Below are positions 1 to 36,938 of a stretch of 36,938 bases of DNA, one piece after another. Both the position numbers and the translations under genes were made by a program. The notes beneath the pieces were generated by a model. That model was given only the letters and a program-made list of their open reading frames with translations, did not search any database and was not told the DNA's origin. Every line of letters starts with the position of its first letter. The stretch's first letter is position 1. Source of the DNA: a virus; the IMG/VR virus record IMGVR_UViG_3300021368_002365, positions 1-36,938 of that record. The stretch is one strand, 5' to 3'.

Positions 1-86
1 ATATGTATTTTGTTTGTTCTTTGAATAAGGCATACTATATGTGGTTACCTAAAAAAGGTAATGAGCACTGGAAAGTTGTAAAATAA
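1..86 (+). CDS. 3' end of an unidentified CDS (partial)
   Basis: The third reading frame is open from the window edge and stops at TAA 84-86. The visible C-terminus ends in WLPKKGNEHWKVVK, which looks like a real mixed basic and aromatic tail. There is an ATG at 3-5, but the gene more likely begins upstream of the window. A late-promoter-like motif starts one base after the stop, which fits the end of one transcription unit. The other two forward frames close within the first 28 bases. Function cannot be judged from 27 residues. Confidence 0.35.
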   Translation, partial: MYFVCSLNKAYYMWLPKKGNEHWKVVK

Positions 87-94
87 CATAAATA
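87..94 (+). promoter_or_regulatory. T4-type late promoter motif CATAAATA
   Basis: CATAAATA lies 26 bases before the ATG at 120 and fits the NATAAATA late promoter used by T4-like cyanophages (T4 itself: TATAAATA). The motif is AT-rich and occurs by chance in this genome, so its support is its intergenic position and its spacing to a start codon. Confidence 0.5.
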
Positions 95-119
95 TTCTTA
101 GAAGAATAAAAATCTAAAA

Positions 120-602
120 ATGGATTCCAATAACCTCATCAAAAATTTACAAGAAGCATATCTTGATGTTTATACATCTGATGAAGAAATTGATGAAGCA
201 AACAGTGGATATAATATGGATAAGATTAAAAAAGATCCTCTTGCTTCAATGACTCCTGCAACGTTCTTAAAAAAAAGAGAGGCAGGACAGCAATTTGCAT
301 CACCTAGAAGACAAGGTCCTGGTGGTGGTAGAATCCCTTCAAGTCTTGCTCCTTCAAGAACTGCTGCAAATGTTGCAGATATTACAAAAGGAAGTGAGAG
401 AAACATTTCAAGATCACGTAGACTTCCCACTGATCCAAAGAGAACCAAAATGGTTAAAAAAGATGGTAAGTGGATGAAGGAAGCATTTGATATTGTACTT
501 GCACATCTTCTTGATGAAGGTTATGCAGATAGTCAAGAATCAGCAGTAAAAATTATGGCAAATATGAGTGAAGAATGGGTTAACAGCATTCTTGTTGACT
601 GA
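120..602 (+). CDS. conserved cyanophage-type hypothetical protein with a helical C-terminus
   Basis: This 160-aa protein is not assignable to a named function. Residues 1-35 are acidic (TSDEEIDEA), residues 55-115 are a low-complexity, Gly/Pro/Arg-rich and probably disordered basic stretch, and residues 120-160 form a compact helical tail with the words AHLLDEGYAD and MANMSEEW. I recall that tail as a recurring module at the C-termini of marine T4-like phage proteins, where it is usually unannotated. It stands alone between a late-promoter motif (87-94) and an intrinsic terminator (626-649), so it is probably a single-gene late transcript and possibly a virion or head-associated component. 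That role is inference from the promoter class only. Confidence 0.8.
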   Translation: MDSNNLIKNLQEAYLDVYTSDEEIDEANSGYNMDKIKKDPLASMTPATFLKKREAGQQFASPRRQGPGGGRIPSSLAPSRTAANVADITKGSERNISRSRRLPTDPKRTKMVKKDGKWMKEAFDIVLAHLLDEGYADSQESAVKIMANMSEEWVNSILVD

Positions 603-625
603 GGACACTCTATAAACTGCCACAT

Positions 626-649
626 AGACCCCTCCGGGGGTCTTTTTTT
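626..649 (+). terminator. rho-independent terminator after the 160-aa gene
   Basis: AGACCCC (626-632) pairs with GGGGTCT (637-643) around a TCCG loop, and a run of seven T follows (643-649). It lies 24 bases after the stop of the preceding gene. This is a canonical intrinsic terminator, unlike the TGTGCCA inverted repeats found later, which have no T tract. Confidence 0.9.
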
Positions 650-653
650 ATGC

Positions 654-659
654 TATAGT
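654..659 (+). promoter_or_regulatory. extended -10 type promoter (TGC TATAGT)
   Basis: TGCTATAGT directly follows the terminator and lies 14-20 bases before the first ATG of the next cluster. No good -35 hexamer exists 17 bases upstream because that space is the terminator stem, so an extended -10 promoter is the most that can be claimed. If used, it starts transcription near 666 and the 674-1588 cluster would be one unit. Confidence 0.4.
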
Positions 660-673
660 TTACTAGTAAACAA

Positions 674-907
674 ATGAGACAGATGACTTCTTTCACACCA
701 GAAACAATCTCAGTTGAATTTACTGAATGTGAACTTCAAGATCTTCGTATTGCAATGATGGATTATACATCAAAGTGGATGAATTATCATTCAGATTGTA
801 TTTTAGGTGTAGCACCAAAAAATATGAGTCAAGAGGGAGCACGTCTTTGTTATGAAGATGCAAGAAAACTCCAAGAACGTATTATTGTACTTTCTAAGAA
901 TTTTTGA
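674..907 (+). CDS. small hypothetical protein, helical
   Basis: A 77-aa protein with no recognised family. The N-terminal third reads as a beta or loop segment (SFTPETISVEFTEC), followed by two amphipathic helices (roughly residues 20-37 and 54-75). An alternative start at 683 gives 74 aa beginning MTSFTPE. If transcription begins near 666, the second start leaves more room for ribosome binding and may be the real one. It is the first of four genes (674-1588) joined by 4- or 1-base overlaps, so they are almost certainly co-transcribed and translationally coupled. Confidence 0.7.
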   Translation: MRQMTSFTPETISVEFTECELQDLRIAMMDYTSKWMNYHSDCILGVAPKNMSQEGARLCYEDARKLQERIIVLSKNF

Positions 908-1071
908 TGAAACAAATTAAAATTAAAAGGATCGTAGAAGACATTGAAAAAAACCTTAAAATAGGTGAGAAATCACTTGAGGATAAAGAAAAAGGTTATC
1001 CTTATGTTGCTGGATTCTATGAAGCAACACTAAAAACAGTTTCATTTATGCTTTCTCAGGAGATTAAATGA
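907..1071 (+). CDS. small hypothetical protein (54 aa)
   Basis: The start codon ATG at 907-909 shares its A with the preceding TGA (905-907), and the stop TGA at 1069-1071 overlaps the next ATG at 1068. This coupling on both sides is the main support for a gene of 54 codons. The product is charged and helical (MKQIKIKRIVEDIEKN at the start), with a central GYPYVAGFYEATLKTV segment resembling a helix-turn-helix-sized fold, though no DNA-binding motif is visible. No family recognised. Confidence 0.7.
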   Translation: MKQIKIKRIVEDIEKNLKIGEKSLEDKEKGYPYVAGFYEATLKTVSFMLSQEIK

Positions 1072-1337
1072 CTTCTTCAAATCTTTCTAAGATCAAACCA
1101 AAACTTCGCACACAAGGTAGGTTGTCTGGTAATTTTGGAAAGTCAAAAGTAAAAGCAGGTTCATCACTAACAGACATTGGAATTACTAAAACAAAAGTCG
1201 TGAAAATTACAACACAAGATGAATATCTTAATCGCCTGTACACTGCTTTTGATAAAGCAGAGGATTCTAAATTGAAAGGATTTCTTTATGAAGAGATTCG
1301 TAAAATTCTTGTTCAGCGAGGTCAGTGGTCAAAATGA
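1068..1337 (+). CDS. small basic hypothetical protein (89 aa)
   Basis: The N-terminal half (residues 1-45) is rich in Lys, Ser and Thr and probably unstructured. The C-terminal half (residues 50-89) is a charged helical segment (DEYLNRLYTAFDKAED, then KGFLYEEIRKILVQRG). Net charge is strongly positive, so nucleic-acid or host-protein binding is possible but unproven. It overlaps the genes on both sides by four bases (ATGA) and belongs to the 674-1588 unit. No family recognised. Confidence 0.75.
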   Translation: MTSSNLSKIKPKLRTQGRLSGNFGKSKVKAGSSLTDIGITKTKVVKITTQDEYLNRLYTAFDKAEDSKLKGFLYEEIRKILVQRGQWSK

Positions 1338-1588
1338 GCTCTATGTCTGAAATTCAAAAAGCATATGATATTCTCAATGCAGTTGTTCAAAAAGAAAATG
1401 GACTGCACTTGATGGATATGACAATGTATTCATCTGATGTTGATGTTATTCAATATGAGATTCTTCCAGTTCTTGAGAGTATTATTGATTATGAACCCTC
1501 TGATGAAGAATTGTGTGGAGAACCTTCAATTACAATGAATGAAATGCACAGTGCTGCTCATAAGAGTCACATTGAGATGCATTCTTAA
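1334..1588 (+). CDS. small acidic hypothetical protein (84 aa)
   Basis: ATG 1334-1336 is chosen because it forms an ATGA overlap with the preceding stop. A GTG nine bases earlier would add three residues and has no better ribosome-binding site. The 84-aa product is acidic with a mid-section of DVDVIQYEILPVLESIIDYE and a His-rich tail (HSAAHKSHIEMHS). It closes the 674-1588 operon. Nine bases after its stop lies the first TGTGCCA inverted repeat. No recognised family. Confidence 0.75.
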   Translation: MSSMSEIQKAYDILNAVVQKENGLHLMDMTMYSSDVDVIQYEILPVLESIIDYEPSDEELCGEPSITMNEMHSAAHKSHIEMHS

Positions 1589-1596
1589 CAACAATG

Positions 1597-1655
1597 TGTG
1601 CCACTTGTAGAACTGGCACAGTATGCTTGACTTTAGGCGGATAATCCCTTATATT
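1597..1655 (+). promoter_or_regulatory. IR24-promoter cassette 1
   Basis: The inverted repeat is TGTGCCA (1597-1603), ten bases containing TGTAGAA, then TGGCACA (1614-1620). Six bases later come TTGACT (1627-1632), a 17-bp spacer and TATATT (1650-1655), a near-consensus sigma70 promoter. The repeat centre is 41.5 bp from the start of the -10. The spacer holds AGG and CCT arms (1635-1637, 1647-1649) centred 8 bp before the -10. No T run follows the repeat, so it is not a standard terminator. Confidence 0.8.
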
Positions 1656-1679
1656 AGGAGGGTAGTCAAGTCAAGCATA
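1622..1679 (+). repeat. 12-bp inverted repeat bracketing promoter 1
   Basis: TATGCTTGACTT (1622-1633), which contains the -35 hexamer, is the exact reverse complement of AAGTCAAGCATA (1668-1679), whose last base is the first base of the start codon. The two arms enclose the promoter core and the predicted transcription start. It may be an operator pair for a looping or autoregulatory repressor. Only the downstream arm would be present in the RNA, so an RNA hairpin is unlikely. Confidence 0.6.
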
Positions 1680-1819
1680 TGACTTCAATTCGATTCACTT
1701 ACGACATCCAAACCCAAGAAAAAGTTTATGTTGTGGTTAAGAACAATAAATATGTTTTAACCAACTCAATTACGAATGCAATTCGTATTTCCCAAAATGA
1801 AACACAAGAAAATCAATAA
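1679..1819 (+). CDS. small hypothetical protein (46 aa)
   Basis: The ATG at 1679-1681 gives a beta-rich 46-aa peptide (SIRFTYDIQTQEKVYVVV at the start, then KYVLTNSITNAIRIS). It is the first ORF after promoter 1. Only a weak ribosome-binding site is visible: the AGGAGG at 1656-1661 lies upstream of the predicted transcription start and 17 bases from the ATG, so it is probably not used. The next ORF starts inside its end in another frame. No family recognised. Confidence 0.55.
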   Translation: MTSIRFTYDIQTQEKVYVVVKNNKYVLTNSITNAIRISQNETQENQ

Positions 1820-1937
1820 ACCAATAAAAGAAGACAGTGAAATGTCTTTAGGTGAATTGATTGACACTCCAAAGTTTCAAAAAGAACTTTGTAAGTGCTC
1901 TCCTTGTAATTGTTCAAAATCTTCTAAACAAGTCTAA
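1797..1937 (+). CDS. small Cys-cluster peptide (46 aa)
   Basis: ATG 1797-1799 overlaps the end of the preceding ORF by 23 bases. The 46-aa product begins with a Lys-rich segment and ends with CKCSPCNCSK, giving a CxCxxCxC array at residues 32-39 that could bind a metal ion. The rest is charged and probably helical (MSLGELIDTPKFQKEL). The overlap with its neighbour and the ordered cysteines argue that it is real, but a peptide this short may be chance. It is not a recognised family. Confidence 0.55.
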   Translation: MKHKKINKPIKEDSEMSLGELIDTPKFQKELCKCSPCNCSKSSKQV

Positions 1938-1971
1938 TCTCAATCTTGATTATTCTAATTCTTATTTCAAA

Positions 1972-2205
1972 ATGAAATTCAAACTATCTCTTCAAGAATA
2001 CGAAAAGCAACTTAAGATTGCAAAGAAAAAATATGATAAACTTTGCAAACAATATAAAAGGTGTAAAAGTGCTTATCAAGCGGAAATGATTGCAGAAGAT
2101 TTGGAGGATACACGTCAAGACGTGATTGAACTTCAAATTATTCTAAATGAAATTAGGCAAGAAAAGAAACTTCACGAATGTGATCCTTCTCAATTTGTTT
2201 ACTGA
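1972..2205 (+). CDS. coiled-coil hypothetical protein (77 aa)
   Basis: The 77-aa protein starts at ATG 1972. The frame is open further upstream from a TTG, but that would overlap the preceding ORF heavily. Residues 5-68 form an almost unbroken charged helix with heptad-like spacing (SLQEYEKQLKIAKKKYDKL, later LEDTRQDVIELQIILNEI), so a dimeric coiled coil is likely. Two Cys flank the middle (CKQYKRC). It is the third ORF of the unit driven by promoter 1. No function recognised. Confidence 0.7.
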   Translation: MKFKLSLQEYEKQLKIAKKKYDKLCKQYKRCKSAYQAEMIAEDLEDTRQDVIELQIILNEIRQEKKLHECDPSQFVY

Positions 2206-2227
2206 TAAATTACCTATAAAAACAATT

Positions 2228-2479
2228 ATGGAAGAAGTTAATTTTTCTGGTGTATTTCTAACTGCTGAAGAGCACGGTTGCCTTTATACAGTTTGCTCTG
2301 AAGGTGAATTGTACTATACACCATTATATAAAGATGGTAGTGCAAATCTTGAAGAGTTTGATTTTGTAGATTTTGAAGAAAGTGATGCTGATGATAAACA
2401 ACTTGAAGAAATTCAAGAAGTTCTTTGTAAAATGATGCAGGTTGCAGGTCTTTACTTTAGACCTGCTGTGCCAGTCTAA
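2228..2479 (+). CDS. small acidic hypothetical protein (83 aa)
   Basis: ATG 2228-2230 yields an acidic 83-aa protein with an N-terminal beta region (residues 1-38, with an ELYYTPLYKDGS strand pair) and a strongly acidic middle (EEFDFVDFEESDADDK). An upstream ATG at 2147 is rejected because it lies inside the preceding gene. The stop codon (2477-2479) falls inside the loop of the second IR24 element, so gene end and regulatory element are fused. No family recognised. Confidence 0.7.
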   Translation: MEEVNFSGVFLTAEEHGCLYTVCSEGELYYTPLYKDGSANLEEFDFVDFEESDADDKQLEEIQEVLCKMMQVAGLYFRPAVPV

Positions 2480-2525
2480 AATCTGGCACAAAACGCTTGC
2501 AAAAGCACCTAGGTGGTGCTATATT
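2467..2525 (+). promoter_or_regulatory. IR24-promoter cassette 2
   Basis: TGTGCCAG (2467-2474) pairs with CTGGCACA (2483-2490), an 8-bp stem around a divergent loop that holds the upstream stop codon. TTGCAA (2497-2502), 17 bp and TATATT (2520-2525) follow. The repeat centre is 41.5 bp before the -10, as in cassette 1. The spacer contains a second palindrome, AGCACC (2504-2509) with GGTGCT (2515-2520), ending on the first T of the -10. The stem is kept although the loop has changed. Confidence 0.8.
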
Positions 2526-2551
2526 AAAAAAGTCGATTAAGGAGTTCTTCA

Positions 2552-2698
2552 ATGTCTGTCAATGAAATGGTTCTTCACGATGATTACGAATCTTTTGCCA
2601 GTTATCTCGGTGTAGATTATGACGATTATTATGAAATGATCAATGATTTGAATCTTGAATCTGAGGAAATTGAGATTGAATACTCTTTGACTATTTGA
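2552..2698 (+). CDS. small acidic hypothetical protein (48 aa)
   Basis: A good ribosome-binding site (TAAGGAG, 2538-2544) sits seven bases before ATG 2552, and promoter 2 ends 26 bases upstream, so this short ORF has the best expression signals in the region. The 48-aa product is highly acidic and Tyr-rich (DDYESFASYLGVDYDDYYEM), a composition seen in DNA-mimic and host-takeover peptides, but that comparison is speculative. It leads an operon that runs to 4386. Confidence 0.75.
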   Translation: MSVNEMVLHDDYESFASYLGVDYDDYYEMINDLNLESEEIEIEYSLTI

Positions 2699-2711
2699 CT
2701 ATTTGATTATT

Positions 2712-3152
2712 ATGACTGAATTTGCAGATTTTCTTTCTTCAAGATCTAACACAACTTTACAAATGGAAAAAGTAATTGATCTCATTGAACAGTTTTGTGA
2801 TGTTCTTCGTACTAACTTTCAAGAGTATGCAATTTATCAACATCGACGTTACATCTTACAAAATAAAAATGTAGAATTTCATCAAAAACAAATTGATGAA
2901 ATTTGTGAAGGTGAAGGTTTAGATCAATTTGTGTATGAAAAAGGTAGGAAATATGCTAAAGTTATTCACGTAACATCAGCAGGAAACAAAAGTGCTCACG
3001 CATTCGTAGATTTGAAAACAGGTGATGTATATAAATCTGCAAGTTGGAAATCACCTGCAAAAGGTATTCGATATAATCTTCTAGATGAAAAATCCAGAAC
3101 TGAAATGTATAAGCGTGCAGACTGGGCAGGTTCTTATCTTTACAGCAGATGA
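2712..3152 (+). CDS. conserved cyanophage-type hypothetical protein (146 aa)
   Basis: The start is ATG 2712. An in-frame TTG at 2703 is possible but unnecessary. The N-terminal half (residues 5-75) is helical. The C-terminal half (residues 77-146) is a compact domain with KYAKVIHV, SAHAFVDLKTGDVYKSASWK and a final RADWAGSYLY, a pattern I recall in several unannotated proteins of marine T4-like phages. The alternation of strands and Trp/Tyr/Gly suggests a small beta barrel. It overlaps the next gene by four bases. No biochemical role is known to me. Confidence 0.75.
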   Translation: MTEFADFLSSRSNTTLQMEKVIDLIEQFCDVLRTNFQEYAIYQHRRYILQNKNVEFHQKQIDEICEGEGLDQFVYEKGRKYAKVIHVTSAGNKSAHAFVDLKTGDVYKSASWKSPAKGIRYNLLDEKSRTEMYKRADWAGSYLYSR

Positions 3153-3337
3153 AAAATGAATACTATGAAGGTCTAGAAATTAGCTATCAAGGTCAAAATG
3201 GTACTATACGTTTTATTTGTGATTCTTATATTACAATGTGCATTCATTTAGATGAAGTAAAATTCAGAGATGTTTGCATTGTAATCTACCCAGAGAGATA
3301 CTCTGAAGTCAAACTACTAAAACAATCTACAAAATGA
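3149..3337 (+). CDS. small conserved phage protein (62 aa)
   Basis: A 62-aa all-beta protein beginning MKNEYYEGLEISYQGQNGTI with a central FICDSYITMCI segment and C-terminal PERYSEVKLLKQSTK. The overall form (a small SH3-like barrel of about 60 residues) resembles short conserved ORFs of cyanomyoviruses, but I cannot name a function. It is coupled by ATGA overlaps to the genes on both sides, between the 146-aa protein and the nuclease-like gene. Confidence 0.75.
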   Translation: MKNEYYEGLEISYQGQNGTIRFICDSYITMCIHLDEVKFRDVCIVIYPERYSEVKLLKQSTK

Positions 3338-3834
3338 CTCCTGAAGAAAAGTTTCAACAACTCTTTGAACAAATGTATTCTCTTTGTAATGAACAGGGTT
3401 GGGGTGATCCTTTTTCTTATGCAAGATCTAGAGAGATTCATATGGCAGGTGTTTTGAATCATCAAATTGCAAAAGATTATAGTGGTGCTGATGCTTATGA
3501 TGAAGATGGTGGAGCAGAATATAAGTCAACTATTGGCAAAAATATAAATGCAACCTATAATGGAATTAGTGTTCAGGATACTTGGGAAGAACAAGAGAGA
3601 TATTTGATCGAAGATAAGATTGGTAAATATAAGAACCACTATTATGCACGCTATGAGGGTGGTAAAATTGTAGAAGTTTGGAAGTTAGATTGTAATGATG
3701 TACTTGCTATTATTCTTCCTAAAGCAAAGAAACAATATCCAAACAAAAAGAATGGCAATGCTAAAGATCCTCGTATTGGCATAACTATCTCTAAGAAAGA
3801 AATTTATTCAGTTGGAACCTGCATTTTTGGTTGA
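3334..3834 (+). CDS. PD-(D/E)XK-type nuclease-like protein (restriction endonuclease-like)
   Basis: The 166-aa protein has an N-terminal helical part (residues 4-48, including LNHQIAKD) followed by a plausible PD-(D/E)XK core. Asp53 and Asp56 (GADAYDEDGG) are followed by Glu62-Tyr-Lys64, giving D-x8-E-x-K on adjacent strands, as in type II restriction enzymes. After it come NATYNGIS and a charged region (EEQERYLIEDKIGKYKNHYY) of a kind seen in restriction-type nucleases. It overlaps the previous gene by four bases and the next gene, a methyltransferase-like protein, begins four bases after its stop. It could act on host DNA or form a restriction-modification-like pair. The family call is by motif reading only. 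Confidence 0.6.
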   Translation: MTPEEKFQQLFEQMYSLCNEQGWGDPFSYARSREIHMAGVLNHQIAKDYSGADAYDEDGGAEYKSTIGKNINATYNGISVQDTWEEQERYLIEDKIGKYKNHYYARYEGGKIVEVWKLDCNDVLAIILPKAKKQYPNKKNGNAKDPRIGITISKKEIYSVGTCIFG

Positions 3835-3837
3835 TTT

Positions 3838-4386
3838 ATGTTAAACTCTAAAAAGATTATGTATTCATCAGGAAGTAATGATGAATCATATACACCTGAT
3901 TATGGTGTAAAACCAATTCTAAAATATATCCCTAAAGACGCTATCGTATGGTGTCCATTTGATACTGAAGAAAGTGAGTTTGTAAAACAGATTGGAGAGC
4001 AAAATGAAGTGATTCATTCTCATATTGAAGATGGGTGCGACTTCTTAACTTATGAACCAGAGTTTCATAAGTGGGATGTAATCGTGTCAAATCCACCTTT
4101 TACTAATAAGAGAAAATACTTTGAAAGAGCATTATCATTTAACAAACCTTTTGCAATGATAATGACGAACACTTGGTTGAATGATTCTGCACCAAAGCAA
4201 TTGTTTAAGGATAAAGATCTTCAACTTCTGATGTTTGATAAAAGGATGAGATTTACTAATCCTGATGGTAGACCTAACGATAAGATTACATTTAGTAGTA
4301 GTTATTATTGTTGGAACTTTCTTCCAAAACAAATGATCATAGAAGAACTTGATGTGCCAACTAAGAAAGCGGCACAAAGCACTTGA
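3838..4386 (+). CDS. adenine-specific DNA methyltransferase-like protein (NPPF)
   Basis: The 182-aa protein carries NPPF at residues 85-88 within DVIVSNPPFTNKRKYF, the catalytic motif IV of N6-adenine and other amino methyltransferases. The usual AdoMet-binding motif I (FxGxG) is not visible. VWCPFDTEES (37-46) and VIHSHIEDGCDFL (58-70) occupy the expected positions of motifs I and II/III, a form I recall from small phage methylase-like proteins. It may be an active short enzyme or a degenerate one. It directly follows the nuclease-like gene. Its last codons overlap the third IR24 element, so coding sequence there is constrained twice. Confidence 0.65.
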   Translation: MLNSKKIMYSSGSNDESYTPDYGVKPILKYIPKDAIVWCPFDTEESEFVKQIGEQNEVIHSHIEDGCDFLTYEPEFHKWDVIVSNPPFTNKRKYFERALSFNKPFAMIMTNTWLNDSAPKQLFKDKDLQLLMFDKRMRFTNPDGRPNDKITFSSSYYCWNFLPKQMIIEELDVPTKKAAQST

Positions 4387-4411
4387 CTTCTAAGTCAATT
4401 CTCTGTATAGT
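4353..4411 (+). promoter_or_regulatory. IR24-promoter cassette 3 (overlaps a gene end)
   Basis: TGTGCC (4353-4358) and GGCACA (4371-4376) form the inverted repeat inside the last codons of the methylase-like gene, with a changed loop. TTGACT (4383-4388), 17 bp and TATAGT (4406-4411) follow. The centre is 41.5 bp before the -10. The -35 hexamer is part of a palindrome, TTGACTT and AAGTCAA (4383-4389, 4392-4398). The TACGAAGTAA element follows the -10. Confidence 0.7.
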
Positions 4412-4432
4412 TACGAAGTAAAGAAAAAAACA

Positions 4433-4567
4433 ATGTACGAATCCACACTTGACCTTTTTTGCAACGAAGATGATGATAAATTTGCTGAAGAGTTCTGGTT
4501 GGAAATTGAAAGGAAAGCAGCAGAACTAGAAGTAACTGTTGATTATTTTATGATGGAATTTATGTGA
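4433..4567 (+). CDS. small acidic peptide (44 aa)
   Basis: ATG 4433 follows promoter 3 by 22 bases. The 44-aa product is acidic and helical (LFCNEDDDKFAEEFWLEI, then ERKAAELEVTVDYFMMEFM). Support comes from the promoter, a start codon at the same distance as in cassettes 5 and 6, and the fact that nothing else is encoded before the tRNA that begins seven bases after its stop. It could instead be only the leader of the tRNA transcript. No family recognised. Confidence 0.5.
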   Translation: MYESTLDLFCNEDDDKFAEEFWLEIERKAAELEVTVDYFMMEFM

Positions 4568-4574
4568 TTCCTTT

Positions 4575-4645
4575 GCCCTTATAGTTAAAAGGTATAACAG
4601 TTGCCTTGTAAGCATCAATTTCCAGTTCAATTCTGGATAAGGGCT
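4575..4645 (+). tRNA. tRNA-Thr (anticodon TGT)
   Basis: The cloverleaf can be folded by hand: acceptor GCCCTTA (4575-4581) with TAAGGGC (4638-4644), D stem GTTA/TAAC with a GG-containing loop, anticodon arm GTTGC/GCATC with loop CTTGTAA, and T arm TCCAG/CTGGA with loop TTCAATT. The anticodon is TGT, reading ACA and probably other Thr codons. One T-T mismatch lies in the second pair of the anticodon stem. No CCA is encoded. It is co-transcribed from promoter 3 and would serve the ACA-rich, AT-biased late genes. Confidence 0.9.
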
Positions 4646-4660
4646 TTTACTTAACAAAAC

Positions 4661-4718
4661 TGTGCCACCTGTAGAACTGGCACAGTAAATGAGCACAGAC
4701 CCCAAAATGGTCTATATT
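4661..4718 (+). promoter_or_regulatory. IR24-promoter cassette 4
   Basis: TGTGCCA (4661-4667) and TGGCACA (4678-4684) flank a ten-base loop with TGTAGAA, 16 bases after the tRNA. TGAGCA (4690-4695), 17 bp and TATATT (4713-4718) follow. The centre is 40.5 bp before the -10. The spacer palindrome is AGACC (4697-4701) with GGTCT (4709-4713). The promoter serves the helicase gene. Sequence from here to 4745 is nearly duplicated at cassette 7. Confidence 0.8.
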
Positions 4719-4724
4719 GGTTAA

Positions 4725-4742
4725 GTGGTCGAGAGGGACCAC
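4725..4742 (+). promoter_or_regulatory. predicted 5'-terminal mRNA hairpin of the helicase transcript
   Basis: GTGGTC (4725-4730), GAGAGG loop, GACCAC (4737-4742). Counting seven bases past the -10 places the transcription start at about 4725, so the RNA would begin with this stem. The twin at 7867-7884 keeps the fold with a C-to-T change that turns a C-G pair into a U-G pair. A role in RNA protection or translation control is inference. Confidence 0.6.
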
Positions 4743-4763
4743 ACTCAAATTTTATTCTTTTCT

Positions 4764-5972
4764 ATGCCACTTCTTTCTTATCAAAAACTTGCTGTTTCTC
4801 AGATCAAAAAGCATAAGAAAGGAACTATCTTCATTCCTACTGGTGGTGGTAAAACATATGTCTTTATGACAGATGCAAAGAATCGTATTCAAGAATCTGA
4901 TTCTCCACTCACTATTGTTGTTGTTGCTCCTCGTATTCTTTTGTCTGAGCAACTTGCATCTGAGTTTCAAGAGTTTCTAAAAGATGAAGAGATTTCAATT
5001 ACTCACGTTCACTCTGGACACAAGAATGGTACAACAAAACCACACGTAATTGCAACTTATGATGCTGCTATAAAAGCACTGAATAAACATCATATTATAT
5101 TCACAACTTACAAATCTCTTGAGAGGGTGAATGAGTCTGGCATTCCTATGAATGTTGTTTATTTTGATGAAGCACATAATGCAGTGAAACCAGCAACTCA
5201 AGTTGGTGTTGCCCATACTTCTCAAGTCTCAGATAATACTTACTTTTTCACTGCAACTCCAAAGATTGCAATGAATCAGACAAATATCTATGGTTCTAAC
5301 ATTGTCTCGGTGTCTGCTACTGAATTGATAAGCGCGGGAACTATTCTTTCCCCTAAAGTGGAAACTTATGAGTTCAACGAGATACGAACGAAAGAGAATG
5401 CACCACTTGTCGATGCAAGTAATGTCATAGGTATTCTTAGTGAAGTCGAGGAAGAGAATCCTAAAGTTCTGGTTGCAGCACCATCAACAAAAATCATTTG
5501 GGAGTCATTGTCACAGACTGCACTGTTGAATGATCTGAATGCAATGGGTTACACAGTTATGCATATCACTTCAAAGCACGGTGCATATATCGACAGGAAG
5601 AAAGTAAGTCGTGGAGTATTCTTTGAAAAACTGACAGAGTATGGAAATGATCCCACAAAGAAAATCATTGTGTTTCACTATTCAATCCTGTCAGAAGGTA
5701 TCAATGTGCCCGGATTGACTCATTGCATTATGCTTAGGAATCTTCCGACAGTTGAGATGTTACAAACAATCGGTAGGGTCATTCGAGTTGCAAAGGAAGA
5801 CAGAGATGCTATTGAGAAGAGAAAGATTCAACCAGGGCAATTTGAGTTCTACAAAAAGTCGGAGGGCAAAATTATCATCCCAATATCTAAGGGATACGGA
5901 GCTAACATTCAACGGAACATTCAGAATCTCGTTGATGCGGTATTTGTCCAGGGTCAGACTGTAGTTTCTTAA
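4764..5972 (+). CDS. SF2 DNA/RNA helicase, DEAH type
   Basis: ATP-driven nucleic-acid translocase of superfamily 2. With ATG 4764 the protein has 402 aa: Q-like motif LSYQKLAV (4-11), Walker A PTGGGKT (25-31), motif Ia VVVAPRILLSEQ (52-63), Walker B FDEAH (134-138), motif III FTATP (162-166), motif V SEGINVPG (310-317) and motif VI QTIGRVIR (334-341). All motifs for activity are present. It is shorter than, and different in sequence from, UvsW as I recall it, so a recombination or restart role is only a guess. A GTG at 4725 would add 13 residues but coincides with the predicted transcription start. The 3' half is somewhat richer in GC than the 5' half. Confidence 0.9.
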   Translation: MPLLSYQKLAVSQIKKHKKGTIFIPTGGGKTYVFMTDAKNRIQESDSPLTIVVVAPRILLSEQLASEFQEFLKDEEISITHVHSGHKNGTTKPHVIATYDAAIKALNKHHIIFTTYKSLERVNESGIPMNVVYFDEAHNAVKPATQVGVAHTSQVSDNTYFFTATPKIAMNQTNIYGSNIVSVSATELISAGTILSPKVETYEFNEIRTKENAPLVDASNVIGILSEVEEENPKVLVAAPSTKIIWESLSQTALLNDLNAMGYTVMHITSKHGAYIDRKKVSRGVFFEKLTEYGNDPTKKIIVFHYSILSEGINVPGLTHCIMLRNLPTVEMLQTIGRVIRVAKEDRDAIEKRKIQPGQFEFYKKSEGKIIIPISKGYGANIQRNIQNLVDAVFVQGQTVVS

Positions 5973-6016
5973 GTTTCCGCGATTCCAAATTAACTAACAT
6001 TCATTTTTCCGCAATT

Positions 6017-6337
6017 ATGCCACGCTTTGAAGCACAAATTTGGGTTGATGGAGAACTCCCTTATCAGGTTGAAACTAATGCGGCAAATGTATTTGCTGCT
6101 AAAAACATCATTGCAAGGCGTGAGGGTGTTAAAAATCATCAAGTTCAACGTGTTTTTCAAATAAATGATGACAATGATTCATTCGACTCTGACACTAGTG
6201 ATGAAGGAAATTTTGATCTAGGTGGAACATTTGCATTGATCATTATTGGTATTTGTATTGTATTTTGGAAGTGGGTATTAATTATTGGATCAATTGCATT
6301 CATTGCTTGGTTAATCTATTATTTCAAGAGTGAGTAA
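6017..6337 (+). CDS. small membrane-anchored protein (106 aa)
   Basis: Residues 1-50 form a soluble domain (FEAQIWVDGELPYQVET, then a helix NAANVFAAKNIIARREGV), resembling a short phage fold that processes one strand-helix unit. Residues 51-66 are an acidic Ser/Asp linker. Residues 70-102 are hydrophobic (TFALIIIGICIVFWKWVLII, then GSIAFIAWLIYYF) and form one long or two short transmembrane helices, with the soluble part probably cytoplasmic. It follows the helicase by 44 bases with no separate promoter seen. The function in the host membrane is unknown. Confidence 0.75.
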   Translation: MPRFEAQIWVDGELPYQVETNAANVFAAKNIIARREGVKNHQVQRVFQINDDNDSFDSDTSDEGNFDLGGTFALIIIGICIVFWKWVLIIGSIAFIAWLIYYFKSE

Positions 6338-6345
6338 GAATAATA

Positions 6346-6404
6346 TGTGCCAGTTGTAGAAGTGGCACAGAACACTCCCAAACCGCCTCCATATGCCCTA
6401 TAAT
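6346..6404 (+). promoter_or_regulatory. IR24-promoter cassette 5
   Basis: TGTGCCA (6346-6352) and TGGCACA (6363-6369) lie nine bases after a stop codon. The -10 is a perfect TATAAT (6399-6404), but the -35 position reads TCCCAA (6376-6381), so recruitment may depend on an activator at the inverted repeat. The centre is 41.5 bp before the -10. The -10 runs into the TACGAAGTAATCAATCA leader shared with cassette 6. Confidence 0.7.
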
Positions 6405-6428
6405 TACGAAGTAATCAATCAGAGACCT

Positions 6429-6617
6429 ATGTTTGTTGTTTGTCCTGTTCAATACAATCTAATGGATGCTGAATGGTATGATAACATTGATGACGCATCT
6501 GATAATGCACTTGAATGGAGTGTTGATCTTCAAGGATCTAATGTGAAAGTTTATGAGGCAATCTATCAAGATGATGGAAGTTGTTCTTTCAAAGCGTTAA
6601 AATCTATCTGTGCCTGA
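6429..6617 (+). CDS. small hypothetical protein (62 aa)
   Basis: ATG 6429 is chosen over the in-frame ATG at 6393: the latter lies inside promoter 5, upstream of the predicted start of transcription, and the chosen ATG has the same distance from the -10 as the start of the 7129 gene with the same leader. The 62-aa product mixes strands and one helix (MFVVCPVQYN, WYDNIDDASDNALEWSV, NVKVYEAIYQ), giving a beta-alpha-beta-beta outline. No family recognised. Confidence 0.7.
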   Translation: MFVVCPVQYNLMDAEWYDNIDDASDNALEWSVDLQGSNVKVYEAIYQDDGSCSFKALKSICA

Positions 6618-6628
6618 AATCTTAAATT

Positions 6629-6796
6629 ATGAGTTTAATTAAGTCTGAACTTATGGATATGCTCACTGCCCGTGAACAATTGATGGAAGACATTGATTGT
6701 ATCATTGAATCAAATTTAGGTGAGATTGATTACAAAGATGATGTAATCCGTCAACTTTGTGATGCTGTTTGTAAAAACTTTCCAATTAACAAATGA
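6629..6796 (+). CDS. small helical protein (55 aa)
   Basis: ATG 6629 opens a 55-aa ORF whose stop TGA (6794-6796) overlaps the next ATG at 6793. The product is acidic and helical (MSLIKSELMDMLTAREQLME, then YKDDVIRQLCDAVCKNFPINK). Position between two other ORFs, with 11 bases before it and an ATGA overlap after it, supports translation as part of the unit from promoter 5. No family recognised. Confidence 0.65.
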   Translation: MSLIKSELMDMLTAREQLMEDIDCIIESNLGEIDYKDDVIRQLCDAVCKNFPINK

Positions 6797-7041
6797 ACGA
6801 ACAACAACTTGAACAACTCAAACTCAATTATGCTGAGATGATTGTTGATGGTATGGATATGGATAGTCTGATTACTTTTGCTGTTGAGAGTATTGAGCAG
6901 AACATTAAAGATTGGGATGAGGATGATGTGAAGGAAGAGATTGTTGAGTATTATGGTGAAGACACACTGAATGATTTGCTTCCCAAACCTACCATCAGTG
7001 AGTTAGAATTATCTGCACCTGATTATGGTGTAGGAAAATGA
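6793..7041 (+). CDS. small acidic hypothetical protein (82 aa)
   Basis: This strongly acidic 82-aa protein has an N-terminal helix (NEQQLEQLKLNYAEMIVDGM), a second helix with an SIEQNIKDWDEDDVKEEIVE run, and a short C-terminal tail ending SAPDYGVGK. Such acidic helical phage proteins of 60-90 residues are frequent in marine T4-like phages and mostly unassigned. It starts with a four-base overlap and closes the unit from promoter 5, six bases before the next IR24. Confidence 0.75.
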   Translation: MNEQQLEQLKLNYAEMIVDGMDMDSLITFAVESIEQNIKDWDEDDVKEEIVEYYGEDTLNDLLPKPTISELELSAPDYGVGK

Positions 7042-7046
7042 TACCT

Positions 7047-7105
7047 TGTGCCACCTGTAGAAGTGGCACTAACAACCCCCATAGCGCCCCCTGAGGCGCT
7101 ATAAT
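7047..7105 (+). promoter_or_regulatory. IR24-promoter cassette 6
   Basis: GTGCCAC (7048-7054) pairs with GTGGCAC (7063-7069) around CTGTAGAA. The -10 is TATAAT (7100-7105). The -35 position is CCCCAT (7077-7082), far from consensus. The centre is 41.5 bp before the -10. The spacer palindrome AGCGCC (7083-7088) with GGCGCT (7095-7100) ends on the first T of the -10, as in cassette 2 but with different sequence. Confidence 0.75.
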
Positions 7106-7128
7106 TACGAAGTAATCAATCAACCACT

Positions 7129-7311
7129 ATGGCAACTCGATACAGTGTCCTCTGTCCTTCACAACCTCAAGAATCTGAATCTGTATTAACATTAGATCAG
7201 GCGTGGGATGTATGTTATGATCTTGCCGAAGAGTTTGGTTATGCTGAGGTGAGAGATCCCAATGGTGATTACATTGGAGATTGTGGTAATCCTGCATCAT
7301 TCTTTAACTGA
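7129..7311 (+). CDS. small hypothetical protein (60 aa)
   Basis: The ORF starts 29 bases after the beginning of the TATAAT of promoter 6. The 60-aa acidic product reads MATRYSVLCPSQPQESESV, a helix DQAWDVCYDLAEEFGYAEV, then DPNGDYIGDCG: strand, helix, strand with a final turn. This layout resembles small phage proteins that interpret as a single beta-alpha-beta unit. No named family and no catalytic residues are visible. Confidence 0.75.
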   Translation: MATRYSVLCPSQPQESESVLTLDQAWDVCYDLAEEFGYAEVRDPNGDYIGDCGNPASFFN

Positions 7312-7332
7312 TTCAATCAACCCATTAACAAA

Positions 7333-7575
7333 ATGACTACTTCTACACTTTCAACTGAAACCTATCAAGGTTGGGCAAATTACGAGACTTGGAATGTCGC
7401 ACTTTGGATTGGTAATGATTATGGACTTTATAATCAAGCAAGGAGATCCAAAAACTATCAAGATCTTGTGAACTATTTGTATGAGTGTGGATCAACTGAA
7501 ACTCCAGATGGTGTTGAATGGACTGATACAAAGATCGATGGTATTGCTATCAATGATATGATGAAAGATCTCTGA
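7333..7575 (+). CDS. conserved phage protein with NYETWNVALWI motif (80 aa)
   Basis: The 80-aa product holds the words GWANYETWNVALWIGND and LYNQA (residues 13-36). This motif is shared by a widespread family of small phage and bacterial proteins of unknown function (I recall it under the number DUF7249, but am not certain of the number). The C-terminal half is acidic (DGVEWTDTKIDGIAIND). It follows the 60-aa gene by 21 bases in the unit from promoter 6. Confidence 0.8.
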   Translation: MTTSTLSTETYQGWANYETWNVALWIGNDYGLYNQARRSKNYQDLVNYLYECGSTETPDGVEWTDTKIDGIAINDMMKDL

Positions 7576-7640
7576 TTGATGATTGACCTGATGATGTCAT
7601 TAAACTCATTGTATTGTACATTCTAACTTCTTCTTTTATT

Positions 7641-7796
7641 ATGACTTCTTCAACTATTGAATTCCCCCGTAATGTTGCTATTGATATGCTTCGCAAGGGA
7701 AACAATGGTAATGAGATTCTTCAGATCCTGAATGTTATTGTTCCTGATCAAGATGATGCACCTAACGAAGGTACACTAGAACCCATCGAATTCTGA
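7641..7796 (+). CDS. small hypothetical protein (51 aa)
   Basis: ATG 7641 is preferred to the upstream in-frame ATG at 7614, which has no ribosome-binding site and lies closer to the previous gene. The 51-aa product has one amphipathic helix (NVAIDMLRKGNNGNEILQIL) with a hydrophobic tail strand (NVIVPDQD) and an acidic end. It is the last ORF of the unit from promoter 6, seven bases before the next IR24. No family recognised. Confidence 0.65.
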   Translation: MTSSTIEFPRNVAIDMLRKGNNGNEILQILNVIVPDQDDAPNEGTLEPIEF

Positions 7797-7802
7797 TGCC
7801 AC

Positions 7803-7860
7803 TGTGCCACCTGTAGAAGTGGCACAATAAATGAGCATAGACCTCAAAATGGTCTATACT
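7803..7860 (+). promoter_or_regulatory. IR24-promoter cassette 7
   Basis: TGTGCCA (7803-7809) and TGGCACA (7820-7826) flank CCTGTAGAAG. TGAGCA (7832-7837), 17 bp and TATACT (7855-7860) follow. The centre is 40.5 bp before the -10. The spacer palindrome AGACC (7839-7843) with GGTCT (7851-7855) and the leader are near copies of cassette 4, although the downstream genes are unrelated. Confidence 0.8.
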
Positions 7861-7866
7861 GTATAG

Positions 7867-7884
7867 GTGGTTGAGAGAGACCAC
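7867..7884 (+). promoter_or_regulatory. predicted 5'-terminal mRNA hairpin (twin of 4725-4742)
   Basis: GTGGTT (7867-7872), GAGAGA loop, GACCAC (7879-7884). The predicted transcription start of promoter 7, seven bases after the -10, falls at 7867, the first base of the stem. The last pair is U-G here and C-G in the twin, so pairing is kept although the sequence changed. Confidence 0.6.
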
Positions 7885-7911
7885 ACTTTTGTTCTTTACT
7901 CCTTCTCTTCA

Positions 7912-8088
7912 ATGACTACAGCACAACGAATGGAACGTCAATTCTTTATTCGATTCATCACACTTGTCAATGATGTGCAAGGATATACTCAACTGCCTTC
8001 TGAGATTAATTCTTCGCGGAAGTCAAGTTGGATGAAACAGGTAAAGAATCCAAAGATGAAGAAAGATGCACTGTCTTCCGTGAAATAA
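7912..8088 (+). CDS. small basic hypothetical protein (58 aa)
   Basis: ATG 7912 is preferred over an in-frame GTG at 7867 that coincides with the predicted transcription start. The 58-aa product is basic (net positive, ending KQVKNPKMKKDALSSVK) with an N-terminal helix MTTAQRMERQFFIRFITLV. A nucleic-acid-binding role would fit the charge but is not shown. It is the last short gene of the accessory region and ends one base inside a hairpin (8087-8131) that opens the non-coding region. Confidence 0.65.
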   Translation: MTTAQRMERQFFIRFITLVNDVQGYTQLPSEINSSRKSSWMKQVKNPKMKKDALSSVK

Positions 8089-8131
8089 TGGTATAATTGT
8101 TAACATATTAAAAATATGTTAAAAAACCATT
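8087..8131 (+). repeat. nested AT-rich hairpin at the start of the non-coding region
   Basis: TTAACATATT (8100-8109) and AATATGTTAA (8113-8122) form a perfect 10-bp stem with a 3-base loop. AATGGT (8087-8092) and ACCATT (8126-8131) form an outer stem. It begins in the stop codon of the last short gene. The lack of G-C pairs in the inner stem makes it a poor terminator, and it could equally be an operator. Confidence 0.6.
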
Positions 8132-8230
8132 TAATCTGTTCTTATTGTGTATCTAATGTCTCTTAATGTCTCCACTTATTGTAGTCTTGGCCTGCATTAT
8201 ATCACAAAAACTTCGTGGTGTCAAGAGAAC

Positions 8231-8254
8231 TGGGACACCTGACAAAGTGGCACA
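8231..8254 (+). repeat. decayed copy of the IR24 element
   Basis: This 24-base stretch keeps ACACCTG and AGTGGCACA at the positions of the intact copies, but the left arm has become TGGGACA and the loop has changed, so the stem is lost. No promoter lies at the usual distance. It suggests that an eighth cassette once ended the array. Confidence 0.6.
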
Positions 8255-8260
8255 CTGGGA

Positions 8261-8323
8261 GTTTTCCACAACCCTGTGGAAAACTATTTTTCCACAAGTA
8301 ATTAATAGTTTTCCACAGGGTTG
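8261..8323 (+). other. cluster of four TTTTCCACA (DnaA-box-like) sites within inverted repeats; candidate origin
   Basis: TTTTCCACA occurs at 8262-8270, 8288-8296 and 8309-8317 on the + strand and at 8275-8283 on the - strand. GTTTTCCACA (8261-8270) and TGTGGAAAAC (8275-8284) form a 10-bp stem with loop ACCC. A second, 20-bp perfect inverted repeat joins 8269-8288 to 8304-8323. TTTTCCACA is the DnaA box form reported for cyanobacteria (E. coli: TTATCCACA). An alternative reading is an intrinsic terminator, since CTATTTTT follows the first stem. Confidence 0.6.
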
Positions 8324-8349
8324 ACATTAACTCACAAATGCACTATGAT
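8321..8349 (+). promoter_or_regulatory. consensus sigma70 promoter firing into non-coding DNA
   Basis: TTGACA (8321-8326), 17 bp, TATGAT (8344-8349). The -35 hexamer overlaps the last three bases of the 20-bp inverted repeat, so a protein on the TTTTCCACA boxes would compete with polymerase. No ORF of useful size follows for about 640 bp, so the transcript would be non-coding or a long leader of the gene at 8994. Confidence 0.7.
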
Positions 8350-8386
8350 ATTAGGTGAGATAGCAGTTGTTATATACCACCCCCCC

Positions 8387-8739
8387 TATTCGTGCATTTG
8401 GAAGTATGATATTACATAGCAGTTCGTATTCGTTATGCGTCCTCTAAGGTGTATAGAATCGTCTACAATCGTATTGAGAGGTTATTCGAGTATAGTTCGT
8501 GGTTTAATTCTTATTACGTCTTGTGGAGGGTTATAGAATGTCGTTGTAAATATTCGATTTACTCGTAGTTTATATTCGTGTGAGTTATATAATTATAATT
8601 AATCTGTCGTGGTATATTATAAACAATACAACTTACAGATCTGTCTATTAGTTTACTATCATCGTATATGTAATACTAATAGACAGTGAGTTTAGTATTC
8701 GTTATACCTGCAATATTATTGTTAATAATTAGTATTCGT
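8387..8739 (+). repeat. seven same-strand TATTCG words
   Basis: TATTCGT occurs at 8387, 8427, 8573, 8696 and 8733, and TATTCGA at 8483 and 8551. I found no copy on the opposite strand in this interval. From base composition, about 0.1-0.2 copies would be expected in 353 bp. Spacing is irregular (22 to 123 bp). Related words GTTCGT and ACTCGT lie between them. This resembles a set of binding sites on DNA or a repeated RNA motif. Confidence 0.6.
8641..8686 (+). repeat. long hairpin in the non-coding region
   Basis: CTGTCTATTAGT (8641-8652) and ACTAATAGACAG (8675-8686) pair perfectly over 12 bp. TTAC (8653-8656) and GTAA (8670-8673) extend the stem past a one-base bulge, and TAT with ATA can add three more pairs. 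No T run follows, so it is not a standard terminator. It is the most stable element of the putative transcript. Confidence 0.7.
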
Positions 8740-8938
8740 TCATAGGCAGTTATACCGGGGGTTATGTGTTAATTATTATCGGTAATGCGATATAAAAAAG
8801 GCAAACAACCCTAACCTACAACGAACCAAAATCGAGAGAGAGATTTCGAGTTAATAAAAAAAATTTTTCGATAATTTTTTCCGAGAAACCAAAAAAAAAT
8901 CCGTGGTAAAAAACCTGTGAGGAACTTGATTGACAAGG

Positions 8939-8946
8939 AATAAATA
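8939..8946 (+). promoter_or_regulatory. T4-type late promoter motif AATAAATA
   Basis: AATAAATA lies 48 bases before the glycosyltransferase-like gene at the junction of the non-coding region and the late genes. It fits NATAAATA. The position is sensible, though the motif alone is weak evidence in AT-rich DNA. Confidence 0.45.
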
Positions 8947-8993
8947 ATCGAGTATCATTGAGTTGGTACGATATAACCTAATTATTACTTAAG

Positions 8994-9764
8994 ATGGCAA
9001 AAGGATTTAAAGTTAAGGCGACAGCACCTACAAAGGCATCCGAAGGGGAAACAGGGGATAGTCTATTTGATATCGAAGAATGTAAGGAGAGAATCAGAGG
9101 GAAGACGATTGTATTCTGCCTTCCAGGCAGGGGCGTTTCGTATCGCTATCTGAAGAGTTTCGTACAGTTGTGTTTCGATTTAGTTCAGGCAGGAGCAAGC
9201 ATTCAGATCAGTCAGGACTATTCAAGTATGGTCAACTTTGCTCGATGCAAATGCCTAGGGGCAAATGTACTGAGAGGACCGGACCAACTTCCTTGGGATG
9301 GAAAGTTGACGTACGACTATCAGTTATGGATTGACTCAGACATTGTTTTCAACACCGACGCATTTTGGGCAGTGTTTGCAATGGACAAGGATATTGCTTG
9401 CGGATGGTATGCAACAGAAGACGGAAGGACTACAAGTGTCGCGCATTGGCTTGAGGAGGATGACTTCAAGAACAATGGGGGAGTAATGAACCACGAGATG
9501 GTAGATACCATTGGTCAGCGTAAGAAGCCATTTACAGTTGACTATACAGGATTTGGTTGGACACTGATCAAGAAGGGCGTATTTGAGCACTCTGAGATGA
9601 AGTACCCTTGGTTTGCCCCACAGATGCAAGTCTTCGACTCTGGAGAGGTTCAGGATATGTGTGGAGAGGACGTTTCGTTCTGTCTCGATGCTAAGAAGGC
9701 TGGATTTGAGATCTGGTGCCATCCACAGGTCAGAGTTGGTCACGAAAAAACCCGAGTCATTTGA
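8994..9764 (+). CDS. glycosyltransferase-like protein (GT-A fold)
   Basis: The 256-aa protein begins with a basic Thr/Lys segment and then reads KTIVFCLPGRGVSYRYLKSF and QISQDYSSMVNFARC, as in nucleotide-sugar transferases of the GT2-like type. LWIDSDIVF (residues 111-119) supplies the DxD metal-binding motif. The acceptor-side motifs TGFGWTLIKKGVF and GEDVSFCLDAKKAGFEIW, then VGHEK, complete a GT-A pattern. I recall close relatives in T4-like cyanophages. The acceptor (modified DNA, virion protein or host envelope) is unknown. The gene has about 47% GC in sampled lines against roughly 30% in the late genes. It is the first late gene after the non-coding region. Confidence 0.8.
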   Translation: MAKGFKVKATAPTKASEGETGDSLFDIEECKERIRGKTIVFCLPGRGVSYRYLKSFVQLCFDLVQAGASIQISQDYSSMVNFARCKCLGANVLRGPDQLPWDGKLTYDYQLWIDSDIVFNTDAFWAVFAMDKDIACGWYATEDGRTTSVAHWLEEDDFKNNGGVMNHEMVDTIGQRKKPFTVDYTGFGWTLIKKGVFEHSEMKYPWFAPQMQVFDSGEVQDMCGEDVSFCLDAKKAGFEIWCHPQVRVGHEKTRVI

Positions 9765-9776
9765 TTATTATTTTTT

Positions 9777-10505
9777 ATGAGTCATCTACTAGTAAATTTA
9801 CCCTCAGAAAAAGTTTGGGTTAGAAAAGAATATCTAAGAGATCTCAAAGATGGTCACGGTGAATTTGTAGAAGGTGTCTGGGTATCGGTTAAATCGATTC
9901 CTGGACGTGCCTTTTACTTTGAGACCTATTTACCAGAATACGGTGCAATGTTCGATAAACTTCCTATCAGTGCATTTGTGTCTAGACCTGAAACTCCTAC
10001 TCCAGATCTAGATCTACCAAACCTACAGTTCTGGAATTGTATGGATTATGGAGTTACTACAATTTGTAAACAATTCACTGCTTCAATGGATTGGCAAATT
10101 AAAACTCGTCATTTTGGAAATATGAATGGTTATTATGTTTGCACATTGGATAATTATCATGCAAATCCAGATGTAATTGATTATTCTACAAGTGAATCGC
10201 CATCTGAACATAAGTCATTTAATGTAATTAACTTAAAAAATGGTCAGTTTGCATTGTATCCAAACAATAGGTGTAGAATCTTTGATCTTAGTTTAACTCC
10301 AGAAAATCCAAAGGATCCTGACTTCAAAGTTTCGACTGAATATTATCAGGTTGAGAATGATATTGGTTGGGGAAGACTTGGTGATACTGATGAGTATTTC
10401 TGGGAGACGACGGATGAAAAGTATTCAAGTCTATCAGTTACTCTTCCTATGCCAAATGATATAACGGATGAAAAAGATTCAATCTTAAGGTTTGAGAGAA
10501 TTTAG
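9777..10505 (+). CDS. conserved cyanophage-type hypothetical protein (242 aa)
   Basis: The protein starts MSHLLVNLPSEKVWVRKEYL and continues with a beta-rich N-terminal domain (residues 1-75: GVWVSVKSIPGRAFYFETYL, then GAMFDKLPISAF) that would fit a barrel, a Trp/Cys-rich centre (LQFWNCMDYGVTTICKQFT) and a C-terminal domain ending LPMPNDITDEKDSILRFERI. I recall similar unannotated late proteins next to this glycosyltransferase in cyanomyoviruses. No catalytic motif is visible. It follows the glycosyltransferase gene by 12 bases, likely in one transcript. GC falls back to the usual low level here. Confidence 0.75.
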   Translation: MSHLLVNLPSEKVWVRKEYLRDLKDGHGEFVEGVWVSVKSIPGRAFYFETYLPEYGAMFDKLPISAFVSRPETPTPDLDLPNLQFWNCMDYGVTTICKQFTASMDWQIKTRHFGNMNGYYVCTLDNYHANPDVIDYSTSESPSEHKSFNVINLKNGQFALYPNNRCRIFDLSLTPENPKDPDFKVSTEYYQVENDIGWGRLGDTDEYFWETTDEKYSSLSVTLPMPNDITDEKDSILRFERI

Positions 10506-10515
10506 GTGTTAGAAA

Positions 10516-10523
10516 AATAAATA
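10516..10523 (+). promoter_or_regulatory. T4-type late promoter motif AATAAATA
   Basis: The motif lies 24 bases before the next ATG (10548), the same distance as the late motifs before the 120 and 24458 genes. Confidence 0.5.
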
Positions 10524-10547
10524 TTAGTTGGATAAAATTTTGAGCAA

Positions 10548-10718
10548 ATGAAAACAGAAAAAATCAATATATACTGTCAGGGGAGAAAGATCTACCACGG
10601 TCTTTCTGAAGAATCAATGTTTGAAGTTCTTGATCAATTAACTGAAGAATTTTATGCAACAGGGGTTCCCCTTCCTGAGGAAATTATGGTAGAATACACA
10701 AGTACCGAAGGAGATTAA
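10548..10718 (+). CDS. small acidic protein (56 aa)
   Basis: The 56-aa ORF starts MKTEKINIYCQGRKIYHGLS, then has an acidic helix (EESMFEVLDQLTEEFYATG) and ends EEIMVEYTSTEGD: strand, helix, strand. It is preceded by a late-promoter motif and followed by a second small ORF two bases after its stop, which supports expression. No recognised family and no catalytic motif. Confidence 0.65.
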   Translation: MKTEKINIYCQGRKIYHGLSEESMFEVLDQLTEEFYATGVPLPEEIMVEYTSTEGD

Positions 10719-10720
10719 TT

Positions 10721-10864
10721 ATGGCACTGCGTCCAGGGAAAAATGGAAAGGAGACTATCGAAAGTCGTCCGAAAAAAACGAGACAGGGAAGTTCGCAATA
10801 TACGAAACTCTCTGCATCATCTCGGAATGGAAAGCGAAAACGTTATAGGGGTCAAGGTAGATAA
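10721..10864 (+). CDS. small highly basic protein (47 aa)
   Basis: The 47-aa product is rich in Lys, Arg, Gly and Ser (MALRPGKNGKETIESRPKKT at the start, NGKRKRYRGQGR at the end) and almost certainly disordered and DNA- or RNA-binding. I recall similarly short basic ORFs near gene 25 in cyanomyoviruses. Codon use is richer in CG (cgt, tcg) than its neighbours. A role as a virion DNA-binding peptide is conjecture. Confidence 0.65.
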   Translation: MALRPGKNGKETIESRPKKTRQGSSQYTKLSASSRNGKRKRYRGQGR

Positions 10865-10915
10865 TTCTTTACAACTATTTCTGATTTGAGAGTCTGTGTC
10901 TTTTACGTAGTTTAA

Positions 10916-11041
10916 ATGTCAAATACTCTCAGAAAACTGAATAGCGTTAACTTAACGACGCTCTTAATCACTGTGATGGCATCTTCTGCCCTTATTAAAA
11001 TGTCGGTAGCGTCATTATATCTTGAGGAATACTTCGACTGA
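10916..11041 (+). CDS. small hydrophobic peptide (41 aa), possibly membrane-bound
   Basis: A 41-aa ORF starting MSNTLRKLNSVNLTTLLITV, with a hydrophobic stretch at residues 13-35 and an acidic C-terminus (LEEYFD), giving a single-spanning or amphipathic helix with positive N-side. It sits just before an intrinsic terminator 18 bases after its stop. Codons (acg, gcg, tcg) differ from the AT-rich late genes. It is a possible small membrane peptide, but no family or clear ribosome-binding site can be named. Confidence 0.5.
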   Translation: MSNTLRKLNSVNLTTLLITVMASSALIKMSVASLYLEEYFD

Positions 11042-11059
11042 ATTTTCTCAGATCATATG

Positions 11060-11085
11060 AAGTCTCGAAAGAGACTTCTTTTTTT
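11060..11085 (+). terminator. strong rho-independent terminator before the virion genes
   Basis: AAGTCTC (11060-11066), GAAA tetraloop, GAGACTT (11071-11077), then C and seven T. This separates the small late ORFs from the gp25 transcript. Confidence 0.92.
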
Positions 11086-11119
11086 ATGCTTGGAATTATT
11101 TTAAGGTAATCATATCGCG

Positions 11120-11157
11120 TTTCTTTCAATAAGCGCACGTCGAATTTCTTTCAATAA
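11120..11157 (+). repeat. 13-bp direct repeat upstream of the gp25 promoter
   Basis: TTTCTTTCAATAA occurs exactly at 11120-11132 and 11145-11157, with starts 25 bp apart, seven bases before the late-promoter motif. A double site on roughly the same face of the helix (about 2.4 turns) could bind a dimeric activator. The function is unknown. Confidence 0.55.
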
Positions 11158-11163
11158 AACTCA

Positions 11164-11171
11164 AATAAATA
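11164..11171 (+). promoter_or_regulatory. T4-type late promoter motif AATAAATA for the virion operon
   Basis: AATAAATA lies 27 bases before the GTG start of gene 25, after the terminator and the direct repeat. It is the most plausible start of the long baseplate transcript. Confidence 0.55.
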
Positions 11172-11197
11172 CATATATAATTTTTGAGAAAGACAAA

Positions 11198-11602
11198 GTG
11201 CCTCTCAATGCAGTATCAATAGGATTTAAAGATATCAGTCTATCTTTTTTAAGAAATCCTGTAACAAATGATATTACATCTTTAAGAAATGAAGATGCAA
11301 TAAAGAAATCAGTATTCAATTTAATTAGGACTCAGGTAGGAGAAAGGTTCTTCAATTCTCTTCTAGGTTCAAATGTTGAAGGATCCCTATTTGAACTTGC
11401 GACAGATAATTTACTTGATCCACTAGAGATTGAAATTAAAAACGTAATTAATAACTTTGAACCTAGAGTAATATTAAGGGAAGTTGAAGTTGATCCTTTA
11501 CCAGATAGAAATACATTAAATATTTCTATATCTTACGATATTGTTGGATTAGGTGCTCCTACACAAACAATTAACTTTGTATTACAACCAACCCGATACT
11601 AA
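11198..11602 (+). CDS. gp25: baseplate wedge subunit gp25
   Basis: A 134-aa homologue of T4 gp25, the wedge protein with lysozyme-like annotation that joins gp6, gp7 and gp53 in the baseplate core. The pattern is clear: FKDISLSFLRNPVTNDI, a conserved NEDAIKKSVFNLIRTQVGER helix, FFNSLLGSNV and the C-terminal strand pair ending QTINFVLQPTRY. The start is GTG at 11198 (no in-frame ATG is available near the N-terminus), which gives the N-terminus MPLNAVSIGF. The stop overlaps the ATG of gene 6 (TAATG). It is the first gene of the virion operon. The length matches gp25 of about 132 aa. Confidence 0.92.
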   Translation: MPLNAVSIGFKDISLSFLRNPVTNDITSLRNEDAIKKSVFNLIRTQVGERFFNSLLGSNVEGSLFELATDNLLDPLEIEIKNVINNFEPRVILREVEVDPLPDRNTLNISISYDIVGLGAPTQTINFVLQPTRY

Positions 11603-13485
11603 TGGCATTTACACAACTAACGAATTTAGACTTTGATCAAATTCGGGAATCAATTAAGGACTACTTAAGATCAAATTCAAACTTCACAGACTTTGATTTT
11701 GAAGGATCCAACTTTTCAATACTAATTGATATTCTAGCTTATAATACTTATTTGACAGCCTACAACACCAATATGGTGGCGAATGAGGCGTTCTTAGACT
11801 CTGCTACCGTTCGTGAGAATGTAGTATCACTTGCACGTAATATTGGGTACGTTCCACTGTCTCGTAGGGCAGCTAGAGCGAGTGTATCTTTCTCTGTATT
11901 TGATATTCCAGACAGTTCTTTAACGGCAACTATCAAAGCAGGGATTCTTTGTACAGGAAATTTTAATAATACAAGTTTTATTTTCTCAGTTCCTGAGGAT
12001 ATTCAGGTTGGAGTTGTAAATAACAGAGCAGATTTTTCAGATATTGATATCTTTGAAGGAACTTTGATCACGAAAAAGTTCACAGTAGATGATTCTCAAC
12101 CAAATCAAAAGTATATTTTACAAAATCCTTTCATTGATACGTCTACAATTAGAGTTAAAGTTAAAAATACTTCTACAGATGCTACCGAAGAGGAGTATAC
12201 TCAGATTGACAACATCATAAACATTGATTCTGACTCTAAAATTTTCTTAGTTCAAGAAGTTTCTGATGAAAAATATGAAATTTTCTTTGGAGATGGTATT
12301 TTAGGTAAGAAATTAAGCAATAATAATGAAATTACCGTGACCTATATTGTAACAAATGGAAGATCTGGCAATGGAGCATTAGATTTTACGTTCTCTGGTA
12401 ACATTTTAGACAATAATTCCGCAAATATTAGCGGAGGAACCGGACTTGTCATTACAAATGAACCAGCATCAAATGGAGATGAGATACAAAGTATCGAATC
12501 AGTACGTTATTATGCACCAAGACTCTATTCAACGCAGTATAGAGCGGTAACTGCAGCAGATTATGAGGCAATTATACCCTCAATTTTCCCAAATGTAGAA
12601 TCTGTCACTGCTTTTGGTGGAGAAGAACTGGATCCACCAAAGTTTGGAACGACATTTCTTGCCATAAAGCCTAAAAATGCAGATTCTTTGAGTGTATTTT
12701 CTCAAGATTTGATTCGTCAGTCATTAAAGAAGTATTCTGTTTCTGGATTAACGGTAGAATTTGTTGATGTTAACGTACTTTATGTAGAATTAATCAGTAC
12801 ATTCTACTATAGTTCCAATTTAATTGCATCTCCATCAGATTTGACTTCTAAAGTTATAAATTCTTTAACAAAATTTGCAAATTCTTCCGATTTAAATAAG
12901 TTTGGTGGAAGATTTAAGTATAGTAAAGCAATTCGTATTATTGATGCAACAAATGAAGCGATTACTTCCAATATCACAAAAGTAAGAATTCGTAGAAATA
13001 TCCCAGTAACTCTTAATTCTCCAACAAAATATGTAATTTGCTTTGAAAATAGATTCAATGTTTTAAATAAGAAAAATAATATTCGTTCAACAGGATTCAA
13101 GGTTAACGGTATTAATGAAACAGTTTATATCGGTGATCAACCAGATTCTGATTTGTCTAAAGGAACTTTATTTTTATTTTCTTTTAATCAAGATGAAGTT
13201 TCTATCAAAGTTCAAAATGTTGGAACTATAAATTATACCACAGGAGAAATTAATATAGATAATATAAATGTAACTTCAACTGTTTTACCAAATAATATAA
13301 TTGAAATTGATGCAATTCCACATTCAAATGACGTAATTGCTAAAAAATCAATTTATTTGAAACTAGATATTGGAAGAAGTGTAATCAGTCCTGTAAAGGA
13401 CATAATTTCATCAGGAGAAAATGTTTCAGGAAGTAGATTTACTCCAGAATCAAGTTATTTTTCAGACTCAAAAATAAGAATTTAA
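11602..13485 (+). CDS. gp6: baseplate wedge subunit gp6
   Basis: The 627-aa product corresponds to T4 gp6 (about 660 aa), whose dimers make the continuous ring of the baseplate wedge. Visible hallmarks are the N-terminal DFDQIRESIKDYLRSNSNFTD, the helix-loop segment DILAYNTYLTAYNTNMVANE and AFLDSATVRENVVSLARNIG (residues 36-75), typical of gp6 and baseplate J-like proteins, then a beta-rich centre and the RYYAPRLYSTQYRAVTAADY segment near 300. The ATG shares bases with the gp25 stop, so the two are translationally coupled. The next gene follows at once. Confidence 0.92.
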   Translation: MAFTQLTNLDFDQIRESIKDYLRSNSNFTDFDFEGSNFSILIDILAYNTYLTAYNTNMVANEAFLDSATVRENVVSLARNIGYVPLSRRAARASVSFSVFDIPDSSLTATIKAGILCTGNFNNTSFIFSVPEDIQVGVVNNRADFSDIDIFEGTLITKKFTVDDSQPNQKYILQNPFIDTSTIRVKVKNTSTDATEEEYTQIDNIINIDSDSKIFLVQEVSDEKYEIFFGDGILGKKLSNNNEITVTYIVTNGRSGNGALDFTFSGNILDNNSANISGGTGLVITNEPASNGDEIQSIESVRYYAPRLYSTQYRAVTAADYEAIIPSIFPNVESVTAFGGEELDPPKFGTTFLAIKPKNADSLSVFSQDLIRQSLKKYSVSGLTVEFVDVNVLYVELISTFYYSSNLIASPSDLTSKVINSLTKFANSSDLNKFGGRFKYSKAIRIIDATNEAITSNITKVRIRRNIPVTLNSPTKYVICFENRFNVLNKKNNIRSTGFKVNGINETVYIGDQPDSDLSKGTLFLFSFNQDEVSIKVQNVGTINYTTGEINIDNINVTSTVLPNNIIEIDAIPHSNDVIAKKSIYLKLDIGRSVISPVKDIISSGENVSGSRFTPESSYFSDSKIRI

Positions 13486-13486
13486 A

Positions 13487-16400
13487 ATGAATCAAGATAA
13501 AAAAGTAATTAAAATTAGTGATGTTGTCGAAAATCAAATTCCAGAATTTATTTTCACAGATAATCCAAATTTTGAAGAATTTTTAAAGCAATATTACATA
13601 TCACAAGAGTTTCAAGGCGGAGTTGTAGATCTTGCTGAGAACTTAATTGATTACAAAAATGCTGATTCATTTGATTCAAGCAATTTAATTACAAAAACAA
13701 CATTATCTTCAGATATTGATCCATTTTCTGAGACTATTAATGTAGAATCCACTACAGGTTGGCCAAAAACTTATGGTCTTTTAAAAATTAATAATGAAAT
13801 TATAACTTATACTGGAATTACTACAAATTCTTTTACTGGTTGTGTGAGAGGATTTAGTGGGATTCAATCTGTTTCCAAAGAAAATGATCCTGAATTCCTT
13901 GTATTCTCACAATCAGAATCAGATTTCCACACTAGTGGAGACTCTGTAGAGAATTTAAGTAATTTATTCTTAATTGAATTTTTCAAAAAGACTAAATCTC
14001 AGTTTATTCCTGGATTCGAAGACCTAAATTTTGATTCTAGAATTGATATTCCTAACTTCATCAGCAAATCTAAAGACTTTTATAGATCTAAAGGTACTGA
14101 TGAATCTTTTGAAATTTTATTTAAAGTTCTTTTTGGTGAAAAAGTAGAAGTAATTAAACCAAAAGACTTTTTATTCACACCTTCAGATGACAAATGGATT
14201 GTAGTTGAAAACTTTATTTGTGATTTAGTTGAAGGAGATCCTTTAAAGATAAGTGGTCAGACTCTGTTCCAAAGTGAAAATGATTCAGGTACTATTTTAG
14301 AAGCTAGTGGATCAATTTATGCCATAAGTTCTTTCAATGTTAGAGAAAATATTTTTTATAAAGTTAGCATATTCTCAGGATTTTCTAACAACTTAAGTCC
14401 AAGAGGATCTATTTTTGGAGAATTTAAAACTACAGCAAAAACATATGTAGTTTCTGATGTTTCCGAAAACAGTAGCACTATTCCGGTAGTATCTACAATT
14501 GGATTTGATCTTAGTGGTAAGTTAGTTATTGGTAGTTCCGAAATAACATATACAGATAAAACTTCTACAGAGTTTTTAAATTGTTCGGGAATAGTAAATT
14601 CTATATCAAATTCTACAGAAATATATTCTGATAACTTTGTATTCTCATATGAAGATGGTGATATAAATTCCATTGTAAAATTAAGAATAGTCAATACAAT
14701 TTCAAATATTGATTCTAGTGACTTAGTATTAATTAATGAGGGTGATCAAATTAATATTAAAGGTTTAGGATCTACTAGAAATAGTATTTTTACAGATTCT
14801 TTAAATTATAATGTACCATCAGTAATTTCAGCAGGAAAGGTTTTCCCTGCTGAAGAAGATTTAGGAGAATTTGAAGAAGGTATTAATATTAATGGTTTTG
14901 TGAAAACAAAGTTTCCACATTATTTAAAAAATGATGATGATGTTGAAATATTCAACTCATCTAGAAATATTAAAATTGCTAATGCTAAAGTTAGTAATGT
15001 TAATACTTCTAGATCTTTTGTAATTAATAATTCATCAGGACTTTCTGAATTTATAAACAATGAAATAAAAATAAGAAGAATTCCTTTTAGATCAAAATCT
15101 TCACTTTATCCCGAAGTTGATAAAAAATTTGCAGTCAATGTTCAGAATTCATATGAAGACACGGATAATTATTACTTAGAGTCTAATGGATTTCCAGATA
15201 ATGATATAAAACCATACAAAAAAGAATATAAATTTACTGTTGAAAATGAAAATGGTCTTTTAAGTATAATAAGTGACTCTAATAATAGATCTGAGCATAT
15301 TTTTCAAAATGGAGATATAGTAAGAGTATCTAATATAGTTGGAGTTTCTACTGTACTATCTAATAATGTTGATTATTATATAAAAAGAATAAATGTATCT
15401 AGTTTAAAATTATCTAGAAGTTTACTTAATGTATTAAAAGAAGATTTTGTAATCCCTGAGGTTGATATTGAATGCACTTTGACATCTAAATCATTATCTG
15501 GAAAGCAATTAACTTCTTCAAAATCATTTAAAAAGATACCAAAAGATATTGACTATACTAGAACTGAAGAAACTACAAAACCAGGATCAATTGGAGTTTT
15601 AGTTAATGGAGTAGAAATTCAAAATTATAAATCTTTAGATAAAATTTATTTTGGCACTTTAGAAAATATATTAGTTTTAAATTCTGGTTCTGGATATGAT
15701 TTATTGAATCCTCCTACTTTTAAAATTGGAATTGGTTCGGAAGTTGATACTGTATCATCAATTATTCCACAATTAGAAGGAAAGGTTGAAAGTATATTTG
15801 TAGATGATCCTGGTTATGATTATGTTGAAACACCAATTGTTACTATAAGTAATGGAAGCAATGAAGAAGTTAAGACTGAAGTTAGAATGAAACTAATTTC
15901 AAGAGAACTTGAATTTAATGCAGGAAACTCTGATGTAGTTGCAACTTTAGACACTGAAGAAAAGTTTATATTTACAGAACCTCATAGATTGATTGTTGGA
16001 GATGGTGTAATATATGATTCTCTTTCAGGCACTAAAATTGGTATTGGAACTGAGTCTAGTGACGGTACACTATTAGATAAATCTGTATACTATGTTTCTT
16101 CTATTGGCGCTGGAACTTCTTTTAGACTAGCTCCAACGGTAAAAGATGCTATAGATGAAACAAACTTGATTAGACTTAGAACTCTTGGAACTGGACTTCA
16201 GAAGTTTACTTCAGTAAAAAAAGTAAAAGTAATAGATTCAGTCAACTTGACTGATATTAATCCCACATTAAGATATAAAAAAATTGTAGCTAAAGCAGAT
16301 GATATTAACAAATTTGACAATATTATCAATATAAAAAATCACGGATTTTTATCCGGAGATGAAATTTCATATTCATTCTCTAATGGTAGTGGTTTAACTA

Positions 16401-19400
16401 ATCTTTCAACATCAGAATTTTATTATATAATTAAAATTGATAATAATAGTTTCAAATTATCATCTACAAAAGATTTAGAAAGTATTGTAGATTTTAATTT
16501 ACCTGACAACGATACAGTTCATCTATTTGAGTATTCTCCAATAAAAGTAAATATTATAGGTTCATTAACTGTATCTGGTATATCTGAAATAGGAACTCCT
16601 GCAGTATTAACTCCAGTAGTAAGAGGATCAATTAATGAAGTATTAATTGAATCTTCTAAAACTGATTATAACACATCTGCTCGTACATTTTTAAATTTTA
16701 ATGTCAATCCACAAATTAAAGTAAATGATGGAAAAGGTGCTTTCTTACAACCAGTTATTGAAAATGGTAGGATAACTAATGTTATAATTCTAAGTCAAGG
16801 TGAAAACTATTTTAACTCATTAGATTTAGAAGTTATTGGTAGTGGTAGTGGAGCAAAACTAAGTCCAGGAATTGTAAATGGTAAAATTACAAGTGTAAAA
16901 ATTGTAAACAAAGGTATTGGATATGATTCAAATACCACAATTAGAATAAAAAATATAGGATCAGGATTTAGTGCAATAGGTGAAATTAAGAATTATACAT
17001 TAAATGAAGTTGCTAGGTATAAAACTTCAATACTAAAAAGAGGGATTATAGTCAATGATGTTTACAGACCACAGAATAACATATATGGAGTATATAATCT
17101 AACCAATACTCTAAAGAATCTTCTAGGTGCAAATAATTCGAACTTACATTCTCCTATAATTGGATGGGCTTACGATGGATGTCCAATTTATGGACCTTTT
17201 GCATTTGAGAACAATGATGGAACTGGTAATATAATTGAAATGACCAGTAGTTATAAAAAATCAAAAATACAAAGAATTACAGATGTTATAGAAGATTTTA
17301 AATTCGTAGAAAATATAGGATCTTTAGATAAGCATAATGGAAGATATTGCATTACACCAGAATATCCAAATGGAGTTTATGCATATTTTGCAACTTCATC
17401 TTTTCCATTCTTCATAGGAGATACATATAAATTCAAACCATTACAAGAAAACTTTGAATTTAATTTTAGTCAAAATTTAGACTTTAATAAATTAGATATA
17501 ATCAAATATACTTTACCATATTATGTTAAAGATCAATTAAAATACTACGATTATTTTGATTACAGACCAAATCCAAAAAAAGAAGAAGCAATTGTACTAA
17601 AAACTTTATCTGGTGATATTGATAATGTCGAAGTAATAGATTCTGGTGAAGGATATTCTATAGGTAGTAAACTGACATTTGACAATGATGGTACAGGTGG
17701 ATTTGGAGCATCAGCAGAGATTACTGAACTTTCTGGAGTTGGAATTACAACAATAAATTCTAATACAAAAACAGTTCAAAATATAACATTTGTTTCAAAT
17801 AATAATATAATTACAGGAATTGCTACAACTGCACACAATTTCAAGGATGATTTCTTTATAAAAATTTCAGGAATTACTGATTCTAATTTTAAATCATTGA
17901 ATGGAGTTAAGCAAATAAATGTAAATGAATTTAAAACAAGTCTAGATGAAAATTTAGATTCTGAATCTAATACTGGAATTGTAACTTCAATTAAAATTAA
18001 AGATTCTATAAAAATTTTTGATATAGATTCAGAAATAAAAATTTCCGATGAAACTTCTACTGTTATTGGTTTTGACTATTTAAACAATAGAGTTAATATT
18101 TTAAGAGAATCTTCTTCTCCATCATCTTCTATTGGTTCTTTAGTTGAGTTAAAACAGAATAAATTTAGTTTTAATGAAAGTAAATCTCTAGATCTTCCAG
18201 AAAAAGATGTATCATATTATTTCAATTCTGATCTTGTTTCATTAGGATCAGATACTTCTGCAGGTGCTGGAAATACTGTTACTCTAGAACCACTTGGAGC
18301 TGGAGTTTCTCAAACGAAATATATTAGGACAGCAGGAATATGGATGCCTAATAATGAATTTAAGTCTGGAGAGTCAGTATCATATTCTAACAATTCAGCA
18401 TTTTCAGATGTTCAAAGTGATCAATCCTTATCTAGTTTTTCAGAATTGTATATTGTAGATTTTGGAAACAGTGTAATTGGATTGACAACTATTCAAAACG
18501 ATTTAAGTGGTTTATTATATTATACTGATAAAGGAACAGGAAGACTTCACAAATTAAATACAAACAGATCTGTAATTTCTGGTCAAGCAATATTTAATGA
18601 AACAGTTGTTTCTACAGCATCTTCTCACGGATTAGATGTTGGAGATGAAGTAAGTTTAAAAGTAATCTCTGGATTAACTACAACTTATACTGCAACTTAC
18701 AATCAATCAGATGCAAAACTTCAAATTGACGGACAAAATAATCCTGAAATAAATGTTTATAGAAATCAAAAAGTTGTATTTGATACTTCAACCGATACAT
18801 TCTTAAGTGGTTCAAACGCTGAATTTAAATTATATACAGATAGTGAATATAAGAATGAATATATTGGAACTGGAACTTCTGGAGTAGAAGTTGTAGTTGG
18901 AGTTGGTTCTTTAACTTTAAATGTTACAGATACAACTTTATCTACTCTTTATTACAATTTTGAATCTGATACTAAAAAAGTTTTTGATGATAAAACTGTT
19001 ACTAACAATAATAGAATCAATATTCTAGAAAGTCTTTATAATGTTACTAGTGGAATAGTAACTAATACAAATCAAACTTTTACAATAAACTTACCATCTT
19101 CTCCAGAGGAAGATAATTACAATTCATCAGATTCTAATAAATTGTCATATACAGTTAAAAAGTCTGATGTTTTAGGTCCTATTTCTAAAATAAAATTAAC
19201 TTCTAAAGGAGTTGATTATAAAAAAATTCCATCTATAAAAAGTATAGAAGGTGATGGAAAATCTGCTGTATTAGTCCCTACAACAAAAAATATTGGAAGA
19301 GTATCAGAGATAGGTCCAATATCAATTAATGTTTGTCCTTCAGATAAAACTTTAGTTCCTGAATCAAATTCATATTCAGTTTTATATTTAAAAAACAACT

Positions 19401-21688
19401 ATGAAGTATCATCAATAGACTTAACTTTCTCTGGAAAAAATTATCTAACTCCTCCTAAAGTAAAACTATTCAATAGTAGTAATAATTCACTTGACGATTC
19501 TTTTAGTGCATTTTGCACTCTAAAAGGAAATACTGTTGATCAAATTTCAATTTTAAATCCTGGAAGTGGATTAAGTAGATTTGGAAATAAAATAGTATTT
19601 ACTGATAATTCTAATGGAGTAAAGATTCTAAGTGCATCTTCTGTTCAAGATACACCATCAAATTTTGTAATAACATTAACTGTTGAAACTCCTTTAGCTG
19701 GATTTACAACTTCAAATCCACCACCATTTAGTATTAATGATGAAATATTTGTTGAAAATCTTGGTACTAATTTTGACTCTTCAGATTATTCTTATAATAC
19801 ATTCAAAGTAATAGGAATAGTTACTAATTTTAGTAGTCAAAATCAAACAACAATAACATATGAAGTTCCAAGAAGTGTTGGAAGTGTAATTTCATATGAT
19901 AAAGCTTTTGTAATTAATGCAAATGATCTTCCAAAAGCAAATGTCTTACTTACTCAAAGTTCATTTATTGCTGGAGAAGAAATTAATAGCGAAAAGACTA
20001 TATCAAACAAAAAAGATAGTTTAACAAAAAATATTGTAAAGATTGAAGATTTAAAATCAATAAAAGTTGGTAATAAAATAAAAGGTAATTTAAGTTCTTC
20101 TGAAGGTGAAGTTGTTAAGATTGATAATTACAATTCAAAATTTAATATTGATAATAGTGCTTCTGAGATATTTGGATGGAAAGAATCTAAAGGTAAACCT
20201 TCTTCAAATGAGCAAACTTTATCAGATAATGATTACTATCAAAATTTTTCATATTCTTTGAGGAGTAAGTTACAACTTTCTGATTGGAATTCTCAAGTTT
20301 CAGATTTAAATCATATTTCTGGATTTAAAAAGTTTAGTGATTTGCAGATAGAATCCGAATTTAATTCATCTGTAGTAGAATCCACTGCTTCTTCTGATGT
20401 AAATTTATCAATAAATTCTTTTGGAGATATAACAACAAAAAATAACTTTGATCTAGTTTTAGAACTAGATATTGAAGATAATAATAATCAGTTCTCAGAA
20501 CTATTGAAGTTTAAATCTAGAAAACTTTCAGATTTTCTACTTTCAGAAGAAAATAGAGTTTTGCCAATAGATAATATATCATCAAATTTCAACAATCAAG
20601 CTAGATTTGCTGAAATTGTTGTGGATACTTTACCAACAATTAATACTGGAGGTATTGTTGCAAAATATTTTGTTTTCATAGAATCTACAACCTCATTGTT
20701 TACAGATTTTGAGCTTCCTACATTGGCAGAAGTTTTTATAACTAAAAAAAGTAATAGTTTAGATGATGATACTGTAAGTGCAATTTCATATTCATATTTT
20801 GAAGATATTGACTTAGGTACATTTACTGCTACAATAAATCCTCAAAACCAAAATGAAATTTTCTTGAAGTTTGTACCAAGAAATATTAATAATATTTTAT
20901 CTGCTAGAACTATAGTAGATTTTATTCCTTTAAATGTAACTACAGAAACTGTATCATATGGTAATGTAAATAGTTTAGCAACTACTACATCATTTTCTGC
21001 AGAAAGTTCCCCAACTCAAAAGGAAGTTATATTATCTTCATTATCTGAGTGTCAATCTGGAACAGTTTATGTAGGAATTTCTTCATCTTCTGGTGTAATT
21101 CAAGAATTTAAAGAACTTGGATTTAGATATGACGGTACAAATGTTGCATTTTCCGTATATGCCGAAAGTAGAACATCAGATTTAGGCGATATTGCAGTAT
21201 CTACTAGTGGTACTGATTTAGTTCTTACATATGATGGAGTTCCTAATGTAGGTGTAACTTTATACGTTGACACAATTTTACTTGTAGAAACTGAAACTTC
21301 TCCAAATGAAATACAAAGCGACTTTGGATTGATACGTAGTGAATCATTACAATTTTCAGGAAGTAGTCAGATAGGTATAGCAACTGTTGGAGAAGAATAC
21401 GCAGTTTCAAATTTTATAATTGAAGTTGAAAAGACTGTTGGGAGTACAACAACAAGATCTCTCGCTCAATTAAATGCAGTTCATTATAATGTAAATTTAC
21501 CAACTAATAAATATTTGGCAAATATTACTTATAATGTTGTTGGAAATTTTGATGATTTAGATTTTGATCTAACTTTTGATCCAGGTTCAAATAATTACAC
21601 TCTTTCTTACATTCCTTTTGAAAATGCGGCTTTTGATGTAAAGTTATCTCAAAAAAGTATATTAAGATCCACAAATCCATTATTGTAA
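13487..21688 (+). CDS. giant baseplate/tail-appendage protein with gp7-like N-terminus and YHYH domain
   Basis: A 2733-aa virion protein in the position of T4 gene 7. The N-terminal 240 residues include NPNFEEFLKQYY, then SKSKDFYRSKGTDESFEILF and KVLFGEKVEVI (about 190-222), which by memory matches a segment in the last third of T4 gp7 with the same order of motifs. A YHYH-type domain lies at about 1185-1318 (IIGWAYDGCPIYGPFAFEN, later LDKHNGRYCITPEY and GVYAYFAT), with the name-giving motif degraded. Most of the rest is beta-rich repeats of two kinds: GxGY modules (as GSGYDLLNPPTF) and H-x-F/L-x-x-GD modules (as KNHGFLSGDEISY). No signal peptide or chaperone domain is seen. It probably forms the wedge base and a long peripheral fibre or spike. 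Confidence 0.8.
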   Translation: MNQDKKVIKISDVVENQIPEFIFTDNPNFEEFLKQYYISQEFQGGVVDLAENLIDYKNADSFDSSNLITKTTLSSDIDPFSETINVESTTGWPKTYGLLKINNEIITYTGITTNSFTGCVRGFSGIQSVSKENDPEFLVFSQSESDFHTSGDSVENLSNLFLIEFFKKTKSQFIPGFEDLNFDSRIDIPNFISKSKDFYRSKGTDESFEILFKVLFGEKVEVIKPKDFLFTPSDDKWIVVENFICDLVEGDPLKISGQTLFQSENDSGTILEASGSIYAISSFNVRENIFYKVSIFSGFSNNLSPRGSIFGEFKTTAKTYVVSDVSENSSTIPVVSTIGFDLSGKLVIGSSEITYTDKTSTEFLNCSGIVNSISNSTEIYSDNFVFSYEDGDINSIVKLRIVNTISNIDSSDLVLINEGDQINIKGLGSTRNSIFTDSLNYNVPSVISAGKVFPAEEDLGEFEEGININGFVKTKFPHYLKNDDDVEIFNSSRNIKIANAKVSNVNTSRSFVINNSSGLSEFINNEIKIRRIPFRSKSSLYPEVDKKFAVNVQNSYEDTDNYYLESNGFPDNDIKPYKKEYKFTVENENGLLSIISDSNNRSEHIFQNGDIVRVSNIVGVSTVLSNNVDYYIKRINVSSLKLSRSLLNVLKEDFVIPEVDIECTLTSKSLSGKQLTSSKSFKKIPKDIDYTRTEETTKPGSIGVLVNGVEIQNYKSLDKIYFGTLENILVLNSGSGYDLLNPPTFKIGIGSEVDTVSSIIPQLEGKVESIFVDDPGYDYVETPIVTISNGSNEEVKTEVRMKLISRELEFNAGNSDVVATLDTEEKFIFTEPHRLIVGDGVIYDSLSGTKIGIGTESSDGTLLDKSVYYVSSIGAGTSFRLAPTVKDAIDETNLIRLRTLGTGLQKFTSVKKVKVIDSVNLTDINPTLRYKKIVAKADDINKFDNIINIKNHGFLSGDEISYSFSNGSGLTNLSTSEFYYIIKIDNNSFKLSSTKDLESIVDFNLPDNDTVHLFEYSPIKVNIIGSLTVSGISEIGTPAVLTPVVRGSINEVLIESSKTDYNTSARTFLNFNVNPQIKVNDGKGAFLQPVIENGRITNVIILSQGENYFNSLDLEVIGSGSGAKLSPGIVNGKITSVKIVNKGIGYDSNTTIRIKNIGSGFSAIGEIKNYTLNEVARYKTSILKRGIIVNDVYRPQNNIYGVYNLTNTLKNLLGANNSNLHSPIIGWAYDGCPIYGPFAFENNDGTGNIIEMTSSYKKSKIQRITDVIEDFKFVENIGSLDKHNGRYCITPEYPNGVYAYFATSSFPFFIGDTYKFKPLQENFEFNFSQNLDFNKLDIIKYTLPYYVKDQLKYYDYFDYRPNPKKEEAIVLKTLSGDIDNVEVIDSGEGYSIGSKLTFDNDGTGGFGASAEITELSGVGITTINSNTKTVQNITFVSNNNIITGIATTAHNFKDDFFIKISGITDSNFKSLNGVKQINVNEFKTSLDENLDSESNTGIVTSIKIKDSIKIFDIDSEIKISDETSTVIGFDYLNNRVNILRESSSPSSSIGSLVELKQNKFSFNESKSLDLPEKDVSYYFNSDLVSLGSDTSAGAGNTVTLEPLGAGVSQTKYIRTAGIWMPNNEFKSGESVSYSNNSAFSDVQSDQSLSSFSELYIVDFGNSVIGLTTIQNDLSGLLYYTDKGTGRLHKLNTNRSVISGQAIFNETVVSTASSHGLDVGDEVSLKVISGLTTTYTATYNQSDAKLQIDGQNNPEINVYRNQKVVFDTSTDTFLSGSNAEFKLYTDSEYKNEYIGTGTSGVEVVVGVGSLTLNVTDTTLSTLYYNFESDTKKVFDDKTVTNNNRINILESLYNVTSGIVTNTNQTFTINLPSSPEEDNYNSSDSNKLSYTVKKSDVLGPISKIKLTSKGVDYKKIPSIKSIEGDGKSAVLVPTTKNIGRVSEIGPISINVCPSDKTLVPESNSYSVLYLKNNYEVSSIDLTFSGKNYLTPPKVKLFNSSNNSLDDSFSAFCTLKGNTVDQISILNPGSGLSRFGNKIVFTDNSNGVKILSASSVQDTPSNFVITLTVETPLAGFTTSNPPPFSINDEIFVENLGTNFDSSDYSYNTFKVIGIVTNFSSQNQTTITYEVPRSVGSVISYDKAFVINANDLPKANVLLTQSSFIAGEEINSEKTISNKKDSLTKNIVKIEDLKSIKVGNKIKGNLSSSEGEVVKIDNYNSKFNIDNSASEIFGWKESKGKPSSNEQTLSDNDYYQNFSYSLRSKLQLSDWNSQVSDLNHISGFKKFSDLQIESEFNSSVVESTASSDVNLSINSFGDITTKNNFDLVLELDIEDNNNQFSELLKFKSRKLSDFLLSEENRVLPIDNISSNFNNQARFAEIVVDTLPTINTGGIVAKYFVFIESTTSLFTDFELPTLAEVFITKKSNSLDDDTVSAISYSYFEDIDLGTFTATINPQNQNEIFLKFVPRNINNILSARTIVDFIPLNVTTETVSYGNVNSLATTTSFSAESSPTQKEVILSSLSECQSGTVYVGISSSSGVIQEFKELGFRYDGTNVAFSVYAESRTSDLGDIAVSTSGTDLVLTYDGVPNVGVTLYVDTILLVETETSPNEIQSDFGLIRSESLQFSGSSQIGIATVGEEYAVSNFIIEVEKTVGSTTTRSLAQLNAVHYNVNLPTNKYLANITYNVVGNFDDLDFDLTFDPGSNNYTLSYIPFENAAFDVKLSQKSILRSTNPLL

Positions 21689-21694
21689 AATAAA

Positions 21695-24403
21695 ATGCCA
21701 GTATCAGGTTCTACAAATTCAGTTTTAATACCAACTAGTTTTGGTACTAATGCTTTTAATTTAAAGTCAAAAGGTGATTCAATTTTTTTTAAAATTTTTG
21801 ATGGGTCAAGTATAGAAACTGTAGATTTAAATAGAGATAAAATAACTATTAAAAATCACTTTTTTAAAACGGGTGAAAAATTAACATATAGAATTGAGGA
21901 AGGTGGAGAAAAAATAGGAATTTCTCCATCAAGTCCTGGAAATACTTTATCAACTACATTTTTACCAGATGAAGTATATCCTTTAGTTATTGATTCTGAT
22001 AATATAAGTCTTGCTTTTAGCCCTTCATTAGCAGAATCAGGTCAAGTTATAGATTTAACTTCTGTAGGAATTGGTACAATTCAATCTTTAGAAGTTGAAA
22101 AGCAAAATGCAAAGTGTTTAATTTCAATTGATAATATAATTCAATCTCCAGTTTCTGTTGCTGCTACCGTTGGTATATTAGATTTTACTTCAAGTAGTTT
22201 GACTTTAGATAGTTTAGATAATATAAAAATTGGAACAACTCTCAGAGTATCCAATGAATTAGTAAAAGTGACAAGAATTATTTTTGAAGATAGCAGAGTA
22301 AGTATATTGAGAGGTGAACAATATTTGGGAACAGAAAAGGAAGATTTTACACCTTCAACTACAATGGCTGAAGTAATGTCTGGACAATATAATATTGTCA
22401 AAGATGTTATTTATTTTACAGATGCTCCATTTGAAGGAATTAGATTGAAGTTTGATATACCTACTTCAGATTTGGATTATGAAAATAATTCCTTTAATTT
22501 ATTTGATAGTGGAATAGAAACTGGATCTTTAATATCAATATCATCACAAAATCCTCCAGAGGGTTTAGATAAATCTACTAGATTCTTTGCTATTAAAAAC
22601 TTTAATAATAATTTTAGTTTTGCTGAAACATTTACAAAAGCAATATCTGGAGAAAAAATAGAATTTCAAAATTTAGGTGGAATTGATCCAACATCAAAAG
22701 TTGAAGATATTGAGTTAACTTTCATAGATATTTCTGGTGGTAGCAGTTTTTCTGGTAGAGCTTTTCTTAGGAGTGATTATAGTGGAAATGCAGTATTTGA
22801 TGATTTTTCTGAGGAGTTTAATGGTATAACAACTTCTTTCGAATTGAAGGAATCTGGAATATCGACTGTTGGTATAAAATCTGAAAATGGTATTGTATTA
22901 ATTAATAATTTATTTCAATTTCCAGGTTTTGATGAATCATTTAGTTTTGATGATGATTCTGGTTCTTCAACTAATATAGTTTTTACAGGAATATCTTCAG
23001 CAAATGGATTTACTACTAGTAAAGATTACGATGTTAACATAAGAGGTCTTCCTAGAAATGGTATAATAGTTGCATATGGAACAAGCAATGGAACTAACTA
23101 TCAACCTCAAAGATCAGCAGTTTTATCTGTTACTGAAGTAGTTCAAGATGCAAATGGAAATTTTATTGTTGATTCTGATAATATTGGAATTGCTTTTAGT
23201 GGATCAGGTTATAGAAATGTTCCAGGTTCTGTAACTTCTATATTCTTTGAAGATAAATTTGGTAATAAAGTTTCAGGAATTGGTACAGCAATAATTGAAA
23301 ATGGAAATGTAACTGGTGTTGATATGATTCAAGGTTCAACATTTATATTATTAGAAGATGAACCAAATGTAAAAATAGATCCACCAATATCATACTCAAA
23401 TCTTGAATTTTCTGGATCTACAAATGGAGTCGGTGCTAGAGTATCATTAAAGATAAATGATGATGGAACAATATCAAATTTAATTCTTACTAATCCAGGA
23501 TATGGATATACAGTTGGAGAAGTTCTTACAATTCCATCTATTGTAGGGACATCTACTCAAATTTCTTCTGAAGAAATAGAGTTTACAGTCGAAAGAGTTG
23601 AAAAGGATAAATTTTCAGCTTGGAATATTGGTATACTAAGAAAATTAGATGATTTAGGACCACTTTCAAATGGAGTAAGAAGAACTTTTAATATAAAGGA
23701 AAATGGAGAACTTTTAAGTTTGGAATCTAGTCCAGGTTCAGATATAGAGATTTCTCAAAATGTTTTAGTGTTTGTAAATGATGTTTTACAAATACCTAAT
23801 GAATCATATTCATTTGAAGGAGGAACTCAAATTATATTCTCTGAAGCACCTCCTGAAGGAAGTACTATAAAAATATATTTTTATGCTGGTAGTGAAAACG
23901 ATACCTCTATTGTCAATGTAATTCCCCCTATAGAAATTGGAGATAACGTTAAAGTTAAGAAAAATTTTGAAGAAAATCCACAAACTCAGCTCAAAAGAAC
24001 TGTCAAGAGAATCATATCTTCTGACATTTTAAAAACTGAAATTTATAGTGATAAAGGACTTTCTTTCGACGCTGCTACGTTTAGACCAGTAGACTTAACC
24101 CCTCAAAAAAGAGATATATTAGTTGGTGGAGAAAAAATAAGTAAATCTAGGGAATCTTTAAATTCTAAAATTGATATTTTTGAACTACAAGTTATTACAA
24201 CTGGAACTTTTGTAGGTGTTAATACAAATACTGTAGGAATTGATACAACTTCAATTGAGATTGGAGATTATATAGAATCTGTTTATACTGGAATTGGTAT
24301 AACAATATCATCAATTTCTACTGGTGAAGTTGGTCTTTCTACTAATTCTAATTCCGATCCTGGAACTAATACAGTAAATTGTTCTATATTTAGAAAACTC
24401 TGA
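21695..24403 (+). CDS. large virion structural protein (902 aa), repeat-rich
   Basis: The protein is built from the same beta-rich units as its neighbour: an N-terminal segment with KNHFFKTGEKLTYRIEEG, then several Gly/Ser/Asn-rich modules, GxGY-type repeats (FSGSGYRNVPGSVTSIFFED; TNPGYGYTVGEVLTIPS) and two DUF-like fibre units with FELKESGI and RTFNIKENGELLS. It starts six bases after the preceding stop and ends before the late promoter at 24429, so it closes the first virion transcript section. I cannot match it to a T4 gene. A tail-fibre or baseplate-decoration role follows from composition and position. Confidence 0.75.
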   Translation: MPVSGSTNSVLIPTSFGTNAFNLKSKGDSIFFKIFDGSSIETVDLNRDKITIKNHFFKTGEKLTYRIEEGGEKIGISPSSPGNTLSTTFLPDEVYPLVIDSDNISLAFSPSLAESGQVIDLTSVGIGTIQSLEVEKQNAKCLISIDNIIQSPVSVAATVGILDFTSSSLTLDSLDNIKIGTTLRVSNELVKVTRIIFEDSRVSILRGEQYLGTEKEDFTPSTTMAEVMSGQYNIVKDVIYFTDAPFEGIRLKFDIPTSDLDYENNSFNLFDSGIETGSLISISSQNPPEGLDKSTRFFAIKNFNNNFSFAETFTKAISGEKIEFQNLGGIDPTSKVEDIELTFIDISGGSSFSGRAFLRSDYSGNAVFDDFSEEFNGITTSFELKESGISTVGIKSENGIVLINNLFQFPGFDESFSFDDDSGSSTNIVFTGISSANGFTTSKDYDVNIRGLPRNGIIVAYGTSNGTNYQPQRSAVLSVTEVVQDANGNFIVDSDNIGIAFSGSGYRNVPGSVTSIFFEDKFGNKVSGIGTAIIENGNVTGVDMIQGSTFILLEDEPNVKIDPPISYSNLEFSGSTNGVGARVSLKINDDGTISNLILTNPGYGYTVGEVLTIPSIVGTSTQISSEEIEFTVERVEKDKFSAWNIGILRKLDDLGPLSNGVRRTFNIKENGELLSLESSPGSDIEISQNVLVFVNDVLQIPNESYSFEGGTQIIFSEAPPEGSTIKIYFYAGSENDTSIVNVIPPIEIGDNVKVKKNFEENPQTQLKRTVKRIISSDILKTEIYSDKGLSFDAATFRPVDLTPQKRDILVGGEKISKSRESLNSKIDIFELQVITTGTFVGVNTNTVGIDTTSIEIGDYIESVYTGIGITISSISTGEVGLSTNSNSDPGTNTVNCSIFRKL

Positions 24404-24428
24404 TTAAAGTACAATAGCATAAAAAATT

Positions 24429-24436
24429 GATAAATA
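24429..24436 (+). promoter_or_regulatory. T4-type late promoter motif GATAAATA
   Basis: GATAAATA lies in the 54-bp gap between the 902-aa gene and gene 8, 22 bases before the ATG of gene 8. It is one of the few intergenic gaps in the virion module, which strengthens the call. Confidence 0.55.
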
Positions 24437-24457
24437 GGGATAAACTAGAATTTTAAA

Positions 24458-26017
24458 ATGCCAGCAATTATAACAGATAATTTAAAGATTCAAAATTGTT
24501 CTAATTTTGTTTCTCAAATTGCAGGTTCTGATAGCAATTACTACATCTCTATTGGTATTGCTAATCCTGATTTTTACTTTTCAGATTTTGACACAAATCC
24601 ACCAGCACCTATAGATAATACAACTTATTTAAATTTCTATAGAGATAATATTCTTGGAGTCAAAAAAATAACAGCATCAGATGTAATTAGAGTTGTTCCA
24701 AAAGTTGAATGGAAAAGAGGAACTACTTATGATCTTTATAGACACGATTATAGCGTAAACAATACTACTAAAGTAACTGGTTTTAGCAGTTTATATGATA
24801 GTAATTTTTATGTTGTAAATGATTTTAAAGTTTATCTCTGCTTGAATAACGGTGCTTCATCTTCTAATAGTATGAAGGGAGTTCCTTCTACTATAGCTCC
24901 AGTTCAAACTGATACAGCAGACTTAACAGACAAAGGAGATGGATATGTATGGAAGTACCTATACACAATTAGTCCTGGAGATTTTTTAAAGTATGATTCA
25001 ACTAATTTCATTTCAGTTCCAAATAATTGGTTAACTTCTTCAGATGCTGCAATTGTTTCCGTTAGAGAGAGTGCCACAGATGGTGAAATAAAAACTATTT
25101 TAATTGAAAGGGCAGCAAAATATAATATTACATCAAATACTGTAACCTGTAACATTGAAGGAGATGGTACTGGAGGAACTGCATCAGTAACTTTTGATAG
25201 TCTTGGAAATCCAAATAAAGTTCAAGTTTTAACCGGAGGTTCTGGATACACATTTGCAACTTTAAATTTAGACGCTGTAGTTTCTCCAATCGATACTAAT
25301 AATAAAGCAATATTTAATGTTATTATTCCTCCAGAAGGTGGACACGGTGCTGATATATACAGAGAGTTAGGGGCAAATAGAGTTTTAATTTATTCTAGAA
25401 TAGAAAACTCATCAACAAATCCAGACTTTATTGAAAATAATCAATTTGCATCAGTTGGAATAATAAAGGATGTTAAGAGTTATAAAAGTTCTTCACTTTT
25501 CACATCAGATACTGGATCAGGTGTATATGGTATATCACTCAACACTTCAGAACAACTTACACCCGATGCTCTTATAGAGCAATCATCATCTGGTGGAACT
25601 GCTAGAGGATCTTTGGTCACTAGTAAGTTTTATGGTACTGAAAATATAACTATAGTAAAATATTCTCAAACTAGAGATTATTATACTGATTCTTATAGTG
25701 AAGGAAATGTTGTAAATATATTTGACCCGTTTATAGTAAATCCAAATTTTTCGGGGTTAAATAATTCTTCAGTATACAAATTTATAGAATTTGATTCTTC
25801 TAATCCAGTAACAATTAATAATAATAGTTACAATGTTTCATCTAGTTTCAATGGAGATGAAATTAATTCAGAATCTCTTGGTCAAGAATTTACATCAGGC
25901 ATATCAAAACCTGACATAAATACAAAGAGTGGTGATATTTTGTACGTAGATAATCGAGTACCTGTAAATAGATCACCAGATCAAAGAGAAGACATTAAAA
26001 TTATTATAGAGTTCTAA
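24458..26017 (+). CDS. gp8: baseplate wedge subunit gp8, with an inserted repeat module
   Basis: A 519-aa homologue of T4 gp8 (334 aa), a wedge protein binding gp7 and gp10. The conserved landmarks are the N-terminal DNLKIQNCSNFVSQI and YYISIGIANP, the centre GDGYVWKYLYTISPGDF with FISVPNNW, and the C-terminus GDILYVDNRVPVNRSPDQRE followed by DIKIIIEF, which parallels the T4 end (from memory GEMIYMENRP and EEINILFTF). The additional 185 residues include one GxGY module (about residues 215-290: EGDGTGGTASVTF, then LTGGSGYTFATL). The gene has its own late-promoter motif. The stop precedes the next gene by two bases. Confidence 0.9.
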   Translation: MPAIITDNLKIQNCSNFVSQIAGSDSNYYISIGIANPDFYFSDFDTNPPAPIDNTTYLNFYRDNILGVKKITASDVIRVVPKVEWKRGTTYDLYRHDYSVNNTTKVTGFSSLYDSNFYVVNDFKVYLCLNNGASSSNSMKGVPSTIAPVQTDTADLTDKGDGYVWKYLYTISPGDFLKYDSTNFISVPNNWLTSSDAAIVSVRESATDGEIKTILIERAAKYNITSNTVTCNIEGDGTGGTASVTFDSLGNPNKVQVLTGGSGYTFATLNLDAVVSPIDTNNKAIFNVIIPPEGGHGADIYRELGANRVLIYSRIENSSTNPDFIENNQFASVGIIKDVKSYKSSSLFTSDTGSGVYGISLNTSEQLTPDALIEQSSSGGTARGSLVTSKFYGTENITIVKYSQTRDYYTDSYSEGNVVNIFDPFIVNPNFSGLNNSSVYKFIEFDSSNPVTINNNSYNVSSSFNGDEINSESLGQEFTSGISKPDINTKSGDILYVDNRVPVNRSPDQREDIKIIIEF

Positions 26018-26019
26018 AA

Positions 26020-29000
26020 ATGTCACAAAGCACAAATTTAAATGTCAATCCATATTATGACGATTTTGATTCCCAGAAAAACTACTATAAAGTACTTTTT
26101 AAACCTGGAGTAACAGTTCAGGCTAGAGAACTTACAACTCTACAGTCGATTTTACAAGATCAAATTGAAAAGTTTGGTAGTAGTTTTTATGCAAATGGTG
26201 GTATTGTAATTCCAGGAAACTTTGCTTATGACGGAACTTTTACTTGTGTTGAAGTAGAATCTACGTACAAAGGAGTTGATGTAGAAACATATTTTAATTC
26301 TTTAATTGGAAAAATTGTAAAAGGTAAAAATACAGGAATTACTGCAAAAATAGAAAGTGTTTTATCTAGAAATAATTCTATAAGAGATACAACAACTTTA
26401 TATGTTAAGTATCAAAATTCTTCCTCAGAGGACTTTTCTACAGAAATTTTTGAAAATGGTGAGGAATTATCAGTAACTTCTGATGTATCAATAGGAAGTA
26501 CTTTAATTGAATCTGGACAGGATGTTTTTAGAGTAATTTCTCCACTTGATAGAAGTGCTTGTTCTGTTGGTTCTTCTGCAAAAATTGAGTCTGGAGTTTA
26601 CTTTGTAAGGGGATTCTTCGTAGATATAGACTCAGACTTAATTATACTTGATCAATATACTAATACTCCTTCATATAGAGTTGGATTAAAGATAACTGAA
26701 AGTATTGTAGATGCTAATGATGATTCTTCACTATTTGATAATGCTCAAGGATTTTCAAATTTTGCTGCACCAGGGGCAGATAGATTTAAAATATCATTAA
26801 CTTTAACTAAAAAGGAAACTGATGACTTCATTGATAATGATTTTATCGAACTATTTAAAGTTGAAAATGGTATAGTTAAAAAGATCAGGCAAAATGATCA
26901 ATTCTCATTTATAAATGAAATTTTAGCAAGAAGAACTTTTGATGAATCTGGAAATTATTATGTTTCTCCTTTTGCAGTAGAATCTTTTGAATCTTTAAAT
27001 GATAGATTGGGAAATCAAGGATTATATTTAAGTAATGAGAAAACTCCTGATGGATCTACTCCGTCAGATGACTTAGCGGTATTGAAAGTATCTCCAGGAA
27101 AAGCTTATGTAAAGGGATTTGAAATATCAACTTCAGATGAGATTTTAGATTTACCAAAACCAAGAATTACTAAAGAAGTAGAATCTTCATCTAGTAATTT
27201 TTATGCTGCTAATTTAATTAAAGTTAATAATGTTCAAAGTTTACCTAAAATAGGTCTAACTACTGATTTTACAGTATCTCTTTATGATACTAGATTGGAT
27301 GGTTCTGCTTCAGTTTCAGCAGGAACTACAATTGGACTTGCAAAAATATATGATTTTGAATCTGACAATACTTCTTATGTAGATGCATCAAGTCAATCTA
27401 ACTTGTACCTATTTGACATTCAGACATACACAAACTTGACTTTGAGTAGTTCGGTAAGTGCAGGAATGGGAGAGTATATTCAGGGACAATATAGCAACGC
27501 CTCAGGATATGTTCAATCTGGTTCTGGTGGTAATTTATCTTTATATCAAGTTTCTGGTGAATTTGTAGATAATGAACCTTTAATAATTTCAGGTATTTCT
27601 ACAAATACAACTATTACTGACATTGAAGATTACTCTATACAAGATGTAAAATCTGTTGGATTTGATAGTGATTTTGCTGCAGATACACTATTATCTAAAG
27701 AATTACTAGTTGATGGACCATTTGATTTTCAATCATCAGCAGGAGTTGCTACAATTACTAGATTTGATGGGAGTTCATTTGCTACTGGATTTAAAGTTAA
27801 TGATATTGTAAAATATTCCAGAACTGGTGGATCTGACGAACCAAGGTTTGCTAGAATTACTAGCATCAATTCTTCTTTAACTGGAATTGGAGTTACTGAT
27901 GTAGCTAATGTTGCAAATGTTTGTACTGGAGATATTGAAACCACTACAACTCTACAAACTATTAAAATAATTAGACCAGAAGTTCTAAACTTTGAGGATT
28001 CTTCATTATATTCAAGACTCAATAATACTAATATTTCAGAAATTAGTTTCTTAAATTCCAGTATTTTTATTAAGAAGTACTATGATGGTCAAACTATTTC
28101 TGGCAGTTCTATTACACTTCCATCTCTACTCAATACAGATTTTGTCTATGCAGCTTTTGACGAGGAGAGATATAGTCTAGTAGACGACTCTGGTAATGGT
28201 GTAAATTTATCTTCTGCAACATTTAATATTACAAATGGTGGAAAAGATGCAGAATTTACAGGATTAAGCGTAGCAACTGGTTCTTCAGTAAAAATAATAA
28301 CTACTCAAATTAAATCAAATGTTTCACAAAAATTCAAAAAATTACAAAAAGCACAATCAATTGTACTAAACAGAACAAAATACAGTCCCACTAGAAATGG
28401 GGGGTTAACTAATTCTACTGTATATGGAACTAGAGTTGAAGATAATGAAATAAGTTTAAATTATGCAGATGTAGTTGAAGTTTATGGAGTATATCAATCT
28501 TCAACCACATCAGATCCAGAATTACCTTCTATTACATTTTCTGGTGCAAATTCTAGTAATATGAAACTAGGAGAAGTTTTAATAGGAAAAACTTCTGGTG
28601 CTGTTGCAGTTTATGTAGAGCAAAACTCAAATAGTAAAATTTCTTTCGTTTATAAGTCAAACAATAAGTTTATTGTAAATGAATTTGTTGAATTTCAAGA
28701 GTCTTCGCAAACTGCAACAGTATTAACTGTAAATGAAGGTGAAGAAAATATAATTTCAGACTTTATCTTAGATAACGGTCAAAGAAAGCAGTTTTATGAT
28801 TTTGGCAGGTTAGTAAGAAAAGAATCTACAAAAGAGCCTTCTTCTAGATTGAAAATTGTATTTGATTATTTTAAGTTTGAATCAACAGATTCTGGAGACT
28901 TAGTTGGAGCAAATAGTTATCAAGAATTTTTAGATAAAGATAAAATTCCATTCTTTAATGGTTTGAGAAATTCTGACTCAATTGATATTAGACCAAGAGT

Positions 29001-32000
29001 ATCTGATTACAGTACTGCATCGTCTATGAGTCCATTTGATTTTAAATCAAGGTCTTTCGATACTAGTTCAAATAACTCTACACAAGTGCTTTCTTCCAAT
29101 GAATCTATAGTTTTTGATTATAGTTTCTATTTACCTAGAATTGATAAACTAACTTTAGATAAAAATGGTAAATTTGATTTGGTATTTGGTGAATCTAGTG
29201 AAACACCATTTAAACCACAAATATCAGAAGAAGTACTAGATGTTGCAACAATTTTAAGTTCTGCTTATGTTTATGATGTAAACAGAGATATTGATATTGT
29301 ATTAACTGACAATAAAAGATTTACTTTTTCTGATATAAGAGATATTGAAAAGAGAGTTGATAATCTTGAATTGTCAAGTACATTATCTCTTCTTGAAGTT
29401 GACACTAAAAATCTTTTAATTCAAGATTCTGAAGGTTTCAATAGATTCAAGTCTGGATTTTTTGTAGATGATTTCCAAAATTTTGATACTTCAGATGTTG
29501 AATCACCAATTTTCAAAGCAAATATTAGTAATGGATCTTTAAAGTCTGAAGTAAATAAAAACAGAATTACACTTAAGTTAGATTCAAATACTAATACTCA
29601 AATAACTGGGCATACACTGACATTAAGTTATACTGAGAATGATTATCAAAAACAACCATTTGCAAGTAGAATTGTAAATGTAAATCCATTTAATATTGTA
29701 ACTTGGACTGGAAAACTTGAATTAAATCCATCTAATGATAGTTGGACCATAGAAGTTTCTTCTTCTGAAAGAGTTGGTAGTGCTACAAGAGGGGGTGAAA
29801 CAGAGGTTATTAGATCTTCTAGATCTGTAGAATTCATTAGATCTAGAAATATAGAGTTCATTGGAACTAGATTAAAACCTTCTACTGAGTTTAGTTTGAT
29901 ATTTGACTCTAGAAATCTCTCATCAAATTTAGCAGGAACTACTTATGCATTCCCCAAATTACTACAAATAACAAATGTAGTTGGAACATTTAATGTTGGC
30001 GAGACTGTTAATGGATTTGATAATAATGGAAATAGAATCTCATTTAGAACTTGTACAGCAAATCATAAGACTGGAGTATTCAACAATCCAGATTCAACTT
30101 ATAATATTAATCCTTATGATCCAACTGTACAACTTCCTTCAAGTTATGGTCCACAGTCTACAGTATTGAATGTTGATACATCATCATTACAAATTTCAAA
30201 CGAATCTTCTTTCTTTGGAAATGCTACTTCTGGTATGAGATTGTTTGGAACAGAAAGTGGAGCAATAGCAACAATATCTGCATTAAAACTAGTATCAGAT
30301 GATAACGGAACTTTAATAGGAAGTGTATTTATTCCTGATCCAGATTCAAGTTCATTGAAATTTAGAACTGGTAATGCTTCTGTGAAGTTAACTACATCTA
30401 CTGCAGGTTTAGGAGTTCCAGGAGAATTTACCAGCACTGCAGAAACTGTCTTTAATACTTCAGGAACTAGAATAGAGATTAGGACTGTTACTTATTATGA
30501 TCCTCTAGCACAGACATTCATTGTAGATGAACCTGAAGGGATTTTCCCAACTTCTATTGATGTTTTCTTTGCTACTAAAGACGATACAATACCAGTTACA
30601 CTTCAGATTAGAGAAGTTATAAACGGTATTCCAGGTGGTCCCGATAAGATTGTTGGAAGTTTAGAAAAGATTTTAAATCCAAATGAAGTTAAAGTTAGTA
30701 ACGATTCTTCGGTAGCAACAAACTTCAAGTTTGATAATCTAACTAGATTAGAAGGAGGTAGAGAATATGCTATTGTTCTTATTTCTGATTCAAGCGACTA
30801 TCAAGTTTGGATTTCTAGAGTAGGGGAAATTGAAATTTCTACACAATCATTCACTGAAGCTCAGAAGGTTTTAATCAGTAAGCAACCATCTTTAGGATCT
30901 TTATTTAAATCCCAAAATGGAACTACTTGGATTCCAACTCCAGAAGATGATCTTAAATTTACAATTAAGAATGCTAAATTTAATACTACAGGAGGAACTT
31001 CAACATTCTTCAATAGTGAAGTTAATGCAAGATCAAATGAAAATAAACTTGCTCCAAATTCAATCTTCTCAATATCAACAGATGCCTCAGAATTCAATAA
31101 TGGAAGATATATTCTAGTTTTCCATCCAAATCACGGAATGTATTCATCAACTAATAAAGTTGTTATTGAGGGAGTTAAATCAGATATTCTTCCAGAAAAA
31201 TTAACAATTGGGTATGGTATTACATCTTCTGGTGCAATAGACGTATCAGATTCTACAATATTCCAACAATTTGAAGGATCTACAGTTAGTAATTCTGATG
31301 CTTATATTGAGATTAATGGTGAGATTATAAAATATGAAAATGTTTCTGGAAATCAATTAACTGATATTACAAGAGGTCAATTTGGAACTAAACAATTAGA
31401 TCATCCAGTAAATTCTTTAGTACGTAAGTATGAATTTAACAATGTTTCTTTGGCAGGAATAAATACGGAACACGATGTAATTAGTCCAACAATAGATTCT
31501 TACTATGTACAAGTAGAAGCTGGAAAACAATTCAGCGAAAGTAAATTTGGTGGTGGTGATAAAATATTTGCCTCAAGAAATAAGCAATTTAGTAAATTAG
31601 AATTTGAGAATAATTTTGTTAGAAAATTTGAATCCACTTCTGTAGATTCTTCTATTAGAACAGTAAGTTCTACTAGTGTAGATGGAACAGAAGTATCATT
31701 TAAAGATAAAGGATTTGAATCTGTCGGTATTAATAGTACAAATACATTTACAGATCCAAGAATGGTTTGCTCTAGAGTTAATGAAACTACATCATTAAAT
31801 TCCAATCAATTCAAGGATAATAAGTCATTCACTTTACAATTAACATTATCAACTGATAATGAAGACTTATCTCCTGTAATAAATTTGAATAATTCAAATT
31901 TAATTGTAGAAAATAATAGAATAAATCAACCAATTAGCACAAATTCTTATCCTGTAGACGGTAGAGTTAATTCAAATGTTGATGATCCAAATGCTTTAAT

Positions 32001-32382
32001 TTATGTTTCTAATAGGATTGAATTGGCGCAAAGTGCATCTTCAATAAAGGTTTTACTTTCAGCATTCAGATCACAATTTTCTGATATTAGAGTTCTTTAT
32101 AAGATTTTTAGGGACGATACTCCAGATGAAAGTCAAGTTTGGCAATTATTCCCAGGATATTTTAATCTTGATGTAAATAATCAAATTGTTGATCCTTCTA
32201 AAAATGATGGAAGATCTGACAAATTAGTTCCTTCTAGTTTTGAAAATGAATATCGTGAATATTCATTCACTATTGATGATGTACCACAATTTACATCATT
32301 TGCTATAAAAATTATTGGAACAAGTACAAATCAAGCATACACACCAATTATAGAAGATCTAAGAGTTATTGCATTAAAATGA
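26020..32382 (+). CDS. giant DUF4815-type virion protein (2120 aa), wedge or fibre component
   Basis: The N-terminus (NVNPYYDDFDSQKNYYKVLF, KPGVTVQARELTTLQ, QDQIEKFGSSFY) matches the DUF4815 family seen in virion proteins of T4-like marine phages. Residues 330-400 (DDLAVLKVSPGKAYVKGFEI) continue this head. The middle is a series of beta-rich and Ser/Asn-rich segments. Around 1480-1660 a conserved module YDPLAQTFIVDEPEGIFPTS, then GGREYAIVLISDSSDYQVWI is present, typical of phage fibre proteins with a lectin-like fold. The C-terminus ends FAIKIIGTSTNQAYTPIIED. It fills the place of T4 genes 9-12 and wac between genes 8 and 13. The next gene overlaps its stop by four bases. Confidence 0.8.
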   Translation: MSQSTNLNVNPYYDDFDSQKNYYKVLFKPGVTVQARELTTLQSILQDQIEKFGSSFYANGGIVIPGNFAYDGTFTCVEVESTYKGVDVETYFNSLIGKIVKGKNTGITAKIESVLSRNNSIRDTTTLYVKYQNSSSEDFSTEIFENGEELSVTSDVSIGSTLIESGQDVFRVISPLDRSACSVGSSAKIESGVYFVRGFFVDIDSDLIILDQYTNTPSYRVGLKITESIVDANDDSSLFDNAQGFSNFAAPGADRFKISLTLTKKETDDFIDNDFIELFKVENGIVKKIRQNDQFSFINEILARRTFDESGNYYVSPFAVESFESLNDRLGNQGLYLSNEKTPDGSTPSDDLAVLKVSPGKAYVKGFEISTSDEILDLPKPRITKEVESSSSNFYAANLIKVNNVQSLPKIGLTTDFTVSLYDTRLDGSASVSAGTTIGLAKIYDFESDNTSYVDASSQSNLYLFDIQTYTNLTLSSSVSAGMGEYIQGQYSNASGYVQSGSGGNLSLYQVSGEFVDNEPLIISGISTNTTITDIEDYSIQDVKSVGFDSDFAADTLLSKELLVDGPFDFQSSAGVATITRFDGSSFATGFKVNDIVKYSRTGGSDEPRFARITSINSSLTGIGVTDVANVANVCTGDIETTTTLQTIKIIRPEVLNFEDSSLYSRLNNTNISEISFLNSSIFIKKYYDGQTISGSSITLPSLLNTDFVYAAFDEERYSLVDDSGNGVNLSSATFNITNGGKDAEFTGLSVATGSSVKIITTQIKSNVSQKFKKLQKAQSIVLNRTKYSPTRNGGLTNSTVYGTRVEDNEISLNYADVVEVYGVYQSSTTSDPELPSITFSGANSSNMKLGEVLIGKTSGAVAVYVEQNSNSKISFVYKSNNKFIVNEFVEFQESSQTATVLTVNEGEENIISDFILDNGQRKQFYDFGRLVRKESTKEPSSRLKIVFDYFKFESTDSGDLVGANSYQEFLDKDKIPFFNGLRNSDSIDIRPRVSDYSTASSMSPFDFKSRSFDTSSNNSTQVLSSNESIVFDYSFYLPRIDKLTLDKNGKFDLVFGESSETPFKPQISEEVLDVATILSSAYVYDVNRDIDIVLTDNKRFTFSDIRDIEKRVDNLELSSTLSLLEVDTKNLLIQDSEGFNRFKSGFFVDDFQNFDTSDVESPIFKANISNGSLKSEVNKNRITLKLDSNTNTQITGHTLTLSYTENDYQKQPFASRIVNVNPFNIVTWTGKLELNPSNDSWTIEVSSSERVGSATRGGETEVIRSSRSVEFIRSRNIEFIGTRLKPSTEFSLIFDSRNLSSNLAGTTYAFPKLLQITNVVGTFNVGETVNGFDNNGNRISFRTCTANHKTGVFNNPDSTYNINPYDPTVQLPSSYGPQSTVLNVDTSSLQISNESSFFGNATSGMRLFGTESGAIATISALKLVSDDNGTLIGSVFIPDPDSSSLKFRTGNASVKLTTSTAGLGVPGEFTSTAETVFNTSGTRIEIRTVTYYDPLAQTFIVDEPEGIFPTSIDVFFATKDDTIPVTLQIREVINGIPGGPDKIVGSLEKILNPNEVKVSNDSSVATNFKFDNLTRLEGGREYAIVLISDSSDYQVWISRVGEIEISTQSFTEAQKVLISKQPSLGSLFKSQNGTTWIPTPEDDLKFTIKNAKFNTTGGTSTFFNSEVNARSNENKLAPNSIFSISTDASEFNNGRYILVFHPNHGMYSSTNKVVIEGVKSDILPEKLTIGYGITSSGAIDVSDSTIFQQFEGSTVSNSDAYIEINGEIIKYENVSGNQLTDITRGQFGTKQLDHPVNSLVRKYEFNNVSLAGINTEHDVISPTIDSYYVQVEAGKQFSESKFGGGDKIFASRNKQFSKLEFENNFVRKFESTSVDSSIRTVSSTSVDGTEVSFKDKGFESVGINSTNTFTDPRMVCSRVNETTSLNSNQFKDNKSFTLQLTLSTDNEDLSPVINLNNSNLIVENNRINQPISTNSYPVDGRVNSNVDDPNALIYVSNRIELAQSASSIKVLLSAFRSQFSDIRVLYKIFRDDTPDESQVWQLFPGYFNLDVNNQIVDPSKNDGRSDKLVPSSFENEYREYSFTIDDVPQFTSFAIKIIGTSTNQAYTPIIEDLRVIALK

Positions 32383-32606
32383 GCAAATTTGCTAAAATAG
32401 ATGGACATCAAAATTTAATAAGAGACATTAAATCAAATGCTATAATAAATACTGACATATCTGAAGGAAATAATTATTTTCAAAACAGAAAAAAGAGAAA
32501 AGAAGATGAAGAAACTATGAAAAAATTAAAAAACGATATTGACTTTTTAAAATCTTCTATTGATGAAATTAAATCTTTAGTTAAGGGGTTGAAAAATGAA
32601 AAGTAA
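32379..32606 (+). CDS. small coiled-coil protein (75 aa)
   Basis: The protein starts with a short MSKFAKIDGHQNLIRDIKSN segment that is familiar from similarly placed small genes in marine T4-like phages, followed by a Lys/Glu-rich helix (about residues 37-75) with repeated leucine spacing (LKNDIDFLKSSIDEIKSLV), likely a coiled coil. It overlaps the giant gene by four bases and the next small ORF by eleven. A role as an assembly chaperone for the giant fibre protein is an inference from position. Confidence 0.8.
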   Translation: MSKFAKIDGHQNLIRDIKSNAIINTDISEGNNYFQNRKKRKEDEETMKKLKNDIDFLKSSIDEIKSLVKGLKNEK

Positions 32607-32772
32607 TGAAATTGAATTAAAAAATATTTCAAAGTCTTTTCTTTTTGAAAATTTATCAAGAGACATAGACTCTATTGAAGATATTAATGCATTGAAAAAT
32701 ATATGTAAATCTTGTGTAAAACTCTATTTGAAGCAACAAGAAACATTAAAAGAAATAGTTCTAAATAGTTAA
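32596..32772 (+). CDS. small helical protein (58 aa)
   Basis: The 58-aa ORF starts at ATG 32596, inside the end of the preceding gene in another frame, with a GGGGTTG stretch upstream as a weak ribosome-binding site. The product is MKSNEIELKNISKSFLFENL, then a helix with DINALKNICKSCVKLYLKQQ. I recall a similar short protein before gene 13 in cyanomyoviruses. The function is unknown. Its reading frame spans the whole gap between the 75-aa gene and gene 13. Confidence 0.8.
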   Translation: MKSNEIELKNISKSFLFENLSRDIDSIEDINALKNICKSCVKLYLKQQETLKEIVLNS

Positions 32773-32784
32773 AAAGTAAAAATA

Positions 32785-33606
32785 ATGGCAAAACCCGCAT
32801 CAAGACAAGAATTAAAAGATTATGCTTTAAGACAACTTGGTGCTCCAGTTTTAGAAATCAATGTTGACGATGAGCAAATGGATGATCGTTTAGATGACGC
32901 TCTTCAACTTTTTTATGAACGTCATTTTGATGGTGTGGAGAGAGTTTATCTAAAGTATAAATTAACTGAAGATGACATTAAAAGAGGTAGAGCAAGAGGT
33001 GGAGATGAAACTCTTGGTATTACAACTTCCACTACTTCTAGTGGAAACTTTGAAGAGAATTCTAATTTTATAAATTTGCCAGACTTTGTTATTGGTGTAG
33101 AAAGAATTTTTAAATTCGATACAAGTACTGTTACTAATAATTTTTTCAATTACAAGTATCAACTTTTCTTGAATGATGTCGCTTTTAATGTTGGTTATGG
33201 TGGACTTTTAAATTATTCAATGGTAAGAACTTATGTTGAAGAAATTGATTTTTTACTTTCAACAACTAAGCAAATTAGATTTAACAAAAGAAATAATAGA
33301 TTATATTTAGATGTTGATTGGGGAACAGCAGTAAAAGATACTTACATTATTATAGATTGCCAGAGAATTATGGATCCATCAAAATATACTGGAGTTTATA
33401 ATGATTCTTGGTTAAAAATGTATTTTACTGCTCTTCTTAAGAAACAATGGGGACAAAATTTAATTAAGTTTCAAGGAGTAAGACTTCCAGGTGGAGTAGA
33501 ACTTAATGGAAGACAAATTTATGACGATGCTGTTAATGAATTAGAATCGATAAGACAAAGAATGATGAGTGAATACGAAACTGCTCCTTTTGATGCCATA
33601 GGATAA
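32785..33606 (+). CDS. gp13: neck protein gp13 (head completion)
   Basis: A 273-aa homologue of T4 gp13 (309 aa), which with gp14 forms the neck that closes the filled head and receives the tail. Landmarks are MAKPASRQELKDYALRQLGA, the acid stretch INVDDEQMDDRLDDALQLFY and HFDGVERVYLKY at the N-terminus, KYQLFLNDVAF in the middle, and YDDAVNELESIRQRMMSEYE at the end. The order 13-14-15-16 is that of T4. It is followed by gene 14 after one base, implying coupled expression. Confidence 0.92.
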   Translation: MAKPASRQELKDYALRQLGAPVLEINVDDEQMDDRLDDALQLFYERHFDGVERVYLKYKLTEDDIKRGRARGGDETLGITTSTTSSGNFEENSNFINLPDFVIGVERIFKFDTSTVTNNFFNYKYQLFLNDVAFNVGYGGLLNYSMVRTYVEEIDFLLSTTKQIRFNKRNNRLYLDVDWGTAVKDTYIIIDCQRIMDPSKYTGVYNDSWLKMYFTALLKKQWGQNLIKFQGVRLPGGVELNGRQIYDDAVNELESIRQRMMSEYETAPFDAIG

Positions 33607-33607
33607 T

Positions 33608-34978
33608 ATGTTAAATCCATTTTTTCTAAACGGTAGTAATGGTGAACAGGGTCTCGTTCAAGACCTTATTAATGAGCAGCTTAAAATTTATGGAATAGAA
33701 GTTTACTACTTACCTAGAGCTATTTTTTCCGAAGGAAAGGTAATTAGGGAAGCTATATACTCAAAATTTCAAAATGCATTTCCAATTGAAGCCTACGTTC
33801 AAAATTTTGAGGGTTTTCAAGATAATACTGTTTTAATGAGTAAATTTGGAGTTAGAGTTACTGATGAACTTAATTTAATAATCTCAAAAGAAAGGTTTGA
33901 ATTATATATTGGTGAGATTATGAAATCAATTCCAAATGTAAAAAACTTTTCTAGACCAAATGAAGGAGATCTAATTTATGTTCCATTAACTGAAAGTTTA
34001 ATGGAAATTAAATTTGTAGAAAATAGAAGACCATTCTTTCAATTGCAAAAAATTTATGTTTATGAATTAAGATGTGAATTATATGAATTAGAAGATGATG
34101 AAATTAAAACTGGGATAACTGATATTGATAAACAATTTAAAGACGAAAGTTATTCAGCAACATTAACTCTTTCTGGTATAGGAGTAACAGCAACAGCAAC
34201 TTCAACAATAGTTGATGGTGGAATACAAACTGTTGATATTATAAACGGTGGATATGGATTTAGTTCTACACCATCAATAGTAATAAGTTCTCCAACATCT
34301 GGAACTCAAGCTAGAGTTGTAGGTACTACAACAAGTTCAACATCATTAACTTCTAAATTAAACATAAATAAAGTTTACATAGAAGATGGTGGTAGTGGTT
34401 ACACTAAAAAACCAACAATATCTTTATTTGGTGGAGGTGGAACTGGCGCATCATTTAATGTTGGAATTTCTACAACTGGATCTGTAGGATTTGTATCAAT
34501 TGCAAATACAGGTCAAGGATACACTTCTATACCAAATGTAATATTTTCTTCTCCTCCTGGTGCTGGTGTAACTGCCACTGGAGAAGCAGTATTAAATTCA
34601 ACAGGAGGAATATCTACAGTTAGAATGACAAATTGTGGTTCTGGATATTTAACTGCCCCAACAGTTACAATATCAGCAGGATCTACTATATCTACTGGTA
34701 ACTTTAAGTTCAACGAAACAGTGACTGGATCTATATCTAATGCTACTGGATTAGTTAGAGACTGGGATCCTGATACCAGAGTTTTAAAAGTTTATGGTCA
34801 AGGAAAAGATTTTATTGTTGGAGATCTTGTAAAAGGATCAGATTCATCTGCTGAATATTTCATTCAAAAATATAATACTTTTGAGTCTGATACAGAATAC
34901 GATCAAAATGAAATTATTCAGGAAGAATCGGACAATATTCTTCAGTTTGATGAGATAAATCCTTTCGGAGAAGTTTAA
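33608..34978 (+). CDS. gp14: neck protein gp14 with a large repeat insertion
   Basis: The first 170 residues match T4 gp14 in order of motifs: QLKIYGIEVYYLPRAIFSE, FEGFQDNTVLMSKFGVRVTD and GDLIYVPLTESLMEIKFVE with PFFQLQKIYVYEL. T4 gp14 has 256 aa and this protein 456. The extra length lies between residues 185 and 375 and consists of four GxGY modules (NGGYGFSSTPSIVISSP; DGGSGYTKKPTISLFGGGG; NTGQGYTSIPNVIFSSPPG; NCGSGYLTAPTVTISAG), then a spacer. A short acidic end (EEIINPFGEV-like: FDEINPFGEV) resembles the T4 C-terminus. The insertion may decorate the neck or replace the whiskers. Confidence 0.9.
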   Translation: MLNPFFLNGSNGEQGLVQDLINEQLKIYGIEVYYLPRAIFSEGKVIREAIYSKFQNAFPIEAYVQNFEGFQDNTVLMSKFGVRVTDELNLIISKERFELYIGEIMKSIPNVKNFSRPNEGDLIYVPLTESLMEIKFVENRRPFFQLQKIYVYELRCELYELEDDEIKTGITDIDKQFKDESYSATLTLSGIGVTATATSTIVDGGIQTVDIINGGYGFSSTPSIVISSPTSGTQARVVGTTTSSTSLTSKLNINKVYIEDGGSGYTKKPTISLFGGGGTGASFNVGISTTGSVGFVSIANTGQGYTSIPNVIFSSPPGAGVTATGEAVLNSTGGISTVRMTNCGSGYLTAPTVTISAGSTISTGNFKFNETVTGSISNATGLVRDWDPDTRVLKVYGQGKDFIVGDLVKGSDSSAEYFIQKYNTFESDTEYDQNEIIQEESDNILQFDEINPFGEV

Positions 34979-35010
34979 TTGGTTAAATAATAACTACAGA
35001 GGTTAAGAAA

Positions 35011-35865
35011 ATGTTTGGAACTTACTTTTATAATAAAATAATTACAAAACACGTTGTAGCATTTGGCACGTTATTTAATAATATATCTATTAAAAAGCAA
35101 GACCAATCTGAAAATGATCTTTCTATTTTTAAAGTTCCAATTTCTTACGGGCCAGTACAAAAATTTTTAGCAAGGATTGAACAAGATCCAAATGCAAGTA
35201 GAAAGATTGCAACAACCTTGCCAAGAATGTCTTTCGAAATGGTTTCTATTGATTACGATGGAACTAGAAAATCTTCTGTAATTCAAAAATTCAAAACAGC
35301 ATCGGCAACTGATAGTACTGATATTAAAAATGTTTTTGTGCCGACTCCGTATAATATTCAATTTGAGTTGAATATTATGTCAAAGCTTCAAGATGATGTA
35401 CTTCAGATCATAGAACAAATACTACCATTTTTTCAACCATCTTTCAATCTTTCAATTAATTTTATTCCTCAAATTAATGAAATTAAAGATGTTCCAATAA
35501 TATTAAATAGAATTAATTTTAGAGATAATTACGAAGAAGATTTCAGAACTAGAAAGATTATAAATTATACATTAACTTTTACATTAAAAACATACTTATA
35601 TAGTGAAATTCCATCAGATCAAGATGGTCTAATTAAAAAGGTTCAGGTCGATTATGCAACTGATGCATTGAGGAGTGCTAAGAGAGAAATTAGATACACA
35701 TCAACTCCAAAAGCTCTTGAAGACTATAACGATGATGGTCAGATAAACTCTCTTGACGATCCATTTATTGAAATTGGAGATGATTTCGGATTCAACAGAG
35801 ATCTACAAGAATTCTCAGACTTTAAAACTTACAGTCCAAATCAAGGAATTGATGTTGATGTATGA
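35011..35865 (+). CDS. gp15: tail sheath stabiliser and completion protein gp15
   Basis: A 284-aa homologue of T4 gp15 (272 aa), a hexamer at the top of the tail that connects tube and sheath to the neck. MFGTYFYNKIITKHVVAFGT at the N-terminus, IKKQDQSENDLSIFKVPISY, EQILPFFQPSFNLSI (about residues 131-145) and RTRKIINYTLTFTLKTYLY match T4 gp15 in order. The 32-bp gap before it is one of the larger ones within this module. The next gene overlaps its stop by four bases. Confidence 0.93.
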   Translation: MFGTYFYNKIITKHVVAFGTLFNNISIKKQDQSENDLSIFKVPISYGPVQKFLARIEQDPNASRKIATTLPRMSFEMVSIDYDGTRKSSVIQKFKTASATDSTDIKNVFVPTPYNIQFELNIMSKLQDDVLQIIEQILPFFQPSFNLSINFIPQINEIKDVPIILNRINFRDNYEEDFRTRKIINYTLTFTLKTYLYSEIPSDQDGLIKKVQVDYATDALRSAKREIRYTSTPKALEDYNDDGQINSLDDPFIEIGDDFGFNRDLQEFSDFKTYSPNQGIDVDV

Positions 35866-36311
35866 GTATGATGGAAAAAAAGTATGAAGGATTAGAAAAA
35901 GCTTTAAATATCAAAACTGATATTGAGCAATCTGTCGATACAGAAATAGTATCAAATGAAATTGTAGATGTTAGTTCTGACGAAAAAGAATCTAACGATT
36001 CAGAAAAAGATTATGAATATACTAGAGAAAATCTTTATAAGTTAATAGATAGAGGTCAAGAAGCAATTGAAGGAATTCTTGAATTAGCACAGGAATCTGA
36101 ACATCCAAGAGCATTTGAAGTTGCTGGTCAGTTAATTAAATCTGTTGGAGACGTTACAGATAAATTATTAGATCTTCAGAAGAAGATGAAGGATTTAGAT
36201 GCTCCAACTAAAAAAGGAAACACAACAGTAAATAATGCACTTTTTGTTGGTTCTACAGCAGAATTATCTAAACTTTTAAAACAAGGTCTTCTAAATAATA
36301 AAGAAGAATAA
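35862..36311 (+). CDS. gp16: small terminase subunit gp16
   Basis: A 149-aa protein in the position of T4 gp16 (164 aa), which recognises phage DNA and regulates the large subunit gp17. Residues 1-50 are acidic and variable. Residues 52-108 are the oligomerisation coiled coil (NLYKLIDRGQEAIEGILELA, then HPRAFEVAGQLIKSVGDVTD and LLDLQKKMKDL). The C-terminal segment TTVNNALFVGSTAELSKLLK is conserved in gp16 of marine T4-like phages. gp17 is not in the window and might follow the gene that begins at 36321. Confidence 0.88.
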   Translation: MSMMEKKYEGLEKALNIKTDIEQSVDTEIVSNEIVDVSSDEKESNDSEKDYEYTRENLYKLIDRGQEAIEGILELAQESEHPRAFEVAGQLIKSVGDVTDKLLDLQKKMKDLDAPTKKGNTTVNNALFVGSTAELSKLLKQGLLNNKEE

Positions 36312-36320
36312 TCTTAACTC

Positions 36321-36938
36321 ATGAAATCAATTAATTTAAATGAGGAGGGACTACGTGATTGGTTTGGAAAGTCCAAATCTAAAGATGGTAAAAAAGGTTG
36401 GGTTAATGTTGTAACAGGTGATTCTTGTGCAAGTGACAAGCCTGGTGAGGGAATTCCTAAGTGCGTATCTTCTGCAAAAAGAAATAGTATGTCAAAGAAA
36501 GAGAGACTTGCTGCAGCTGCTGCAAAAAGAAGAGAAGATCCAGCACAGCAGAAAAAGTCTGGTGCATCTGCGCCAACTATGGTAAAAACCGACAGAGAAA
36601 CTAGGAAGGAAGAAATGGACACAAGAAGAGCACCAGCAGAATTAGTTGCTAGATTAAGTGCCAGAAGAGAAGGAGAAATGGCAAAAGATGGACCTAATAA
36701 AGCAGCATATGATGCTAAGCAAAGACTTCTTGCTAAAACAAAAGCAAAAAGAACTAAAAATGAAGAAGTGGAGTTAGAAGAAGCAAAGGATAAGAAAGGT
36801 AAGGGTAGTGGTAATAAAGATGCTTGCTATAGTAAAGTAAAATCACGTTACAGCGTTTGGCCATCTGCTTATGCATCTGGAGCATTAGTAAAATGTAGAA
36901 AGGTAGGTGCAAAAAATTGGGGAAATAAGTCTGAGTCT
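36321..36938 (+). CDS. conserved phage protein with C-terminal CYSKVKSRY module (partial at the window end)
   Basis: The frame is open from ATG 36321 to the window edge (206 codons, no stop). Segments are: LRDWFGKSKSKDGKKGWVNV and SCASDKPGEGIPKCVSS (residues 9-50), a highly charged Ala/Lys/Arg-rich helical stretch (52-160) and CYSKVKSRYSVWPSAYASGA with LVKCRKVGAKNWG (169-201). The last module is a known short domain of phage proteins that I recall as DUF5872. Paired Cys/Lys and Trp residues suggest a small zinc- or DNA-binding unit. It lies between gp16 and the expected gp17, so a packaging or DNA-binding role is plausible but unproven. Confidence 0.75.
   Translation, partial: MKSINLNEEGLRDWFGKSKSKDGKKGWVNVVTGDSCASDKPGEGIPKCVSSAKRNSMSKKERLAAAAAKRREDPAQQKKSGASAPTMVKTDRETRKEEMDTRRAPAELVARLSARREGEMAKDGPNKAAYDAKQRLLAKTKAKRTKNEEVELEEAKDKKGKGSGNKDACYSKVKSRYSVWPSAYASGALVKCRKVGAKNWGNKSES

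Follow-up and report, generated by a model that had tools for sequence, protein, structure and literature searches.

Sites of host regulators in cyanophage promoters are known as PhoB boxes on the phage pstS gene and as NtcA sites, which serve single auxiliary metabolic genes in the nutrient response. A different arrangement is known from T4-type phages, where PeSLs lie between small variable genes and combine a sigma70 early promoter with a repeat that is an RNA terminator. Transcriptional cross-talk between phage and host was also described for pMarR of phage P-SSP7, a phage protein which acts on a host promoter (PMC9692554). In Prochlorococcus MED4, the yfr2 promoters are bound by the GntR protein PMM1637 via the CGRE1 motif, as stated in PMC6778093 (citing Lambrecht 2018). 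According to the same paper, PMM1637 mediates the induction of Yfr2 and is "common to all cyanobacteria" (PMC6778093).

The promoter cassette analyzed here shares the dyad or half-dyad, and its distance to the -10 hexamer, with the Yfr2 promoters of picocyanobacteria that are under CGRE1/GntR control. In contrast to these, the phage sites are found on many promoters, are mostly complete on both sides and drive small phage genes and no sRNA. As with the PhoB and NtcA sites, the site of a host factor would be located in a phage promoter, but the dyad is a many-copy element of the early region in myoviruses and a siphovirus. The PeSL layout is resembled in the window by a sigma70 promoter adjoining an inverted repeat, whereas the dyad is a DNA element, lacks a T run and does not qualify as a terminator. 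Compared to pMarR, the direction would be reversed, from a protein of the host to promoters of the phage. In our literature search, no host regulator site was found as a general early-promoter element, and the primary CGRE1 paper may mention phages. For the onset of cyanophage gene expression in the most abundant photosynthetic cells, a step that is poorly understood, a concrete DNA element and a candidate host protein can now be named.

The window, i.e. the whole stretch of 36,938 nucleotides that was analyzed (IMG/VR record IMGVR_UViG_3300021368_002365), is a portion of a T4-like cyanomyovirus. It codes for the neck protein gp14, baseplate wedge subunits, a tail sheath stabiliser and the small terminase subunit. 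The first 8.3 kb carry small ORFs, mostly without known function, together with a DNA methyltransferase, a DNA helicase and a tRNA-Thr. All 8 dyads are located there among the small ORFs (chance about 6e-6), and none of the 8 lies in the remaining 28 kb, which contain mostly structural genes. The features are:

1597..1620, plus strand: dyad copy 1, TGTGCCACTTGTAGAACTGGCACA
1627..1655, plus strand: promoter 1, TTGACT-17-TATATT
2467..2490, plus strand: dyad copy 2, TGTGCCAGTCTAAAATCTGGCACA
2497..2525, plus strand: promoter 2, TTGCAA-17-TATATT
4353..4376, plus strand: dyad copy 3, TGTGCCAACTAAGAAAGCGGCACA, one core mismatch, within the end of ORF 3838-4386
4383..4411, plus strand: promoter 3, TTGACT-17-TATAGT
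4575-4645: tRNA-Thr, just upstream of dyad copy 4
4661..4684, plus strand: dyad copy 4, TGTGCCACCTGTAGAACTGGCACA, directly downstream of tRNA-Thr
4713..4718, plus strand: promoter 4, -10 TATATT, no -35; of the class whose -35 region has TAAATGAGCACAG
6346..6369, plus strand: dyad copy 5, TGTGCCAGTTGTAGAAGTGGCACA
6399..6404, plus strand: promoter 5, -10 TATAAT, no -35
7047..7070, plus strand: dyad copy 6, TGTGCCACCTGTAGAAGTGGCACT, one core mismatch
7100..7105, plus strand: promoter 6, -10 TATAAT, no -35
7803..7826, plus strand: dyad copy 7, TGTGCCACCTGTAGAAGTGGCACA
7855..7860, plus strand: promoter 7, -10 TATACT, no -35
8196..8224, minus strand: promoter 8, perfect TTGACA-17-TATAAT, directed left
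8231..8254, minus strand: dyad copy 8, TGTGCCACTTTGTCAGGTGTCCCA, degenerate

The first-pass annotation had reported seven dyads with their -10 hexamers on the plus strand, and pattern search and distance measurement confirmed all seven at their places. The count was incomplete, as the eighth copy on the minus strand (8231-8254) had been missed. At up to 3 mismatches, the pattern matches 9 times in the window compared to 0.55 times in shuffled sequences, and none of 100 shuffles reached 9. From the end of the dyad to the start of the -10 the distance is 29 bp in six copies (1, 2, 3, 5, 6 and 8), while copies 4 and 7 have 28 bp. The proposed fixed geometry is supported. Measured from their centres, the seven plus-strand dyads are located 41.5 or 40.5 bp upstream of the -10. 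A -35 matching at least 4 of 6 positions is missing in half of the eight copies (4, 5, 6 and 7) and not only in copies 5 and 6, as had been noted. The statement that the stems remain paired has to be restricted as well, since mismatches occur in three copies: one at arm position 7 (copy 3), one at position 1 (copy 6) and two in copy 8.

A scan of viral contigs revealed at least 233 exact sites on at least 120 stretches among the matches listed. With a relaxed motif, 475 distinct sites were obtained from the listed contig matches and nine genomes, including the window. The distance to the -10 in these 475 sites is 28 bp in 31, 29 bp in 192 and 30 bp in 96 cases, compared to 3.9 for each of the remaining offsets. 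A check for relatives in which the repeat has different spacings, which had been named as an observation that would speak against the cassette, came out in its favour: the distance peaks sharply. At the threshold used, 283 of the 475 sites could be oriented, while 192 had no single orientation. In 93 of the 283 oriented sites the -35 matches in at least 4/6 positions, compared to 22 in shuffles. Among the named cyanophages, sites are present in P-SSM2, Mic1, Syn9, S-PM2, P-HM2, S-CRM01, S-SSM7, P-RSM4, P-TIM40, ACG-2014f, S-T4 and S-SKS1, with up to 44 copies per genome (Mic1). The carriers are myoviruses and one siphovirus. The motif scan found no sites in T4, P-SSP7, Ma-LMM01, S-SM2, S-TIM5, PSS2 and S-CBS2, and the reversed pattern, used as a control, matched once over all 15 named-phage records.

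The consensus of the dyad is TGTGMCAsTT-N4-AAsTGKCACA. None of the 74 core deviations in the 283 oriented sites is compensated on the other arm. In 102 sites (about one third of the 283) position 5/20 holds A-G or C-T, and covariation is absent. Position 8/17 has G-G or C-C in most sites; it is paired less often (0.30) than after shuffling (0.45). In ACG-2014f almost every site reads TGTGACA...TGGCACA, which places a mismatch in the middle of the stem. By these pair statistics the repeat is a DNA dyad, which fits the binding of a protein, and an RNA hairpin or terminator was ruled out. We agree with the first-pass annotation that a terminator is a poor explanation, as a T run is lacking and the core deviations are uncompensated. 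Its additional suggestion that the repeat might also act on RNA finds no support, given these deviations and the pairing of position 8/17 below chance.

In cyanobacteria, the full motif was found at 11 sites in 386 genomes, and a broad host regulon was dismissed because of this low number. In 8 of 10 fetched host regions the site adjoins Cyano-1 (RF01701), which we take to be the Yfr2 sRNA family, fitting the shared GTGTGAGGAG 5' motif. At those 8 loci the dyad stands about 30 bp before the -10 of the sRNA. As a check for circularity, Yfr2 genes were picked by RNA family alone and the eight motif-selected regions were subtracted by hand. Of the unselected Cyano-1 upstream regions, 22 of 57 score at least 13/18, where less than 1 is expected. 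A -10 could be called in 17 of them, and in 16 of these 17 it is 29-31 bp away. The distance between dyad and -10 is 29-31 bp in hosts, 28-30 bp in phages and 28-29 bp in the window. At the Yfr2 promoters of picocyanobacteria it is mainly the left half (TGTGMCAGTT or a variant) that is retained, and the second half-site is mostly poor, which speaks against the reading preferred below. Several Cyanobium-type genomes also had single sites close to rRNA-like sequence, and no regulator gene emerged from them.

Mic1 is the phage for which the sites were compared with published early timing. All 44 sites are located at 57.3-72.1 kb. In the time course of Mic1, 23 genes from gp49 to gp73 belong to the early class (PMC11237433). 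This block extends from 52.6 to 71.9 kb with all genes in the same direction, and the sites lie within it except for the last four, which are found up to about 225 bp past gp73.

A search for a GntR domain was positive for each of the 4 hosts examined and negative for the 12 phages examined. The recognition helix GLHRNTISKVY does not differ between the four GntR proteins compared, of which two are picocyanobacterial and two come from other cyanobacteria; since their helix-turn-helix is near-identical, one site could serve distant hosts. Mic1 is unrelated to the T4-like phages, and phmmer revealed no candidate regulator common to both, PhoH being the only protein shared by all. The earlier annotation had left undecided whether the regulator comes from phage or host. 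The host is now favoured, because site and geometry match the Yfr2 promoter and the 12 phages have no GntR. From these comparisons, and in the case of CGRE1 from our own reading of the yfr2 promoters, we infer that CGRE1 would correspond to the dyad described here and that the host GntR may bind the phage copies and activate them. Two other candidates were dropped. The MarR regulator of P-SSP7 was discarded, as P-SSP7 has no sites. Sigma54 was considered for the arm TGGCAC, which is similar to its -24 element; the -10 is sigma70-like and, to our knowledge, sigma54 is missing from cyanobacteria.

It can be assumed, with a probability of roughly 0.72, that cyanophages place the site of the host Yfr2 regulator on their early promoters and that the host GntR recruits the host polymerase to the takeover genes. 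In each cassette, a sigma70 promoter would be joined to a host-type activator site. The 24-bp dyad would be bound by a host protein acting as a dimer, with the GntR regulator (PMM1637 in MED4) as the most likely candidate. Counted from the expected start, the centre of the dyad lies at about -53, a short distance upstream of the -35 position. The bound protein would recruit the host sigma70 polymerase and replace the -35 contacts, and this may be the reason that about two thirds of the phage promoters that could be oriented manage without a good -35. As a reading, the earlier proposal is supported that a single regulator serves several small gene units and probably recruits the polymerase to them. 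Since the host protein is in the cell at infection, the early small-gene units could switch on together at once. A centre near -53 is outside the classical activator positions and 24 bp are long for a GntR operator, and both points count against this reading. The element allows single-base predictions and would tie phage takeover to a host regulator connected with light and nitrogen stress. A wider view, which we hold only tentatively, is that cyanophage families converged on the site of the universal cyanobacterial GntR as a general early-promoter activator. Replicating phage DNA with up to 44 strong sites per genome might then also draw GntR off Yfr2, which would link takeover to a loss of light/nitrogen sRNA control.

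The general layout, with cassettes between small-gene units, is similar to the PeSLs of T4-type phages. An upstream stem-loop terminator and an early promoter might accordingly be kept together for recombinational gene shuffling, with the repeat acting as RNA. Single copies can indeed be folded as RNA (z about -4 to -5 in 2 of 4 tested), which is trivial for a dyad. This explanation is very improbable: T runs and compensatory changes are absent, the proposed stem often holds A/G, G/G or C/C oppositions, the constant -10 distance is left unexplained and the Yfr2 copy of the host is an element of a promoter. It is also unlikely, though less so, that a DNA-binding protein encoded by the phage occupies the dyads. 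The density of sites is far higher in phages than in hosts, and gp73 of Mic1 was reported to contain a helix-turn-helix (PMC11237433). However, PhoH alone was common to Mic1 and all T4-like phages in the sequence search, the same dyad and spacing at host Yfr2 promoters would not be explained by a phage protein, and early promoters must act before phage proteins exist.

The site and the link to the host would be unchanged if the same GntR acted with the opposite sign and repressed, delayed or later shut the early promoters, the dyads being timing operators. The pioneer (E1) genes of Mic1 peak at 0.5 h and are lowest by 4 h (PMC11237433), and the minority of sites with a good -35 would not need an activator. 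We nevertheless consider repression to have a small chance of being correct, as a dyad upstream of the -35 is in a position typical for activators and not for repressors and a good -35 is missing in two thirds of the oriented sites. In addition, at the host Yfr2 promoter the regulator mediates induction, according to the paper cited above (PMC6778093), and keeping as many as 44 sites of a host repressor next to the genes that it expresses first would bring little to a lytic phage. Activation by the host GntR is the reading we prefer.

S-SM2 and S-TIM5 are free of sites though they infect the same hosts, which counts against this preferred reading. Site-poor phages may carry degenerate sites. 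In S-RIM8, the promoter before CobS contains TGTGGCAATCCAAGACCTGTCCAC located 29 bp before TATAAT.

The dyads in the window and the sequences beside them show several further features. Many Synechococcus phages also have a second short dyad, TATAATTACGAAGTAAT. In the cassettes of copies 3, 5 and 6 of the 24-bp dyad, it spans the point where transcription is expected to start, at the following window positions:

4406-4421, second short dyad region, copy 3
6399-6417, second short dyad region, copy 5
7100-7118, second short dyad region, copy 6

Copies 4 and 7, with the promoter stretches that follow them (window 4685-4718 and 7827-7860), are members of a class with an offset of 28 bp between the dyad end and the -10 element, which was found in other phages too. 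The class is characterized by a -35 region with conserved TAAATGAGCACAG and a spacer containing a dyad, features that perhaps reflect a second regulator.

Promoter 8, the leftward-pointing promoter of copy 8, matches the consensus perfectly and is not followed by a clear same-strand ORF (window 8090-8196, minus strand). Its product is possibly a small RNA. Four DnaA-box-like TTTTCCACA boxes adjoin copy 8 (window 8262-8317) and are followed by AT-rich repeats as far as ~8.9 kb of the window; together, boxes and repeats are a possible replication origin.

In the Microcystis phage Mic1, the dyads around the pioneer early genes are often paired, ~57-62 bp apart. Several Cyanobium-type genomes (L187, L189, L190, L191) carry one related site each, TGTGCCACTAGTTCACCTGTCACA or similar, near rRNA-like sequence.

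Two genes were also recorded in the window, the second of which matches a family representing an auxiliary metabolic gene class:

4575-4645, tRNA-Thr (TGT), inside the early region
9777-10502, match to a PHROG family annotated as ferredoxin

Follow-up and report, generated by a model that had tools for sequence, protein, structure and literature searches.

Do T4-like phages of cyanobacteria have a use for the DnaA protein of their hosts? T4-type phages are not known to depend on host DnaA, and the T4-like ones bring replication proteins of their own. The question is raised by a compact array of exact DnaA boxes in an IMG/VR fragment of an uncultivated T4-like cyanophage (36,938 bases; this whole stretch, as analysed, is here called the window). 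The gp8 of the window has its best relatives in Synechococcus phages.

The box array and its surroundings

The array sits in a non-coding gap of ~900 bp (about 8089-8993), with small accessory ORFs on one side and the late module (phrog_1574, gp25, gp6) on the other, which agrees with the border of accessory and late modules named in a preliminary description of this DNA. The T4-type structural module beyond the gap comprises phrog_1574, gp25, gp6, gp8, connector and head-closure proteins, a tail-sheath stabiliser and the small terminase. Giant ORFs of 2733 and 2120 aa (13487-21688 and 26020-32382) lie either side of the gp8 region, and tRNA-Thr is the only Rfam family found in the window. The features of the locus are as follows.

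8097-8125: AT-rich palindrome (82% AT), beyond the minus-strand promoter as seen from the boxes
8196-8224, minus strand: sigma-70-type promoter, TTGACA-17-TATAAT (12/12), kept in 10/10 near copies
8262-8270, plus strand: DnaA box 1, TTTTCCACA, exact match
8275-8283, minus strand: DnaA box 2, exact match, inverted, pairs with box 1 as a hairpin
8288-8296, plus strand: DnaA box 3, exact match
8309-8317, plus strand: DnaA box 4, exact match, upstream of the plus-strand promoter with three bases between it and the -35
8269-8288 and 8304-8323: 20-bp perfect inverted repeat
8321-8349, plus strand: promoter, TTGACA-17-TATGAT (11/12), kept in 10/10 near copies
8810-8820, plus strand: CCTAACCTACA, a non-coding element conserved in Kyanoviridae, mostly in a single copy, used as an independent locus marker
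8856-8868: A/T tract AAAAAAAATTTTT, past CCTAACCTACA by an almost constant distance
8994-9764, plus strand: phrog_1574 gene (function not assigned), the syntenic anchor, with its own promoter at 8930-8958

An exact-match search returned the four boxes of the preliminary description, three on one strand and one on the other, between 8262 and 8317. They had been called cyanobacterial in type, and TTTTCCACA is indeed the published cyanobacterial DnaA box (PMC4674748). Its density is far above chance: across the whole window 0.77 copies would be expected, no further exact copy occurs elsewhere in the 36,938 bases, and none of 300 order-2 Markov simulations of the window placed two copies within 63 bp. 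The array therefore has what marks a cyanobacterial DnaA-box cluster, namely several exact copies of TTTTCCACA within ~100 bp, above chance. The reported hairpin is real, although it measures 11 bp (8260-8270 / 8275-8285) and not 10 bp, and the 20-bp perfect inverted repeat was found again, arising incidentally from boxes 2 and 4 together with their matching flanks. The consensus promoter said to adjoin the cluster is likewise present (8321-8349), while the minus strand has a perfect promoter (8224 to 8196) that had been overlooked; with this second promoter, the boxes sit between divergent promoters. The A/T tract is possibly easily opened DNA, and the palindrome is probably part of the locus, judging from relatives that have at this place a second box pair beside AT-rich sequence.

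The minus-strand promoter faces a region (7834-8196) that is closed by a terminator-like hairpin (7860-7834) and holds no minus-strand ORF of at least 60 aa, and a candidate small RNA of ~350 nt may arise there. A hairpin ACTGTGCCAC...GTGGCACA occurs at 7801-7857 and is partially repeated 428 bp downstream (8229-8254), next to the boxes. Intergenic DNA of S-SKS1 and S-T4 matches the first copy at ~85% identity.

Recurrence of the array at one locus

A search for the same cluster in related phages, suggested in the preliminary description, was strongly positive. Scanning 2.9 million viral contigs blindly for the pattern box, inverted box, box yielded 101 loci, and common proteins joined 94 of these into one T4-like cyanophage group that includes the genes of the window (single linkage at 35% identity was used, so a few of the 94 links may be indirect). 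The phrog_1574 gene is present in 51 of the loci, always with the array upstream of it, within 3 kb in 43 of them. Relatives were also retrieved by a second route, through the phrog_1574 protein, and ten of the closest bear arrays. These near copies, one of which (L104) is almost identical to the window, all show the same layout: minus-strand promoter, boxes, plus-strand promoter, CCTAACCTACA and A/T tract. More widely, outward promoters stand beside 39 of 78 distinct arrays and inward ones beside 18 of 78, against a baseline of 10% for a random 200-bp piece. The array is also found in cultured Synechococcus and Prochlorococcus phages, and its locus recurs in P-TIM68, S-RIM8, S-RIM12, P-SSM7, ACG-2014b and ACG-2014d. 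Exact boxes number four to eight per locus, and the spacings from box to box cluster at 11-13, 19 and 21-24 bp.

The array is not required by the family as a whole, since an exact box cluster was absent from 9 of 12 cyanophages sampled through gp8 regardless of boxes. It was absent also from all four T4-like phages of other hosts. With many related phages lacking boxes, the feature is lineage-specific. An apparent lack of boxes in more distant relatives (L121-L183) was set aside as partly an artefact of 4-kb flanks; the L127 locus, for example, is boxless, yet the same contig bears a cluster ~6 kb upstream (L006). In S-PM2, three exact boxes within 34 bp (19231-19264; L307 3005-3038) lie on annotated tRNA-Asn and tRNA-Leu genes, away from the usual array locus.

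Retrieval by CCTAACCTACA ties the array to the locus more strongly than any other evidence. This 11-mer is exact in 12 of 21 cyanophages tested, usually once per genome, and lies no more than ~1.1 kb from the boxes in 7 of 8 box-bearing genomes having both (~2.6 kb in S-RIM32). A scan for CCTAACCTACA plus A/T tract, which takes no account of boxes, fetched 113 non-redundant loci, of which 32 hold at least two exact boxes within -1.5/+1 kb; for 200 permuted 9-mers at the CCTAACCTACA loci the mean was 0.07 and the maximum 2. Unsupervised word enrichment at these loci placed box words among the most enriched, the 8-mer GTGGAAAA being seen 114 times against 1.5 expected. No variant boxes replacing the exact ones were found at boxless CCTAACCTACA loci. 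The element and the A/T tract lie on the gp8 strand (8810-8868 in the window, 3157 in L302, 42031 in S-RIM8, 46552 in P-SSM7), and do so in boxless phages as well.

The comparison with relatives also bears on whether the array is no more than a plain hairpin or intrinsic terminator belonging to the upstream operon, an alternative that the preliminary description had raised. In the window ATTTTT follows the hairpin (8260-8285), an arrangement that is scored as a terminator and whose RNA folds well. The T run, however, belongs to box 3, and hairpin plus T run are not conserved among the relatives, many of which keep their boxes in orientations and spacings that form no terminator. One such array folds no better than shuffles, and the sequence is invariant, with no compensatory change. 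This reading is contradicted by the relatives, and we consider it very improbable.

Host DnaA as the likely ligand

In their flanks as well as in the 9-mer, the boxes agree with the published DnaA box of cyanobacteria, which makes host DnaA the likely ligand. The preferred context of the phage boxes is G-TTTTCCACA-G(G), and a G before and G(G) after are found also at box clusters of two cyanobacterial genomes. Purified domain IV of Cyanothece DnaA binds such boxes cooperatively in vitro, better when two perfect boxes are 2 nt apart (PMC4674748). DnaA is encoded in all 28 picocyanobacterial genomes examined, where its box-recognition signature, if the pattern matched, reads GGKDHTTVMYA or something close to it. 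Since the phage boxes equal the published one, binding of host DnaA to the phage array is likely, and the conserved position, invariant sequence and helix-like spacing suggest specific protein binding.

The 9-mer might instead be read by another host or phage protein, its likeness to the DnaA box being convergence. Three observations point this way: the boxes at picocyanobacterial oriC are degenerate, the opposed box pair of the phages is absent from 28 host genomes, and box presence has no obvious association with host strain. Against this, both the exact 9-mer and its flanks equal those of cyanobacterial DnaA-box clusters, and host DnaA retains its recognition signature; we regard such convergence as quite improbable.

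The resemblance to host origins is partial. Like cyanobacterial oriC adjacent to dnaN (Cyanothece 51142, S. elongatus 7942, Anabaena 7120), the phage locus has the TTTTCCACA 9-mer with its preferred flanks and clusters of boxes facing both ways, some of them 2 nt apart. Unlike it, the locus is virus-borne, has no dnaN, and lies between divergent promoters beside CCTAACCTACA. At picocyanobacterial oriC (dnaN-adjacent; L352-L377) the boxes are mostly one-mismatch versions at repeated positions, whereas those of the phages are exact and denser. The DnaA-trio (described in PMC8287927), which occurs as TACTACTAC at most picocyanobacterial oriC examined, was found in none of 120 phage clusters. The earlier idea of a mimic of the host oriC is not supported, given the missing trio and the exactness of the phage boxes; a faithful oriC copy likewise lacks support, there being neither a DnaA-trio nor a switch in GC skew. 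In three picocyanobacterial chromosomes (L380, L381 and L382, at 1501-1520) a common exact DnaA box pair with a 2-nt gap lies near neither dnaN nor dnaA. Another exact box is ~290 bp off, and this pair is possibly a datA-like site of the host.

Candidate roles: origin, promoter control or titration

Such arrays suggest that the phages use, sense or sequester host DnaA. We rank a replication origin first, followed by a promoter switch, a DnaA sink, another binding protein and a terminator. On the identity, density, position and conservation of the boxes, and their association with promoters and with CCTAACCTACA, we base the hypothesis that the DnaA array between divergent promoters is a transcription-assisted origin; it is the leading reading, tentative and a little short of an even chance. 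Soon after infection, host RNA polymerase would fire from both outward-facing promoters, and host DnaA would bind the exact, helix-phased boxes and oligomerise. DnaA, together with negative supercoiling between the divergent transcripts, would then open DNA in the locus, and one of the first replication rounds of the phage would start there before its own T4-type machinery continues.

The preliminary description, in which a replication origin was one of three readings, is supported in part. Box cluster, divergent promoters and AT-rich neighbourhood fit an origin, while no skew switch was seen and an R-loop leader is not general. Cumulative GC skew in four complete relatives runs in one direction throughout, and neither GC nor TA skew switches at the boxes, a weak test given that T4-type replication is recombination-driven. 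An R-loop leader does not appear to be a general feature: the leader is G-rich in the clade of the window and C-rich in other clades, no conserved G-rich leader or RNA structure extends across clades, and downstream of the plus-strand promoter no base pairs of a conserved RNA were predicted. In T4 itself, oriF and oriG are transcript-primed origins, for which no use of DnaA boxes is known. Like them, the phage locus combines a strong promoter with AT-rich non-coding sequence within a T4-type genome; it differs in having DnaA boxes and no general R-loop signature. Host DnaA boxes in the control region of a mobile element are familiar from plasmid origins and oriR of phage P1, which employ a Rep protein with iterons; here, in a lytic T4-like phage, no iterons or Rep gene were seen.

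The promoter context would suit a promoter switch just as well, in which DnaA sitting between the divergent promoters would turn early phage transcripts up or down, so that the phage could sense the replication or growth state of the host. The boxes are flanked by outward promoters and spaced in a helix-like manner, box 4 in the window ends just three bases before a -35, and the minus-strand promoter with its start region is kept along with the boxes. However, near-consensus promoters should need no activator, no obvious gene lies behind the minus-strand promoter, and arrays of up to 8 boxes are larger than the usual operator. We consider a switch unlikely, if still a serious candidate.

A third reading is that the consensus boxes of multiplying phage genomes sequester host DnaA and halt new rounds of host chromosome replication, as a sink comparable to the titration locus datA of E. 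coli. Both have dense consensus DnaA boxes away from oriC, at comparable density, and datA titrates strongly with just two consensus and four one-misfit boxes (PMC5835720). The four to eight exact boxes per phage locus, set against the mostly degenerate boxes of picocyanobacterial oriC, and the missing DnaA-trio are in keeping with titration. The phage array differs from datA in being viral, in its divergent-promoter region and conserved place, and in having no known IHF requirement. Fixed position, promoter context and the link to CCTAACCTACA would be unneeded for a sink, yet all are conserved; this placement argues against a simple sink, which appears improbable, if likewise a serious candidate.

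DnaA-box clusters as such are well known; what appears to be new is that they recur in lytic T4-like phages at a single locus. Our literature search, with subscription papers outside it, found no work that treats DnaA boxes in cyanophages or links their replication to DnaA, and none mapping the replication starts of T4-like cyanophages. In sunlit water T4-like cyanophages belong to the most abundant viruses, and the array-bearing ones are many, from ocean and lake cyanobacteria. It is conceivable, though more doubtful than probable, that this lytic family has a conserved DnaA-dependent replication-control locus with CCTAACCTACA and the A/T tract as its core, its timing tied to the cyanobacterial cell cycle, and that some lineages have lost or replaced the dependence. 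Phages with and without boxes offer a natural comparison, and cultured pairs of phage and host would allow the question to be tested directly. Should host DnaA act at the locus, the array would offer, for many phages, a concrete candidate for an origin or a control switch, and phage replication would be linked at the molecular level to the light-driven cell cycle of the host.
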